A stretch of 64,000 bases of DNA from Sandarakinorhabdus glacialis (GTDB lineage Bacteria > Pseudomonadota > Alphaproteobacteria > Sphingomonadales > Sphingomonadaceae). Below, piece after piece: positions 1 to 64,000 of this stretch; position 1 is the first letter of the stretch; each line of letters starts with the position of its first letter. Where the stretch lies: assembly GCF_014643455.1 (NCBI RefSeq), contig NZ_BMJM01000002.1, positions 310,406 to 374,405 of the forward strand. The letters are read 5' to 3'. The notes under the pieces are model-generated. The model was not told the origin of the DNA. It made no database searches and worked only from the letters and a program-made list of their open reading frames with translations. Made by a program: the position numbers and the translations under genes.

Positions 1-710
1 ACATTTTCGATCGAGCAGACGATGATGGCGTTGTCCGCGCGGTCGCGAACCACCTCCATCTCATATTCCTTCCATCCGAGGACCGATTCCTCGACCAGGA
101 CTTCGGTGGTCGGGCTGGCATCGAGGCCGGTAGCGACAATGCGCGCGAATTCTTCCTTGTTGTAGGCGATGCCGCCGCCGGTTCCGCCCATCGTGAAGCT
201 GGGCCGGATGATCGTCGGCAACCCGACGAAATCGAGCGCGATCATCGCTTCCTCAAGTGAATGAGCGATCTGGCTACGCGGACTTTCGAGGCCGATCTTG
301 TCCATGGCGTCCCGGAACTTAAGACGGTCCTCGGCCTTGTCGATCGCCTCGGCGTCGGCGCCGATGAGCTCGACATTGTATTTCTTGAGCGTGCCGTCGC
401 GGTGCAGCGCCAGCGCGGTATTGAGCGCGGTCTGGCCGCCCATCGTCGGCAGGATCGCGTCTGGGCGCTCCTTGGCAATGATCTTGGCGACGATCTCGGG
501 AGTGATCGGCTCGATATAGGTCGCGTCCGCCAGGTCGGGATCGGTCATGATCGTCGCCGGGTTCGAATTGACGAGGACGATGCGATAGCCCTCGGCTTTC
601 AACGCCTTGACCGCCTGGGTGCCCGAATAGTCGAATTCGCAGGCCTGGCCGATGATGATGGGGCCGGCGCCGATGATGAGGATCGATGAGAGATCGGTGC
701 GTTTTGGCAT
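1..710 (-). CDS. carB: Carbamoyl-phosphate synthase large subunit, N-terminal part (runs off left edge)
   Basis: The synthetase subunit makes carbamoyl phosphate from bicarbonate, ATP and ammonia supplied by CarA, for arginine and pyrimidine synthesis in the cytoplasm. About 236 codons are in the window. The protein opens [18 protein letters not shown], the standard CarB start. The ATP-grasp glycine-rich stretch [12 protein letters not shown] follows near residue 170. Its ATG shares one base with the stop of the RraB-like gene (TAATG at 712-708), so translation is probably coupled. The frame stays open to base 1. The assignment is secure. Confidence 0.97.
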
Positions 711-1072
711 TATGTCGTGGGTCCAGTTTCGGCGGCGCAGCCCCAGCCGTCGAATTCGACGTCGTGGGAGAGCTCGATTTCGAGGGCGCGGGTGATGAGG
801 GCGGTGAGCGCCGGGCGGGTGACGGGGCCGTCGACTTGCAGGTCCGCGGCCCAGTCGCCGTCCTCGAACTCGCCAAAATCGATGAAGCGGAAGCCGAGGC
901 CCTGCGCGTCTTCGGCGACGTTTTCGATAGCGTCCTGCGGACCCTTGAAGTGGACGTCGATCGTCCGCAGCAACTCGGCGATGTCGCCATTAGCTTCGAG
1001 CGCGAGCAGGACCTCCTCATTGGCCTCAAGTTCTTCGATGAGGCGAGCGGGGTTGATGGCAGTAGCTGTCAT
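710..1072 (-). CDS. RraB-like protein (RNase E inhibitor family)
   Basis: A 120-aa acidic cytoplasmic protein. The end of the protein, [11 protein letters not shown], and the acidic body with a [15 protein letters not shown] stretch match the RraB family (regulator of RNase E activity B), whose E. coli member binds RNase E and slows mRNA decay. It lies 4 bases after the insert gene and overlaps the carB start by one base, so it is co-transcribed with pyrimidine and arginine synthesis. No convincing Shine-Dalgarno is visible, which fits translational coupling. The family call comes from remembered motifs. An effect on RNase E in this organism is inferred. Confidence 0.75.
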
Positions 1073-1076
1073 CGAA

Positions 1077-1313
1077 CTAGCGAGCGACCGAAAAATGTGC
1101 AGTCCCGCGCAATACCAATTCCTCGAACGCTGCTTTCGTCAATCTCATATTTTGCGAAGGGGCGCCGACATTCACACGCTCTGACGAACCATAGCTATTA
1201 AGCTGCACAAATCGTTCTCCATTGATCTTAAGCAGAACAAGCGATGCTTCTGAGTCATTCTGTTCCCGTTCTTTGTCTTGAACGAGAATGTCAAAGGTGC
1301 GGATCGTAGCCAT
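1077..1313 (-). CDS. Small protein of unknown function inserted in the car operon
   Basis: A 78-aa protein whose ATG overlaps the carA stop (ATGA at 1313-1316 region). The pattern FVQLNSYGSSER..VGAPSQN resembles a group of short alphaproteobacterial proteins (about 80-90 aa) with a Q-x-D/N-x-YGS-x-R...G-x-SQ core that are often mislabelled methionyl-tRNA formyltransferase. No catalytic residues, signal peptide or membrane segment can be seen. A hand count gives 114 G+C in 237 bases (48 percent), far below the flanking genes, which suggests recent acquisition. No function is assigned. Confidence 0.7.
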   Translation of the reverse strand: MATIRTFDILVQDKEREQNDSEASLVLLKINGERFVQLNSYGSSERVNVGAPSQNMRLTKAAFEELVLRGTAHFSVAR

Positions 1314-2473
1314 CACAATCCCTTCACAAATTTTTCGAACAAATAGATGCTGTCCTGCGGCCCGGGGCTGGCCTCGGGGTGATATTGCACCGAAAACGCC
1401 GGCTTGTCGGTCAATTCGAGGCCGGCCAGCGAGCCGTCGAACAGCGAGATATGCGTGGGACGCGCCGTATCGGGCAGGGTCGCGGTCTCGACGGCAAAGC
1501 CGTGGTTCATCGAGGTGATCTCGACACGGCCGTCGGAGAGGCGCTTGACCGGGTGGTTGGCGCCGCGGTGGCCCTGCTGCATCTTGACGGTCTTGGCGCC
1601 GACCGCCAGCCCTAGGAGCTGGTGGCCGAGGCAAATGCCGAACAGCGGGATACCGCCGTTTAGCAGCGCCTGGATGACTGGGACGGCATAGACGCCGGTG
1701 GCGGCGGGGTCGCCGGGGCCGTTCGACAGGAAGATGCCGTCGGGCTTGAGGCTCATGATTTCCTCGTACGACGCCATCGCGGGAACCACGGTGACGCGGG
1801 CGCCGGCGGCGACGAGGTTGCGCAGGATGTTGCGCTTCATGCCGTAGTCGACGGCAACGACGTGCGGCCCGGTCGGGTTGGCTGAATGGACGGCATAGCC
1901 GTTCTGGAGTGTCCACAGGCCGTCGTCCCAGCTGTAGTTCTGGGTGGTCGAGATCACCGAGGCGAGGTCCATGCCCTCGAGGCCAGGCCAGCCGCGGGCC
2001 TGCGAAACCAGGTTCTTGATGTCGAAATCGCCGACGCGGTTGTGCGCGATGACGGCGTTGGGGGCGCCGCCCATGCGGATACGCTTGGTCAGTGCGCGGG
2101 TGTCGACGCCCGAAATGCCGATGCGGCCCCAGGCACGCATCCAGTCGTCGAAATTACGGTCCGAACGGAAATTGGCGGCGGGGGTGATGGCCTCGCGGAC
2201 GACGCAGCCCAGCGCGTGCGGGTTGGGCGATTCGATGTCTTCGATGTTCGACCCGACGTTGCCGATGTGCGGGAAGGTGAAGGTGATGATCTGGCCGGCG
2301 TATGACGGGTCGGATATGACCTCCTGATAGCCGGTCATCGCGGTGTTGAAACAGACTTCGCCGACCGCAACGCCCTCGGCGCCGAAGCCTTGTCCCCAGA
2401 CGACGGAACCATCGGCGAGGACCAGGACGCCGGTCGCGCCTTTTGGTTGGGCAGGCGCAGGCACTGCGGCCAT
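1313..2473 (-). CDS. carA: Carbamoyl-phosphate synthase small (glutaminase) subunit
   Basis: A 386-aa class I glutamine amidotransferase that releases ammonia from glutamine and channels it to CarB. The N-terminal CPSase domain has GEVCFNTAMTGYQE. The C-terminal amidotransferase has the nucleophile elbow FGICLGHQLLG and the His-Glu pair in QYHPEASPGP. I chose the ATG at 2473 (MAAVPAPAQ) because AAGGA lies 9 bases upstream. The open frame continues to 2563, but that end overlaps the promoter and lacks family similarity. It is the first gene of the operon with the insert gene, the RraB-like gene and carB. Confidence 0.97.
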   Translation of the reverse strand: MAAVPAPAQPKGATGVLVLADGSVVWGQGFGAEGVAVGEVCFNTAMTGYQEVISDPSYAGQIITFTFPHIGNVGSNIEDIESPNPHALGCVVREAITPAANFRSDRNFDDWMRAWGRIGISGVDTRALTKRIRMGGAPNAVIAHNRVGDFDIKNLVSQARGWPGLEGMDLASVISTTQNYSWDDGLWTLQNGYAVHSANPTGPHVVAVDYGMKRNILRNLVAAGARVTVVPAMASYEEIMSLKPDGIFLSNGPGDPAATGVYAVPVIQALLNGGIPLFGICLGHQLLGLAVGAKTVKMQQGHRGANHPVKRLSDGRVEITSMNHGFAVETATLPDTARPTHISLFDGSLAGLELTDKPAFSVQYHPEASPGPQDSIYLFEKFVKGL

Positions 2474-2534
2474 TCTTGGTCCTTCGCGGTTGGGCGGTGG
2501 GTCGTATCGTGCGTCTGATGCGCAAACGGCTGGC

Positions 2535-2563
2535 GAATTAGGGGCGGGTTGGGTTCCCGTCAA
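2535..2563 (-). promoter_or_regulatory. Candidate sigma70 promoter of the carA operon
   Basis: On the minus strand TTGACG (2563-2558) is followed by a 17-base spacer and TAATTC (2540-2535), about 60 bases ahead of the carA ATG. It lies in the 149-base divergent gap with the yqeY-like gene. I see no clear PyrR- or ArgR-type site. Confidence 0.6.
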
Positions 2564-2622
2564 TCTATTCTTTATTGCGTCGAAGGGCTAGACTCGGCCC
2601 TGTCGAACTCCAGGGAATTACA

Positions 2623-3078
2623 ATGATCCGCGACGATATCAAGACTGCAACGATTACCTCGATGAAGGCCGGCGATTCGGTGCGTACGGGCACGCTGCGG
2701 CTGATCTCATCGGCGTTGAAGAATCGGGACATCGAGTTGCGCACCGGGACACCGCCGGCCGACGATGATGTGCTGGTGGCGGAAGTCCTGTCGAAGATGG
2801 CCAAGCAGCGCCGGGAATCGATCGAGATGTTCGTTGCGGGCAATCGGCCCGAGCTGGCGGATATCGAGCGCGCCGAGCTGGGGGTGATCGAAGGGTTCAT
2901 GCCGGCGCAAATGTCGGCTGGGGAAGCCCAGGCAGCGATCAGGGGGATCGTCGAGGAGCTGGGGGCGACGTCCTTGAAGGACATGGGGCGGGTGATGGCG
3001 GCAGTGAAGGAGCGGTTTGCCGGGCAGATCGACATGGGCAGCGCAGGGGCAATGGTCAAGGTCGCCCTGGCGGTCTGA
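2623..3078 (+). CDS. GatB/YqeY domain protein
   Basis: A 151-aa cytoplasmic protein. It has the YqeY layout: an N-terminal helical part (MIRDDIKTATITSMKAGDS), the phrase RTGTLRLISSALKNRDIE, and the C-terminal GatB-tail-like domain with LGATSLKDMGRVMAAVKERFAGQIDMG. The family is related to the tRNA-binding tail of GatB and may act in tRNA-dependent amidation, but its role is not settled. The ATG at 2623 has AGGGAA 8 bases upstream. It stands directly before dnaG-rpoD, where related bacteria often carry it. Confidence 0.92.
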   Translation: MIRDDIKTATITSMKAGDSVRTGTLRLISSALKNRDIELRTGTPPADDDVLVAEVLSKMAKQRRESIEMFVAGNRPELADIERAELGVIEGFMPAQMSAGEAQAAIRGIVEELGATSLKDMGRVMAAVKERFAGQIDMGSAGAMVKVALAV

Positions 3079-3285
3079 TGCCATTGTAATCAAACGGCTT
3101 TTTTTGGGCCAGGACGGTTCATCCGAATCGTTAACATTTTCCGCTTTTTCCGCTTTCGCCCGGTTTTGCCGGTGCAGTGTTAGGCGGGATGCACGGGTCT
3201 CGAAGGGCTGCTCTCCTTTTGGCAGAATTGCGACGTGTAGGACAGCAATGGCCAATGCCGGCGCTGCGCGATAGGAAGGCCGGCC

Positions 3286-5124
3286 ATGAGTTTGCCCCCG
3301 GCCTTTCTCGACGAATTGCGCGCCCGGGTGCCCCTCGCCCCGGTCGTCGGTCGGCGCGTAAAGCTTACGCGGGCGGGGCGCGAGTGGAAGGGCTGTTGCC
3401 CGTTCCACAACGAGAAGACGCCCAGCTTTTACGTCAACGACGACAAGGGCTTCTACCATTGCTTCGGCTGCGGCGCCCACGGCGACGTCATCAAGTTCCT
3501 GACCGAGCAGGAGGGGCTGGGCTTCATCGACGCCGTCAAGCAACTTGCCTCGCAAGCCGGCATGGAAGTGCCCAGCGAGACCCCTGAGGCACGGGCCCGG
3601 GCCGAAGTTGCCGACACGCTGCAATCGCTCGCCGGTCGCGCGGCGGACTGGTTTACAGCCCAGCTCAAGTCTCCGGCCGGAGCCGCAGCGCGTGACTATC
3701 TGGAACGCCGCGGCGTCTCGGCCAAGATGGTCAAGGATTTCGCCATCGGCTTCGCACCCGACGGCAAGACCAGCCTCAAGACGGCGCTCAAGGACGCCGG
3801 TGAGGACCGCCTTGTCGAAGCCGGGCTTCTGGGGCGCAGCGACAACGGCGAGACCTACGACCGTTTCCGCGGGCGGCTGATGTTCCCGATCCGCGATCGC
3901 CGCGGGCGGGTCGTCGGCTTCGGCGGCCGGGCGCTCGGCGACGTGCAGCCCAAATATCTCAACTCCGCCGATGGGCCTTTGTTCGACAAGGGGCGCCTGC
4001 TCTACAATCTCGATCGCGCCGGGCCGACCGCGCACAAATCCGGGCGGCTGGTCGTCGTCGAAGGCTATATGGACGTCATCGGCGTCGCGCAGGCCGGCAT
4101 CGCCGAGCTGGTGGCGCCGCTCGGCACGGCGATGACCGAGGCGCAGCTGGCACTGGCGTGGCGGCAGGTCGACGAGCCGATCCTGTGCTTTGATGGTGAC
4201 GGTGCCGGGCAAAAGGCGGCGCTGCGCGCGTGTTTGCGCGCGCTGCCGCTGCTCGCCCCGGCAAAATCGCTGCGTATCGCGACATTGCCGCACGGCGAGG
4301 ACCCCGACGATCTCGTCAAGCGCGGCGGTGCGACGGCGTTCGAGGCGGTGCTGGCAGGCGCCCTGCCCCTCATCGAATATCTGTGGCGCAGCGAGACCGA
4401 AGGCATCGACACCGCCACCCCCGAGCGCCGGGCCGCCGTGCGACAGCGGCTTAGAGCGCATTCCGACGCCATCGCCGAGCCGTCGGTGCGGGCACTGTAC
4501 GCGGCGGACTTTTCGGCGCGCTTCGATGCCCTTTACTTAGCGCGGCCCGAGCGCGTGCGAAAGCCGTTCGTGCCCGGCCAGAAGTTCGTTGCACCCAAGG
4601 CTGGGGCGTCGGCGGCGCTGCGGGCGTGGGGCGGCATCGCGCAATCTGGCAGCGGTGAGGTTACCGCGATCCTGGCGGGTTTGCTGGTCCGTCCGGCGCT
4701 CGCCGACCGCTACGGCGAGACGCTGGCAGCGCTGCCGCTCGCCGATCCGCGGCAAGCGGCATTGCGCGACGCGATCCTGTCGGCGCTGGCCATGGCGCCG
4801 GACCTTGAAAGTGCCGACCTCGCACATGATCTAGGGATTCGCGGCGTCGGCGAATTGGCGTCGGCCGCCGTCAACAGCAATCGATTGCGATTTTCGTTTA
4901 CCCGTGCCGAAACGCCGGCCGATGTTGCGGCTCGCGATTTCGGGATGCTCATCGATACGATCGCGGCGCGCACACGCATCGAGATCGAACTGGCGGCGGC
5001 AACGGCGCGGTTTCGAGGCAGCATGGATGACCGCGACTTTTCACGCCAGCAAGCGTTGCTGGCAGAACGGGTTGAGGTCGATTCGGCGATGATGCGACTG
5101 GCGGAATCGCTGCGCGGCGACTAA
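3286..5124 (+). CDS. dnaG: DNA primase
   Basis: A 612-aa primase that lays RNA primers at the replication fork. The N-terminal CHC2 zinc finger has C38-P-F-H41 and C59-F-G-C62. The Toprim domain starts near residue 255 with VVVEGYMDVIG and has the acidic DGDGAGQKAA near residue 302. The C-terminal helicase-binding region is less conserved. ATG 3286 has AGGAAG upstream. A 207-base gap separates it from yqeY. I see no sure promoter there, only pyrimidine-rich repeats (TTTTCCGC, TTTTTCCGC). The stop lies 69 bases before rpoD, the classical primase-sigma70 pairing. Confidence 0.98.
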   Translation: MSLPPAFLDELRARVPLAPVVGRRVKLTRAGREWKGCCPFHNEKTPSFYVNDDKGFYHCFGCGAHGDVIKFLTEQEGLGFIDAVKQLASQAGMEVPSETPEARARAEVADTLQSLAGRAADWFTAQLKSPAGAAARDYLERRGVSAKMVKDFAIGFAPDGKTSLKTALKDAGEDRLVEAGLLGRSDNGETYDRFRGRLMFPIRDRRGRVVGFGGRALGDVQPKYLNSADGPLFDKGRLLYNLDRAGPTAHKSGRLVVVEGYMDVIGVAQAGIAELVAPLGTAMTEAQLALAWRQVDEPILCFDGDGAGQKAALRACLRALPLLAPAKSLRIATLPHGEDPDDLVKRGGATAFEAVLAGALPLIEYLWRSETEGIDTATPERRAAVRQRLRAHSDAIAEPSVRALYAADFSARFDALYLARPERVRKPFVPGQKFVAPKAGASAALRAWGGIAQSGSGEVTAILAGLLVRPALADRYGETLAALPLADPRQAALRDAILSALAMAPDLESADLAHDLGIRGVGELASAAVNSNRLRFSFTRAETPADVAARDFGMLIDTIAARTRIEIELAAATARFRGSMDDRDFSRQQALLAERVEVDSAMMRLAESLRGD

Positions 5125-5193
5125 GGCGATATGATTCGCCCGAGCGTTGCCTAATTGATCTGGGCGGCAGCCTGGACGGACAAGGGATTAAAG

Positions 5194-7251
<2,058 letters not shown>

Positions 7252-7272
7252 GGTTTGCCGCTGTTGCCCGAA

Positions 7273-7302
7273 CGCCACCGGTGGCGACGTAATTCCGTCG
7301 CC
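7273..7302 (+). terminator. Overlapping alternative hairpins after rpoD
   Basis: CGCCACCGGTGGCG (7273-7286) is a perfect 14-base palindrome. Its right arm also starts a second hairpin, GGCGACG-TAATTC-CGTCGCC (7283-7302), so the two cannot form together. There is no T-run, so an intrinsic terminator is doubtful. It may be an RNA 3' end stabiliser. Confidence 0.4.
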
Positions 7303-7350
7303 GCCGAAGCGTCACTTGTGACCAATGACGCCGCGCGGTAAACCGCGCGA

Positions 7351-8028
7351 ATGGCAGTTCCTTACCTCGTGCTGATGACTTCGGCGATGCTCCTGGCGGT
7401 GACCACGACGGCTATGGACCCTGTACGCAACCGGATCGTTGCCGACGCCGGCGCCATGACCCCGGCATCGCTGGCGTTCGACCGGACGACGAAATCGGTA
7501 CGGACCGGCGGTGGGACTACGACCAACACGCTCAAGGTCGAGCGCTGGGACGGGCATAAATGGGCGCTGGTCTCGATTAACGGCCGCAACCCCACCGGCG
7601 GCGAGCGCGCCGAGGCCGAGAAGCTTGCCGCGGCAAGCCCGGTACCCGGCTATCACCGGCTGGCCGCGCTGCTCGCCACCGCGACAGAATCGGTCACCGA
7701 CTCGCAGGGGCGCACCGTGATCAAGATCCCGGTATTGCCGGCCGGCACCGTCCGCACCGACTCATCCGACATTTCCGGTCATCTCAAGGCCGAGGTCGTC
7801 CTCTCGAGCCGGGATGACAAACCTTGGGCCGAACGCGTCAAGGTGACGGCGCGCGAACCGTTCAAGATGAACATGCTGATCAAGGTGCTCAGTTTCGAAC
7901 AGGTCAGCGAATACAAGCTCGACGCCGACGGCAGGCCTCGGCTCGATCGCCAGATCGCCGATTCGGCCGGCACGATGTTCGGTTTTCCGGGCGGCGAAAA
8001 GAGCGAGATCACTTACGCCTATCGCTAG
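7351..8028 (+). CDS. Secreted protein of unknown function
   Basis: A 225-aa protein with a hydrophobic N-terminus (MAVPYLVLMTSAMLLAVTTTA) that looks like a signal peptide, followed by a polar, beta-strand-rich body. I recognise no domain. The stretch LKAEVVLSSRDDKPWAERVKVTAREPFKM suggests a periplasmic or envelope protein. ATG 7351 is preceded by a GC-rich inverted repeat (GCGCGGT-AA-ACCGCGC, 7333-7348) and has no Shine-Dalgarno, so the start is uncertain; ATG 7375 is an alternative. It lies between rpoD and the MoxR ATPase. No link to either is shown. Confidence 0.7.
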   Translation: MAVPYLVLMTSAMLLAVTTTAMDPVRNRIVADAGAMTPASLAFDRTTKSVRTGGGTTTNTLKVERWDGHKWALVSINGRNPTGGERAEAEKLAAASPVPGYHRLAALLATATESVTDSQGRTVIKIPVLPAGTVRTDSSDISGHLKAEVVLSSRDDKPWAERVKVTAREPFKMNMLIKVLSFEQVSEYKLDADGRPRLDRQIADSAGTMFGFPGGEKSEITYAYR

Positions 8029-8085
8029 TTGCCCGCACGCTGCCGCGCCTCTAGCGTCAGCCGATCTCACGCGAAAAGGCTCTCC

Positions 8086-8940
<855 letters not shown>

Positions 8941-8957
8941 TCCTGGAGCGAATCTTC

Positions 8958-9022
8958 ATGCTGAACTCGTTTCAGCATCCATCGTGCCCCACGCCAGCAT
9001 CAGCCGGCCGCTCGATGGATGC
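8958..9022. repeat. Palindromic intergenic repeat (GCTGAA family), copy 1
   Basis: ATGCTGAA-CTCGT-TTCAGCAT (8958-8978) is a perfect 8-base stem. It is followed by a second, wider inverted repeat, GCATCCATCG (8975-8984) with CGATGGATGC (9013-9022). The first 21 bases are identical to 42499-42519. It lies between convergent genes and could act as a transcription end or repeat-protein site. Confidence 0.8.
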
Positions 9023-9042
9023 CGGAACGAGCGCTTGCGCCC

Positions 9043-9756
9043 CTAGCGCAGCAACAGCCCGCCATCGATCGCGAGCGACTGCCCGGTGATGTAGCTGGCG
9101 GCCGGCGAGGCCAGGAACAGGATGGCGTCGGCGATCTCCGAAGGCTCACCCCAGCGGCGCATCGGAATGGCCTTGAGCAGGCGCTTCTCGCGATCGGCGT
9201 CGACCCGCATCCGTGCCGTCATGCGGGTGGCGATGAAGCCCGGCGCGACGAGGTTGACGCGGACGCCATCGGTTGCCCATTTGTCGCCCAGCGCGCGCGT
9301 CAGGCCCAGCAAGCCGGCCTTCGACGCCGTGTAGGCTGGGCCTTCCTTGATCGCGAGGAACGACGCCAGGCTGCCGATATTGACGATGCTCCCCTGCCCC
9401 GCCTTCAACCACGGGAACAGCCGCACGCTCAGGTCCATGACGGCATTGAGGTTAAGGTCGACCGTCGCCTCGAACTGGTCCTGGTCATATTCGTTGGCGC
9501 CGCCCGATCCTGCATTGTTGACCAGGATATCGAGCTTGTCGAACCTTGCCGCGAGCTCGGCCCGCGCTGCCGGCACAGCCAGGTTGGACTGGAAATAGGC
9601 GACGCCGGGCAAGGGCTGGTCATAATCCTCGAAACGGCCGCGCGTACCGGTAACGGCAACATGCGCGCCAAGCGCCTGCAGGGCCGCCGCCGTTGCATGG
9701 CCGATCCCCTGGCTGCCACCGGTGACCAGTGCGGTCTTGCCCGATGCCCAGCTCAT
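9043..9756 (-). CDS. Short-chain dehydrogenase/reductase (SDR)
   Basis: A 237-aa classical SDR that should use NAD(P)(H) on a carbonyl or alcohol; the substrate is unknown. The Rossmann motif is TGGSQGIG at residues 12-19, NNAG at 80-83, and the catalytic set is Ser129, Tyr142 and Lys146 (YTASK). The C-terminal phrase PSEIADAILFLASPAASYITGQSLAIDGG is typical. The ATG at 9756 overlaps the TGA of a 28-codon upstream reading frame (ATGA). The gene is inserted, on the opposite strand, between the MoxR and VWA genes. Confidence 0.93.
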   Translation of the reverse strand: MSWASGKTALVTGGSQGIGHATAAALQALGAHVAVTGTRGRFEDYDQPLPGVAYFQSNLAVPAARAELAARFDKLDILVNNAGSGGANEYDQDQFEATVDLNLNAVMDLSVRLFPWLKAGQGSIVNIGSLASFLAIKEGPAYTASKAGLLGLTRALGDKWATDGVRVNLVAPGFIATRMTARMRVDADREKRLLKAIPMRRWGEPSEIADAILFLASPAASYITGQSLAIDGGLLLR

Positions 9757-9839
9757 GCGCCTGTCCCCGCAAGGCCGGTTCCGGTGCCGGTTGTCTCTGC
9801 CAAAAGCGCGGTCGTGCCGCTGAAATCGAACCTGTCCAA
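9753..9839 (-). CDS. Short upstream reading frame coupled to the SDR gene
   Basis: A 28-aa frame starting at TTG 9839, behind a full AGGAGG at good spacing, and ending in ATGA with the SDR start. Its beginning, MDRFDFSGTTALL, resembles the N-terminus of SDR proteins, and the following TGTGTGLAGTG mimics a glycine-rich Rossmann loop. It may be the remnant of a second SDR copy, or a coupling peptide. No homology search was possible. Confidence 0.4.
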   Translation of the reverse strand: MDRFDFSGTTALLAETTGTGTGLAGTGA

Positions 9840-9942
9840 GCCATCCTCCTGCATTCTCAGGAAGTGATGACCATGGCATCGGCCGGCGGCAAGGTGGCGG
9901 TTATGACAGGCGTCGTATCGCGGTGCTGGTATCCGGACAGGC

Positions 9943-9970
9943 AAAAGGGGCGCAGCTTTCGCCGCGCCCC
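9943..9970 (-). terminator. Intrinsic terminator of the PEP-CTERM gene
   Basis: GGGGCGC (9947-9953) pairs with GCGCCCC (9964-9970) around a 10-base loop. On the minus strand the hairpin is followed by TTTT (9946-9943). It sits 17 bases after the stop of the PEP-CTERM gene. Confidence 0.8.
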
Positions 9971-9987
9971 CGCCATGCCGGCAAAGT

Positions 9988-10596
9988 TCAGGCGGTGATG
10001 GCCCGAACGCCGCGGCGACGGACCGAATAGCCGATCAGCCCGAAACCGACCATGAGCATCGCCCAGGTCGCAGGTTCCGGAACGGCACTCACGCGAACAA
10101 TGAAATCATCATGATTGTCGTCGGCATTATTGATGAAATCATCGAGGCCGATATAGAGGACGTTGCTGCTGTAGCTCTGGATGCCGCGCGGCGTGAAGAC
10201 GCCGAAGCCGTCGCTGCCCGGCGACACGCTACCGCCATTGAAGCCGACGCCGGTCAGCACGCCCGCCAGGAAGTTACCGGACCCGATCAGCTCCGGACCC
10301 CATGTGGACTTGTTGTATTCCGCGAACGCCGGGAGGCTGCCGAACTGGAACGAATTGACGTTTCCACTTTCGCTGCCCATGTAATCGAAGCGCAGCCGGC
10401 GGTCGGAATTCAATGTGATGACAGTTCCGCTGGTACGATACCGGTACAGCCCAAGATTACCCAGGTCGCGGGCGAAATCGTTGCTCTCTCGAATGACGAA
10501 TTCGGTCCCGGGAGAGACCGTAAATGCCGCTGCGAAAACCGGCGTCGTCGCCAGCAATACCGCAGTCAATGCGGCGCCGATAAATTCCTTGCGCAT
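9988..10596 (-). CDS. PEP-CTERM sorting-domain protein
   Basis: A 202-aa exported protein. It has a signal peptide (MRKEFIGAALTAVLLATTPVFA), a polar middle rich in G, S, N and D, and a C-terminal sorting tail: VPEPATWAMLM, a hydrophobic helix and the basic end RRRGVRA. This is the PEPxxWA subclass common in sphingomonads. Exosortase cuts at such tails, and the proteins are often linked to exopolysaccharide. No exosortase gene is in the window. The start has AGGAAGG 7 bases upstream. An intrinsic terminator follows at 9943-9970. Confidence 0.92.
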   Translation of the reverse strand: MRKEFIGAALTAVLLATTPVFAAAFTVSPGTEFVIRESNDFARDLGNLGLYRYRTSGTVITLNSDRRLRFDYMGSESGNVNSFQFGSLPAFAEYNKSTWGPELIGSGNFLAGVLTGVGFNGGSVSPGSDGFGVFTPRGIQSYSSNVLYIGLDDFINNADDNHDDFIVRVSAVPEPATWAMLMVGFGLIGYSVRRRGVRAITA

Positions 10597-10773
10597 GGAT
10601 AGCCCTTCCTGTTCGGACGGCGTTATGCCGCAACATCAGGATGCCGATTTCTTGATCCAAAGTTAATGAAGCATCGGGAGTAGAGGCTGGCTATTCCGAA
10701 CAGACAAAAACGTCAGGTCGCCGGGGTACCGAGAACACTGGCGGCGCCGCCGCCGCTGGGGTAGCTTCAAGCC

Positions 10774-11952
10774 ATGTTCCTGACCTTCCTGAACGAGCTG
10801 CGTGCAGCCAAGATCCCGGCTTCGCTCAAAGAGCATCTGCTGCTGCTCGAAGCCCTGCGGGCCGATGTCATCGACTGGTCAATCGAGGATTTCTACTATC
10901 TGGCGCGCGCGACCTATGTGAAGGACGAGGGCCTTCTGGATCGCTTCGACATGGTGTTCGGCAAGGTCTTCAAGGGCCTGGAATCGAGCATCGAGACCGG
11001 CACGGCGGAAATTCCCGAAGACTGGCTGCGCGCCATGGCCGAGCTCAACCTGTCGCCCGAGGAGATGGCCGAGCTCGAGAAGCTGGGCTGGGACAAGCTG
11101 ATGGAGACCCTCAAGGAGCGCCTCGAGGAGCAGAAGAAGCGCCATGAAGGCGGCAACAAATGGATCGGCACCGCCGGCAAGTCGCCGTTCGGGGCGCAGG
11201 GTTCGCATCCCGAAGGCGTCCGGATCGGGCAGGACAAGGGCCGCAACGGCAAGGCCGTCAAGGTCTGGGACAAGCGCGAATACAAGAATCTCGATTCATC
11301 GGTCGAACTCGGCACCCGCAACATCAAGGTGGCGCTGCGCCGGCTGCGCAAGTTCGCCCGCGACGGCGCCATGGACGAGCTCGATCTCGACGCGACGATC
11401 TCCGGCACCGCCAAGAAAGCCTATCTCGACATCGTCATGCGCCCCGAGCGTCACAACGCCGTCAAGCTGCTGCTCATGCTGGATGTCGGTGGCTCGATGG
11501 ACCCGCATATCAAGGTTTGCGAGGAACTGTTCTCGGCGGCGCGCTCCGAATTCAAGCATCTCGAATTCTTCTACTTCCACAATTGCCCCTATGAAGCGCT
11601 GTGGAAGGACAACAAGCGCCGCTGGGCTGAACGCACCCCCGTCATGGAATTGCTCCACAAATTTCCCCACGACTACAAGCTGGTCTTTGTCGGCGACGCT
11701 TCGATGAGCCCTTACGAGATCAACTATCCCGGCGGCTCGGTCGAACATTGGAACGAGGAAGCCGGCGACGTCTGGATGACCCGGATGCTCGACATCTATC
11801 ACGCCGCGGCCTGGCTCAACCCCATCCCCGAAAAAAGCTGGGGCCACAGCCAGTCGATCCAGATGATCAAGACGATCATGGAAGACCGGATGTTCCCGCT
11901 GTCGCTGGAAGGGCTCGATCGTGCCATGCGCGAGCTGACCCGCTCGCGCTGA
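10774..11952 (+). CDS. VWA domain protein, CoxE-like (partner of MoxR ATPase)
   Basis: A 392-aa cytoplasmic protein. The N-terminal half is helical and charged (MAELEKLGWDKLMETLKERLEEQ). The C-terminal half is a von Willebrand A fold. The metal-ion site reads D237-V-G-G-S241-M-D, so the usual DxSxS is changed to DxGGS, as in other CoxE/COG3552-type members. Such proteins pair with MoxR ATPases. The partner at 8086 is split off by two opposite genes. The stop is separated by a single base from the convergent sulfotransferase gene. Confidence 0.9.
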   Translation: MFLTFLNELRAAKIPASLKEHLLLLEALRADVIDWSIEDFYYLARATYVKDEGLLDRFDMVFGKVFKGLESSIETGTAEIPEDWLRAMAELNLSPEEMAELEKLGWDKLMETLKERLEEQKKRHEGGNKWIGTAGKSPFGAQGSHPEGVRIGQDKGRNGKAVKVWDKREYKNLDSSVELGTRNIKVALRRLRKFARDGAMDELDLDATISGTAKKAYLDIVMRPERHNAVKLLLMLDVGGSMDPHIKVCEELFSAARSEFKHLEFFYFHNCPYEALWKDNKRRWAERTPVMELLHKFPHDYKLVFVGDASMSPYEINYPGGSVEHWNEEAGDVWMTRMLDIYHAAAWLNPIPEKSWGHSQSIQMIKTIMEDRMFPLSLEGLDRAMRELTRSR

Positions 11953-11953
11953 G

Positions 11954-13567
11954 TCAGCTTTTATAGTCGAACTTCTCGGTCCACGGCGCCAGGATCGGCA
12001 AGATCGGCGCCATCTCGGCCTCGAATTGCCGCCACTGGCCGCCGCCGTCGAACAGCCCCTTGCGGACCTGGCCGACGCTGGCGGTATTGACGTCGAGCCC
12101 GCGCGCCGCCGTGCTGAAGTCCCGAAGCGCCTCGGACCATGGTAACCCGAGGAAATCGCACAGCTGCCGTGTTACCGCGTCGAAATCATTGACAAGTTCT
12201 TCATATCGGATTTCGAGCACGGGGTTCGGCAGCCGGGCCAGGCAACTTGCCTGCAACCGCATCACAGCGTCGTAATGGCGCGCGCAGTCCTTGAGGCTGG
12301 TGAACGCCAGTGCCACCGGGCTCGCCGCAAAGTTCTGGCTGAAACAGCTCAACACGACATCGCGCGGATCGCGGCGCATGACGATGATCGGGGCGGCCGG
12401 GAACAACCGCGCAATCAGCGGCAGGTCGAGCGTCTTCAGCGGATCCATGTCGAGAAAAAGTTTTGCGTTCGCTCCGACGCCGAAATCGGCAACACGCTGC
12501 CAATAGGCCCTGCGAAATGGCTCGAGGGTCGCTGCGTCAGCACTGTCGAGCCGCTGCAGCCCGTCCGCATCCTTGAGGAACGCCGCCTGCGATGCCGCAA
12601 GTGTCGGCAGTTCCTCGAGCGCCGCCACGCCCTCGATGCCTGCCAGAATAGTCTCGACAAGGGTCGTTCCCGAGCGCTGATAACCGAGCAGGAAGGCGTG
12701 GCGCCGCGTTTCGCCGGCCGCAACGACCGGCCACGGCCCCGGCCCGGCGGCGACGATATGCTGATCGAGCCGGTCGGCAAGCTGGCGATGGCCTTCGAGT
12801 GCCACCAGATACGGAAACTGCGCGGCGAGTTTCGATTTTGCGTCGGCGTACGCCACAACAGCCGCAGCGGTCTCACCGATCCTGGCCAGTCCATCACCCA
12901 ATAGCGACGCCGCCGCGCTGTGATTTTCGGCATTCAGCGCCGGCTCGGCGAGAAGTTCGCGAAGCTGTGCCACCGCACCGGCAGCAGCCCCCTCGGCGAT
13001 GTCGCACCGCGCCACCGCACACCGCGCCACCGCATCGCCCGGATCGATCGCCAGCGCGCGCCCGGCAAACACCCGCGCCGACGCATATTCGCCCTGCGCC
13101 GCTGCGATTGCCGCAACCCCGGCCAACGCCTGCGACCGCCCCGGATCGAGTGCAATCGCCCGATGATAGCTGTTTGCCGCCATGTTGAGCGAACTGCCCT
13201 GGTGCAGTGCAAAGCCGCGCTCGAGCCACGCCACCGCATAGCCGGGCGCAACCGCGATTGCCGTGTCGAACACTTCGAGCGCCTCGCTCAGCCGGTGCTG
13301 GCGCCGCAGCGCCAGCCCGAGCGTCGTCAGCAGATGCGGGTCGCCGGGGCTATGCGCGAGCGCCTGCACGAGGCTCAGCTCGGCACCGCGCGGGTCGCCG
13401 TCCTCCACCATCTGCCAGGCCATGAGATTGTGCAGGAACGGGTCGCGCTCTCCCGCGGCGACCGCCTGCCGCGACAGTCGCACGGCATTCGCCACGTCGC
13501 CGGCGGCTAGTGCCGCATCGACCTGGCTGGAAAAATCGGGGTTCGTCGGAAGTCCGGATGGCTGCAT
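11954..13567 (-). CDS. TPR-sulfotransferase fusion protein
   Basis: A 537-aa protein. The N-terminal 260 residues are TPR-like repeats (for example DPHLLTTLGLALRRQHRLSEALEVFDTAI in part). The C-terminal part is a sulfotransferase domain that should move sulfate from PAPS. The 5'-phosphosulfate loop is LGYQRSGTTLVE near residue 297 and the 3'-phosphate motif is RRDPRDVVLS. The fold is common in sphingomonads; the acceptor is unknown. ATG 13567 is preferred. A TTG at 13594 would add 9 residues. Neither has a strong ribosome site. Confidence 0.88.
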   Translation of the reverse strand: MQPSGLPTNPDFSSQVDAALAAGDVANAVRLSRQAVAAGERDPFLHNLMAWQMVEDGDPRGAELSLVQALAHSPGDPHLLTTLGLALRRQHRLSEALEVFDTAIAVAPGYAVAWLERGFALHQGSSLNMAANSYHRAIALDPGRSQALAGVAAIAAAQGEYASARVFAGRALAIDPGDAVARCAVARCDIAEGAAAGAVAQLRELLAEPALNAENHSAAASLLGDGLARIGETAAAVVAYADAKSKLAAQFPYLVALEGHRQLADRLDQHIVAAGPGPWPVVAAGETRRHAFLLGYQRSGTTLVETILAGIEGVAALEELPTLAASQAAFLKDADGLQRLDSADAATLEPFRRAYWQRVADFGVGANAKLFLDMDPLKTLDLPLIARLFPAAPIIVMRRDPRDVVLSCFSQNFAASPVALAFTSLKDCARHYDAVMRLQASCLARLPNPVLEIRYEELVNDFDAVTRQLCDFLGLPWSEALRDFSTAARGLDVNTASVGQVRKGLFDGGGQWRQFEAEMAPILPILAPWTEKFDYKS

Positions 13568-13621
13568 GGCCGCGACGATAGTCCATGGCCGCAATTGCTG
13601 CCAGCTATCGCCGCGTCGTTC

Positions 13622-15787
13622 CTACTTTCCAGTCGACCCCTTCGCCGCCAGTTTCGCGCCATCCTCAGTGGCGAGGAACTTCGCCTGCACGCCGACATAG
13701 GCCCGCACCGCCTCGATCTCATCCTTGGAGAACCACTTGGCAAAGCTGACCATGCCCTGGTCCTTGAGGATGCCGCCGTGGACAACCGCCGCCCAGGTGT
13801 CGCGATCCGCCAGCGCCGATGCACGGCGCAGGTCGGGCACCAGCCCGCTCGAACGTGCCCCGGCACCGTGGCAGATGCCGCAATTGCCCTCGAATATGCT
13901 CCCGCCCAAGGCGATCTGCGCCGGGGTAAAGGTCTCCGTCGGCGGGTTCGCCGGCGCCAGTTCGGGCGCTTCATACGGTGGCAGTTTGGCAGTACCGCCC
14001 AGCTTGAAGACGAGGACGCGACCGTTCGGTTGAATGCGCTGCGGCCCGTCGGGATACCCGGTCGACAGCGGATAGGCTCCGCCATAACCAGCCATCACCG
14101 CCACATATTGCGTATCGCCGACCTTGAAGCTGATCGGCCCCGCAACCACGCCTGTCTGCGCGTCGAAGCTCCACATTGTCTTGCCGGTTGCCGCGTCGAA
14201 CGCCTGGAAACCGCCCTTGGCATTGCCCTGGAACACCAGATTGCCAGCAGTCGCCAGCGCGCCGCCGTTCCACGGTCCATCATACTGGACGCGCCAGGCT
14301 TCCTTCTGCTTGACCGGATCCCAGGCCAGTAGCTGACCCTTCAGGATCGCCCGGGTCGCGCGCGTCGCGGCAGCGTCGTTGGGCGGCGCATTGATCGCTG
14401 CGATGACGGCGATATTCCAAGCCCCCTGCTTGTGAACATATTTCGGATCGTTCTGATAGGCGAAAGGCACCTCCTGCGCCGGAAGGTAAACCAGCCCCGT
14501 CTTGGGGCTGAACGCCATCGGATGCCAGTTATGCGCGCCCAGCGCCGATGGCGAGACCAGTGCCGTCGCATCCTTGCGGAACCGCTGCCCATCGACTTCG
14601 ATAGGGCGTCCGGTCGCCATGTCGACACCGCTCGTCCAGGTCTGCGGCACGAACCCCTTGGCGCTGATCAGCTTGCCGGTCTCGCGGTCGATGACATAGA
14701 AAAAGCCGTTCTTGGGCGCCTGCATCAGCACCTTGCGCGGCTGGCCGTCGATCGGCAGCGTCGCCAGGATGATCGGCTGGGTCTGGGTAAAGTCCCACGT
14801 CTCGCTCGGCGTCCCCTGGTAGTGCCAGATGTACTTGCCGGTATCGGGGTTGAGCGCGACAACCGACGACAGGAACAGATTGTCGCCCTTGCCCTCCGAT
14901 CGCACCTGGTGATTCCACGGGCTGCCGTTGCCAACGCCGATGTACAGGCGATCGAGTTCCTGATCATAGACGATCGCGTCCCAGACCGTCCCGCCGCCAC
15001 CGGCCTGCCAGTATTTGCCCGACCAGCTTGCCCCCGCCTTGGCCTTAAGCACCTCGTCGGATGCTTCGCCGTCGGGGCCTTTCGCCGGGTCGCCCGGGAT
15101 GGTGTAGAACCGCCATGCCTTCTTGCCGGTCTCGGCGTCATAGGCGGTGATATAGCCGCGCACGCCCAGTTCGGCGCCGCCGTTGCCGATCAGCACCCTG
15201 CCCTTCACCACGCGCGGCGCGCCGGTGATCGTATAGGGCTGCGACTTGTCGAACGTCTGGGTCGTCCACACCGGCTTGCCCGTAGCGGCGTCGAGCGCGA
15301 TCAGCCGGCCATCGAGAGCACCGAGGAACAGCTTGCCGTCATAAGCGGCGAGCCCGCGGTTGACGACATCGCAGCATGCCGCATGGCCGCGATCCTTGGG
15401 GACTTCGGGATCAAAGGTCCATTTGACCTTGCCGGTCGCTGCATCGAGCGCGACGACTTTCGACCATGCCGTCGTCGTGTACATGACGCCGTCGATGACC
15501 AGGGGCGTCGCCTCCTGCCCGCGATTGGTGTCGAGGTCATAGCTCCACGCCAGCCCCAGCCTGGCCGCATTGCCGGTATTGATCTGTTCAAGGTTGGCGT
15601 AACGCTGCTCGGCATAGGTGCCGCCGTGCGTCATCCAGTTGCCGGGCTCCGAAGCCGCATTGGCGAGACGAGCGGCATCGACGCTGGCGCCGGTGCGGCG
15701 CGGGCTCGCTGCATCGCCATGGTTGACCGGCACCATCCAGAGCGCGCCGGCCAGGGCCAACACACTCGCACCCGCAGTAAATTTCAT
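13622..15787 (-). CDS. PQQ-dependent alcohol dehydrogenase with fused cytochrome c (quinohemoprotein)
   Basis: A 721-aa periplasmic enzyme that oxidises alcohols with pyrroloquinoline quinone and passes electrons to its own heme. A signal peptide covers about residues 1-26. The eight-bladed propeller carries the vicinal disulfide Cys138-Cys139 and the catalytic Asp332 (ETWDFTQ). The residue two after that Asp is Thr, not the Asp found in lanthanide-dependent enzymes, so a calcium type is expected. The C-terminal cytochrome has CGICH at 636-640 and a candidate axial Met679. It lies downstream of glpK and the small membrane gene but has its own promoter. No PQQ synthesis genes are present. Confidence 0.95.
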   Translation of the reverse strand: MKFTAGASVLALAGALWMVPVNHGDAASPRRTGASVDAARLANAASEPGNWMTHGGTYAEQRYANLEQINTGNAARLGLAWSYDLDTNRGQEATPLVIDGVMYTTTAWSKVVALDAATGKVKWTFDPEVPKDRGHAACCDVVNRGLAAYDGKLFLGALDGRLIALDAATGKPVWTTQTFDKSQPYTITGAPRVVKGRVLIGNGGAELGVRGYITAYDAETGKKAWRFYTIPGDPAKGPDGEASDEVLKAKAGASWSGKYWQAGGGGTVWDAIVYDQELDRLYIGVGNGSPWNHQVRSEGKGDNLFLSSVVALNPDTGKYIWHYQGTPSETWDFTQTQPIILATLPIDGQPRKVLMQAPKNGFFYVIDRETGKLISAKGFVPQTWTSGVDMATGRPIEVDGQRFRKDATALVSPSALGAHNWHPMAFSPKTGLVYLPAQEVPFAYQNDPKYVHKQGAWNIAVIAAINAPPNDAAATRATRAILKGQLLAWDPVKQKEAWRVQYDGPWNGGALATAGNLVFQGNAKGGFQAFDAATGKTMWSFDAQTGVVAGPISFKVGDTQYVAVMAGYGGAYPLSTGYPDGPQRIQPNGRVLVFKLGGTAKLPPYEAPELAPANPPTETFTPAQIALGGSIFEGNCGICHGAGARSSGLVPDLRRASALADRDTWAAVVHGGILKDQGMVSFAKWFSKDEIEAVRAYVGVQAKFLATEDGAKLAAKGSTGK

Positions 15788-15820
15788 ATGCCGTCCCCAA
15801 CGCGTGTTCTTGTTGGTAAC

Positions 15821-15848
15821 AGATTATCAGTGATCATCGGCTGAACAA
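15821..15848 (-). promoter_or_regulatory. Candidate promoter of the PQQ alcohol dehydrogenase gene
   Basis: Minus strand TTGTTC (15848-15843), a 16-base spacer and TAATCT (15826-15821). It ends 34 bases ahead of the ATG. This would let the dehydrogenase be expressed apart from glpK. Confidence 0.5.
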
Positions 15849-15861
15849 GCGAACGATTGTC

Positions 15862-16050
15862 TCAGGTCGGGATCGGCACCGGCAGGCTGTTGATCCAGCC
15901 GTTGAACAGGATGACGACACCGGCGACCATCATCAGGATCGCCTTCATCCGATTTCCGCCGGGTTGCCGGAACAGCCAGATGCCGGTGACGATCAGCGCG
16001 AACGCCGCGGCAGCCGACAGGCCAAGCAGGATCGAGGGCGGGTTGTTCAT
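15862..16050 (-). CDS. Small two-helix membrane protein
   Basis: A 62-aa protein with two hydrophobic segments: residues 7-27 (ILLGLSAAAAFALIVTGIWLF) and 36-55, joined by a basic loop RQPGGNRMK. Its ATG follows the glpK stop by 2 bases, so it belongs to the glpK transcript. I do not recognise a family. It could modify the glycerol kinase or a nearby transporter or dehydrogenase at the inner membrane, but that is only suggested by position. Confidence 0.65.
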   Translation of the reverse strand: MNNPPSILLGLSAAAAFALIVTGIWLFRQPGGNRMKAILMMVAGVVILFNGWINSLPVPIPT

Positions 16051-16052
16051 GG

Positions 16053-17543
16053 CTATGGAACCAATGTCTGGCGAACCGCCCGCGCCCAGCCGGCACGGCG
16101 CGCGGCGCGGGTTTCGGGAGCGGCAACGGGCGTGAATGTGCGATCGGGCGCCGCCATGGCGGCGGCTGCAGTATGGAGGTCGGCGAACAGTCCGGCGCCG
16201 ACGCCCGCCAGCATCGCGGCACCCAGCGCGGTCGTCTCGATGACGCGCGGCCGTTCCACCGCGATGCCGAGGCTATCGGCGAGGTCCTGGCACAGCCAGT
16301 CGTTGGCCACCATGCCGCCATCGACGCGCAACTTTTCCGCCGGCACCCCGTCCGCCGCCAGCGCATCGACGAGGTCGGCAGTCTGTTGCCCCATCGCCTC
16401 GAGTGTCGCCCGGACGATATGCGCGCGGGTGGTGCCGCCGCTCAGCCCCGTCAGCGTGCCGCGCGCGCCGGGCTGCCAGTGCGGCGCCCCCATTCCCGCC
16501 AGCGCCGGCACGAACACCACGCCGCCGCTATCGGGAACGCTCTGCGCCAACGCTTCGGTCTCGCGGCTGTCGCCGATGATGCCGAGCCCGTCGCGGAGCC
16601 ATTGCACCGCAGCGCCCGCGGTGAAGATCGACCCCTCCAATGCATAGGCCGGCACCCCGGCCAGCCGCCATGCCACCGTCGACAGCAGGCGGTGGGCGGA
16701 TTTCGCCGCCACCGGGCCAGTATGCGCCAGCAGGAAGCAGCCGGTGCCATAGGTCGCCTTTAACTGCCCTGGCGACAGGCAGGCCTGGCCAATCGCCGCC
16801 GCCTGCTGGTCGCCCGCGCTGCCGGTGATCGGGATTTCCTGGCCCAGCAGCGCCGTCGTCGCCAAAGCCCCGGCGCAATCGGTGATCTGCGGCAGGATCC
16901 CGGCCGGCACGCCGAACAGCCCGAGCAATTCCGGGCTCCATTTGCACGCCGCCAAGTTCATCAACAGCGTCCGCGAGGCATTGGTCGCATCGGTGATATG
17001 GCGCGTGCCCGCGCTTAGCTTCCAGATCAGCCAGGATTCGACGGTGCCGACCAGCAAGCGCCCGGCCGTTTGCGCCGCTGCTACAGCCGGCCAATTGTCG
17101 AGCGCCCAGCGGATCTTGGTCCCCGAAAAATACGGATCGAGAATGAGCCCGGTCACCGCCTGCACCATCGCCTCGTGCCCCGCCGCCTGCAGCGCGGCAC
17201 AGGCCTCCGCCGTCCGCCGGTCCTGCCAGACGATCGCCGGTGCCACCGGCTCGCCGCTGACGCGATCCCAGAACACGACCGTCTCGCGCTGGTTGGTGAT
17301 CGCGATGGCGGCGACCCGCGGCACGCCGACAATATCGGCGACCTCGATCAGGCAATCCCGGCTGGCCCGCCAGATCTCGCCGGCGTCGTGCTCGACCCAG
17401 CCGGGCCGGGGGTAGTGCTGGGTGATCGGTTTGCCCAAATTGGCGACGATCTCGCCGCCCTGCGTGAAGGCGATCGCGCGCGTCGAGGTCGTCCCCGCAT
17501 CGAGGACGAGAAGGAGATTTGCGCCGGGGGGTGTGGTCGCCAT
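16053..17543 (-). CDS. glpK: Glycerol kinase
   Basis: A 496-aa FGGY-family kinase that phosphorylates glycerol to sn-glycerol 3-phosphate with ATP. The N-terminal phosphate loop is VLDAGTTSTRAIAFT. The signature ITNQRETVVFWDR follows, and SGGTTRAHIVRATLEAM and RVDGGMVANDW are in the C-terminal half. The ATG at 17543 has GGAAGG nearby. It is divergent from glpD with only 47 bases between, so the two share a compact control region. No glpF transporter or glpR repressor gene is in view. Confidence 0.96.
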   Translation of the reverse strand: MATTPPGANLLLVLDAGTTSTRAIAFTQGGEIVANLGKPITQHYPRPGWVEHDAGEIWRASRDCLIEVADIVGVPRVAAIAITNQRETVVFWDRVSGEPVAPAIVWQDRRTAEACAALQAAGHEAMVQAVTGLILDPYFSGTKIRWALDNWPAVAAAQTAGRLLVGTVESWLIWKLSAGTRHITDATNASRTLLMNLAACKWSPELLGLFGVPAGILPQITDCAGALATTALLGQEIPITGSAGDQQAAAIGQACLSPGQLKATYGTGCFLLAHTGPVAAKSAHRLLSTVAWRLAGVPAYALEGSIFTAGAAVQWLRDGLGIIGDSRETEALAQSVPDSGGVVFVPALAGMGAPHWQPGARGTLTGLSGGTTRAHIVRATLEAMGQQTADLVDALAADGVPAEKLRVDGGMVANDWLCQDLADSLGIAVERPRVIETTALGAAMLAGVGAGLFADLHTAAAAMAAPDRTFTPVAAPETRAARRAGWARAVRQTLVP

Positions 17544-17590
17544 GCCGCCTTCCCTAAACTGCCAGCGAGGACTAGTTAAGCCCGCCTGTC

Positions 17591-19129
17591 ATGACATCGC
17601 CCCCGATCCCCGATCACCCGTTCGACCTGCTGATCATCGGCGGCGGCATCAACGGTGCCGGCATCGCCCGCGACGCTGCCGGCCGCGGGCTGTCGGTTGC
17701 CCTTGCCGAAGCCGGCGACCTTGGCGGCGCCACCTCGAGCGCATCGACCAAGCTCATCCACGGCGGCCTGCGCTATCTCGAATTCTATGCCTTCGGCTTG
17801 GTTCGCAAGGCGCTTGCCGAACGCGAAGTCCTTCTCGACATCGCCCCGCATATCAGCTGGCCGCAAAGCTTTGTCCTGCCGAGCGCGCCCGAACAGCGGC
17901 CCGACTGGATGCTGCGCGCCGGGCTTTTGCTCTACGACAATCTGTCGCGCCGCAAGGTTGTCCCTGGCTCGGAGCGCATCGACCTGCGGCAGGACCGCGC
18001 CGGGCAGGCCTTGGCGGCACGCTACACCCGCGCCTTTCGCTACTGGGACGGCTGGGTCGACGACGCCCGGCTGGTCATCGCCAACCTTCAGGATGCCGCT
18101 GCCCGCGGCGCGCTGATCCTGCCGCGTACCCGGGTCGTGCGCGCCGAATTCGCGGACGATGTCTGGACGGTTACGCTGGGTGACGACCGCAAATTGACGG
18201 CGAAACAGGTCGTCAACGCCGCCGGCCCCTGGGCTGAAATCGTCGCCCGCACCGTACTCGGTCGCAACGACGCACCGGCGCTGCGGCTCGTCCAGGGCTC
18301 GCACATCGTCACCCGCCGCGTCCATCTCGGGAAGGACGCCTTCATGCTGCAACAGCCCGATGGCCGGATCGTCTTCGTCATCCCCTATGAGCGCGATTTT
18401 TCGCTGATCGGCACCACCGAACGCGACATCGACACGCCCGAGGCTGCGCGCATTACCGAGGACGAAACCGAATATCTACTCGGTGCCGCCAACCGCTATT
18501 TGTCGCGTCCGCTGACCCGCGCCGATGTCGTCCATAGCTTCGCCGGCGTGCGGCCGCTGATCCTCGAACCTGGCAAGGGCGACCGCGAGACAACCCGCGA
18601 CTTCCGGCTGGTCGATCACGACGGCGTCCCCGCGCTGACCGTCGTCGGCGGCAAGATCACCACCTACCGCGTCCTCGCCGAAGACGTGATGAAGACGATC
18701 GCGCCGAAATCGAAACCCTGGACCGGCAAGGCGCCGCTGCCCGGCAGCGATATCGAGCGCCTGCCCGGTGAGAACGGCCAGGAGGCCTTCAGGCGCTGGA
18801 CGGCAAACCTCGTTGCCGCTCAGGAGAACTACGACCCCAGGCTGGTCAAGCGGCTGGCGATCACCTTGGGAACTGCTGCCGAGCCGCTGCTCGAAAACGG
18901 CCTCGGCGCCAACATCGGCGGCATGTTCGAGGCCGAACTCGAACATTATGTCGCCAAGGAATGGGCCACGACCGCAGAAGACGTGCTCTGGCGCCGGACC
19001 AAGATGGGCCTCCACATCGGCAACGCCGGCCGCGCCGAAGTCGCCCGGTGGTTCGGCGAGGCAGTCACGACACCCGACCAAGTCGACGACCCCGTCGGCC
19101 ACCGCTTCGCCGTCCCCGGCCAAGCCTGA
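17591..19129 (+). CDS. glpD: Glycerol-3-phosphate dehydrogenase (FAD, respiratory)
   Basis: A 512-aa membrane-associated flavoprotein that oxidises glycerol 3-phosphate to dihydroxyacetone phosphate and reduces quinone. The FAD-binding loop is IIGGGINGAGIARDAAGRG at residues 16-34. The family signatures STKLIHGGLRYLE and, later, VVGGKITTYR are present. The protein ends with the alpha-helical C-terminal domain. With glpK it completes glycerol use via glycerol 3-phosphate. The gene ends 3 bases before the convergent dehydratase. Confidence 0.96.
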   Translation: MTSPPIPDHPFDLLIIGGGINGAGIARDAAGRGLSVALAEAGDLGGATSSASTKLIHGGLRYLEFYAFGLVRKALAEREVLLDIAPHISWPQSFVLPSAPEQRPDWMLRAGLLLYDNLSRRKVVPGSERIDLRQDRAGQALAARYTRAFRYWDGWVDDARLVIANLQDAAARGALILPRTRVVRAEFADDVWTVTLGDDRKLTAKQVVNAAGPWAEIVARTVLGRNDAPALRLVQGSHIVTRRVHLGKDAFMLQQPDGRIVFVIPYERDFSLIGTTERDIDTPEAARITEDETEYLLGAANRYLSRPLTRADVVHSFAGVRPLILEPGKGDRETTRDFRLVDHDGVPALTVVGGKITTYRVLAEDVMKTIAPKSKPWTGKAPLPGSDIERLPGENGQEAFRRWTANLVAAQENYDPRLVKRLAITLGTAAEPLLENGLGANIGGMFEAELEHYVAKEWATTAEDVLWRRTKMGLHIGNAGRAEVARWFGEAVTTPDQVDDPVGHRFAVPGQA

Positions 19130-19132
19130 CGC

Positions 19133-20119
19133 TCAGGCCGCCAGACACTCTGCAAACACTTTCGCATCGACATTCCCGCCCGACAGCACCACGATCGCCG
19201 TCTTGCCTTTCAGGTCGACAACCCCAGCCAGCGCCGCCGCCAGCGCCACCGCGCCACCGGGCTCGACCACGAGCTTCAGTTCCCGAAACGCAAACGCCAC
19301 AGCGCGCGCCACCTCGGCCTCGGTCACCACACCTGCGACGGCATGATTGGCGCGCAGCGTCGCGAACGTCAGCTCCGACATCCGCAGCGTCTGCAGCGCG
19401 TCGCACCGCGTCGGCTGGGGGTCGCTGACCGGCACGATGACCCCGCCCGCCAGGCTGCGCCCGACATCGTCCCAGTTGACCGGCTCGATCGCCACCACCG
19501 GCAGCTTCGACCCTACGGCGAATCCGCTCGACAGCCCGCCGCCGCCGCAGCAGACCAGCGCGAGATCCGCCGTGATCCCCATCGCCGCCAAATCGGCCAC
19601 CGCCTCAAATCCCGCCGTTCCCTGCCCGGCAATCACATGCCGGTCGTCGAACGGCGGCACAATCGTCGCGCCGCGCTCTGCTGCCAGCGCTGCGCCGATG
19701 GCCTCGCGCTTCTCGGTCAGCCGGTCGTAGAAGATCACCTCGGCACCATCCGCGCGCGTGCGCTCGACCTTCACCGCCGGCGCGTCGCGGGGCATGATGA
19801 TCGTGGCGCGCAGCGCGAGCAGCCGCGCCGCCAGCGCTACCCCCTGTGCGTGATTGCCCGACGAATAGGCCACCACGCCGCCGGCCCGATCGGCCTCGGG
19901 TATCACCGCCAAACGATTGTAGGCACCGCGAAACTTGAACGATCCGGTGCGCTGCAAACACTCCGGCTTGAGAAAAATTCGCCCACCGACCGCGGAGTCG
20001 AGCGCCGCGCTGGTTAGCAGCGGTGTATGAAAAACAATCCCGGCGAGGCGTTCGGCCGCTGTCACGACTTCGTCATAAACCACCACCGAAGTCATTGAAA
20101 AAGCGCCCTCATCCGACAT
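19133..20119 (-). CDS. PLP-dependent threonine/serine dehydratase-like enzyme
   Basis: A 328-aa fold-type II PLP enzyme. The cofactor lysine is Lys62 in GSFKFRGAYN, the substrate loop is SSGNHAQG, and the phosphate-binding loop is CGGGGLSSG. The length fits catabolic threonine ammonia-lyase or serine racemase/dehydratase; there is no C-terminal ACT domain as in biosynthetic IlvA. GTG/ATG choice: ATG 20119 is preferred because AGGAG lies 8 bases upstream; ATG 20095 has none. Exact substrate (threonine, serine, hydroxyaspartate) cannot be told from sequence alone. Confidence 0.88.
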   Translation of the reverse strand: MSDEGAFSMTSVVVYDEVVTAAERLAGIVFHTPLLTSAALDSAVGGRIFLKPECLQRTGSFKFRGAYNRLAVIPEADRAGGVVAYSSGNHAQGVALAARLLALRATIIMPRDAPAVKVERTRADGAEVIFYDRLTEKREAIGAALAAERGATIVPPFDDRHVIAGQGTAGFEAVADLAAMGITADLALVCCGGGGLSSGFAVGSKLPVVAIEPVNWDDVGRSLAGGVIVPVSDPQPTRCDALQTLRMSELTFATLRANHAVAGVVTEAEVARAVAFAFRELKLVVEPGGAVALAAALAGVVDLKGKTAIVVLSGGNVDAKVFAECLAA

Positions 20120-20178
20120 GCGTCAAGCTCCTGAAACCGTAGGGAAATATTGCAAAAAATCTTGTCATAAAAAACTTC

Positions 20179-20207
20179 TTTACATAGGGGGTCAGCGACC
20201 CTAGATA
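20179..20207 (+). promoter_or_regulatory. Candidate promoter of the ornithine decarboxylase leader
   Basis: TTTACA (20179-20184), a 17-base spacer and TAGATA (20202-20207). Transcription would begin near 20214, giving an untranslated leader of about 85 bases. Confidence 0.6.
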
Positions 20208-20223
20208 CGCCCTCCGCTGCCCC

Positions 20224-20298
20224 ATGGGACTTCCACCGCAAGGCAGTTTTGTTGGTTACGCAAGTAACCGCTCTTTGCCCACCCGGAGGTCCCTTGAA
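20224..20298 (+). ncRNA. speF-like leader RNA of the ornithine decarboxylase gene
   Basis: GGGACTTCC (20226-20234) pairs with GGAGGTCCC (20285-20293) with one G-U pair, and so buries the ribosome site GGAGGT. Inside lie GGC/GCC (20242-20244 with 20277-20279) and a perfect hairpin GGTTAC-GCAA-GTAACC (20254-20269). Position before an alphaproteobacterial ornithine decarboxylase, layout and sequence fit the published speF RNA motif as I remember it. It should control translation start. The ligand is not known to me; a polyamine or ornithine is a guess. Confidence 0.78.
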
Positions 20299-21495
20299 TT
20301 GCAAGAAAACCATAACGCGCTGGGGGTAGCGACCGGCCACAAGCCGACGCAACCTGTCACCCTTGTACGCCCTCACGCCGCGCATCGCGCTGCCCGTTAC
20401 TTCCTCGAGAAGTTTCCGGGTACGTCGATGTATGCCGTGAAGGCCAATCCTTCGCCGGACTTGATCCGTGCGTTGTGGGATGCCGGTATCACCCATTTCG
20501 ACGTCGCCTCGATCGCCGAGGTTCGCCTCGTCCGCGGTTTGCTGCCCACGGCCGTGCTGTGCTTCATGCACCCGGTCAAGGGCCAGGAAGCCATTGCCGA
20601 AGCCTATCACGATCACGACGTCCGCACTTTCAGCCTCGATTCGCTGACCGAGCTCGCCAAGATCGTCGATGCGACGTCCACGGATGACGTCGCTGCTGCC
20701 GACCTGACGCTGTGCGTCCGGCTGCGCGTCTCGTCGGCGCATTCCAAGCTCAGTCTGGCCTCCAAGTTCGGCATCGCCGCCGATGAATCCGCCGAATTGC
20801 TGATGGCCACCCGCCAGGCTGCCGATGCGCTCGGGATCTGCTTCCACGTCGGTTCGCAGGCGATGAGCCCACAGGCCTATGCCGAAGCGCTTGCCCAGGT
20901 CCGCACCGCGATTGTCGGCGCCGGCGTCACCGTCGATGTCGTCGATGTCGGCGGCGGCTTCCCGTCGATTTACCCCGGCATGGAGCCGACCGCGCTCGAT
21001 GGATATTTCGAAGTCATCCACCGCGCCTACGAAGCCTTGCCGATCAGCTATTCGGCCGAATTGTGGTGCGAGCCCGGCCGCGCGCTATCGGCGGAATATG
21101 CCAGCGTGCTGGTCCGCGTCGAAGCCCGCAAGGACGACATTCTCTACATCAACGACGGTGCCTATGGCTCGTTGTTCGATGCAGCGCATGTTGCCTGGCG
21201 CTTTCCCGTCGCCATGGTTCGCGAAATCCCTTCGCGCGCCCGCACGATGGAGTTCAGCTTCTACGGCCCGACCTGCGACGACATGGATTTCATGCGCGGA
21301 CCCTTCGAACTGCCCGCGGATATCCAGGCCGGCGACTATATCGAAGTCGGCATGCTCGGCGCCTATGGCTCGGCAATGCGCACCGGTTTCAACGGCTTCA
21401 CCGCCGGCGCGACCGTCATCGCCCGTGACGAGCCGATGGACTCGGCTTATGGTGTCGTCGAAACGTCACCATCGAAGGTTATCAGCATCCGCTAA
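20299..21495 (+). CDS. Ornithine decarboxylase (PLP, alanine-racemase fold)
   Basis: A 398-aa enzyme that turns ornithine into putrescine; some relatives also use lysine. The PLP lysine is Lys48 in MYAVKANP, the phosphate loop GGGFPSIYPG follows, CEPGRALSAEY is the next conserved block, and the active-site Cys326 lies in YGPTCDDMDF. I place the start at TTG 20299, 8 bases after GGAGGT. Then the protein opens MQENHNALGVATGHKPTQPV, as in relatives. The earlier in-frame ATG at 20224 lies inside the leader RNA and has no ribosome site. Confidence 0.93.
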   Translation: MQENHNALGVATGHKPTQPVTLVRPHAAHRAARYFLEKFPGTSMYAVKANPSPDLIRALWDAGITHFDVASIAEVRLVRGLLPTAVLCFMHPVKGQEAIAEAYHDHDVRTFSLDSLTELAKIVDATSTDDVAAADLTLCVRLRVSSAHSKLSLASKFGIAADESAELLMATRQAADALGICFHVGSQAMSPQAYAEALAQVRTAIVGAGVTVDVVDVGGGFPSIYPGMEPTALDGYFEVIHRAYEALPISYSAELWCEPGRALSAEYASVLVRVEARKDDILYINDGAYGSLFDAAHVAWRFPVAMVREIPSRARTMEFSFYGPTCDDMDFMRGPFELPADIQAGDYIEVGMLGAYGSAMRTGFNGFTAGATVIARDEPMDSAYGVVETSPSKVISIR

Positions 21496-21503
21496 CTGAG
21501 ATT

Positions 21504-21584
21504 GCCGCTCCGGGAAACCGGGGCGGCACCCCCCGCTCGGCGCCGGAATGATCCGGCCGCGGGCGGCGCTTTGCATAAAGCGCC
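21504..21584 (+). promoter_or_regulatory. Three consecutive hairpins between the two polyamine genes
   Basis: GCCGCTCCGG-GAAA-CCGGGGCGGC (21504-21527), GCCGGA-ATGA-TCCGGC (21542-21557) and GGCGCTTT-GCAT-AAAGCGCC (21565-21584) follow one another. None is followed by a T-run. They could attenuate or protect the transcript between the genes. Confidence 0.6.
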
Positions 21585-21611
21585 GTGCCAGTGAAACCAC
21601 TGGAGACTTCC

Positions 21612-22661
21612 ATGTCCGAACAGATCAACGACACCCGCAAGGCCGAGCTTCTCGCCAACGAAGTCAAGCACATCGACATCACCAGCTTCGACGCGCGCCC
21701 GATCATCGACCAGATGGGCGGCATGAGCTTCACCTCGCGTGATCTCGCCCGCGCCACGCGCATCTACAACATGATGCTCGAGGACAAGGACTGCTCGATC
21801 TTCCTCGTCATCGCCGGCTCGACCAGCGCCGGCGGCTGCATGGACCTTTATGCCGAGTTGCTCCGCAACAACATGATCGACGGCATCGTCGCCACTGGCG
21901 CAACGATCGTCGACATGGATTTCTTCGAAGGCCTTGGCCACAAGCACTATCAGGCGCTTGAAATCCCGAACGATAATGAACTTCGCTCGCTTTATATCGA
22001 TCGCATCTACGACACCTATATCGACGAAACCAAGCTCCAGGATTGCGACCACACGATCTTCGAGATCGCCAACAGCCTCGAGCCCCGACCGTACTCGTCG
22101 CGCGCCTTCATCCGCGAGATGGGCAAGTATCTTGTCGAGCACGGCAAGAAGGACAACAGCCTCGTCAAGCTCGCCTATGAGCATAACGTGCCGATCTTCT
22201 GCCCGGCCTTCGTCGATTCATCGGCCGGCTTCGGCCTGGTCAAGCACCAGGTCGAAAACGCCAAGGCAGGCAAGCCGTACATGGTGCTCGATGCCATCGC
22301 CGACTTCCGCGAACTCACCGACATCAAAATTGCAGCCGGCACCACCGGGCTGCTCATGATCGGCGGCGGCGTTCCCAAGAACTTCATCCAGGACACCGTC
22401 GTTTGCGCTGAAATCCTCGGCCATGAAGACGTCGCGATGCACAAATACGCCGTACAGATCACCGTCGCCGACGTCCGCGACGGTGCCTGCTCGTCGTCGA
22501 CCCTCCAGGAAGCCGCCAGCTGGGGCAAGGTCCAGACCACCCAAGAGCAGATGGTCTTCGCCGAAGCCGGTTCGGTCATGCCGCTCCTCGCCAGCGATGC
22601 CTATCACCGCGGCCATTGGAAGACCCGCACCAAGCGCTCGTTTGCCAAGATGTTCGTCTGA
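21612..22661 (+). CDS. Deoxyhypusine-synthase-like polyamine enzyme
   Basis: A 349-aa NAD-dependent enzyme of the deoxyhypusine synthase family. The reactive lysine is Lys306 in EAASWGKVQ. NAD contacts include VIAGSTSAGG and TGATIVDMDFFEGLGHKHYQ (20 residues). Bacteria lack the eIF5A substrate. Bacterial members are known as homospermidine synthases, and related ones are annotated 1,9-bis(guanidino)-5-aza-nonane synthase. Putrescine from the gene before makes homospermidine the likely product. ATG 21612 has GGAG 6 bases upstream. It is followed by a hairpin at 22666-22695. Confidence 0.9.
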   Translation: MSEQINDTRKAELLANEVKHIDITSFDARPIIDQMGGMSFTSRDLARATRIYNMMLEDKDCSIFLVIAGSTSAGGCMDLYAELLRNNMIDGIVATGATIVDMDFFEGLGHKHYQALEIPNDNELRSLYIDRIYDTYIDETKLQDCDHTIFEIANSLEPRPYSSRAFIREMGKYLVEHGKKDNSLVKLAYEHNVPIFCPAFVDSSAGFGLVKHQVENAKAGKPYMVLDAIADFRELTDIKIAAGTTGLLMIGGGVPKNFIQDTVVCAEILGHEDVAMHKYAVQITVADVRDGACSSSTLQEAASWGKVQTTQEQMVFAEAGSVMPLLASDAYHRGHWKTRTKRSFAKMFV

Positions 22662-22665
22662 TCAA

Positions 22666-22695
22666 ATGGCCCTCCGTGGCAACACGGAGAGCCAT
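22666..22695 (+). terminator. Hairpin after the deoxyhypusine-synthase-like gene
   Basis: ATGGCCCTCCGTG and CACGGAGAGCCAT pair around GCAA with one mismatch. No T-run follows. A 14-base perfect palindrome, CGCTCCTAGGAGCG, lies just beyond at 22697-22710. It may end or stabilise the polyamine transcript. Confidence 0.5.
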
Positions 22696-22732
22696 TCGCT
22701 CCTAGGAGCGGACGATCTACCCTAAGCTGTCA

Positions 22733-22751
22733 TCCCGGGCTGGACCCGGGA
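22733..22751. repeat. Palindromic repeat of the CCCGGG type
   Basis: TCCCGGG-CTGGA-CCCGGGA is a perfect 7-base stem, preceded by GTCA and followed by CCCAG. This unit is familiar as a scattered intergenic repeat in alphaproteobacteria. It lies between convergent genes. I see one copy in the window. Confidence 0.7.
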
Positions 22752-22785
22752 CCCAGTTGCTTCTTTGCGGCGCCAACTCCCGCAA

Positions 22786-23004
22786 CTACGCCTTGCGAAC
22801 GAACTCCGTCCGCAGCACCAGCCCCTTGACCTTGTCGACCTTGCAATCGATCTCGTCGGTATTCCCGGTCAGTCGGATGCCCTTGACCAGCGTGCCGCGC
22901 TTCAGCGTCACCGATGTGCCCTTGACCTTCAAGTCCTTAATCAAGGTCACATTGTCCCCATCGGCCAGCACGCTGCCGTTGCTGTCGCGCGTCTCGTCGC
23001 TCAT
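22786..23004 (-). CDS. PhnA/YjdM C-terminal domain protein
   Basis: A 72-aa protein made only of the PhnA (YjdM) C-terminal domain: DSNGSVLADGDNVTLIKDLK, then KGTLVK-like and the end GLVLRTEFVRKA. The N-terminal zinc ribbon of longer members is absent. The old name, alkylphosphonate uptake protein, does not describe a proven function. ATG 23004 was chosen because the upstream frame overlaps the next gene. It ends near the CCCGGG repeat. It is followed upstream by the YdeI-like gene on the same strand. Confidence 0.85.
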   Translation of the reverse strand: MSDETRDSNGSVLADGDNVTLIKDLKVKGTSVTLKRGTLVKGIRLTGNTDEIDCKVDKVKGLVLRTEFVRKA

Positions 23005-23027
23005 TCGATAACCCCTGGCAGGCGACT

Positions 23028-23621
23028 TCAGCGTCCCGCCATTTGCCAATAGCGCCGCTTGCCCTCCGCCGTCCATTCCACCGTTGTCGCCAGCCGGCGC
23101 GCCCGGGTCGCGGCCTGCTTCGCCTCGATCACCCACTCGATATATTCGCGCTGCGCACTCGGCGGAAAGCCCGCAAACGCTGCCGCCGCCGCAGGAACGG
23201 CATCCAGCGCCGCACGCAGGTCGTCCGGCATTTCGGCAGGCGGTTTCTTCGTCGCCAACCGCGGTGCCTTGCCGCCGGCATCGACCAGCGCCATTGCCTC
23301 GGCGACCATCGCTGCCAGCACGTCATCGGCCGGCATGTCCGCGACCGAAGTCACCTTGCCGAACTGCCCCATCCCCTGCCCCTTCATGCCGGCTTCGCCC
23401 GCAACCTCGCGCCGCGAGAAATGCACGCCGGCATGCGCCTTGAACGCCGCCATTCCGCAGATCTGGCGATCCTTGTACAGGAACGCCGGCATCGACCATT
23501 TCAGCGTTTCTTCGGTCTCCGGGCAGGCCGCGTGGACGATTTCACGCATGTGCCGCAGGATGGGCTGGGCAAACGGCGCGGCCGCTTCGATATAAGCATC
23601 GACCCGTGCGTCTTCCGTCAT
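23028..23621 (-). CDS. DUF1801/YdeI (OmpD-associated) family protein
   Basis: A 197-aa cytoplasmic protein. The N-terminal domain (DAYIEAAAPFAQPILRHMRE) is of the DUF1801/YdhG type. The C-terminal part (FPPSAQREYIEWVIEAKQ, TRARRLATTVEWTAEGKR) is the YdeI tail called bacteriocin-protection or OmpD-associated. The molecular function is unknown. ATG 23621 has GAGGGGGGA upstream. It lies 23 bases before the PhnA-like gene, in one likely operon. Confidence 0.85.
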   Translation of the reverse strand: MTEDARVDAYIEAAAPFAQPILRHMREIVHAACPETEETLKWSMPAFLYKDRQICGMAAFKAHAGVHFSRREVAGEAGMKGQGMGQFGKVTSVADMPADDVLAAMVAEAMALVDAGGKAPRLATKKPPAEMPDDLRAALDAVPAAAAAFAGFPPSAQREYIEWVIEAKQAATRARRLATTVEWTAEGKRRYWQMAGR

Positions 23622-23637
23622 GACCAGTCCCCCCTCG

Positions 23638-24846
23638 TCAGCGCACGAACCTAGCAACCAGCTCGACATGGGTCGACCAGCGAAATTGCGCCACCGGCCA
23701 CAGCATCTCGAGGCGATAGCCCGCCTTCTTCAGCGTCTCCGCATCCCGCGCAAAGGTACCGGGATTGCACGACACAGCCACCACGACCGGCACCTTCGAC
23801 GCTGCCAGCATCGCCGACTGCGCCTGCGCCCCCGCCCGCGGCGGATCGAACACGACCGCATCGAAGACGTTCAGCTCGGCTGCCGTCACCGGCCGCCTGA
23901 ACAGGTCGCGCTGCACCGCCGTAATTGGTCGCCGGTACTGCCGCACCGCCGCCTCGAGCGCCTCCACCGCTGGCCCCGCTGCATCGACCGCAACCACCTT
24001 GGCCCGCACCGAGAGCGGCAGCGCAAACGTCCCCAGCCCGCAAAACAGATCCGCCACCCGCGATGCCCCGCCAACCGCCGCCAGCACCGCCGCAACCAGC
24101 GCCGCCTCGCCCTCGCGCGTCGCCTGCAGGAACGGCGCCGGCGGCAACGCCACCGGCACGCCCCCCATCGCCAGCATCGGTATCCGCGGCATCGCTACCG
24201 TTTCGACGCCGTGCGCACCCTCGATCGACAGCTGCGCCAGGTCGTGCGCCGTCGCAAAATCGGTCAGCCGCTCGATCTGCTTGAGCGTTTCGGCCGCCAC
24301 ATTCGCCAGCAGCACATCGACGCCGGTATCGCTCATCGTCAGCGTCACGCCCGCCCCCTGCCCCTCAGCCACCGCCTTGCCGAGCAGCGCTCGCAGTGGT
24401 GACACCAGCGCAAAGAGTTCCGGCGCAAGTACCTCGCATTGCTGGACATCGATGATGCGGTGGCTGCTGTCGGCATTGAATCCCAGGGTAAGCTTGCCGC
24501 CGCGCTTGACGGCCCTCAGCGACGCCCGGCGACGGCTTTTCGGCGGCGACAGCGACACCGGCGCAACATTCTCCGGCGTAATCCCGACATGCGCCAATGC
24601 CCCCAGGATCCGATCGACCACAAAGCTGCAATAGGCATCGTCGGTGACGTGCTGGAGCTGGCAGCCCCCGCATTCGGGATAGTGCCGGCATGGCGGCACG
24701 ACATGTCCCGGCCCCGGCTCGATGACCGGTCCCGCGGCGTCGAATCGCACCAGGTCGCCGACCGCGGCGCCGAGTACGAACCGCCCATCCGCAGTAACAC
24801 CGTCACCGCGCGCAGCAAGCCGGACAATCGAAACAGCTTCGCTCAA
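23638..24846 (-). CDS. RNA 5-methyluridine methyltransferase (TrmA/RumA family, Fe-S)
   Basis: A 402-aa SAM-dependent enzyme that methylates uridine in rRNA or tRNA. Cluster cysteines are Cys53, Cys59 and Cys62 (CRHYPECGGCQ) plus the Cys in QQCEVL. The SAM loop is DLFCGLGTFALPL, DPPRAGA follows, and the nucleophile is Cys360 in VSCNPGTF. The TRAM domain seems reduced at the N-terminus. It starts at TTG 24846, overlapping the stop of the upstream gene as TTGA, which indicates coupling. Whether rRNA or tRNA is the target cannot be seen. Confidence 0.92.
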   Translation of the reverse strand: MSEAVSIVRLAARGDGVTADGRFVLGAAVGDLVRFDAAGPVIEPGPGHVVPPCRHYPECGGCQLQHVTDDAYCSFVVDRILGALAHVGITPENVAPVSLSPPKSRRRASLRAVKRGGKLTLGFNADSSHRIIDVQQCEVLAPELFALVSPLRALLGKAVAEGQGAGVTLTMSDTGVDVLLANVAAETLKQIERLTDFATAHDLAQLSIEGAHGVETVAMPRIPMLAMGGVPVALPPAPFLQATREGEAALVAAVLAAVGGASRVADLFCGLGTFALPLSVRAKVVAVDAAGPAVEALEAAVRQYRRPITAVQRDLFRRPVTAAELNVFDAVVFDPPRAGAQAQSAMLAASKVPVVVAVSCNPGTFARDAETLKKAGYRLEMLWPVAQFRWSTHVELVARFVR

Positions 24847-26255
24847 CGCCCCGTCTCCAACCCTGCAAATACCGCCGGCAACAGCCCTGGAATATCATCG
24901 GCGATCAGTCCCGGGCCACCGCGCAGTCCGGCATCGCCGTGCAGCCACACGCCGGCTCGTGCCGCATCGAACGGCGCCATGCCCTGTGCCAGCAATGCCC
25001 CGATAATGCCCGTCAGCACATCGCCCGACCCCGCCGTCGCCAGCCACGGCGCCGCATGAATGTTGATCGCCGTCCGGCCGTCCGGATCCGCGATGATTGT
25101 CTCGGCGCCTTTCAGCAGGACTACCGCACCGCTGCCCGCGGCAGCAGCCCGAACCGCGCCGATACGATCCGGTCCAATGGCACCGAACAGCCGCACGAAC
25201 TCTCCCTCGTGCGGCGTCAGCACCAGCGGCGCCCGCCCGAAACCCGGCAGCATCGCCAATGCCCCGGCGTCGGCAACCACCGGCACATCGCCCGCAAGCA
25301 CGAGCGCCAGCCAGTCCCGCCCGCGTGCATCGTCCGCCAGCCCCGGCCCGATCGCGACTGCGCCGAGCCGCGCATCCCCCAGCATTGCCCGACCCTCATC
25401 GTCGCTCCGCCGCATGATCGCATCGGCCGGCGCGCGATTCCCCGGCCCAACCAGCGTCACGACTCCCGCCCCCGCTCGCAGTGCCGCCAGTGCCGTCAAC
25501 CGACCCGCGCCGCCCCGCCCGGCATCACCCTCGACCACCATCACCGCGCCGCGACTGTATTTGTGCGTCGCCGCCGGCATTGCTCGCACCACCGGCGCCG
25601 GCACAAGCCGCACCCGCGCATCCGCCACATCAACCCCGATATCGGCAATCACGACCCGCCCCGACAATGCCCGCCCGGCCCCGAGCGCATGCCCAAGCTT
25701 CATCGCCCCGAAGGCCACCGTCAGATCTGCCGCTAATGGCCGCCCCGATGCGCCGCCCGTCGCCGCGTCGATCCCGCTCGCGATATCGATCGCAATCACC
25801 AGGCCGTGCCCGCGCATCCGATCAAGCACCGCCTGCTCGATCTCGGGCAGCGGCCGCGTCAATCCCGTTCCGAACAGCGCATCGACGATGATCGCCGCCG
25901 GTGCCGCACCGTCCAACGGCTCGACCGGCCCCTTCCAGCGTGCCGCCATCGTCGCCGCCGGCTCACTGGTCGCAGGCCCTGCCGCTGCCACCCGCACCGC
26001 ATAGCCCGCCACCTTCAGTCCGGCCGCCACGCCATAGCCATCGCCGCCATTGTTGCCGCGCCCGCACAGCACCAGCACCGTCCCGCCCGGCGCAAACATC
26101 CGGATCGCCCGGACAGCCGCTGCCGCCGCCCGCTCCATCAGCACCAGCGCCGGCGTTCCACGCCCGATTTCGGCATTCTCGGCCGCGCGCATGCTCGCCG
26201 GATCGAGCAAAGCCGGTCCGGCAGCGATCGTCAGCAGGGAATTGCTTGTCATCAT
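24843..26255 (-). CDS. nnr: Bifunctional NAD(P)H-hydrate epimerase/dehydratase
   Basis: A 470-aa repair enzyme for damaged NAD(P)H. The N-terminal YjeF epimerase domain has VLCGRGNNGGDGYG. The C-terminal ADP-dependent dehydratase (carbohydrate-kinase fold) has VLTPHEGEFVRLFG and the catalytic block WLATAGSGDVLTGIIGALL. The start is among ATG 26255, ATG 26252 and TTG 26273; none has a strong ribosome site. Gene overlap (TTGA) couples it to the RNA methyltransferase. It is divergent from a small lipoprotein gene 24 bases away. Confidence 0.94.
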   Translation of the reverse strand: MMTSNSLLTIAAGPALLDPASMRAAENAEIGRGTPALVLMERAAAAAVRAIRMFAPGGTVLVLCGRGNNGGDGYGVAAGLKVAGYAVRVAAAGPATSEPAATMAARWKGPVEPLDGAAPAAIIVDALFGTGLTRPLPEIEQAVLDRMRGHGLVIAIDIASGIDAATGGASGRPLAADLTVAFGAMKLGHALGAGRALSGRVVIADIGVDVADARVRLVPAPVVRAMPAATHKYSRGAVMVVEGDAGRGGAGRLTALAALRAGAGVVTLVGPGNRAPADAIMRRSDDEGRAMLGDARLGAVAIGPGLADDARGRDWLALVLAGDVPVVADAGALAMLPGFGRAPLVLTPHEGEFVRLFGAIGPDRIGAVRAAAAGSGAVVLLKGAETIIADPDGRTAINIHAAPWLATAGSGDVLTGIIGALLAQGMAPFDAARAGVWLHGDAGLRGGPGLIADDIPGLLPAVFAGLETGR

Positions 26256-26279
26256 CGGAGGGCGGTGTAACAAGCCGCG

Positions 26280-26507
26280 ATGTCTATGGCGCGCATCAAA
26301 TTCACCCTATTGCTTTCGCTGCTCGGCCTTGCCGCCTGTGCGCCGTCGCCGCTCTATGTCAGCGGCCCGCGCATCGGCACGGGCGGGGAGATCCCGCGCG
26401 ACGGTCGCGGCGAGCCGATCTGGGGGGCCATCACCCAACCGGTACCGCTGCCGCCGCCCCCGATCATGCCGGTCGGCGTCGGCGTGCCGATCACGCCGCC
26501 CGCCTGA
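26280..26507 (+). CDS. Small lipoprotein
   Basis: A 75-aa protein with a lipoprotein signal peptide: hydrophobic core LLLSLLGLAACA with the lipobox LAAC, cut before the Cys. The mature part is short and proline-rich (VPLPPPPIMP) and ends VPITPPA. No domain is recognisable. It is probably anchored to an envelope membrane. It ends 10 bases before the convergent ilvD stop. Confidence 0.75.
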   Translation: MSMARIKFTLLLSLLGLAACAPSPLYVSGPRIGTGGEIPRDGRGEPIWGAITQPVPLPPPPIMPVGVGVPITPPA

Positions 26508-26517
26508 CCTTCAAGCA

Positions 26518-28236
26518 CTAGATATCGGCGTAAACATGCGTCTCGGCACTCGCCCCGGGATGCGTAACCGCGCCATTCCGCGCCGACCCGACATTCTGCG
26601 CGAACCGCCAGATCGCTCCGGACTGGTAGTCGCTCCGCCGCGGCCGCCACGCCGCCCGGCGCGCCTCGATCACCGCCGCATCGACATCAAGGTCGATCGT
26701 CCCCGCCGCTGCATCGATGCTGATGATGTCGCCATCCTCGACCAGCGCAATCGGGCCACCCTCGGCCGCCTCGGGCCCGACATGCCCGATACAAAAGCCC
26801 CGGGTCGCCCCCGAAAACCGTCCATCGGTGATCAGCGCCACATGCTCGCCAAGCCCCTGGCCATAGAGCGCGGCAGTCGTCGACAACATCTCGCGCATGC
26901 CCGGCCCGCCTTTCGGCCCCTCGTAACGAATGACGACAACGCTGCCCTTGATGATGGCGCGCGCCTCGACCGCGGCAAAGCAATCTTCCTCGCAATCGAA
27001 CACCTGCGCCGGGCCACTGAACTGCAGCCGCGCCATGCCGGCAACCTTGACGATGGCTCCGTCGGGCGCCAGCGACCCCGTCAGCCCGACCACGCCGCCG
27101 GTCGGCGACAACGGGTTCGACACCGGATAGATCACCTTCTGGTCGGGGTTCCAGGTAACCTCGTCGATGTTTTCGGCCAAAGTCTTGCCGGTCACCGTCA
27201 TGCAATCACCGTGCAGCAGCCCGGCCTCGAACAAGGTCTTCATCAGCATGTAAACGCCGCCGGCATCGTACATGTCCTTGGCCACGTACTTGCCACCTGG
27301 CTTCAAGTCCGCAATGTAAGGCGTTGACTTGAATATCTCGGCAACGTCGAACAGGTCGAAGGCGATTCCCGCTTCGTTTGCCATCGCCGGCAAATGGAGC
27401 GCGCCATTGGTCGACCCACCGGTCGCCGCAACGATCCGCGCCGCATTCTCGAACGCCTCGCGCGTGCAGATATCGCGCGGCCGGATATTGCGCTCGATCA
27501 GCGTCATCACCTGGCGCCCGGCGGCGATGGCGATTTCGGCGCGGCTGGCATATGGCGCCGGTGTCATGTTCGAATGCGGCAACGACAGCCCGATCGCCTC
27601 GCCAACGCACGCCATCGTATTGGCGGTAAACTGCCCCCCACAAGCGCCATGACCCGGGCAAGCAACCTTTTCCAGCGCCGTCAGCCGCGCCAGCGGGCAC
27701 GTTCCCGCTGAATAACCGCCGACCGCCTCGAACACATCGACCACGGTAACGTCCCGGCCCTCGAACTGCCCCGGCAGGATCGAGCCGCCGTAGACGAAAA
27801 TGCTCGGCACATTCAGCCGCAGCATCGCCATCATCATACCCGGCAGCGACTTGTCGCAACCAGCAAAGCCGACAAGTCCATCATAACAATGGCCTCGGAC
27901 CGAGAGCTCAACCGAGTCGGCAATCACCTCGCGGCTGACCAGTGACGATTTCATGCCCTGGTGACCCATGGCGATCCCGTCGGTCACGGTAATCGTATTG
28001 AACCGTCGCGGCATCCCGCCGGCCTCGTTGACCCCCTGCCGGCAGACATCGGCCTGCGCGTCGAGTGTCGTGTTGCAAGGGGCCGAATCATTGCCCGCCG
28101 ACGCGATGCCGACGAATGGCCGCGAAATCTCTTCCTCGGTCAGCCCCATCGCGTAATAATAGCTGCGATGCGGCGCGCGTTCCGGACCAACCGAAACGTG
28201 GCGGCTTGGCAGACGGGACTTATCGAAACGGGACAT
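26518..28236 (-). CDS. ilvD: Dihydroxy-acid dehydratase
   Basis: A 572-aa Fe-S dehydratase of the third common step in valine, leucine and isoleucine synthesis. Cluster cysteines lie in SAPCNTT (Cys54), FAGCDKS and [24 protein letters not shown] and GEHVALI-type signatures are in the C-terminal half. ATG 28236 has GGAG 6 bases upstream; the frame extends to 28275 but without support. It is the only branched-chain gene here. It is divergent from the VOC gene across 95 bases. Confidence 0.97.
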
Positions 28237-28295
28237 ATCAACTCCAAACGTCTTCAGGCAGCCTGCTGGCCGCAACTAGCTTGCGGGTCAAGCAA

Positions 28296-28301
28296 TATAA
28301 T
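28296..28301 (+). promoter_or_regulatory. Possible -10 box for the VOC gene
   Basis: A perfect TATAAT stands 31 bases before the ATG. No good -35 is found at 16-18 bases. An activator or a weak promoter is possible. Confidence 0.3.
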
Positions 28302-28331
28302 TGGCATTTTGTTGCTCAAAGGATCGATGTC

Positions 28332-28694
28332 ATGGGTGTAACAGGCTTCGGCGGACTGTTCTTTCGGGCCCGCGACCCGGACGCATTGAACCTCTGGTAT
28401 CGCACTTATCTGAACATCGGGGCCGGTTGCAGCACTGGCGACGGTCCCGCGAACGAATGGTATTGGCAGGCCCAGGGCGGGCCCACCGTTTTCGCCCCGT
28501 TCAAGGCCGATACCGCCTATTTCGCCGCCGACAAGGGCTTCATGATCAACCTGCGCGTCACCGCCATCGACTCGCTGATCGCCGACCTTGCGGCTGCCGG
28601 CATCGCCGCCGAGACCCGCCTCGACTGGGACTCGCCCGAAACTGGCCGTTTCGCCCGCATCCACGACCCCGAAGGCAACGCCATCGAACTGTAG
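28332..28694 (+). CDS. VOC-family (glyoxalase-like) protein
   Basis: A 120-aa single-domain VOC protein. FFRARDPDALNLWYRTYLNI is the typical opening motif and RFARIHDPEGNAIEL the typical end, with His and Glu that bind metal in this family. Members include glyoxalases, dioxygenases and resistance proteins; the substrate is unknown. ATG 28332 has AAGGA 8 bases upstream. The stop lies 14 bases before the convergent N-formylglutamate amidohydrolase. Confidence 0.9.
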   Translation: MGVTGFGGLFFRARDPDALNLWYRTYLNIGAGCSTGDGPANEWYWQAQGGPTVFAPFKADTAYFAADKGFMINLRVTAIDSLIADLAAAGIAAETRLDWDSPETGRFARIHDPEGNAIEL

Positions 28695-28708
28695 CAACCT
28701 CCCGCTGC

Positions 28709-29428
28709 CTAGCCGAGCTGCCGCCGCACATGGTGGACGGTATCGGCAATGATCCCCGCCCAGTGCGCCACCCCTGCCGCATCGCCAATCTGGTCGTTGC
28801 GAACCTCGATCCCCAAATACGGGATCTTGTTCCCTTCGGCGTGCAAGTTCATCGTATAGTTGAGCGTCCGCCCCGAATACGGCTCATTGTCTCCGACATG
28901 CAGCCCGCGCGCCGCCAGCGCCGCTATCCCCGGCCGCGCCGCCCGGTCATCCTCGTTGTACAATATCCCGATCGGCCACGGCCGCGCCTCCCCCGCGCGT
29001 GTCGCCAATGCCGGCGTGAAGCTGTGGATGCTGATCATCAATGCTGGCCGCCGCGCCGCGATCTCGCCGGCGATCGCCGCATGATACGGTGCATGGATCG
29101 CCGCGATCCGCAGGGCTCGCTCGGCAGCGCTTAAAGCCAAATTTCCCGGAATGACATGCCCGTCGCTCGCCGCCGGGATCACATCGGCCACCGCCGGATC
29201 ACGATTGAGGTCGATCGCCAGCCGCGTCACTGTCGCGATGATCGCCGGCGCGCTCAGCGCCCCGGCCAGCGCTTCCGACAGCGCCGCCGTGCCGATATCG
29301 ATCGCCACATGATTGCCGAGCAACGCCGTATCCACGCCGAGTTCGATCCCCGGCGGCACCATGTTCGAGGCATGGTCGGCGATGATCAGCATCGGCGCGG
29401 TACCGACAATGATCCGCGGCGCCGTCAC
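28709..29428 (-). CDS. N-formylglutamate amidohydrolase
   Basis: A 239-aa cytoplasmic hydrolase of the FGase family, expected to release formate from N-formyl-glutamate at the end of histidine breakdown or a related N-acyl amino acid. Motifs are IIADHASNMVPPG near the N-terminus, DLNRDPA, and SIHSFTPAL. Its GTG start at 29428 overlaps the stop of the enoyl-CoA hydratase (GTGA). No hut genes are near, so the true substrate may differ. Confidence 0.9.
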   Translation of the reverse strand: MTAPRIIVGTAPMLIIADHASNMVPPGIELGVDTALLGNHVAIDIGTAALSEALAGALSAPAIIATVTRLAIDLNRDPAVADVIPAASDGHVIPGNLALSAAERALRIAAIHAPYHAAIAGEIAARRPALMISIHSFTPALATRAGEARPWPIGILYNEDDRAARPGIAALAARGLHVGDNEPYSGRTLNYTMNLHAEGNKIPYLGIEVRNDQIGDAAGVAHWAGIIADTVHHVRRQLG

Positions 29429-30192
29429 CCGAACACCGGCTTGCGCTTGCCGAGGAACGCGCTGACTCCTTCGTGGAAATCGCCCCCGGTAAATGCCGCG
29501 TCGAAACCCGCCGACGATTCGGCATCGTCGTCGATGACACCTTCGATGATGCGCTGAACGATTGCCTTGCTGGCGACCTGGCTCGCCGGCGATGCCGCCA
29601 CGATCGCCGCCGAAAACGTTGCGACCGCTGCTTCCAGGTCTTCGGCAACCTCTTGGACCAGCCCGATCCGCAGCGCCTCGGCCGCCCCCACCAGCATCCC
29701 CGAAAACAGCAGGCGTTTTGCCTGCGACGCGCCAACCAGGTCGACCAGCAATCGCGTATCGTGAAGCGGATAGACCAGGCCGAGCTTGGCCGGCGTGATC
29801 CCCATCCGCGCCCGCGGCGAGACGATGCGCACGTCGCAGGCGAGGGCAATGCCGCAGCCGCCGCCGACCGCATCGCCGTCGATCACCGCCACCGTCGGCT
29901 TCGGCGCCCGCGCCAGCGTTACCTGCGTCGCACGAATCGCCGCCTGGTTGCGCGCCCGCCAGTCCGGATCGCCCGAAGACTCGGCGAATTCGCCGATATC
30001 GGCACCCGCGCAGAATGGCCCCGAATGCGATCCCACGAGCAGGACACGCACCGACGGGTCCGCCATTGCCGCATCCACCAGCTGCGGAAAAGCCTTCCAC
30101 ATGGCCTGGTTCATGGCGTTGCGCTTGGCCGGCCGGGCAATACCGAGCCGGGCGATGCCGCCTGAGATTTCGAGGTGCAGATGGTCGGTCAA
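29425..30192 (-). CDS. Enoyl-CoA hydratase/isomerase family protein
   Basis: A 255-aa crotonase-fold protein. The oxyanion-hole motifs are GPFCAGADIGEF and DGDAVGGGCGIALACD. The first catalytic Glu position is not conserved clearly, since the block reads RMGITPAKLGLVYP, so isomerase or other activity is possible. The start is TTG 30192, after AGGGGG at good spacing; a start at 30237 would need the terminator region. It is coupled by GTGA to the amidohydrolase. The acyl-CoA substrate is unknown. Confidence 0.88.
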   Translation of the reverse strand: MTDHLHLEISGGIARLGIARPAKRNAMNQAMWKAFPQLVDAAMADPSVRVLLVGSHSGPFCAGADIGEFAESSGDPDWRARNQAAIRATQVTLARAPKPTVAVIDGDAVGGGCGIALACDVRIVSPRARMGITPAKLGLVYPLHDTRLLVDLVGASQAKRLLFSGMLVGAAEALRIGLVQEVAEDLEAAVATFSAAIVAASPASQVASKAIVQRIIEGVIDDDAESSAGFDAAFTGGDFHEGVSAFLGKRKPVFG

Positions 30193-30235
30193 CAGGGCCC
30201 CCTTTTCGATCGCCTTGCATAGGCGGCGGGCGGCC

Positions 30236-30269
30236 AAAGAAAAAGGGGCCGGTGCTGTGCACCGGCCCC
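30236..30269 (-). terminator. Intrinsic terminator of the small secreted protein gene
   Basis: GGGGCCGGTGC and GCACCGGCCCC (30245-30269) form an 11-base perfect stem with a TGT loop. The minus strand then reads TTTTTCTTT. It lies 38 bases after the stop at 30307. Confidence 0.9.
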
Positions 30270-30306
30270 TGAGGGCATCCTGGGGTCAGGATTCCTGTTG
30301 TCTGTC

Positions 30307-30588
30307 TTACTGCGCGGTCGGCGCCGTGTTCAGAGCGGCCATGTCGGTGCCGAGCACCTTGGCTGCTGCCGAAAACTTCTTGCTGGCTTCGCCGCGGCCA
30401 CCGGCCTCGCAAAGCTTTTCGCCGACGTTGACGAGGGTCAGCGCCTTGCGAGCCTGGTCAGGCTGGGCAACGGCGGCGAGCTGGCGGATCTGGGCCGGTG
30501 CGGTGTCGCAGCTGCTGGCGGCAAGTGCCGGGCTCGAGAAGGCGCCGATCAAGGCGAGTGCAGGAACGAGGAAGAAACGCTTGGTCAT
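30307..30588 (-). CDS. Small secreted protein of unknown function
   Basis: A 93-aa protein with a signal peptide MTKRFFLVPALALIGAFSS cut after ALA. The mature part has two cysteines (SSCDTAP, EKLCEAG) that could form a disulfide, and helical sequence rich in alanine. I know no family. It has AGGAG 8 bases before the ATG, its own promoter at 30662-30690 with flanking inverted repeats, and a strong terminator, so it is a single-gene unit and probably well expressed. Confidence 0.8.
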   Translation of the reverse strand: MTKRFFLVPALALIGAFSSPALAASSCDTAPAQIRQLAAVAQPDQARKALTLVNVGEKLCEAGGRGEASKKFSAAAKVLGTDMAALNTAPTAQ

Positions 30589-30633
30589 GGTCGATCTCCT
30601 GATGGCATTCGCGAAATGGGCGGGACTGCCCGG

Positions 30634-30704
30634 TTGAGTATCACTCAATTCAACTAGTGGAGATTTAAGTCACACTCAGGTTGCCGTCAAGCTAAAAATT
30701 GAGT
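30634..30704 (-). promoter_or_regulatory. Promoter flanked by TTGAGT/ACTCAA operators
   Basis: The minus strand has TTGACG (30690-30685), a 17-base spacer and TAAATC (30667-30662). A palindrome TTGAGT-ATC-ACTCAA lies at 30634-30648, just after the expected start of transcription. AATTGAGT at 30697-30704 lies just before the -35 and mirrors ACTCAATT at 30643-30650. A repressor looping or blocking the promoter is a fair guess. Confidence 0.55.
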
Positions 30705-30726
30705 GGTAATCAAAACTCGCCGTGTT

Positions 30727-30789
30727 GCAATGCAGCATCAGCATTTTGCGCTAGGTTACCGCTAACGTCAAGCCGTTTTGCTGCATTGC
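30727..30789. repeat. 11-base inverted repeat beyond ispE
   Basis: GCAATGCAGCA (30727-30737) and TGCTGCATTGC (30779-30789) are perfect inverted copies 41 bases apart, in the AT-richer gap between ispE's stop and the small secreted gene. Its role is unknown; it could be a long hairpin ending ispE. Confidence 0.6.
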
Positions 30790-30816
30790 GGCATAACGAC
30801 GAACATGTCGCAGAAG

Positions 30817-31644
30817 CTAGAGCAATTCGCTCTCCGCCAGCCACCAACCACGCCTGCCCAGCGCTGCCGCCGCCGCTCGCCGCGCAGCTTTATCCGCATA
30901 CATCGCCAGGCACGTCGCCCCCGACCCGCTCATCCGCACCAGCGTCGCCCCGCCGGCCGACTCGAGTGCGGCCAGTACATCACCGATGGCCGGTGCCAAC
31001 GCCATCGCGGCCGCTGTCATGTCGTTCCGCAAACTATTCAGCGCCGCCCCCGGCTCGATCGGCCCGCGATCGATCCGGTCCCAACCAGCGAACACCGGCC
31101 CGGTCGGCACCGCCACCAGCGGATTGACCAGCAGTATCGGCATCCCGCCAAGGTCGTCCGGCCACGCCGCGAGCACCTCGCCCCGCCCGCTCCCGAAACA
31201 CGTCCGCGACACTACGCACGCCGGCACATCGGCGCCCAGGTCCGCCGCCAGCGCCGTCAGCCGCGCCTCGGGCCACCGCAATCCCCAGAACCGGTTGAGC
31301 AACCGCAGCGCCGCTGCCGCATCCGCCGAACCGCCGCCAAGCCCTGCCGCTACCGGGATTCGCTTGTCGAGCGTCAGCGCCGCACCGTCGCCGATCCCCG
31401 CCGCCGCCGCGAGCGCCCGAGCCGCGCGCAAGACGAGATTGTCATCCCCCTGCCCCGCCGCCCCGGCAAACGCCCCCTCGACGACCAGCGACAATCCCGG
31501 CGCCGTAGCCACCGACAGCGAATCGCCGAACGCCGTGAACGCGAACACCGTCTCCAGATCGTGATAGCCATCCGCCCGCCGCCGCCGCAGGTGGAGCGCC
31601 AGATTGACCTTGGCAGGCGCGGCTTCTGTATCGAAATGGCTCAT
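30817..31644 (-). CDS. ispE: 4-diphosphocytidyl-2-C-methyl-D-erythritol kinase
   Basis: A 275-aa GHMP kinase of the non-mevalonate isoprenoid pathway. The N-terminal signature is APAKVNLALHLRRRRADGYHDLE. The ATP-binding glycine loop is PVAAGLGGGSADAAAALR, and the C-terminal block VRMSGSGATCLA follows. It lies 41 bases after the TPR gene on the same strand, a pairing seen in related bacteria. ATG 31644 gives the expected start. Confidence 0.95.
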   Translation of the reverse strand: MSHFDTEAAPAKVNLALHLRRRRADGYHDLETVFAFTAFGDSLSVATAPGLSLVVEGAFAGAAGQGDDNLVLRAARALAAAAGIGDGAALTLDKRIPVAAGLGGGSADAAAALRLLNRFWGLRWPEARLTALAADLGADVPACVVSRTCFGSGRGEVLAAWPDDLGGMPILLVNPLVAVPTGPVFAGWDRIDRGPIEPGAALNSLRNDMTAAAMALAPAIGDVLAALESAGGATLVRMSGSGATCLAMYADKAARRAAAAALGRRGWWLAESELL

Positions 31645-31685
31645 TGCGCCGCCGCTGTCGCCCGCCCGGTCCGGCAAGGCAAGCT

Positions 31686-33356
31686 TCAGGACTTCGTCGC
31701 CGTCATCCCCGGTGCCGCATCGAGGCCATAGGCCAGCTTGCCGCGGATCGCCTCGCCCTGCTTCACCGACGGATCGAGATCGAGCGCCGCCCGCCAACGA
31801 AACCGCGCCTCGATCCGCCGCCCCACCCGCCAATAGGCATCGCCCAGATGCTCGGTCACCGTCGGGTCGGTCGGTTCGCGCTCACTGGCCTTCTCGAGCG
31901 ACGCCACCGCATCGGCAAAGCGCCCCTGCCGGTACTGGCTCCACCCCAGCGAATCGATCACCCCGCCGTCGCCCGGCCGCAGCTTGGCGGCTCGCTCGAC
32001 CATCCCCACTGCCTCGGGCGAGCTGATGCCGCGGTCGAGCATCGAATAGCCGAGGTAATTGAGCACCATCGGCTCGTCGGGGGAGCGTTTCAGTGCCTCG
32101 CGCAAATCCGCCTCCGCCTTCGGCCAGTCGCCGGCGCGCTCCGCCATGCTGCCCCGCAGGAAATACAGCCCCCAGCCGGCATCGTCCTGCCCCGCCACCG
32201 AAATCGCGCGCGAATAGGCGGTGATCGCCTCGGCATGGCGGTCGGCGCGGCGGTGCCAGTCGCCGAGCCGGGTCCAGTCGTCGGCGGTCGCAGCGGGCGA
32301 ATTCGTCGCCGCACTCAGCAACACGCCCGCATCCTTGTCGCGCCCCAGCCGCTCGAGCGTCTCGGCGCGCCGCAGCTTCGCCGTTTCGAAAAGCGGGTCG
32401 TTGTCCGGCACCTGGGCATAGGCAGTCAGCGCCGTCTCGGGCTGTTCCGAGCGCGAGAGCACATCACCGGTGATCAGCCAGGTCGCCGACAATTCCGGCG
32501 CCAGGAATGTCGACACCCGCGCGAACAGCAGCGCCAGCGGCACCGGCTTCTCGCGCGACAGGTCCGACGCCAGCCGCGCCATCATCCAGGCAATGCCCCG
32601 CCGCGGATCGGGCGCCAGCGCGCCGATGCGCTTGCCCGCGTCCAATCGCGCCCGCGCCGCTTCGACGACCGTATCTTCGCCGCTCAGCAATTTCAGCGCC
32701 CCGGCGCGGTCGCCGCCCATCGCCAGCGCATCGGCCTCCCCGGCACGCAGGAAGCTGATCCCCGCACCCGTCCCCGCGCGCAGTTCGGAATACGCCGCCG
32801 CCGCTTCGCTCCACCGCCCATCGGCGGCCAGCATATGCGCGCGCTGCTCGGCGATATAGGCGCGCGCAAATCCGCTGAAATTGACCGGGTCGAGCTTGGC
32901 CAGCCCCGCGGCCGCATCGCCGCTGCCGAACAACACCCAGGCATCGACGATCGGCTCGACGACCGCTGCATACCCCGCATTGGCGATCTTGCTCCGCGCC
33001 AGCGTCGCCGACTTCCAGTCCTTGCGCAGCACCGCATCGGCCAGCCGCACCATCTCGACATCCGAATCCCCGGCGCCCGCGGCCACCAGCTGCTTCGCGA
33101 GGTCGGTCGCCCGCGGCCGGTCGCCGGCAGCTACCGCCAGGTCGAAAGCTCGCCGCGCCAGCGCCGGCCGGCCGGGGTCCTTGGAACGCGCATCGTCGAA
33201 ATATGCAGCCGCCCGGCCGAGCGCATCGTCGGACGCGGCATAGCGGCCGAGGACATAGCCGTGGAGGGCGGATTCGCTCGGCGCGAACTCGGTCTGGCGC
33301 GCGGCTGCCGGTGCGGCAGCGGCAGTCAGGAGCAGCAAGGCGAGGGTGCGATACAT
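31686..33356 (-). CDS. Exported tetratricopeptide-repeat protein
   Basis: A 556-aa protein with a signal peptide (MYRTLALLLLTAAAAPAAA), so it acts in the periplasm or at the outer membrane. Many TPR-like helical pairs follow; the last ones are clear (PMVLNYLGYSMLDRG, VIDSLGWSQYRQGRFADAV, VTEHLGDAYWRVG). The phrase NYLGYSMLDRG is shared with outer-membrane-linked TPR proteins near ispE. The partner is unknown. ATG 33356 was taken; GTG 33395 would spoil the signal peptide. Confidence 0.88.
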   Translation of the reverse strand: MYRTLALLLLTAAAAPAAARQTEFAPSESALHGYVLGRYAASDDALGRAAAYFDDARSKDPGRPALARRAFDLAVAAGDRPRATDLAKQLVAAGAGDSDVEMVRLADAVLRKDWKSATLARSKIANAGYAAVVEPIVDAWVLFGSGDAAAGLAKLDPVNFSGFARAYIAEQRAHMLAADGRWSEAAAAYSELRAGTGAGISFLRAGEADALAMGGDRAGALKLLSGEDTVVEAARARLDAGKRIGALAPDPRRGIAWMMARLASDLSREKPVPLALLFARVSTFLAPELSATWLITGDVLSRSEQPETALTAYAQVPDNDPLFETAKLRRAETLERLGRDKDAGVLLSAATNSPAATADDWTRLGDWHRRADRHAEAITAYSRAISVAGQDDAGWGLYFLRGSMAERAGDWPKAEADLREALKRSPDEPMVLNYLGYSMLDRGISSPEAVGMVERAAKLRPGDGGVIDSLGWSQYRQGRFADAVASLEKASEREPTDPTVTEHLGDAYWRVGRRIEARFRWRAALDLDPSVKQGEAIRGKLAYGLDAAPGMTATKS

Positions 33357-33401
33357 CTTTCGAGATTGCCGTTTATTGAGCGCCAAGTCGAGCACCCCTT
33401 G

Positions 33402-33470
33402 TCCTCCCCCTCAAGGGGGGAGGCGACTCGCCCCTTGGCGAGCGGGTGGGGGTGGTCCCCTGTCGGCGTG
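33402..33470. repeat. Double-hairpin intergenic repeat, subtype B, copy 1
   Basis: TCCTCCCCCTCAAGGGGGGA is followed by CTCGCC-CCTT-GGCGAG, then GGGTGGGGGTGG. Two stems with conserved linkers. The sister copy at 40469 carries a swapped base pair in the second stem. It lies between two minus-strand genes. Confidence 0.85.
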
Positions 33471-33518
33471 GAGGACGCTAGCGAGCCAGCAAGCAAGGCA
33501 GCAGCAAGCAAGGAAGCA

Positions 33519-33535
33519 CATGGGCAAAGCCCATG
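33519..33535. repeat. Perfect hairpin in the ETF-QO/TPR gap
   Basis: CATGGGC-AAA-GCCCATG, in a stretch that also has the direct repeat GCAGCAAGCAAGG-like units. The rest of the 33396-33636 gap shows no reading frame with known features. Confidence 0.5.
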
Positions 33536-33636
33536 CCGGCATCGGACGAGTTCAGCGCGCTTCGCTCGCGCTGCCTCGCCGGCCGAGCTTGCGCGAGTCC
33601 GCAGCCCGGCTTCGCCATGCTGCCGGCCGCGCTGCG

Positions 33637-35286
33637 CTACATATTCGGATAATTCGGCCCGCCGCCGCCCTCCGGCACCACCCACACGATATTCTGCGAC
33701 GGATCCTTGATATCGCAAGTCTTGCAATGCACGCAGTTCTGCGCGTTGATCTGGAACCGCGGCTCGCCTGTTTCCTGCCCGACGACCTCGTACACCCCCG
33801 CCGGGCAATACCGCTGCGCCGGCTCGTCCCAGATCGGCAGGTTCACCGCGATCGGCACCGAAGCATCCTTCAACGTCAGATGGATCGGCTGGTCTTCCTC
33901 ATGGTTGGTGTTCGACAGGAACACGCTCGTCAGCTTGTCGAAACTGAACACGCCATCGGGCTTGGGATAGGCGATCGGCTTCGAATTCGCTTTCGTCCGC
34001 AGCGACTTGTAATCTGGGTGATTCTTCATCGTGAACGGCAGCGTATAGCCCAGATACTCCATCCACATCGTCACCCCGGCCAGCCCGGTGCCCACCAGCG
34101 TGCCGAACTTCTCGACCAGCGGCAGGGTGTTGCGAACGATCTTCAGCTCCTCGTAGACCCAGCTTTTATTGTAGGCCTCGGGATAGGCAACCAGCTCGTC
34201 GCTCGTCCGCTGGCTCGCGATCGCGGCGACGGCGGCCTCGGCGGCCATCATGCCGCTCTTCATCGCGGTATGGCTGCCCTTGATGCGCGGCACGTTGAGG
34301 AAGCCGGCGCTGCAGCCGATCAGCGCGCCGCCCGGGAAGGTCAGCTTGGGCACTGATTGCCAGCCGCCGTCGTTGATCGCCCGCGCCCCGTATGAAACCC
34401 GGCGTCCGTTCTTCAGGATTTCCTTGATCGCCGGATGCGTCTTCCAGCGCTGGAACTCATCGAACGGCGACAGATACGGATTGGCATAGTTCAGCCACAC
34501 CGAGAACCCGAGCGCCACCTGCCCGTTCGCCTGGTGATACAGGAACCCGCCGCCATTGGCTTCATCAAGCGGCCACCCTTGCGTATGCACAACCTTGCCC
34601 GGCACATGCTGACCGGCCGGAATGTCCCACAATTCCTTCAGCCCGATGCCGAAGATCTGCGGCTGGCTGTCCTTGTCGAGGCTGAAGTGCCGGATCAACT
34701 GCTTCGACAGATGCCCGCGTACGCCCTCGGCAAAGAACGTGTATTTGGCATGAAGTTCGAGCCCCGGCTGCCAGCTGTCCTTTCGCGTCCCGTCGCGCGC
34801 GATGCCCATGTCGCCGGTCGCCACGCCCTTGACGCTGCCATCGTCGTTCCACAGCACCTCGGCCGCCGCAAACCCGGGGAAAATCTCTACCCCCAGCGCC
34901 TCGGCCTGCCCCGCCAGCCAGCGGCACAGATTGCCCAGCGAGACCGTGTAGCAACCCTTGTTGTTCATGAACGGCGGCATCAGCCCGTGCGGAAACTCGT
35001 ACTTTTTGCCCTCGGTCAGGATCCAGTGATGGTTCTCGGTCACCGGCACCGTCATCGGGCTGCCGAGGTCGCGCCAGTTCGGTAGCAACTCGTCCATTGC
35101 CCGCGGATCGACCACCGCGCCCGACAGGATATGCGCCCCGATCTCGGAGCCCTTCTCCAGGATGCACACCGAAAGTTCCAGCCCGGCATCGGCCGCAGCC
35201 TGCTTGGCACGGATAGCCGCGGCGAGCCCGGCAGGGCCACCACCGACAATCACCAGGTCATAGGGCATCGATTCACGGTCACTCAT
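33637..35286 (-). CDS. Electron transfer flavoprotein-ubiquinone oxidoreductase
   Basis: A 549-aa membrane-bound FAD and [4Fe-4S] enzyme that moves electrons from ETF to ubiquinone, serving fatty-acid and amino-acid oxidation. The FAD loop is DLVIVGGGPAGLAAAIRAKQ near residue 10. The C-terminal ferredoxin-like domain has the cluster cysteines in RYCPAGVYEV and NCVHCKTCDI and ends GGPNYPNM. The ATG at 35286 is used; a TTG lies one codon earlier. No ETF genes are in the window. Confidence 0.97.
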   Translation of the reverse strand: MSDRESMPYDLVIVGGGPAGLAAAIRAKQAAADAGLELSVCILEKGSEIGAHILSGAVVDPRAMDELLPNWRDLGSPMTVPVTENHHWILTEGKKYEFPHGLMPPFMNNKGCYTVSLGNLCRWLAGQAEALGVEIFPGFAAAEVLWNDDGSVKGVATGDMGIARDGTRKDSWQPGLELHAKYTFFAEGVRGHLSKQLIRHFSLDKDSQPQIFGIGLKELWDIPAGQHVPGKVVHTQGWPLDEANGGGFLYHQANGQVALGFSVWLNYANPYLSPFDEFQRWKTHPAIKEILKNGRRVSYGARAINDGGWQSVPKLTFPGGALIGCSAGFLNVPRIKGSHTAMKSGMMAAEAAVAAIASQRTSDELVAYPEAYNKSWVYEELKIVRNTLPLVEKFGTLVGTGLAGVTMWMEYLGYTLPFTMKNHPDYKSLRTKANSKPIAYPKPDGVFSFDKLTSVFLSNTNHEEDQPIHLTLKDASVPIAVNLPIWDEPAQRYCPAGVYEVVGQETGEPRFQINAQNCVHCKTCDIKDPSQNIVWVVPEGGGGPNYPNM

Positions 35287-35422
35287 CAATTTGCCTTTGC
35301 TTCGTCCCCGCCGCCACCCGTCCCGTCGTCAACAGCGCGTTACATCGTGGCTTTGCCATGATTCACCAGATAAGCGAGGCGTTCGGGCTTGACCAGTGGC
35401 ACTGCCGCCGCACAGTGGCGAT

Positions 35423-36163
35423 GTGGACCACGGATTGTCACAAGTTGCGGCAGTCGATGCAGCATCCGCGCTGGCCTGGCTGGTCGCGGCCGGCGCCGAC
35501 GCGGCTGTCACCGATGCCCCGCGCAACTGGCTCGCCGCCCCGCCGCCGCGCCCGGACGTCCCTGGCCCTGCCCCCGTCGCCATCGCTGCCATGCTCGGCC
35601 AGCCGGTCGCGATCCCCAGGGCCGACACCAGCCTCTCCGCCATCCCCGACTTCGCGGCGCTCGAAGCCGCCCTGCTCGCCTTCGACCACCCGCTGCGCCG
35701 CATCGATATCGCCCCGCAACTCCTCACCGGGAACATCGCCTCGGGTACAATCATCCTCGGCGACCAACCCGAATCGCCCGGCACACCGCAGGCCGCGCTC
35801 ACCGGGCGCATGCTCGCCGCCATCGGCCTTGCACCCGGCGATTGCGCCCGCGCTCACCTCCTGCCCTGGGCCACGCCCGGCGAACGCCCGCCCCGCGACG
35901 CCGAAGTCAGCGCCTTCGCCCCGTTCCGCGCCCGCGCTCTCGCGCTCGCCGCCCCTCGCCTGATCCTCGCTTTCGGCGAGCGCGCCGTCTCGCTCTCCGG
36001 CGAGGCCCGCGGCATCGCCTCGGCGCGCGGCAAATGGCTGGCCATCGATGGCATCCCCATGCTGGCGATCTTCCACCCGCGCCAGCTCCTCACTCAACCC
36101 GAACTCAAGCGCCTCGCCTGGGCCGATCTCCAGGCTTTCGAGGCGCGGCTGAAAGCCCAATGA
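35423..36163 (+). CDS. Uracil-DNA glycosylase superfamily protein without Fe-S cysteines
   Basis: About 246 aa. The first motif, TIILGDQPESPGTPQAALTG, matches the GExPGxxEDxxGxPFVGxAG site of family 4 type glycosylases only in outline. The second motif IFHPRQLLTQP matches HPSxxLR. Only one cysteine is present, so the Fe-S cluster of family 4 cannot form. It may be a diverged or inactive DNA repair protein. The start is uncertain: GTG 35423 or GTG 35396. The stop overlaps the transglycosylase ATG (ATGA). Confidence 0.75.
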   Translation: MDHGLSQVAAVDAASALAWLVAAGADAAVTDAPRNWLAAPPPRPDVPGPAPVAIAAMLGQPVAIPRADTSLSAIPDFAALEAALLAFDHPLRRIDIAPQLLTGNIASGTIILGDQPESPGTPQAALTGRMLAAIGLAPGDCARAHLLPWATPGERPPRDAEVSAFAPFRARALALAAPRLILAFGERAVSLSGEARGIASARGKWLAIDGIPMLAIFHPRQLLTQPELKRLAWADLQAFEARLKAQ

Positions 36164-38058
36164 TGCGCACCACCCTCGCCCTTACCCTACTCCTCACGGC
36201 GGCTCCGCTTCTGGCTCAGCCCGCCATCGTCACCGAACCCGGCGACACGATGCTGACCGTCACCGCCGAGCGCCCCGGCATCACCGCCCGCCAGCGCGCC
36301 GTTCCGTCCCAGCTTTCCCCCGGTGACCGTGCCACCTACGCCCGCATTTTCCGCGATATCGACGCCGGCCGCTATGGCCCCGTCGAGGCCGCTCTTGCCG
36401 CAATGAATGGCGGCCTGCTCACTGAAACCGCCCGCGCCCAGCTGATGGTCGCCCGCGGCCTCGGCAAGCAGGACCGCGCCGAACTCGCCTCCTGGCTCAC
36501 CGCCAACCGCGACCTGCCGCAAGCCCAGCGCATCGCCCAGCTCGCCGAAAAACTCCCCGGCGCCGATACCGCACCGCTGCCGCTGATGCCCTATGTCCGG
36601 CCCTTCCGCCGCGCCGCTTACACCGCGCCGCCCGTCGAATCCGGCCCCATCGACGCCAGCTCCGGCGCCGTCATCAAAGCAATGCTTGCCGCCGACAACA
36701 ACGCCGCCGCCGAATCGCGCTGGCTATCCGACCAATCGCAGCTCTCCCCTGTCTCCCGCACCCAATGGGCCCAGCGCATCGCCTGGAGCGCCTATGCCGC
36801 CAACGACAACGCCACCGCCCTGCGCCTCGGCCTCGAAGCCGCCAAGGGGCCGGGCTTCGGCGCCGGGCAATACGCTGCGCTGGGTGCCTGGGTCGCCGGC
36901 CTCGCCGCCTTCCGCACCAGCCAGTACGACACCGCCGCGAAAGCCTTCGACACGGTCGGCACCAAGTCCCCCGCCGGTGACCTCGCCGCCGCGGCCGCAT
37001 ACTGGGCCAGCCGCGCGCACCTCGCCGCCGGCCGTCCCGAACTCGTCGCGCCGCGCCTCGAGATCGCCGTCAAGTCGCCCAACAGCTTCTACGGCATGCT
37101 CGCCCGCCGCGGCCTCGGCCTCACCGCCACTCAGGACTGGGCCGAGCCCGATTTCATCACCGCCGACTGGAATTTCCTCAAGACCATCCCCGGCGCCCGC
37201 CGCGCTGCTGCGCTCATCGAGATCGGCCAGATCGGCCTCGGCGATCGCGAGCTCCGCTACCTCGCCCAGACCGCGCCCGAGCCCGCCTACCCTGCCCTGC
37301 TCCGCCTCGCCGCGCGCCTCGAACTCCCCGCCACCCAGTATCAGCTCGCCGTCCGCCCCCCGATGGGCATCGAGGCGCCCCTTTCCGCCCGCTACCCCGC
37401 CCCCGACTGGGTCCCGGCCCGCGGCTGGCGCGTCGATCGCGGGCTGGTCTTTGCCCACGCCCTCCAGGAATCGACCTTCGTCACCACCGCCACCAGCCGC
37501 GCCGGCGCCAAGGGCATCATGCAGCTCATGCCCGGCACCGCCAAGCAGGTCAGCCGCGAAATGGCCACCGCCGCCCTTACCGAGGGCGCCGCCGCCGTGG
37601 TCGGCGACCTGACCGATCCCGCCTTCAACATCGAAGTCGGCCAGACCTACCTCGAGGCATTGCGCGACATGAGCTACACCCAGGGCCTGCTTCCCAAGGT
37701 CGTGGCAGCCTACAACGCCGGGCCGGGCTCGGTGCAGAAATGGAATGCCACCCTCGACGACCGCGGCGACCCTTTGCTGTTCATCGAATCGATCCCGTTC
37801 AAGGAAACCCGCCACTATGTCGAAGTGGTGCTCCGCAACTACTGGATGTACGCGCTGCGCGACGGCGTGAAGCCCGCCAGCATGGACGCCCTCGCCGCCA
37901 ATCTCTGGCCAAAATTCCCCGGGATGCCCGGCGCACCCGGCATCAAGCGCAGCGCCCAGCCGCTCCCGCCGCGCGTCGCTCCGGTCATCCCGACCCTGCC
38001 GGTCACCCCGAACCTGCGCATCGACGAGGACGACGACGTCACCGTGGCCACCCTCTAG
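36160..38058 (+). CDS. Soluble lytic murein transglycosylase (first of two)
   Basis: A 632-aa periplasmic enzyme that cuts peptidoglycan to anhydro-muropeptides. A signal peptide (MMRTTLALTLLLTAAPLLAQ) leads into a long helical superhelical region. The catalytic domain has Glu437 in HALQESTF and then GAKGIMQLMPGTAKQ and AAYNAGPGSVQKW. Its ATG overlaps the stop of the UDG-like gene, and its stop touches the moaB ATG, so the three form one operon. Confidence 0.95.
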   Translation: MMRTTLALTLLLTAAPLLAQPAIVTEPGDTMLTVTAERPGITARQRAVPSQLSPGDRATYARIFRDIDAGRYGPVEAALAAMNGGLLTETARAQLMVARGLGKQDRAELASWLTANRDLPQAQRIAQLAEKLPGADTAPLPLMPYVRPFRRAAYTAPPVESGPIDASSGAVIKAMLAADNNAAAESRWLSDQSQLSPVSRTQWAQRIAWSAYAANDNATALRLGLEAAKGPGFGAGQYAALGAWVAGLAAFRTSQYDTAAKAFDTVGTKSPAGDLAAAAAYWASRAHLAAGRPELVAPRLEIAVKSPNSFYGMLARRGLGLTATQDWAEPDFITADWNFLKTIPGARRAAALIEIGQIGLGDRELRYLAQTAPEPAYPALLRLAARLELPATQYQLAVRPPMGIEAPLSARYPAPDWVPARGWRVDRGLVFAHALQESTFVTTATSRAGAKGIMQLMPGTAKQVSREMATAALTEGAAAVVGDLTDPAFNIEVGQTYLEALRDMSYTQGLLPKVVAAYNAGPGSVQKWNATLDDRGDPLLFIESIPFKETRHYVEVVLRNYWMYALRDGVKPASMDALAANLWPKFPGMPGAPGIKRSAQPLPPRVAPVIPTLPVTPNLRIDEDDDVTVATL

Positions 38059-38583
38059 ATGCCGATCGATCCCGACCGCACTTTCATCCCCATCAGCATC
38101 GCCGTGCTGACAGTGTCGGACACCCGCGGCCCCGAAAACGACACCTCGGGCGACACGCTCGTCGCCCGGCTCACCACCGCCGGCCACAGCCTCGCCGCCC
38201 GCACCATCCTGCGCGACGATGTCCCAGCGCTGGTCGCCCAGTTCAACGCCTGGATCGACGACCCGCTCATCGACTGCATCATCTCGACCGGCGGCACCGG
38301 CGTCACCGGCCGCGACATCACTCCGGAAGCGCTCGCCCAGGTCCAGGAAAAAGAAATCCCCGGCTTCGGCGAGCTCTTCCGCTGGCTCAGCTTCCAGACC
38401 ATCGGCACCTCGACGATCCAGTCCCGCGCCTGTGCCGGTGTCGCCCGCGGCACCTACATCTTCGCCCTCCCCGGCTCCACCGGCGCCGTCAAGGACGGCT
38501 GGGACGGCATCCTTCGCGACCAGCTCGACAGCCGCCACCGCCCCTGCAACTTCGTGGAACTCATGCCTAGGCTACAAGAGTAA
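38059..38583 (+). CDS. moaB: Molybdenum cofactor biosynthesis protein B
   Basis: A 174-aa MoaB/MogA-fold protein of molybdopterin synthesis (adenylylation step or related). Motifs are VLTVSDTRG, the loop [18 protein letters not shown], and [13 protein letters not shown]. It starts directly after the transglycosylase stop. The product could serve the molybdenum oxidoreductase encoded at 49056-49721. MoaB versus MogA cannot be told surely, but the length and RSRACAGV-type helix fit MoaB. Confidence 0.93.
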
Positions 38584-38586
38584 CTT

Positions 38587-38650
38587 GTCCTCCCCCTAGA
38601 GGGGGGAGGTCGAGAGACGCGTCTTCGCGGCCCGGGTGGGGGTGTCTCCC
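38587..38650. repeat. Double-hairpin intergenic repeat, subtype A, copy 1
   Basis: TCCTCCCCCTAGAGGGGGGA followed by ACGCG-TCTT-CGCGG and GGGTGGGGGTGTCTCCC. It is nearly identical to 53229-53290. It lies between moaB and the antiporter gene. Confidence 0.85.
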
Positions 38651-38707
38651 CTCCCCGAAAAAACCCACCCCCTAGCCATCCCCGCCCAAGCTGCCATCCT
38701 CCCTCCA

Positions 38708-40459
38708 ATGGCGCTCCACGAATCACCCTCCTTCAACGACATCTTCATCGTCCTCGGCGCCGCCGGGCTCGTCATTCCCGCCTTTGCCGCGCTCCGCATC
38801 TCCCCTGTGGTCGGCTTCATCCTCGTCGGCATCCTCGTCGGCCCCAACGCCCTCGGCGCCCTTGTCAGCGACTTTCCCTGGCTCCGCGCGATCACCATTT
38901 CCGACGCCTCGGCCCTGTCCGCCCCCGCCGAGATGGGAATAGCGCTGCTGCTCTTCGCCCTCGGCCTCGAGCTTTCGGTCGACCGCCTCCGCGTCATGCG
39001 AAAGCTGATCTTCGGCCTCGGCGCCGCCCAGCTGGCCGCGTGCGGCGCAGCGCTCGCGCTCCTCCTGCTGCCCTTCGACCTCGGCCTCGTCGCCACTGCC
39101 GCCATCGCGGTGTCGCTGTCGCTGTCCTCGACCGCGGTCGGCCTCCAGATGCTGTCCGCCAGCGGCCGCATGAGCAGCCACGCCGGCCGTACCGCCTTCG
39201 GTATCCTGCTGTTCCAGGATATCGCCATCGCCCCGCTGCTGCTGCTGTTCAGCGCCGGCACCGCCGCCGGCGGCTTCCTGTCGAGCATCGGGCTCAGCCT
39301 GCTCGCCATCGGCGGCATCGTCCTCGCCAGCCGCCTCGTCGTGCCCACGCTCTTCCTCCAGGCCGCACGCACCCGCCGCCCCGAGCTTTTCCTCGCCGCC
39401 GCGCTCGTCGTCCTCATCGGTAGCGCCGCAGCATCGGCCAGCGTCGGTCTCTCGCCCGCGGTCGGCGCGCTGGTCGCCGGCATCATGCTCGCCGAAACCG
39501 AATATCGCCGCCAGATCGAGGCCGCCATCGCGCCGTTCCAGGGCCTGTTGCTCGGGGTCTTCCTGATCTGGGTCGGCATGCAGCTCGACTTGTCCGCCAT
39601 CATCGCGCAACCGCTGCTGGTCGTCGGCGGCGTCGTTGCCGTCTGCGCCATCAAGGCGCTGGTCATCCTGGTGCTGATGCGCCGCTTCGGCAATGGCGGC
39701 GGCGTCGCCGGCCATATCGCCATGCTGCTCGCAGCCCCGTCCGAAACCAGCCTGATCCTCATCGCTGCCGCCACCGCCGCCGGCATCATCGGCGGTCCCG
39801 TCGCCGGTGTCGCGCTGCTCGTCTGCGGCCTTTCGCTGGCCATCGCGCCGCTGCTCGGGTTGGTGGGCCAGCACCTCGAAACCCGCCACGGCCCCGATAG
39901 CGAGACCAGCGACGAACCCGTCGTTCCGGACCGTACCGTCATCATCGGCTTCGGCCGTGTCGGCCGCGTCGTCGCCGACATGCTGGAGGCGCATGGCCAA
40001 CCCTATCTTGCCGTCGACAGCGACCCCGACGAAGTCATCCGCCTCCGCCGCGCCGGCAAGCGTGTGGTTTATGGCGACGCCCGCCGCCCCGAACTCCTCG
40101 ATCGCCTCGGCCTCGACACCGCGCGCGCCGTCGTACTCACCATCGACGCCGCGCAAAGCCTCGGTACCCTCGTCCGCCTGATCCGCGAGCGACACCCGCA
40201 ACTCTGCGTCGTCGTCCGCGCCCGCGACGCCGACCACGCCAGCCAGCTTTACGCGCTCGGCGTCACTGACGCCGTCCCCGAAACCGTCGAATCGTCGCTG
40301 CAACTCGCCGAAGCCGTCCTCGTCGACCTCGGCGTGCCGATGGGCCCGGTGATTGCCTCGATCCACGAAAAACGCGCCGAGCTCCGCAGCTGGATCAAGG
40401 GCACCGACGAGGAGCCCGTCCGCATCAGCGCGGCAAGGCGGAGACGCAAAGCGACGTGA
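38708..40459 (+). CDS. KefB-type cation:proton antiporter with RCK/TrkA-N domain
   Basis: A 583-aa inner-membrane CPA2 antiporter, probably K+/H+. About 12 hydrophobic segments fill residues 10-400, with the GILVGPNALG and GMLLAETEYR-like blocks of the family. A cytosolic NAD-binding domain begins near residue 408 (VIIGFGRVGRVVADML) and ends in a basic tail. No glutathione-ancillary KefF/G gene is adjacent. ATG 38708 is chosen; upstream frame codes through the repeat and lacks similarity. Confidence 0.93.
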   Translation: MALHESPSFNDIFIVLGAAGLVIPAFAALRISPVVGFILVGILVGPNALGALVSDFPWLRAITISDASALSAPAEMGIALLLFALGLELSVDRLRVMRKLIFGLGAAQLAACGAALALLLLPFDLGLVATAAIAVSLSLSSTAVGLQMLSASGRMSSHAGRTAFGILLFQDIAIAPLLLLFSAGTAAGGFLSSIGLSLLAIGGIVLASRLVVPTLFLQAARTRRPELFLAAALVVLIGSAAASASVGLSPAVGALVAGIMLAETEYRRQIEAAIAPFQGLLLGVFLIWVGMQLDLSAIIAQPLLVVGGVVAVCAIKALVILVLMRRFGNGGGVAGHIAMLLAAPSETSLILIAAATAAGIIGGPVAGVALLVCGLSLAIAPLLGLVGQHLETRHGPDSETSDEPVVPDRTVIIGFGRVGRVVADMLEAHGQPYLAVDSDPDEVIRLRRAGKRVVYGDARRPELLDRLGLDTARAVVLTIDAAQSLGTLVRLIRERHPQLCVVVRARDADHASQLYALGVTDAVPETVESSLQLAEAVLVDLGVPMGPVIASIHEKRAELRSWIKGTDEEPVRISAARRRRKAT

Positions 40460-40468
40460 CCATCTTTT

Positions 40469-40530
40469 CCTCCCCCTCGAGGGGGGAGGCGACTCGCGGC
40501 TTCGCGAGCGGGTGGGGGTGGCCCCCCGTC
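40469..40530. repeat. Double-hairpin intergenic repeat, subtype B, copy 2
   Basis: TCCTCCCCCTCGAGGGGGGA followed by CTCGCG-GCTT-CGCGAG and GGGTGGGGGTGG. Compared with the copy at 33402 the inner pair of the second stem is exchanged (C-G for G-C), which keeps the stem. Confidence 0.85.
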
Positions 40531-40673
40531 GGAACAGGCACCCACAACCGCGAACGCTCCTTTCTCCTCATCCTCACGCGGGAAAGCGAGTCGCGCTCTC
40601 GGGCTGACCTGACGACCCGGCTGGCGATAGCCTGCGCCCTCGCCTAGATTGTGCAAAACGCCAGGAGCCCCAC

Positions 40674-42482
40674 ATGAACCGCCGCCAACTCCTCCAGACC
40701 GCCGCCGCAACCACCCTCCTCGCCGCCCCCGCCCTCGCCGCCACCACCACCGAAGACGCGAAACTTGCCGCGCTCCTCGAAACCTTCTGGCAGGAAGATC
40801 TCGACACCAGTCCCCAGCAAGCCACCGCGCGCGGTCTCGATGTCGGCCCCCGCGCTGCCCAGCGCGGACAGCTCGATGACGAAAGCCGCGCCGGCCGCGA
40901 CGCCTGGATCGCCTCGCGCGGCAAGCAATTCGCCCGCCTCAAGGCCATCGACGCCACCCGGCTCTCGCCTGCCGCGCGCATCGATCACGATGTCGTCGCG
41001 TGGCGTACGAAAGCCATCTCCGAAGGCGGGCAGCGCTTCAAGTTCGGCGACTCCGCCGGCGGCTATGCGCCCTATTCGCCCTACATCCTCAGCCAGTTGA
41101 CGGGCCCCTATCAAAGCACCCCCGAGTTCCTCGAAACCAGCCACCCCGTCGCCAACACCGCCGACGCCGAAGCCTGGCTGTCGCGCCTTACCGCCTATGG
41201 CAAGGCGATCGACGATTCGACCGATGCATTCCGCACCGACAGCGCCGCCGGTGTGCTCGCTCCCGATTTCATCCTCGATCTCGCCATCGCCCAGCTCGAA
41301 ACCCAGCGCCGCGAAAGCCCCGAAACCACCAAGGTCACCACATCGCTCGCTCGCAAGGCCGCTGCCGCCGGTATCGCGGGCGACTGGACCCGGCGCGCCG
41401 CCGCCATCGTCTCGGCGACCGTCCACCCCGCTCTCGACCGCCAGCTCGCCGCCGTCCGCGCCGCGCGAGCCGGTGCCAAGCCCGATGCCGGCGCCTGGAA
41501 ACTGCCGGTCGGCGAAGCGTTCTACGCCGGCGCCCTTGCCTTCCAGACCACCACCGATCTCAAGCCCGACGCCGTCCACAACCTCGGCAGGGCCCAGGTC
41601 GCCGAACTCACCGCGCGCCTCGACACGCTGCTGAAGGCACAGGGCATGTCGCGCGGCAGCGTCGGCGAACGCCTCAACGCGCTGGGCGCGAGACCCGACC
41701 AGGTCTGGCCGAACACCGACGCTGGCCGCGCCGGGTTGCTGGCTTCGCTCAACGTCCAGGTCGCCGAGATCCGCAAGCTCCTGCCGCGCATCTTCGCCAC
41801 CATCCCGACCTCGCCGGTCGAAGTCGTCCGCGTCCCCGCCGATATCGAGGCCGGCTCGCCCGGCGCCTATGCCAGCATCGGCTCGGCCGACGGCGCCCGC
41901 CCCGGCCGCTTCTACATCAACCTGCAGAACACCGCCGAACGCCCAAAATTCAGCCTGCCCACGCTGACCTATCACGAGGCATTGCCCGGCCATAACTGGC
42001 AAGGCGCCATCGCTCGCGACGCCGGCGCCCTCCCCGCCGTCCGTCGCTATGGCGGCAATTTCGCGGCATACGGCGAAGGCTGGGCGCTCTATTCCGAAGA
42101 TCTCGCCGAGGAACTCGGCGTCTATCAGGCCGACCCGCTCGGCCAGATCGGTCACCTCCAGTCGTTGCTGTTCCGCGCCGCGCGCCTCGTCGCCGACACC
42201 GGACTCCACCAGAAACGCTGGACCCGCGACCAGGCCACCGATTATTTCGCCGCGACCACCGGCTACCTCCGCAGCCGCGCCCAGCGCGAAATCAACCGCT
42301 ATTGCGTCTGGCCCGGTCAGGCCTGCTCATACAAAGTCGGCCACAATGAATGGACCCGCCTCCGCCGCGCCGTCGAGGCAAAGCAAGGCAGCAACTTCGA
42401 CATCAAGGCCTTCCACGAAGTCCTGCGCATGGGCCCGATGCCACTGACCGTCCTCGCCAAGGCCATCATGGACCGCGCCTGA
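40674..42482 (+). CDS. DUF885 family protein (putative zinc carboxypeptidase-like)
   Basis: A 602-aa exported protein. It has an N-terminal MNRRQLLQTAAATTLLAAPALA, a Tat-like signal (RRQLL). The DUF885 signature is YHEALPGHNWQGAI with His434, Glu435 and His440, the likely zinc ligands and base. FAAYGEGWALYSEDLAEELG follows. Known members are mostly unassigned, and dipeptidase activity has been suggested for the fold. ATG 40674 has AGGAG 8 bases upstream. It ends toward alaS with the repeat between. Confidence 0.9.
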   Translation: MNRRQLLQTAAATTLLAAPALAATTTEDAKLAALLETFWQEDLDTSPQQATARGLDVGPRAAQRGQLDDESRAGRDAWIASRGKQFARLKAIDATRLSPAARIDHDVVAWRTKAISEGGQRFKFGDSAGGYAPYSPYILSQLTGPYQSTPEFLETSHPVANTADAEAWLSRLTAYGKAIDDSTDAFRTDSAAGVLAPDFILDLAIAQLETQRRESPETTKVTTSLARKAAAAGIAGDWTRRAAAIVSATVHPALDRQLAAVRAARAGAKPDAGAWKLPVGEAFYAGALAFQTTTDLKPDAVHNLGRAQVAELTARLDTLLKAQGMSRGSVGERLNALGARPDQVWPNTDAGRAGLLASLNVQVAEIRKLLPRIFATIPTSPVEVVRVPADIEAGSPGAYASIGSADGARPGRFYINLQNTAERPKFSLPTLTYHEALPGHNWQGAIARDAGALPAVRRYGGNFAAYGEGWALYSEDLAEELGVYQADPLGQIGHLQSLLFRAARLVADTGLHQKRWTRDQATDYFAATTGYLRSRAQREINRYCVWPGQACSYKVGHNEWTRLRRAVEAKQGSNFDIKAFHEVLRMGPMPLTVLAKAIMDRA

Positions 42483-42491
42483 CTAAATAAC

Positions 42492-42523
42492 CTTCGTCAT
42501 GCTGAACTCGTTTCAGCATCCAT
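42492..42523. repeat. Palindromic intergenic repeat (GCTGAA family), copy 2
   Basis: ATGCTGAA-CTCGT-TTCAGCAT at 42499-42519, identical to 8958-8978, with shared flanks CTTC and CCAT. It lies between the convergent DUF885 and alaS genes, the same kind of place as copy 1. Confidence 0.85.
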
Positions 42524-42610
42524 TGCCGCGCAAAGCGCAGTTCGACCCGCATGACGTCGATCTGGCCGCCAAGCCCGCAGGAGCCCGGCAACAAGCACGC
42601 CCGAATCCTG

Positions 42611-45259
42611 CTACCCCGCCAACGCTGCCCGAACCGCTGCGATCGCCTCGCCCGCCTTGGCACCATCCGGCCCGCCAGCCTGCGCAAAGTCAGGCCGCCC
42701 GCCGCCGCCCTGGCCACCCAGCGTTGCCGACGCCACGCGAACGAAATCCACCGCCGAGCGCGTTTCCTTCAAATCGTCGGTAACCCCGACAGCAACCGAG
42801 GCCCGCCCCTCATTGACCGCGACCAGCACGACAACGCCCGATTGCAGCGATTTCTTGGCCTCGTCGATCATCCCGCGCAGGCTCTTGGGATCGAGCCCAT
42901 CTAGCACCTGCCCGATGAACCCGACGCCGCCGATGCTTTCCGCCGCAGCCGCACCGCCGCCGGTCGCCGGCCCGGCCATCGCCAGCGCCTTCTTCGCATC
43001 GGTAAGCTCCCGCTCAAGCCGACGCCGCTCCTCGACCAGCGCTTCGACTCGTGCCGGCAACTCCTCGGGCCGCACGCGCAGCGCCGCCGCCGCCGTCTTC
43101 AACAGTTGTTCCTGCTCGTCCATGAACAACCGCGCCGCCTCGCCGGTCAGCGCCTCGATCCGCCGCACGCCGCTCGCCACCGCGCTCTCGCCGGTGATCT
43201 TGAACATTCCGATATCGCCGAGCGCATTGACATGGGTGCCGCCGCACAATTCGGTCGAATAATTCACCTCGTCGTCGCCGCCCATGCTGAGCACGCGCAC
43301 TTCCTCGCCGTATTTCTCGCCGAACAGCGCTAGCGCCCCGGCCTCGATCGCCGCGTCGGGCGTCATCAACCGCGTCGTCACCGCGCGATTGCCGCGGATC
43401 TGGGAATTCACCTCGGCTTCGACCACGGCGATGTCTTCCGACGTCAACGCACGCGCCTGGCTGAAATCGAAACGCAGCCGGTCGGCCGCCACCAGCGATC
43501 CCTTTTGCGTGACATGCTCGCCAAGCCGGTGCCGCAGGGCCGCGTGCAAGAGATGCGTCGCCGAATGATTGGCACGCAGCCGCGTGCGCTTTTCGCCATC
43601 GACACTCAGCGAAATCGTGTCGCCGACCGCCAGACTACCCGAGATCACCGTGGCACGGTGCAAAATCACCTTGCCAAGGGCTTTCGACGTCTCCGCAACG
43701 GTCGCCATCAAGCCACCATCGCCCAGGATTCGCCCGGAATCCCCCGCCTGCCCGCCCGACTCACCGTAAAACGGCGTCTGATTGGTGACGACATCGACGC
43801 TCGCACCAGCCTCGACACGGTCGACCTTTTTGCCGTCCTGGACCAGCGCCGTTACCTGCGCCTGCCCGACCAGACCCGAATAGCCGGTAAATTCAGTCGC
43901 TCCGTGCGCCTCGACGATGTCGAACCAGACCGTATCCGAAGCCTTCGCCCCCGACCCCGTCCAGGCCGCCCGCGCCGCGCGTTTTTGCTCGGCCATCGCC
44001 AGATCGAACCCGACACGGTCGACAGCCCGGCCCTGTGCCCGCAAGGCATCCTCGGTCAAATCATAAGGAAAACCAAAGGTATCGTACAGCTTAAAGGCAA
44101 CTTCGCCGGGCAAGGTTACGCCCTCGGCAAGCCGTCCGGTGGCCTCGTCGAGCAACCGCAAGCCATTGACCAAGGTTTGCCGAAACCGCGTTTCCTCGAG
44201 TTTCAGCGTCTCCTCGATGAGCGCCTGCGCCCGCGCAAGCTCGGGGAACGCAACGCCCATTTCGGCCACGAGCGCCGGCACCAGACGATACATCAACGGC
44301 TCGGCAGCCCCCAGCAGATGCGCATGCCGCATCGCCCGCCGCATGATCCGCCGCAGCACATAGCCCCGGCCCTCGTTCGAAGGCAGCACGCCATCGGCAA
44401 CCAGGAACCCCGACGCCCGCAAATGGTCGGCAATAATCCGGTGCGAAGCCGTTGATTCCTTTGAGTCCGCCGGCTGCGTCCGTTCCTCGCTGGCGCGGAT
44501 CAATGCCTTGAAAGTGTCGGTGTCGTAATTGTCATGGACACCCTGCAACACCGCAGCGATGCGCTCCAGCCCCATGCCGGTATCGATCGACGGCCGCGGC
44601 AAGTCGAGCCGCGTCGCAGCGTCGACCTGCTCATACTGCATGAAGACGAGATTCCAGATCTCGACAAACCGGTCGCCGTCCTCGTCAGGACTGCCGGGAG
44701 GCCCACCTGCAATATGATCGCCATGATCATAGAATATTTCCGAGCACGGCCCGCATGGCCCGGTATCGCCCATCGACCAGAAATTATCATTGGTCGCGAT
44801 CCGGATGATACGTTCCTCGGGCAAACCGGCGATCGACTTCCACAGCGCCGCTGCCTCGTCGTCGGTGTGATAGACGGTGACGGTCAACCGGTCGGCCGGG
44901 ATGCCCCACTCCCGGGTCAGCAACGTCCAGGCATGTTCGATCGCGTGCGGCTTAAAATAATCGCCAAAGCTGAAATTGCCCAGCATTTCGAAAAACGTAT
45001 GATGCCGAGCCGTATAGCCGACATTGTCGAGATCATTGTGCTTGCCGCCGGCACGAACGCATTTCTGCGACGACGCAGCCGTCACATACGGACGGCTTTC
45101 AAGACCGGTAAAGACGTTCTTGAACGGCACCATGCCGGCGTTGACGAACATCAGCGTCGGGTCGTTCTGGGGCACCAACGGCGCCGATGGCACGACCCGG
45201 TGACCGGCCTTGCCGAAATACTCGAGGAAGCTGCGGCGAATATCGTTGGTGGAAATCAT
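42611..45259 (-). CDS. alaS: Alanyl-tRNA synthetase
   Basis: An 882-aa class II synthetase that charges tRNA-Ala. The N-terminal aminoacylation domain has [17 protein letters not shown] and [20 protein letters not shown]-type core. The editing domain has the zinc set [12 protein letters not shown] and [11 protein letters not shown]. The C-Ala domain ends the protein with [19 protein letters not shown] 45259 ([11 protein letters not shown]) is preferred over GTG 45268 by family length. It lies near recA, as in Caulobacter and other alphaproteobacteria. Confidence 0.97.
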
Positions 45260-45351
45260 CTTCGGCACTTAGGCGACCGGGCTGCGATGCTCAAGAGCAG
45301 CGACACCTGGACCCGCCACATTCAACCCAACCGACGTCATCCCTTCGGGCA

Positions 45352-46194
45352 TCAGGCGCGCGCGGTCACGATCCATGCGGCCGCCGGCAGGCCCACTACG
45401 CCTTCGAAAAGATTCGCTCGCAGGGCATCGGCCAGCAGTGGCGCCGCCGCCGCCGCCACGTCCGGACCGGCTTCGCGAATGGCGCGAGCCGCCGGACCGA
45501 TACTCAGGTGGAATTCCACAGCGGACATCAGCGCGTCTTCGCCTGCACCGATCACCATCGAAAACGACAACGCGTGAAACGCGATGTCCTGCCAACCGGC
45601 AGCGTCGAGGATGCCATGAACGTGTTCGGGGTCGGCAAAGGCAAAAGGCCCGGGTTCGCCAGCAATCGGCGGCATGGGCGCATCCGGCAAAATGTTACCC
45701 ACAGCCTGCATCGCCAATGTTGCCCATAGGTTCTCCGTCGTCGGCTGCCAGCACGCAAACACAAGGCGACCGCCCAGCGCTGCAAGCGCACGAATGTTGG
45801 CCAAGGCCGCCACAGGGTCAGCAAAAAACATCACCCCGAACCGCGAGACGATCAGGTCGAAGCCGCTGTCTTCATCGAAGGTCGCCGCATCGGCTTGTCG
45901 AAATTCGGCCTCGCTCAACAGCTCCGCGGCACGCTCGCGCGCGCGCGCCAGCAACTGGTCCGAAATATCGATGCCGAGCGCCGTGCCGTCGTCGCCAACC
46001 GCTCCTGCAAGGGCAAGTGTCGTTTCACCGCTGCCACACCCGACATCGAGAGCGTTCTCACCGGGTTGCGGTGCCGCCAGCGAGAGCAATGCCGCGGTCA
46101 CCGGCGTAAATGACTCATCGATCCGGGCCTGCATCCCCGCCCAGGTATCACCGACCCTGCTATTCCAGTACTCGATCTGCGCGGCATTGCTCAT
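45352..46194 (-). CDS. Class I SAM-dependent methyltransferase
   Basis: A 280-aa enzyme. The SAM-binding loop is ALDVGCGSGETTLALAGAVG near residue 48, then GIDISDQLLARARERA and DLIVSRFGVMFFADP. It belongs to the UbiE/type 11 group of small-molecule or quinone methylases. No substrate clue is present. It sits alone between alaS and recA, on their strand, and its upstream end meets the recA terminator, so it needs its own promoter. Confidence 0.9.
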   Translation of the reverse strand: MSNAAQIEYWNSRVGDTWAGMQARIDESFTPVTAALLSLAAPQPGENALDVGCGSGETTLALAGAVGDDGTALGIDISDQLLARARERAAELLSEAEFRQADAATFDEDSGFDLIVSRFGVMFFADPVAALANIRALAALGGRLVFACWQPTTENLWATLAMQAVGNILPDAPMPPIAGEPGPFAFADPEHVHGILDAAGWQDIAFHALSFSMVIGAGEDALMSAVEFHLSIGPAARAIREAGPDVAAAAAPLLADALRANLFEGVVGLPAAAWIVTARA

Positions 46195-46264
46195 CGGGCC
46201 ATTCTCTCAAATTTTCGGGAATGCCTGCAAAGACTGTCCGATGCCGATCTTCCTGACCAGTGCC

Positions 46265-46293
46265 AAAAAAAAGGCGGAGCATCAGCCCCGCCC
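46265..46293 (-). terminator. Intrinsic terminator of recA
   Basis: GGCGGAGC (46273-46280) and GCCCCGCC (46285-46292) pair around ATCA with one mismatch. The minus strand then has eight T (46272-46265). It lies 22 bases after the recA stop. Confidence 0.9.
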
Positions 46294-46314
46294 TTCTGTA
46301 ATCATAGCGACCGA

Positions 46315-47382
46315 TCAGCCTTCCTCGCCGTCCGCTTCGCTATCCGGACCCGCCATCAAGGCTTCCGAAATTCCCGAAGTATTGTCGCGAATCATCTTTT
46401 CGATCTTCGCCGCCATCTCGGGATGTTCCTTCAGATACTTCTTGGCATTCTCACGACCCTGCCCGATGCGGGTCGAGTCGTGGCTGAACCAGGCACCCGA
46501 CTTTTCGACAACGCCGGCCTTCACGCCAAGGTCGAGAATTTCGCCGATCTTGGAAATTCCCTCGCCGTACATGATGTCGAATTCGACCTGCTTGAACGGC
46601 GGCGCGACCTTGTTCTTGACGACCTTGACCCGCGTCGTGTTGCCGACGACCTCGTCGCGGTCCTTGATCTGTCCGGTACGGCGAATATCGAGACGCACCG
46701 ACGCATAGAATTTCAGCGCGTTACCGCCGGTGGTCGTCTCCGGATTGCCGTACATCACGCCGATCTTCATGCGCAGCTGGTTGATGAAGATCACCATGCA
46801 CCGCGAACGGCTGATCGAACCCGTCAGCTTGCGCAGCGACTGGCTCATCAGGCGCGCCTGGAGCCCTACGTGGCTGTCACCCATCTCACCTTCAATTTCC
46901 GCGCGCGGCACCAGGGCCGCGACCGAATCGATCACCAGGACATCGATAGCGTTCGATCGCACCAGCGTGTCGACGATCTCAAGCGCCTGCTCTCCGGTAT
47001 CGGGCTGCGACACGATAAGCTCGTCGATGTTGACGCCAAGCTTCTTGGCATAAGCCGGATCAAGCGCGTGCTCGGCATCGACGAACGCCGCCGTGCCGCC
47101 GCCGCGCTGGGCCTCGGCAATTGCGTGCAGTGCCAAAGTGGTCTTGCCCGAACTTTCCGGACCATAGATTTCGATGACACGGCCACGCGGCAATCCACCA
47201 ATGCCGAGCGCGATATCCAGGCCCAGCGAGCCCGACGAGATCGATTCGACCTCCATCGTCTCCTTCGAGCCCAGCTTCATCACCGAGCCCTTGCCGAACG
47301 CACGGTCGATCTGTGCCAGTGCCGCCTCAAGCGCCTTCTGCCTATCCATGCCCCCGTCTACCACCTTCAATGCTGCTGCCAT
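46315..47382 (-). CDS. recA: RecA recombinase
   Basis: A 355-aa strand-exchange protein and LexA co-protease. The Walker A loop is [13 protein letters not shown]; the DNA-binding loops and [13 protein letters not shown] are present. It ends in an acidic tail ([11 protein letters not shown]). ATG 47382 has GGCGGAGA upstream. A LexA box overlaps the -35 of its promoter and a strong terminator follows, so it is a single SOS-controlled unit. Confidence 0.99.
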
Positions 47383-47429
47383 GTTCTCCGCCCTTTCCTA
47401 GACGTATGATGCAACACGTCAATGAGGCA

Positions 47430-47467
47430 TTCGTATCCCGTTTGTTCCATGAGAACAAGTGGCGAAC
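47430..47467 (-). promoter_or_regulatory. recA promoter with LexA box
   Basis: Minus strand TTGTTC (47458-47453), 17-base spacer, TACGAA (47435-47430). GAAC-AAGTGGC-GAAC (47453-47467, plus strand) is the alphaproteobacterial LexA operator GTTC-N7-GTTC seen from the other side. It covers the -35, so LexA should block RNA polymerase. Confidence 0.9.
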
Positions 47468-47503
47468 ACAAGTTTATTTCAGCGCTTGATTTCAACAGCT
47501 TCG

Positions 47504-49087
47504 CTAATGAGCCGGACAAGCGTCGCCAATTGCAGCAACAAGTTCGGCCAACGCAAACGGCTTGGCAAGGAACCGCACACCCTGGGCACTGGCTGCACGG
47601 TGCAGCGGCGCTTCTGCGGACCCCGACATCAGTACGACGCCCAGCCCCGGCCGCATCGCCAAGGCCCGCGACGCCAGTTCGACACCATCGATCCCCGGCA
47701 TCATGATATCCGACACGAGCACGTCGAATTCCGCGCCTTCGTCCAGGATCCCGAGCGCCACCATGGCATCGCCTGCGACCGTTACGACCGGTCCGAACCG
47801 CCGCAACCCCCGCTCCAGAATGGCCCGGACCGCGGCGTCGTCCTCCACCAGCAACACGCGCAGATCTACCAGCGAGTTCTCCTGCGCCTGCGCCGCGACG
47901 ACCGGTGCCACCACACGCGCGGCCAACCGCGTCACCGCAGGCAGATACACACTGAAGACGGTCCCCCGCCCTCCATCCGAGGGCGATGCAAAGATATAGC
48001 CGCCGCTCTGCTTGACGATGCCATACACCGTCGACAGCCCGAGCCCGGTGCCTTCCCCCATCGGTTTTGTCGTGAAGAATGGCTCGAATATCTTGCCGGC
48101 AATCGCGGCCGGTATCCCTGCCCCGGTATCGACGACATCGATCGCGATATGATCGACCTGCGGGATGATTCGGTGTCCCAGCGCGTGAATTTCGCCCGCC
48201 GGCACATCGCGTACCGTGATGGTAAGCGATCCCGCCCCTGACATGGCATCGCGCGCGTTGACGGCAAGATTGACGATAACCTGCTCGATCTGCCCGGGAT
48301 CGGCCCGCACCGCCGCCCGCAGCGGCCCGCCTTCGATACGAAGGTCAATTCCCTTGCCAAGAAGCTGCGCCAGCAACGGTCGCAGCGCCGCGATCAACGT
48401 TTCCAGGTCGAGCACTTGCTGCCGCTGTGGCTGTTGCCGGGCAAACGCCAGCAACTGCGCCACCAGTGCCGCCGCCCGCAGGCCATTGCGGCGGATCTCG
48501 TCGAGGTTCTCATGATCGGGGTCCCCCACCGGGTGCCGGTCGATCATCTGGTCAGTAATTCCCAGAACAGCCGTCAGGATGTTGTTGAAATCATGCGCGA
48601 CTCCGCCAGCCAACTGACCCACCGCCTGCATTCGCGTCGCTGCCGCAACCTGCGCCTCGAGCCGCAATTGCTCCCGAATATCGCGCATCGCCAGCAGCGC
48701 CCCGACGCCAAGGCCCGGCGGCACCGGGCTGATGGTGATCACCTGCTTTTCTTCCGGCCGCGTCACCAATGCGGCCCGGATCTCGATCTGCGCCCCACCG
48801 GCGATCGCCCGCCGCACCGCATCCGCCAGCCCGGTCGCATCTTCCGCAATCACCAGCGCCTCGGGTCGTGCGCCCGGCCGGCAGCCGGATCCGGCCGTCG
48901 CCAGCAACGCAACGTTGCTCACCGCGATCAAGCCATCGATCGACACCAGCGCCATCGCGAGCGGCAACGACATCAAAAGCTGCCCGATCCACGGGTTGGG
49001 CTCCCCCGCGGCATAGGGCGCCGGCCAACCACCAGGCGGCAAGGCAGGCCAGATCTCAGCCGTAGCGCTGCTCCGTCCAGGGATCAC
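47504..49087 (-). CDS. CckA-like hybrid sensor histidine kinase, no membrane segments
   Basis: A 527-aa protein. A PAS-like region covers about residues 35-140. The DHp domain has His165 in LAGGVAHDFNNILTA. The ATPase domain has NLAVNARDAM, DTGAGIPA and GTGLGLSTVYG. The C-terminal receiver has VEDD, Asp460 in VSDIMMPG and Lys509 in AKPF. Order next to recA-alaS and the H-box suggest CckA, which feeds ChpT-CtrA/CpdR in cell-cycle control. CckA normally has membrane helices; none are here. GTG 49087 overlaps the next gene's end by 32 bases. Confidence 0.85.
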   Translation of the reverse strand: MIPGRSSATAEIWPALPPGGWPAPYAAGEPNPWIGQLLMSLPLAMALVSIDGLIAVSNVALLATAGSGCRPGARPEALVIAEDATGLADAVRRAIAGGAQIEIRAALVTRPEEKQVITISPVPPGLGVGALLAMRDIREQLRLEAQVAAATRMQAVGQLAGGVAHDFNNILTAVLGITDQMIDRHPVGDPDHENLDEIRRNGLRAAALVAQLLAFARQQPQRQQVLDLETLIAALRPLLAQLLGKGIDLRIEGGPLRAAVRADPGQIEQVIVNLAVNARDAMSGAGSLTITVRDVPAGEIHALGHRIIPQVDHIAIDVVDTGAGIPAAIAGKIFEPFFTTKPMGEGTGLGLSTVYGIVKQSGGYIFASPSDGGRGTVFSVYLPAVTRLAARVVAPVVAAQAQENSLVDLRVLLVEDDAAVRAILERGLRRFGPVVTVAGDAMVALGILDEGAEFDVLVSDIMMPGIDGVELASRALAMRPGLGVVLMSGSAEAPLHRAASAQGVRFLAKPFALAELVAAIGDACPAH

Positions 49088-49721
49088 CCTCGTTATGATA
49101 GCCGCGCGTTTCCCAGAACCCCGGCTTGTCGGTCATGACGATCTCGATACGCTTCAACCACTTCGCGGATTTCCACAAATAGTAACGCGGGATAATGACC
49201 CGGACCGGCCCGCCGTGCTCGCGCGTGATCGGCGCGCCGTCATGGCTATGCGCCAAAAGGCAATCGTCCTCCGCAAAATGATCGAGCCGGACGTTGGTCG
49301 TATAGCCGTCATAGCTGTGCAGGATCACATGCCGCGCACCCGGCAATGGCTGCACGACGGACAGGAGATGCTGCGTCGACACCCCCTGCCAGTGGTTGTC
49401 GTATCGCGACCATTGCGTCACGCAATGGATGTCGGACACATCCTCGAACGCCGGCTGTTGCGCAAAATCAGCCCAACGCCATATGGTCGGATTGACGACC
49501 GCGCCATCGATCGTCAGTTCCCATTCCTCGCGCTGCACATCGGGCTGGATCCCCAGGTCGAGCACAGGCCAATTGGTCACCAGCCGCTGACCAGGCGGCA
49601 GGCGGTGCGAATGATCGACGTCGCTTGACCCGGTCAGCAACCGCCCGGCGCGCGCCCAGGCTTGCTTGACCGCAACCAGCTTGGCCCGCATCCCGTCCTC
49701 AAGGGCCTTGTCGTCCGTCAT
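49056..49721 (-). CDS. Sulfite-oxidase-like molybdenum oxidoreductase
   Basis: A 221-aa protein of the sulfite oxidase molybdopterin fold. The molybdenum thiolate is Cys100 in DIHCVTQWSRYDN. HSYDGYTTNV and GGPVRVIIPRYYLWKSAKW bind the cofactor as in YedY/MsrP. No twin-arginine or other signal peptide is visible, so it appears cytoplasmic, unlike MsrP. Substrate unknown. It starts 2 bases after the smpB stop and overlaps the kinase, so it belongs to the dapA-smpB operon. Confidence 0.9.
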   Translation of the reverse strand: MTDDKALEDGMRAKLVAVKQAWARAGRLLTGSSDVDHSHRLPPGQRLVTNWPVLDLGIQPDVQREEWELTIDGAVVNPTIWRWADFAQQPAFEDVSDIHCVTQWSRYDNHWQGVSTQHLLSVVQPLPGARHVILHSYDGYTTNVRLDHFAEDDCLLAHSHDGAPITREHGGPVRVIIPRYYLWKSAKWLKRIEIVMTDKPGFWETRGYHNEGDPWTEQRYG

Positions 49722-49723
49722 GC

Positions 49724-50203
49724 CTATCCGCGATCCCGCATGATCCGCGCCGCATCGCGTTTCCAGTCGCGCGTTTTCTCCGTCTCGCGCTTGTCGTGCA
49801 ACTGCTTGCCCTTGCCCAGCGCCAACTCGACCTTGGCACGGCCCTTGTCGTTGAAATAGATCGACAATGGCACAAGGGTCATGCCCTGCCGCGCCACCGC
49901 CGCCCCCATCTTGTTGATCTGGCGCTCGTGGAGCAGCAGCTTTCGCGGTCGCTTGGGTTCATGGTTGAACCGGTTACCGTGGCTGAACTCGGGAATATTG
50001 GCGTTGACCAGCCACATCTGCCCATCCTTCAGCTCGGCATAGGCCTCGGCGATACTGCCCTCGCCGCCGCGCAAGGCTTTCACTTCGGTACCCGCCAGCG
50101 CAATCCCCGCCTCGACCACGTCCTCGATGTAATATTCATACCGCGCCCGCCGGTTTTCGGCGACGGTCTTGACCTTGACGGTTTCGGGGCGAGGCCGCGC
50201 CAT
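49724..50203 (-). CDS. smpB: SsrA-binding protein
   Basis: A 159-aa protein that carries tmRNA to stalled ribosomes. It has the SmpB beginning [25 protein letters not shown], the body [27 protein letters not shown], and the basic C-terminal tail [14 protein letters not shown]. The ATG overlaps the dapA stop (ATGA). The dapA-smpB order is common in alphaproteobacteria. The tmRNA gene itself is not in the window. Confidence 0.97.
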
Positions 50204-51078
50204 CAGGCGAGCCCGGCATGGGCCAGCGCCGCGTCGACCGCCGTCGCCGACGCCGCCGACGCCGCACAGATCGGCAACCGCACATCACTCGCCATGTGCC
50301 CCATCCGCGCCAGTGCGTGCTTCGTCGGCCCCGGGCTCGCATCGCTGAACAGCGCCGCATGGAGCGGATAAAGCCGGTCGTTGATCGCCAGCGCCGTGCG
50401 GAAATCCCCCGACAGCGTCGCCGCCTGGAACTGCGCACACAGCCGGGGCGCGACATTGGCGGTCACCGAGATCGCGCCCACCCCGCCCATCGCGTTGAAC
50501 CCGAGCGCCATGTCGTCATTGCCCGAAAGCTGGATAAAATCCGCCCCGCACGCCGCGCGCTGCGCCGCCACCCGCGCCAGATTGCCCGTCGCATCCTTGA
50601 CCCCAACGATCGTCGGCAGCCTGGCCAGCACGGCCATCGTCTCGGTGCTCATGTCCGCCACCGAACGCCCCGGAATGTTGTAGATGATGATCGGCAAGCG
50701 CGAGCTTTCCGCCAGCGCCGTGAAGTGCGCGATCAACCCTGCCTGCGACGGCTTGTTATAATATGGCACGACGATCAGCGCCGCGTCGGCGCCGACATTC
50801 GCCGCATGTTGCATATGCGCGATTGCCGTCGCCGTGTCGTTCGATCCACAGCCAGCAATCACCGGTACGCGGCCGGCAGCCACCTCGACGGTCCGCGTAA
50901 TGACTGCATGATGTTCGGCATGGGTCAGCGTCGGCGATTCGCCTGTCGTCCCGCACGGCACCAGCCCGGTCGAACCTTCGGCGATCTGCCATTCGACGAA
51001 GGCCGCGAACGCATCCATGTCGACGGCGCCGTTTTTGAAGGGGGTCACCAACGCCGGAATCGAGCCCTGGATAATCAT
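50203..51078 (-). CDS. dapA: 4-hydroxy-tetrahydrodipicolinate synthase
   Basis: A 291-aa aldolase that condenses pyruvate with aspartate semialdehyde for diaminopimelate and lysine. Schiff-base Lys161 lies in VGVKDATG; Tyr133 in IIYNIPGR and the loop [12 protein letters not shown] are also present. The ATG at 51078 is taken by family length; the frame goes on to 51114. It is divergent from the second lytic transglycosylase across about 86 bases. The operon goes on to smpB and the oxidoreductase. Confidence 0.97.
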
Positions 51079-51164
51079 GCCGTCCACATTGCTGTCCTCA
51101 AACTCTTCACCCAAACGCCTGAACCGCCTAAGGCGTCCCTACGTGGTTGAGTAGAAAGACTGAT

Positions 51165-53222
51165 ATGGAGCGCCGATGCCTCTTGGCAAGCAATGTCTTT
51201 TCACGCGCGCTGCCCCTTGCCGCGCTGCTGCTCTCCGCCGCCCCCGTCCTCGCGCAACTGTCGCCGGCATCGCGCAGCCTCTATACCGCCCGCCTCGCCA
51301 ACAATGCCGCCGGGCAATTCAGCAGCTTCGCTGCCTCGCCGCTGGTCGGCGCCGCATCCGATAACGCCATGGACGCTGTCGTCACCTGGGATCGCCTGCG
51401 CCGCACCAACTATACCAAGGCAAACGGCGCGACCTTCGGCGAATACGCCCGTTTCCTGAAAGAGCGCCCGGATTGGCCGCAAAGCGTCACTTTGCGCCGC
51501 GCCGCCGAAAAACTCATCGACGACACCATCCTCCCCGCCGACCGCATCACTTATTTCAAGCAGTTTCCGCCGATGTCGGCGCTCGCCAAGCTTTGGCTCG
51601 CCGAAGCCTATCTGCAGTCCGGCCGCAGCGCCGACGCGCGCGAGATGGCCCGCGACGCCTGGGATTCGGCCGGCCTCGACCCGATGCAGGAGATCACCCT
51701 GCTCGCCCAGTTCGAGCGCGACCTTCGTCCCGAAGACCATCTGTCTCGCGCCGACCGCCTGCTCTGGAGCGGCCAGACCAGCGCCGCCGGCCGCCTCTTG
51801 CCGCGCATGGACCAGGCCCGCCAGCAATGGCTGCTCGCCCGCATCGCATTGCGCACCAACAGCCCCGACGCCGCCAGCCGCCTCGCCAACGTGCCGGCCG
51901 CACTGGCGAACGACCCCGGCCTGATCCTCGACCGCGCACTCTACATGCGCCGCCGCGGCGATGTTGCGTCTGCACAGGCGCTGCTCGCCAACGCCAATCC
52001 GTCGCCCGGCAACGTTCTCGATCCCGAGACCTGGCTCAAGACCCGCCTCGAGTTCGCCCGCGCAGCCTGGCGCTCCGGCAACCCCGAGGCCGCGTATCGC
52101 ATCGCCTCGCGCCACAGCGCCTATCCCGATGCCCGGTCCGTCGCCGAACGCAGCCTCGGCGAACGCCAGGCCTATGTCGACAGCGAGTGGCTGGCTGGCT
52201 GGCTGGCGCTCCGCAAGCTCGGCCGCCCGCAACAGGCGGTGGCCAACTTCCAGAACGCCCGGACCGCCTCGCTGACCCCGCTCAGCCAGTCGCGCGGCGA
52301 CTATTGGATCGGGCGATCCTACGAGGCCGCCGGCAAGGCCAACGACGCCAGGGCCGCCTATGAGGCCGCCGCCGTGCATTTCGATTATTTCTACGGGCAG
52401 CTTGCCGCCGAACGCCTTGGCAAGCCTCTTTCCGTCATCCGCGCCCGCCAAGCCGTGATCCCCGGTGACGAAGCCAGCACCTTCCGCGCCGATCCGCTGG
52501 TCCGCGCCACTTTCGCACTCGGGGATCTCGGCGACCGCGGCCGCCAAGCCATCTTTCTTCGGCAACTCGCCGACCGCGCCAAGGGGCCCCGCCAGATGGC
52601 GCTCGTTGCAGGGCTGGCGGGGCCGCTCAATCGCCAGGATCTCGGTGTCTTCGCCGGCAAGGCCGCGCGCGCCGAAGGCGACTTCGGCCTGCTCGATTCC
52701 GCTTTCCCGGTGCTCCCGCTGCCGGGCAATTTGAGGCGCGACTTCACCATGATCCACGCCATCACCCGGCAGGAAAGCCAGTTCGACCGCACCATCACCT
52801 CGTCGGCCAACGCACAGGGGCTTATGCAACTCCTGCCCGGAACCGCTGCCGAACAGGCCGGCAAGATGGGCCTTCCCTCATCGACCGAGCGCCTGACCAG
52901 CGACCCGATCTACAACGTCACCCTCGGGTCCGGCTATTTCAACCGCCTCAAGGACAATCTCGCCGGCAGCCACGTCCTCGCCGTCGCCGGCTACAACGCC
53001 GGCCCCGGCAATGTCCGCAAATTCCTTGCCGCCAATGGCGACCCCCGCACCAGCGAGGACGTCATCGACTGGATCGAAGCCATCCCGCTGTCGGAAACCC
53101 GCAACTACGTCCAGCGCGTCCTCGAAAACGCCGTCGTCTACGACATGCTCAACCCGCAAACCGCGATCATGCCGACAACCAACCGCCTCAGCGCCTATCT
53201 CGGCAAACGCACCCCCGGCTAA
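51165..53222 (+). CDS. Soluble lytic murein transglycosylase (second of two)
   Basis: A 685-aa periplasmic enzyme of the Slt family, larger than the one at 36160. The signal is in RALPLAALLLSAAPVLAQ. A long alpha-superhelix is followed by the catalytic domain with Glu537 in AITRQESQFDRTITSSANAQ and GLMQLLPGTAAEQ. ATG 51165 is used; TTG 51147 is an alternative. The neighbour dapA makes the diaminopimelate found in the wall the enzyme cuts. A subtype A repeat follows the gene. Confidence 0.95.
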   Translation: MERRCLLASNVFSRALPLAALLLSAAPVLAQLSPASRSLYTARLANNAAGQFSSFAASPLVGAASDNAMDAVVTWDRLRRTNYTKANGATFGEYARFLKERPDWPQSVTLRRAAEKLIDDTILPADRITYFKQFPPMSALAKLWLAEAYLQSGRSADAREMARDAWDSAGLDPMQEITLLAQFERDLRPEDHLSRADRLLWSGQTSAAGRLLPRMDQARQQWLLARIALRTNSPDAASRLANVPAALANDPGLILDRALYMRRRGDVASAQALLANANPSPGNVLDPETWLKTRLEFARAAWRSGNPEAAYRIASRHSAYPDARSVAERSLGERQAYVDSEWLAGWLALRKLGRPQQAVANFQNARTASLTPLSQSRGDYWIGRSYEAAGKANDARAAYEAAAVHFDYFYGQLAAERLGKPLSVIRARQAVIPGDEASTFRADPLVRATFALGDLGDRGRQAIFLRQLADRAKGPRQMALVAGLAGPLNRQDLGVFAGKAARAEGDFGLLDSAFPVLPLPGNLRRDFTMIHAITRQESQFDRTITSSANAQGLMQLLPGTAAEQAGKMGLPSSTERLTSDPIYNVTLGSGYFNRLKDNLAGSHVLAVAGYNAGPGNVRKFLAANGDPRTSEDVIDWIEAIPLSETRNYVQRVLENAVVYDMLNPQTAIMPTTNRLSAYLGKRTPG

Positions 53223-53228
53223 CTTTTG

Positions 53229-53290
53229 TCCTCCCCCTAGAGGGGGGAGGCGAGAGACGCGCCTTCGCGGCCCGGGTGGGGGTGTCTCCC
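53229..53290. repeat. Double-hairpin intergenic repeat, subtype A, copy 2
   Basis: TCCTCCCCCTAGAGGGGGGA followed by ACGCG-CCTT-CGCGG and GGGTGGGGGTGTCTCCC. It differs from 38587-38650 at only a few bases. It lies between convergent genes, where it may end both transcripts. Confidence 0.85.
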
Positions 53291-53309
53291 GCCCAGAACA
53301 TAGCCGCCC

Positions 53310-54101
53310 TCAAAGATCCAGCTTCACCCCAAGCGCCTCCTCCGCCATCGCCCGAACCTCTACGCTAGCCTCGGGATAGTTCAGGTCGACTCCCTCCCCC
53401 AGCGCCGCAACAACAGCCTCCAACCCCTTGATCCGCGCAAATTTCTTGTCGTTGGCTGCAATAGCCGTCCACGGCGCCAGTTCGGTCGATGTCTGCTCGA
53501 ACATCTCCTTATACGCATCGAGATAGGCCTCGCGCATCGACCGGTTGTGATAATCCTCGACGCCGGTCTTCCACCGTTTCCACGGCGTCTCGATTCGCTC
53601 CTTCAGGCGCTTGTCCTGTTCTTTCTGGGTGATGTGCAGGAACAGCTTCACGATCCGCGCACCATCGGCAATGTGCAGCGCCTCGAACGCGTTGATCTCG
53701 TCATAGGCGCGCCGCCAGTCGGCTTCCGGCGTCAGTTTATCGACGCGTTCCACCAGCACCCTGCCATACCAGGTACGATCGAACACGACGATCTCGCGCT
53801 TCGCCGGCAGCCGCTCCCAGAACCGCCACAGATAATGATGCTCGACCTCGATCTTCGTCGGCGCCCCGATCGACCACACCCGCGTATAACGCGGGTCGAG
53901 GGGCGCCGTCATCCGGGTAATCAGCCCGCCTTTTCCGGCCGCATCCCAGCCCTCGATGGCGACGATCGCCTTGCGGCCCTGGTTGATATACGCGGCCTGG
54001 ATGAGCTCCAGCTTGTGCTCGAGTTCTCGGAGCTGTTTTTCATAGACCTCGCGGTCGAGATCTTCGTCGTGTTCGAATTTGCTCAGGTCGATCTTGGCCA
54101 A
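53310..54101 (-). CDS. ppk2: Polyphosphate kinase 2
   Basis: A 263-aa PPK2-family kinase that transfers phosphate between polyphosphate and nucleotides. Walker A is GWDAAGKGG at residues 51-59 and Walker B is FDRTWYGR from residue 107. The lid region KTGVEDYHNRSMREAY is present. The start is TTG 54101 with AGGGGGA 6 bases upstream. It follows aspS by 11 bases in one operon. Whether it prefers GDP, ADP or AMP is not clear; a single domain of this length fits class I (NDP kinases). Confidence 0.93.
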   Translation of the reverse strand: MAKIDLSKFEHDEDLDREVYEKQLRELEHKLELIQAAYINQGRKAIVAIEGWDAAGKGGLITRMTAPLDPRYTRVWSIGAPTKIEVEHHYLWRFWERLPAKREIVVFDRTWYGRVLVERVDKLTPEADWRRAYDEINAFEALHIADGARIVKLFLHITQKEQDKRLKERIETPWKRWKTGVEDYHNRSMREAYLDAYKEMFEQTSTELAPWTAIAANDKKFARIKGLEAVVAALGEGVDLNYPEASVEVRAMAEEALGVKLDL

Positions 54102-54112
54102 GGCGCGTCCCC

Positions 54113-55894
54113 CTATTCGACGATACGAATGTGCAACTCCCGCAACTGCTTCAGCGTTGCCGCGTTCGGCGCATTCATCATCAGGTCTTCGGCCTTCTGA
54201 TTCATCGGGAACACCACGACCTCACGGATGTTGGGCTCGTCGGCGATCAGCATGACCATCCGGTCGACACCCGGCGCCGAGCCACCATGCGGCGGCGCGC
54301 CGTATTTGAAGGCATTGATCATGCCGGTGAAATCGCGATCGACATCGGCCTGGCTATAGCCGGCAATCTCGAAGGCCTTGTACATGATCTCGGGCCGGTG
54401 GTTCCGGATCGCGCCCGACGACAGTTCAACGCCGTTGCAGACGATATCATACTGATAGGCCTTGATCGTCAGCGGATCCTGCGTCTCGAGCGCCTCAAGC
54501 TCGCCCTGCGGCATCGAGAACGGATTATGGCTAAAGTCGATTTTCTTGGCGTCCTCGTCATACTCGAACATCGGGAAATCGACGATCCAGCAGAATTTGA
54601 AAGTATCTTTCTCAATGATATCGAGCGTCGTCCCGACCCGCGTCCGCGCCAGCCCGGCCAGCTTGGCCGCCTGCGCTTCCTTGCCCGCCGCAAAGAAACA
54701 GCCATCGTCCGGCCCAAGGCCCAGCTGCTCGTAGATCGCCAGCATGCCCGCCTCGCCGTGGTTCTTGGCGATCGGCCCGCCGAACTCGCCGGCCTTGCGC
54801 GTAACATATCCCAGCCCGGCATAACCCTCGGCGCGAGCCCAGTCGTTCATCTCGTCGAAGAACTTGCGGCTCTTCTCGGCCGTGCCCGGCGACGGAATGG
54901 CTCGCACGATGCTGCCATCCTCGACCATCTTGGCAAAAATCCCGAACCCCGAGTTACGGAAGTGATCGCTCACATCCTGGATGACGATCGGGTTGCGCAG
55001 GTCGGGCTTGTCGTTGCCGTATTTCAGCATCGATTCCGCATATGGGATGCGCGGGAACGCCCCCTGAGTGACCGCCCAGGGCTTGCGCCCGCCAAAGCCG
55101 GCATTTTCCTCGAACACACCCGCCAGAACCGGCTCGATCGTCGCAAAAACATCGTCTTGCGTAACGAAGCTCATTTCGAAATCGAGCTGATAGAACTCGC
55201 CCGGCGAGCGATCGGCGCGCGCATCCTCGTCGCGGAAACACGGCGCAATCTGGAAATAGCGGTCGAAACCCGCCACCATCAACAGTTGCTTGAACATCTG
55301 CGGCGCCTGCGGCAGCGCATAGAATTTGCCGGGATGCACGCGGCTCGGCACCAGGTAATCGCGCGCCCCTTCGGGACTGCTGGCAGTCAAGATCGGCGTC
55401 TGGAATTCGGTGAAGCCTTGGTCGATCATTCGCCGGCGCAGGCTGGCAATCACCCCCGAACGCAACATCATGTTGGCATGCAGCCGCTCCCGCCGCAGGT
55501 CGAGATAGCGGTACTTCAACCGGATCTCCTCGGGATATTCGGCATCGCCCGCCACCGGCAACGGCAATTCGACCGCCGCCGACTGCACTGTCACCTCGAG
55601 CGCCCGCACTTCGATCTCACCCGTTGCCAGGTTCGCATTCACCGCCCCGCCCTCGCGTGCCACGGCATCGCCGGTGATTGTCACCACCGATTCCACCCGC
55701 ACCCGATCGAGCGTCTCGAACGCCGGCGACCCCGGCCCGACGACGATCTGCGTCAGCCCGAAATGGTCGCGCAGGTCGATAAACAACACGCCGCCATGAT
55801 CGCGCTTGCGGTGGATCCAGCCCGACAGGCGAACGCTCTGGCCGGCATCGGTGCCGCGCAGAGCGCCGCAATTATGGGTACGATAGGCGTGCAT
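54113..55894 (-). CDS. aspS: Aspartyl-tRNA synthetase (bacterial type)
   Basis: A 593-aa class II synthetase. The N-terminal OB domain has [23 protein letters not shown]. The catalytic core has [28 protein letters not shown] in part (motif 2) and [15 protein letters not shown] (motif 3). A GAD insert of about 120 residues lies between motifs. ATG 55894 gives the standard [13 protein letters not shown]. It is transcribed with ppk2. It is divergent from rnd. Confidence 0.97.
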
Positions 55895-56109
55895 GGGACA
55901 ATCTCGAATTGAACAGGGACATTTTGCCCGCAGCCGGGGCGTCGACGATGACGCGGGTGACACACGCCGGACGGCATTTTGTCAAGGCAAACGGCGCGTC
56001 ATGGCACTGCGGCAACACCTGCAATTAAACTGAACATCTTGCTTTGCATATTGTAACTGCCGCAAGTCTTCGACTGGTCGAGTCGCTTTCGGCGCTCTAT
56101 GACCAGTCA

Positions 56110-57297
56110 ATGCTCATCCATCCGCTGGTTACCGATACCGAAACCCTGACCGCGCTCTGCAATCGGCTCTCACAGGCGGACTTCGTCACCGTCGACACCG
56201 AATTCATGCGTGAGAGCACTTATTATCCCGACCTCTGCCTCGTCCAGGTCGCAAGTTCCACCGAAGCCGCCGCCATCGACCCCAAGGCGCCGGGCATCGA
56301 CCTCGCGCCACTGCTCAAGCTGATGGTCGAGGACGAAGTCCTCAAGGTCTTCCACGCCGGCGGCCAGGACCTCGAGATCATCTACAATTTGACCGGCAAG
56401 ACCCCTGCCCCGCTGTTCGACACCCAGGTCGCCGCCATGGCACTCGGGCTTGGCGAACAGGTCGGCTACACCAACCTTGTCGCCGCCTATTCCGGCGTCC
56501 AGATCGACAAGGGCGCGCGCTTCACCGATTGGGCCCGCCGCCCGCTCAACGATCGCCAGCTCGACTATGCCATCGGCGACGTGACCCACCTCGCCGACCT
56601 GTTCCCCAAGATGGTCGACAAGCTGCGCCGCACCGGCCGTGGCGGCTGGCTCGATGACGAGATGGCACGCTGCTGCGACCCCGCCACCTATGCCAATGAC
56701 CCCGAGAAAGCCTGGACCCGGCTCCGCCTGCCAAGCCGCAAGGCCGACGTCCTTGGCCGGCTGAAGGCCCTCGCGCGCTGGCGCGAACTCGAGGCCCAGG
56801 ACAAGGACGTGCCGCGCGGCCGCATCGTCAAGGACGAGACCCTCGGCGACCTCGCCGGCTCGCCGCCGCGCAGCCAGGCCGATCTCGCCAAGGTCCGCGG
56901 ACTTTCGGCGGCCTGGGCGAGCAACGCCATCGGCGACCGCCTCATCCGCTGCCTGCAGGATGCGCAACCTTTGTCCGCCGACGAGATGCCGCTTCGAGAA
57001 CCTCAACGCCCGGGATTGTCGACCGAAGGCGCGCTGATCTCCGACCTGCTCAAACTGCTCCTCAAGATTCGCAGCAAGGAAAGCGGTGTCGCCCCGCGAC
57101 TCATCGTCCGCGGCGACGACCTCGATGCGCTCGCGGCCGGCGTCCGCGACGGCCTGCCCGTGCTCGATGGCTGGCGCCGCGAAATCTTTGGCGAGGACGC
57201 CCTGGCCCTTGTCGAAGGCCGGCTCGGCTTCGTCGTCAAGGAAGGCAGGCTGACCATGACGCGGCTCCCGGCCGCGATCGAGGAAAGCGTCGACTAG
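56110..57297 (+). CDS. rnd: Ribonuclease D
   Basis: A 395-aa 3'-5' exoribonuclease that trims tRNA precursors. The DEDDy sites are VDTEFMRE (Asp29, Glu31), FHAGGQDLEII, and YAIGDVTHLADL. Two HRDC-like regions follow (LKALARWRELEAQ; LLLKIRSKESG). ATG 56110 gives MLIHPLVTDTETL; a TTG at 56044 is less likely. Its stop overlaps that of the convergent LysR gene by two bases. Confidence 0.96.
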   Translation: MLIHPLVTDTETLTALCNRLSQADFVTVDTEFMRESTYYPDLCLVQVASSTEAAAIDPKAPGIDLAPLLKLMVEDEVLKVFHAGGQDLEIIYNLTGKTPAPLFDTQVAAMALGLGEQVGYTNLVAAYSGVQIDKGARFTDWARRPLNDRQLDYAIGDVTHLADLFPKMVDKLRRTGRGGWLDDEMARCCDPATYANDPEKAWTRLRLPSRKADVLGRLKALARWRELEAQDKDVPRGRIVKDETLGDLAGSPPRSQADLAKVRGLSAAWASNAIGDRLIRCLQDAQPLSADEMPLREPQRPGLSTEGALISDLLKLLLKIRSKESGVAPRLIVRGDDLDALAAGVRDGLPVLDGWRREIFGEDALALVEGRLGFVVKEGRLTMTRLPAAIEESVD

Positions 57298-58133
57298 ACG
57301 GTCGCTTCAAGCCAAAGTCGAAACGCCATCATTGCCGGGCGTTCAGCCCGCGAGCGCGCCCGCACCAGCCAGTAACCGCCGACATCGACTTCGACCTCCG
57401 ATAGCCGCACCAACCGGCCGCTGGTAACGTCGCCCGCGAACAACCGCGCCGGCAACAATGCGGCACCGCCGCCTCCCGACGACGCAGCCGCCAATGCCAG
57501 CGATGAATCGAACACCGGGCCCAGCGCCGGGCGTCCCGACAGCCCCGCCTTAGCAAACCATCGCGGCCATTCATCGGCCCGGTACGACCGCAGCAACGGC
57601 GCGTCATCGAATTTGGCGCCCGGCGCCGCCATCGGCGTCAACGCCGCAGCCATGACGGGCGTCACGCTTACGCCCGGCCAATTGCCATCACCAAACCGAA
57701 TGGCAAGATCGAGCCCTTCCCCCGCGAGATCGACGCGATTGTTGTTTGCCGTCACGCGCAGGTCGATTTCGGGATGCGCCGCCGCAAAAGCTGCCATCCT
57801 GGGTAACAGCCATATCGCGGCAAACGTCCCGACCACGCCGACGTTGAGCACCGCTCGAAACCGTCCCCCGGCGAACCGGTCGAGCGCTGCACCAATCCCA
57901 TCAAAGGCCTCCGAAAGCACCGGCAACAGCGCCGCCCCCTCGTCGGTCATCATCACGCCGCGCGGCAATCGCTTGAACAACGTCACCCCCAACCGCGCCT
58001 CGAGCCCCTTGATCTGGTGGCTCAGCGCCGCCTGGCTCACGCAAAGCTCGATCGCCGCGCGCGTGAAGTTCAAGTGTCGCGCCGAGGCTTCGAAGGCGCG
58101 CAGAGCATTGAGGGGTATCTGCGGCCGGTCCAT
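57294..58133 (-). CDS. LysR-family regulator, AmpR-like
   Basis: A 279-aa transcription factor. The winged HTH at the N-terminus reads LNFTRAAIELCVSQAALSHQ and the rest is the effector domain. The start PLNALRAFEASARHLNFTRAA is typical of the GcvA/AmpR branch. It is divergent from a class A beta-lactamase gene with 101 bases between, the standard AmpR-bla layout; it probably binds there and responds to muropeptides. The link to the lytic transglycosylases is indirect. No repeat operator is clear by eye. Confidence 0.9.
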   Translation of the reverse strand: MDRPQIPLNALRAFEASARHLNFTRAAIELCVSQAALSHQIKGLEARLGVTLFKRLPRGVMMTDEGAALLPVLSEAFDGIGAALDRFAGGRFRAVLNVGVVGTFAAIWLLPRMAAFAAAHPEIDLRVTANNNRVDLAGEGLDLAIRFGDGNWPGVSVTPVMAAALTPMAAPGAKFDDAPLLRSYRADEWPRWFAKAGLSGRPALGPVFDSSLALAAASSGGGGAALLPARLFAGDVTSGRLVRLSEVEVDVGGYWLVRARSRAERPAMMAFRLWLEATV

Positions 58134-58154
58134 GCCAAAGCATTAGGGGATCTC

Positions 58155-58238
58155 ATGGCTGCCGTGAAGGAACATCGCTTGGCAATTGCCGCCGTCGCAG
58201 CGAAAAACACGCTCCAACTGGAGAGCGCCACCACATGA
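58155..58238 (+). CDS. Short upstream reading frame coupled to the beta-lactamase gene
   Basis: A 27-aa frame. ATG 58155 is preceded by AGGGGA at 5-base spacing and the TGA at 58236 overlaps the lactamase ATG (ATGA). The peptide (MAAVKEHRLAIAAVAAKNTL...) is unlike any family I know. It can be translated only if transcription begins before 58150, close to the LysR start, so it could be chance. If real it would couple translation. Confidence 0.35.
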   Translation: MAAVKEHRLAIAAVAAKNTLQLESATT

Positions 58239-59104
58239 TCGACCGCCGCCAATTCGCCCAGATCGCCGCGCTGCTCACCGCAGCACCGGCTCTCGCGCGC
58301 ACCCCTGCCCCCCTCGACCTCAAGTCCGCCGTCCTCGCCGCCGAAAAGTCCACCGGCGGACGCATCGGCTTGGCCGTCCATGATACCGCCTCCGGCCGCT
58401 GTTTCAGCCACCGCGGCGCCGAGCTTTTCCCCATGGCCAGCACCTTCAAGGCCCTCCTCGCCGCCGCCATCCTGCAGCGTGTCGACCAGGGCAAGGACAG
58501 CCTCAGCCGCACCATCGCCGTCCGCAAGGCCGACATCGTCAGCAATTCCCCCGTCTCCGAAAAACACATCGGCGGTACCGCCACCGTCGCCCAACTTACC
58601 GAAGCGACCGTCATCTACAGCGACAACACCGCCGCCAATTTGCTCCTTCCGGCGCTCGGCGGCCCGGCCGGCTTCACCCGCTGGCTACGCGACATCGGCG
58701 ATCCCGTGACCCGCCTCGACCGTTTCGAAACCATGATGAGCGAGGCCCTGCCCGGCGATCCGCGCGACACGACATCTCCTGATGCCGTCATCGCAACCTG
58801 GCAGCGGCTGCTGCTCGGCAACATTCTCAAGCCCGCCAGCCGGGCGCAACTGACCGACTGGCTGATCGCCAACACGACCGGAGACACCCGCCTCCGCGCC
58901 GGCCTGCCCAAGGGCTGGAAAGTCGGCGACAAGACCGGCACCGGTGGTCACGGCAGTGTTAACGATGTCGCGATCGTCTGGCCGGTTCGCGCCGATCCGC
59001 GCCCATTGTTCATCGCCAGCTTCGTCAACGGCGGGACCGCGCCGTCCGAAACGTTCTACAAGGCCCATGCCCACCTCGCCCGCGCCATCGCCGCGGCAAT
59101 CTGA
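58235..59104 (+). CDS. Class A beta-lactamase
   Basis: A 289-aa serine hydrolase exported to the periplasm; the N-terminus DRRQFAQIAALLTAAPALA looks like a Tat signal. Ser69-T-F-Lys72, SDN 129-131, Glu165 (standard 166) and K233-TG complete the active site. The omega loop reads FETMMSEALPGDPRD: standard position 170 is Ser, not Asn. Ser170 occurs in GES-5, where it widens activity to carbapenems. The 69/238 disulfide of carbapenemases is absent (Ala and Gly). GGAGAG lies 9 bases upstream of ATG. Confidence 0.96.
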   Translation: MIDRRQFAQIAALLTAAPALARTPAPLDLKSAVLAAEKSTGGRIGLAVHDTASGRCFSHRGAELFPMASTFKALLAAAILQRVDQGKDSLSRTIAVRKADIVSNSPVSEKHIGGTATVAQLTEATVIYSDNTAANLLLPALGGPAGFTRWLRDIGDPVTRLDRFETMMSEALPGDPRDTTSPDAVIATWQRLLLGNILKPASRAQLTDWLIANTTGDTRLRAGLPKGWKVGDKTGTGGHGSVNDVAIVWPVRADPRPLFIASFVNGGTAPSETFYKAHAHLARAIAAAI

Positions 59105-59109
59105 ACGAC

Positions 59110-59139
59110 AAAACGCCCGGTCGTTCGCACGACCGGGCG
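59110..59139 (-). terminator. Intrinsic terminator of the TonB receptor gene
   Basis: CGCCCGGTCGT (59114-59124) and ACGACCGGGCG (59129-59139) pair perfectly around TCGC. The minus strand continues TTTT. It lies 20 bases after the receptor stop and also between convergent genes. Confidence 0.9.
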
Positions 59140-59158
59140 CTGGTCTAGACGTCAAACC

Positions 59159-61714
59159 TCAGAAGCGAACGGTGCCTTCGATGCCGAAGGTGCGCTGCTG
59201 GTTGAAGTTACCATAGTCGCCAAGCACGTTGCTGACGCTGCCGGTGGTAACGCTGCTCGATGGTGCAGCAGGCAGGCTGTTCGATGGATCGCGGCGGAAC
59301 AGCACGTCCTTGTCGAACAGGTTGCGGCCCCACAGGCTGACATTCAGCGTCTGGTCGCCGTCGCCCATCTTGATCTGGGTAACGGAGATCCGGCCGTTGA
59401 CGAGGAACGACGCGTCGTTCTTGGTCTCGAACTGGTCGAACGCCTGGGTCGCCTGCGAATAGGCGGCGTCGAGGTGGAAGCGCACCGCGGTGTCGCCCTT
59501 GCCGATCGGCAGTTCGTAATCGATCGCACCGCTGGCGGCGTTCCGCGGCGTGAAGACGATATAGAATTGCTGATAGACGCTCGTCGAGGTGGTGACCGGC
59601 GGCGTACCGCTGACCGCCGAGGCGGTGATCAGCACCGGCGGGATGTTCGTATAGGTATAGGCGTACGAAGCGTTGAGCGTCAGGCCTTCGATCGGACGGA
59701 AGGTCAGATCGGCCTCGATGCCGCGGATCTTGGTGTTGCCCGGGGCATTGATGGTGACAAGGTTGTTGAAATTGCCCGTCGCCGTGAACTGGACCGAGCT
59801 GATATCGACCTGGCTGTCCTTGCGATCCATGATGTAGCCGGTCAGGTTGAACCGCGCGCGGCGATCGAAGAACTCGGACTTCAGCCCGACTTCATAGGAC
59901 TTGACGTCCTCAGGATCGAAAGCCTGATAGTTCGACGTGCGCGAGCTGGCGCCGCCGGCGCGATAGCCGGTCGCATATTTGGCATAGACATAGATGTCCT
60001 CGTCCGCCTGGTAGCCGATGGTCGCCATCGGGTTGAAGCGGTTCCAGGTCTCATCCAACGGCTTGTAACCGTTCGCCGCGGCGCGGATCGGGTCGGTGCG
60101 ATAGTTGATATTGCGCGAGAACAGCAACTCGCCCTGCTTCTTGTCAGTGGTGTAGCGGCCGCCCAGGATGACGCTCAGCTCATCTGTCGCATGCCATGTA
60201 CCCTGGCCATAAACGGCGTAGCTGCGCGACCGGACTTCCGAGGCACGATCGATCGAGCGGCAACCCGGCTGCGACCCGAAACCACCCGAACCAACGCACG
60301 GATCGAGCACGACATAGCTGTAGCCGCTGGTTTGACCGGCCGTCGTGTAGCCCGAAATGGCCATCGAATTCGGCGTCGCCGCATCGTCGCTGACGTTCTC
60401 GATGAAGTAGTAAAGACCGCCGACATAGTCGACAGGACCCAGGGTCCCGACAGCCTGGAATTCCTGGCTGAACTGATTCTGCTTCAAATTGGCAAGGCTG
60501 TAGCGGCTGAAGTTGCACGCGGTGCCGACGCAACCCGGTGCAACGACAGGCGGACGATGCGCGCCGCCGGCGTTATCCCACTGCGACGACGTCACGCCGC
60601 GCCAACCGGTGATCGAGCGTAGCTCGAGGTCGGGCGTGATTTTGTACTTCAACGTATTGATGAAGCCGTGCGTGTTGTCGACGCTCGGCTGCTGCGGAAC
60701 GCCGATGTCGGCGACTTTCTGGCGCGACGTGCTGTTGATGATGACGCCCGGCAGCGGTGGGCGGATCGTGCCCGTGAGCCCGGTGTAGGCTGTGCCGGGA
60801 AGGACGCAATTCGGTGCCAACGAAGCCCGGATAGGTACCGCAGCCGTGCCGCCGCTGGGGCAGGCATTCGGGTTGAAATTGAGCAACTGGCTGTAGAACG
60901 GCGTCGTTTCTGTGTGCGCTACATCATAGGCAAAATCGTTGGTCAGACCTTCGAACGGCTGCCAGCGCACGGCAGCGCGCAGGCCCTGGCGATCGGAAAG
61001 GTTCCAGCCGGACTGCCCGGCGAGCGGGTTCTTCGTCGTTGCATCCTGGTGCTGGACGACACCGTCGATCTTGACGCTGAAATTGTAGAACTCGGGAAGG
61101 TCGAGGTGGAGTTCGCCGTTATAGGCACCGTAGTTGCCGATGCCGCCGGTGACGCGCCCGCCGAATTCGCCCGTTGGCGCCCGGTTGACGATCGACAGCG
61201 CGCCGCCTTCGGTGTTGCGGCCGAACAGCGTGCCCTGCGGGCCCTTCAGCACTTCGACGCGCTCGACATCGAACAACGACGTGTTCACACCGTGCTGCCG
61301 ACCGAGATAGACGCCGTCGATATAGATGCCGACGCCCTGTTCGCGCGCCGGCTGGTTGGCATCGAGCGGCACGATGCCTCGAATACCGATGGTCAGCGCA
61401 TTCGTGCGTGCTTCGAACGGCGCGATGCGCAGCGACGGCACGCTGCCGTCGGAAAGATCGACCAAGCTGAGGACGCGGCGCTGCTTGAGCGAGTCGCCGC
61501 CCAGCACGGTAATCGAAATCGGCGTCCGCTGAGCGTTGGTTTCGCGCTTCGTCGCGGTCACGACGATCTCGTCGAGGCCTTCCGAAGGCACAGCGTCGTC
61601 GGCAGCGGCGACCACGATCGGCGCCGGCGCATCCTGTGCCGCTGCAGCCCACAATGGCGAGGTGAACATCACGTCCAGCAAGGCCAGTACGGCGAGAGAT
61701 GTTGTCGATTTCAT
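59159..61714 (-). CDS. TonB-dependent outer-membrane receptor
   Basis: An 851-aa protein. Signal peptide MKSTTSLAVLALLDVMFTSP... is cut after about residue 26. A TonB-box-like DEIVVTATKR comes next, then a plug domain (VPLDANQPAREQGVGIYIDG, VEVLKGPQGTLFGRNTEGGA) and a 22-strand barrel ending in Phe (EGTVRF), as usual. It imports an unknown substrate: the NAQRTPISITVLGGDSL start is common in sphingomonad receptors for natural products. A palindromic operator candidate lies at 61771-61801. No transporter or enzyme gene is next to it. Confidence 0.94.
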   Translation of the reverse strand: MKSTTSLAVLALLDVMFTSPLWAAAAQDAPAPIVVAAADDAVPSEGLDEIVVTATKRETNAQRTPISITVLGGDSLKQRRVLSLVDLSDGSVPSLRIAPFEARTNALTIGIRGIVPLDANQPAREQGVGIYIDGVYLGRQHGVNTSLFDVERVEVLKGPQGTLFGRNTEGGALSIVNRAPTGEFGGRVTGGIGNYGAYNGELHLDLPEFYNFSVKIDGVVQHQDATTKNPLAGQSGWNLSDRQGLRAAVRWQPFEGLTNDFAYDVAHTETTPFYSQLLNFNPNACPSGGTAAVPIRASLAPNCVLPGTAYTGLTGTIRPPLPGVIINSTSRQKVADIGVPQQPSVDNTHGFINTLKYKITPDLELRSITGWRGVTSSQWDNAGGAHRPPVVAPGCVGTACNFSRYSLANLKQNQFSQEFQAVGTLGPVDYVGGLYYFIENVSDDAATPNSMAISGYTTAGQTSGYSYVVLDPCVGSGGFGSQPGCRSIDRASEVRSRSYAVYGQGTWHATDELSVILGGRYTTDKKQGELLFSRNINYRTDPIRAAANGYKPLDETWNRFNPMATIGYQADEDIYVYAKYATGYRAGGASSRTSNYQAFDPEDVKSYEVGLKSEFFDRRARFNLTGYIMDRKDSQVDISSVQFTATGNFNNLVTINAPGNTKIRGIEADLTFRPIEGLTLNASYAYTYTNIPPVLITASAVSGTPPVTTSTSVYQQFYIVFTPRNAASGAIDYELPIGKGDTAVRFHLDAAYSQATQAFDQFETKNDASFLVNGRISVTQIKMGDGDQTLNVSLWGRNLFDKDVLFRRDPSNSLPAAPSSSVTTGSVSNVLGDYGNFNQQRTFGIEGTVRF

Positions 61715-61770
61715 CGAAAGGTGATCCCGGTGCGCCAAAGACGGCGTTGAAGCGGGGGCATAAGTGCGGA

Positions 61771-61801
61771 CTGTTACAATATGGGGCCAGAATTGTGACA
61801 G
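61771..61801 (-). promoter_or_regulatory. Inverted repeat in the receptor promoter region
   Basis: CTGTTACAAT, 11 bases, then ATTGTGACAG. The arms match at nine of ten positions and the centres are 21 bases apart, two helical turns. It lies 57 bases before the receptor ATG, and fits a dimeric repressor or activator. No known factor is assigned. Confidence 0.6.
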
Positions 61802-61912
61802 TTTGGATTGCAATCATGAACGTGTCGAAATTGCCACACGGCCTCTGTCTGCAACCTCTCGGCAACACCGGGAGCGCCAACATTCGCTTGACTGCCCGCC
61901 AGACCTCCCTAT

Positions 61913-61969
61913 GAGCGGCGGCGGGCCACGCGGTCCCAACGCCGCGCGAGCTCTCTGTGAGGAGAGAAT
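61913..61969 (+). ncRNA. serC-like leader RNA
   Basis: GCGGCG (61915-61920) pairs with CGCCGC (61940-61945), enclosing GGGCC/GGTCCC. Then CTCTC (61951-61955) pairs with GAGAG (61962-61966) across TGTGAG, and so hides the ribosome site GGAGAG of serC, whose ATG is at 61970. Place and form fit the alphaproteobacterial serC motif as I recall it. The signal sensed is unknown to me. Confidence 0.78.
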
Positions 61970-63091
61970 ATGATTGACCGTCCTACCGCGCTTCCTGCGC
62001 GTGCGCATTTTTCGTCCGGCCCCTGTGCCAAGCGTCCCGGCTGGGATGCCTCCCAACTCGCCACCGAATCTCTCGGCCGCTCGCACCGGTCCAAGATCGG
62101 CAAATCGCGCCTCAAGCTCGCAATCGACCTGACTCGCGAAGTCTTGAGCGTCCCCAGCACCCATCGCATCGGCATCGTGCCGGCCTCCGACACCGGCGCC
62201 TATGAAATGGCGATGTGGAGCCTTCTCGGCGCCCGTCCCGCCACCATGATCGCCTGGGAAAGCTTCGGCGAAGGCTGGGTGACGGATGCCATCAAGCAGT
62301 TGAAGATCGACGCCGACGTCGTCACCGCCCCCTATGGCGAGCTGCCCGATTTCACCCGCATCGATCAAAGCCGCGACATCTGCTTCACCTGGAACGGCAC
62401 CACCTCGGGCGTTCGGGTCCCCAATGGCGACTGGATCCGCAACGACCGCGAAGGCCTCAACCTCGTCGATGCGACCTCGGGCGTATTTGCCCAGGACATC
62501 CCCTGGGACAAGATCGATGTGCTCACCTACAGCTGGCAGAAAGTCCTCGGCGGCGAAGGCGGCCACGGCGTCCTTATCTTGGGGCCACGCGCCGTGGAGC
62601 GCCTCGAGAGCTACACCCCTGCCTGGCCATTGCCTAAAATCTTTCGCCTGACCTCCAAGGGCAAGCTCATCGAAGGCATCTTCTCGGGCGAAACCATCAA
62701 CACGCCATCGATGCTCGCCGTCGAGGACTACATCGACGCCCTCGAATGGTCGAAGCAGATCGGCGGCCTGCCCGAGTTGATGGCCCGCGCGGACGCCAAT
62801 GCAACAGAGCTCAACCGCTGGGTCGACGCCACCCCGTGGATCGAAAACCTCGCCAAGGTGCCGGCGACGCGCTCGAACACCAGCGTCTGCCTGACCCTGC
62901 CCGGCGCCGACGAAGCGCTGCCCAAGGCCATCGCGTCGCTGCTCGAAAAAGAAGGCGCCGCCTACGACATCGGCGCCTACCGCGACGCCCCTCCCGGCCT
63001 GCGCATCTGGTGCGGCGCCACCGTCGACACCAGCGACATCGAAGCGCTGACCCAGTGGCTCGACTGGGCCCACGCACAGGCCACAGCCTAG
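61970..63091 (+). CDS. serC: Phosphoserine aminotransferase
   Basis: A 373-aa class V PLP aminotransferase: 3-phosphohydroxypyruvate plus glutamate to phosphoserine. PLP lysine is Lys191 in [10 protein letters not shown]. The start [13 protein letters not shown] is typical of the alphaproteobacterial serC group; [13 protein letters not shown] and the end [10 protein letters not shown] agree. GGAGAG 3-8 bases before ATG is within the leader hairpin. serA follows 117 bases on. The phosphatase serB is not in view. Confidence 0.96.
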
Positions 63092-63105
63092 CCCTTCCGA
63101 CTTCT

Positions 63106-63140
63106 CCCTCCCTTCTTCAAGGGAGGGGTCGGGGGTGGGT
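63106..63140. repeat. Single-hairpin variant of the CCTCCC repeat
   Basis: CCCTCCCTT-CTTC-AAGGGAGGG followed by GTCGGGGGTGGG. It has the first stem and the G-rich tail of the double-hairpin family, without the second stem. It lies between serC and serA. Confidence 0.75.
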
Positions 63141-63208
63141 CACTCTAATCGCCCAGCCAAAAGCTTTCCCCACCGCGCCTTATCCGGCAGCAGGCCAAGG
63201 ATCAAACC

Positions 63209-64000
63209 ATGCCAAAAGTCCTAATCTCCGACCAAATGTCTCCCAAGGCCGCCGAAATCTTCCGCGCCCGCGGCATCGAAGTCGATGAAATCACCGGCCT
63301 CACCAAGGACGAGCTTATCAAGATCATCGGCCATTACGACGGCCTCGCCGTCCGCAGCGCCACAAAGGCCACCAAGGACGTCATCGCCGCCGCGACCAAC
63401 CTCAAGGTCATCGGCCGCGCCGGCATCGGCGTCGACAATGTCGACATCCCGTCCGCGTCCGGCGCCGGCATCGTCGTGATGAACACCCCCTTCGGCAACA
63501 GCATTACAACCGCCGAACACGCCATTGCCCTCATGTTCGCCCTCGCCCGCCAGCTTCCCGAAGCCGACGCCAGTACCCAGGCCGGCAAGTGGGAAAAGAA
63601 CCGCTTCATGGGGGTCGAACTGACCGCCAAGACCCTCGGCCTGATCGGCGCCGGCAACATCGGCAGCATCGTCGCCGACCGTGCCCTCGGCCTCAAGATG
63701 AAGGTAATCGCCTTCGATCCGTTCCTCACTCCCGAGCGCGCCGAAATCATGGGCGTCACCAAGGTCAGCCTCGACGAGCTCCTCGCCCAGGCCGATTTCA
63801 TCACGCTCCACACGCCATTGACCGACAGCACCCGCAACATCCTGTCGGCCGAAAACCTCGCGAAGACCAAGCCTGGCGTCCGCATCATCAACTGCGCCCG
63901 CGGCGGCCTCATCGACGAAGCCGCCCTCAAGGCCGGGCTCGATTCCGGCCATATCGGCGGCGCCGCGCTCGACGTCTTCGTCGAAGAACCTGCCAAGGCC
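63209..64000 (+). CDS. serA: D-3-phosphoglycerate dehydrogenase, N-terminal part (runs off right edge)
   Basis: At least 264 aa are in the window. It makes 3-phosphohydroxypyruvate from 3-phosphoglycerate with NAD, the first step of serine synthesis. The NAD loop is LIGAGNIGS near residue 148. Arg-Glu-His set: INCARGGLIDE is visible and GIGVDNVDIP occurs before. Further ACT or ASB domains would be past the edge. ATG 63209 has AAGGA 8 bases upstream. It is co-transcribed with serC or starts from a promoter in the gap. Confidence 0.97.
   Translation, partial: MPKVLISDQMSPKAAEIFRARGIEVDEITGLTKDELIKIIGHYDGLAVRSATKATKDVIAAATNLKVIGRAGIGVDNVDIPSASGAGIVVMNTPFGNSITTAEHAIALMFALARQLPEADASTQAGKWEKNRFMGVELTAKTLGLIGAGNIGSIVADRALGLKMKVIAFDPFLTPERAEIMGVTKVSLDELLAQADFITLHTPLTDSTRNILSAENLAKTKPGVRIINCARGGLIDEAALKAGLDSGHIGGAALDVFVEEPAKA

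Follow-up and report, generated by a model that had tools for sequence, protein, structure and literature searches.

The locus raises the question of what kind of RNA precedes the ornithine decarboxylase (ODC)-type gene of Sandarakinorhabdus glacialis and how this RNA may act on the gene. The window analyzed here is the whole 64-kb stretch of contig NZ_BMJM01000002.1 (64,000 nucleotides). Its first-pass annotation had proposed a speF-like leader that would serve as an RNA switch on polyamine synthesis. Of this proposal, a structured cis-acting leader over the ribosome site, with translational control as its most likely function, was retained, while membership in the speF family was not.

Genomic context of the leader

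The regulated gene (20299-21495, + strand) was found to be read from a TTG start codon (20299-20301) to a stop codon at 21493-21495, in the frame first assigned to it, and encodes an ODC-type protein of 398 amino acids with Pfam domains PF02784 and PF00278, the two domains of the ornithine/diaminopimelate/arginine decarboxylase fold. No substrate-specific NCBIfam decarboxylase model scored above its cut-off for this protein; thus, ornithine is a likely, but not a proven, substrate. A sigma-70-type promoter, already noted in the earlier annotation, was read from the sequence at 20179-20207 (+ strand), with a -35 hexamer TTTACA (20179-20184), a 17-base spacer and a -10 hexamer TAGATA (20202-20207). 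A -10-like TA hexamer recurs 12 to 16 bases upstream of the pseudoknot 5' strand described below in the leaders of 97 of 123 relatives, and TTTACA lies further upstream in 71. Transcription is predicted to start at about 20213-20215, a few bases ahead of the element.

The next gene downstream (21612-22661, + strand) is of the deoxyhypusine-synthase type (PF01916), and its product matched NCBIfam NF002699, named 1,9-bis(guanidino)-5-aza-nonane synthase, at 557.8 bits (cut-off 500). The two genes are probably carried on one transcript, and the NCBIfam name hints that the operon may yield homospermidine or a guanidino-polyamine. A neighbor of this type was present at 71 of 80 named loci (mostly Sphingomonas) compared to 5 of 20 loci picked mostly for divergence; because so few divergent loci carry it, the neighbor is not tied to the motif and was rejected as a pointer to a common ligand. 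The window also holds a serC leader (RF00517; 61919-61971, + strand; 44 bits, cut-off 35), an ordinary known leader of alphaproteobacteria.

The leader folds as a pseudoknot over the ribosome site

A long stem, P1, is formed by CA(U)GGGACUUCC (20223-20234) and GGAGGUCCC(U)UG (20285-20296) on the + strand, and its 3' strand includes GGAGGU (20285-20290), the ribosome site, together with most of the first start codon. The core of this stem, GGGACTTCC (20226-20234) with GGAGGTCCC (20285-20293), had been pointed out in the first reading and contains eight Watson-Crick pairs and one U-G pair; past a U-U mismatch, P1 is extended by C20223-G20296 and A20224-U20295. To this reading we added a pseudoknot stem, S1, in which the 5' strand GCUGCC (20216-20221, + strand) pairs with GGCAGU (20242-20247, + strand), as well as a second start codon, TTG 20294-20296, and its upstream open reading frame (uORF). 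Between the P1 5' strand and the S1 3' strand lies the loop ACCGCAA (20235-20241, + strand), which is near-invariant in the alignment and variant list. The S1 3' strand is followed by a variable linker (20248-20284, + strand) that contains a hairpin, GGTTAC-GCAA-GTAACC (20254-20269). This GCAA-capped hairpin had been noted in the first reading and is present, but it sits in the non-conserved linker and was rejected as the functional core, as it is not conserved among relatives.

The two TTG start codons (20294-20296 and 20299-20301) are five bases apart, separated by AA, and lie in different frames. The first opens the uORF (20294-20329, + strand), which consists of 11 codons (MNCKKTITRWG), ends at TAG 20327-20329 and overlaps the ODC gene. 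Fold energy was compared to that of shuffled sequences and gave z scores of -3.05 for 20214-20298 and -4.13 for 20222-20296, with none of 200 shuffles folding as well. Taken together with its conservation in the family, these results confirmed the leader as a real structured RNA element, pseudoknotted and folding over the ribosome site and start codons of the ODC gene.

The leader matches the odc1 motif and not speF

The speF assignment was examined by a covariance-model search with Rfam RF00518, the check set out in the first-pass annotation. By this approach, the 64-kb window contained no match at the gathering score (37 bits) and the region 19900-20700 none even at E values of up to 10; elsewhere in the genome, only chance-level matches (10.8 bits) were detected. 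The model itself performed on other genomes, with three above the cut-off among 142 other alphaproteobacterial genomes. In all three of these (L034, L035, L036), a match to the ar45 sRNA (RF02347) was observed on the same strand, ending 7 to 8 bases before the speF match, and one transcript may comprise both ar45 and the 5' portion of the speF leader. The published speF leader is much longer and has a different consensus sequence and structure, with over 150 bases between the end of its modelled, conserved part and the start codon (Corbino et al. 2005, PMC1273637). Thus, although speF likewise heads an ODC gene in alphaproteobacteria and its published role is also that of serving ODC, the chance that the present leader is a divergent member of the speF family is negligible. 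No family of Rfam 15 matched this leader.

By contrast, the leader agrees with odc1 (uORF-25-1), a motif described from 272 alphaproteobacterial examples, Sphingomonas included (Brewer et al. 2021 RNA Biol, PMC8632094). The text of that report describes a P1 stem that includes the ribosome site, a pseudoknot of the 5' end with the loop, a UUG start codon for ODC, a further UUG two bases upstream and a uORF of 11 residues. Each feature was found here: P1 with the ribosome site in its 3' strand, the S1 pseudoknot with the P1 loop, the main UUG at 20299 with the other UUG two bases upstream, an 11-residue uORF of constant length (in the window and in 138 of 140 distinct relatives), and an ODC gene (PF02784/PF00278) directly downstream. 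Since all features stated in the text of PMC8632094 are present, the comparison being by these features and not base by base, the leader is very probably an odc1-motif translational control element, a grading that does not extend to any ligand.

Nothing in the window copy contradicts the motif as described in that text. In the wider sample, rare uORF exceptions were observed (9 codons in two leaders, another start spacing in one and no stop in one), the uORF peptides were far more numerous than the published 'highly conserved' logo suggests, and a third pairing, P3, was detected that is absent from the text description of the motif. In having one stem and a pseudoknot just after the transcription start, the leader resembles SAM-II (metA) and other small pseudoknot riboswitches; it differs from them in sequence and in the placement of the ribosome site and decoy start inside the fold.

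The element is distributed throughout the family of the window

BLASTN with the leader detected it in 75 of 99 genomes of the window's family. A covariance model built from 29 close leaders matched 205 of 296 genomes of the order, with all matches listed belonging to the same family, and among 385 genomes drawn from the class it matched five, again all of this family. When filters were relaxed for 40 family genomes with weak or missed matches, 32 matched at E ≤ 0.01 and 36 at E ≤ 1, while 20 genomes of the order's other families gave one match only, at the chance level of E = 0.49. Named carriers were mostly Sphingomonas, with Hephaestia, Stakelama and Sphingosinicella in addition; the Sphingomonas echinoides copy of PMC8632094 is not among the 80 named loci. 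A plasmid search returned a single match.

An ODC orthologue was located downstream at 145 of 146 parsed loci, and a fixed in-frame double start was found at 143, a spacing that is partly by construction because the parsing pattern demanded two bases between the starts. One locus (L117) has one base fewer between the starts, and another (L150) has a degraded P1 and no uORF stop at the usual place, as read from its sequence. Four named loci were missed by the leader pattern: three from Sphingosinicella with GCAGCC/GGCTGC, which the pattern disallowed, and one with a disrupted 5' strand.

Pairing of the pseudoknot covaries

P1 was conserved across the family, as was a block of about 35 bases at the 5' end. 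In the 29 close leaders, P1 was 99.7% paired and the two stems together 99.8%, with almost no sequence change. A set of 127 leaders revealed 10 cells of double change in S1, or nine if the one from a leader parsed out of register is set aside, compared to a mean of 0.8 and a maximum of 4 in 1000 shuffles, which do not correct for relatedness among the leaders. The changes included U-A to A-U, U-A to C-G, C-G to U-A at two different pairs, and G-C to U-G, and the S1 5' strand changed at least 10 times on the ODC tree. P1 displays little covariation because it is nearly invariant; the position of its U-U mismatch is occupied by a standard pair (A-U, G-U, U-A or U-G) in 49 of 123 relatives. Comparison of these sequences thus supports the S1 pseudoknot by covariation, which would be an addition to the published motif.

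The linker varies from 14 to 86 bases (37 in the window) and is not conserved in sequence. In the parsed set, members of the window's own genus (L064, L065, L059) have linkers of 84 to 86 bases, with extra sequence between the pseudoknot and the P1 3' strand. In several divergent odc1 leaders (L070, L071, L076, L077, L151-L153), a small hairpin (e.g., CCCCUG...CAGGGG) is inserted between the S1 5' strand and P1; it shares bases of its 3' strand with the 5' strand of P1, and the hairpin and P1 may compete.

The position of the uORF stop is maintained independently of the peptide

The uORF was exactly 11 codons long in 138 of 140 distinct leaders, and the other two end two codons earlier but retain the later stop. 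A stop codon at this position was thus present in all 140 distinct leaders with the usual start spacing, whereas the ODC amino acids and synonymous codon usage predict 12.4; the leaders are related and do not represent 140 independent events. On the ODC tree, we counted at least 7 changes of the uORF stop codon and at least 14 of the ODC codon at this position, none of which removed the stop. By contrast, at least 47 changes were counted in the last three uORF residues, and 103 different peptides were counted in the 140 leaders, with no common sequence beyond the residues forced by the start codons and no conserved arrest sequence. Use of the same codon among leaders exceeded expectation at ODC codons 1-2 and 8-10 and, mildly, at 5-6; it was close to expectation at 3-4 and below it at 7. 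These patterns support strong selection on the stop position, and the simplest reading is that selection would act on where the uORF ends and not on its peptide.

A candidate long-range pairing is limited to one lineage

In the window, the 5' strand CGCUGCCCC (20215-20223) can also pair with GGGGGUAGCG (20322-20331) in the coding region, within a candidate partner CGCUGGGGGUAGCG at 20318-20331 (+ strand). The minimum energy was -46.9 kcal/mol for 118 bases compared to -33.7 for the first 100. As modelled, this P3 pairing would exclude the pseudoknot and keep P1. Pairing of the 5' strand with ODC codons 7-11 is possible in roughly half of the leaders. Against synonymous reshuffles, the mean z was -2.8 in 60 leaders with TGGGG, a group defined by the partner sequence itself, while no signal was detected in the other 67 of 127 leaders (mean z +0.55). 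P3 was therefore rejected as a universal feature and is limited to a clade, and it is a candidate only, because it is confounded with the Trp-Gly-stop codons of the uORF. The published reporter extended through ODC codon 8 (PMC8632094) and, from what its text describes, appears to omit most of the P3 partner.

Discussion

Translation control by hiding of the ribosome site and choice between two starts is the most likely role of the leader. According to the text of PMC8632094, E. coli reporters with the Sphingomonas echinoides copy used both UUG codons, with roughly threefold higher use of the uORF start than of the ODC start, and expression in the ODC frame was abolished by changes at conserved bases, two of three such mutations sparing the uORF frame. 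Because these mutations lowered ODC-frame expression, hiding of the ribosome site would be insufficient alone, and because expression was lowered and not raised, the pseudoknot or loop probably favors the ODC frame. The same text describes modest reporter expression with a growth-medium effect only, and no ligand for odc1; regulation as such is thus still a proposal.

The sequence and its comparison with relatives support an arrangement in which the 5' end pairs into the loop as a pseudoknot, P1 covers the ribosome site and first UUG, and two starts in different frames share one ribosome site. With P1 closed, neither start would be used well; with P1 open, the shape of the RNA would pick the decoy uORF frame or the ODC frame, and polyamine synthesis would go down or up. 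The candidate triggers are small molecules of the ornithine/polyamine pathway, proteins, and ribosomes that occupy the uORF stop. A metabolite is our first guess, one slightly more apt to fail than to hold.

The speF genes of E. coli and Salmonella have a leader peptide, SpeFL, that itself acts as the sensor, with ribosomes stalling on it in response to ornithine or a polyamine. The odc1 uORF likewise is a short frame upstream of an ODC gene, and its overlap with ODC, its fixed stop and the above-expectation same-codon use at ODC codons 8-10, immediately ahead of this stop, would suit an arrest peptide on which ornithine or a polyamine stalls the ribosome and so opens or blocks the ODC start. 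The odc1 frame differs in overlapping the gene's own start and in its free peptide sequence: the diversity of peptides, the many changes in the last three residues, the lack of a shared arrest sequence and the length of only 11 residues make this explanation improbable. A passive structure, in which the stem simply limits ODC translation (or serves as a thermometer or a site for a protein) without small-molecule sensing, is a less improbable alternative, if still a doubtful one. It is consistent with the modest reporter changes and lack of a reported odc1 ligand in the text of PMC8632094, and with the failure of six pathway compounds to bind speF RNA (Corbino et al. 2005, PMC1273637), but the near-invariant ACCGCAA loop and covarying pseudoknot exceed the needs of a passive stem, and loop-side mutations affected the two frames differently in the published reporters (as described in the text of PMC8632094).

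Conservation of the leader could also reflect protein coding, with ODC beginning at the in-frame ATG 20224, from which the frame is open into the gene, and the conserved region serving as an N-terminal extension. This explanation is refuted, with next to no probability left to it, because one- and two-base indels in relatives, which fall within the G run, ahead of the CCGCAA loop and within the linker, destroy the frame; in addition, TTG or ATG is kept at the position of 20299, and the text of PMC8632094 describes use of the start there in a relative.

Within the preferred reading of odc1 as a start-codon switch, we tentatively suggest, as a possibility that may well prove wrong, that the selected property is the site at which the decoy ribosome terminates and not the peptide. 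The distance of 11 codons from the uORF start to its stop is close to the length of a ribosome, and in one large clade the P3 partner would be covered by a ribosome at this stop, so that decoy translation, pseudoknot and long-range pairing would form one bistable circuit.

Across an entire bacterial family, odc1 is an orphan control element for the committed step of polyamine synthesis. New here are the covariation of the pseudoknot, a uORF stop kept independently of the peptide and a possible coding-region partner that is apparently missing from the only published reporter, and together these make the mechanism testable.
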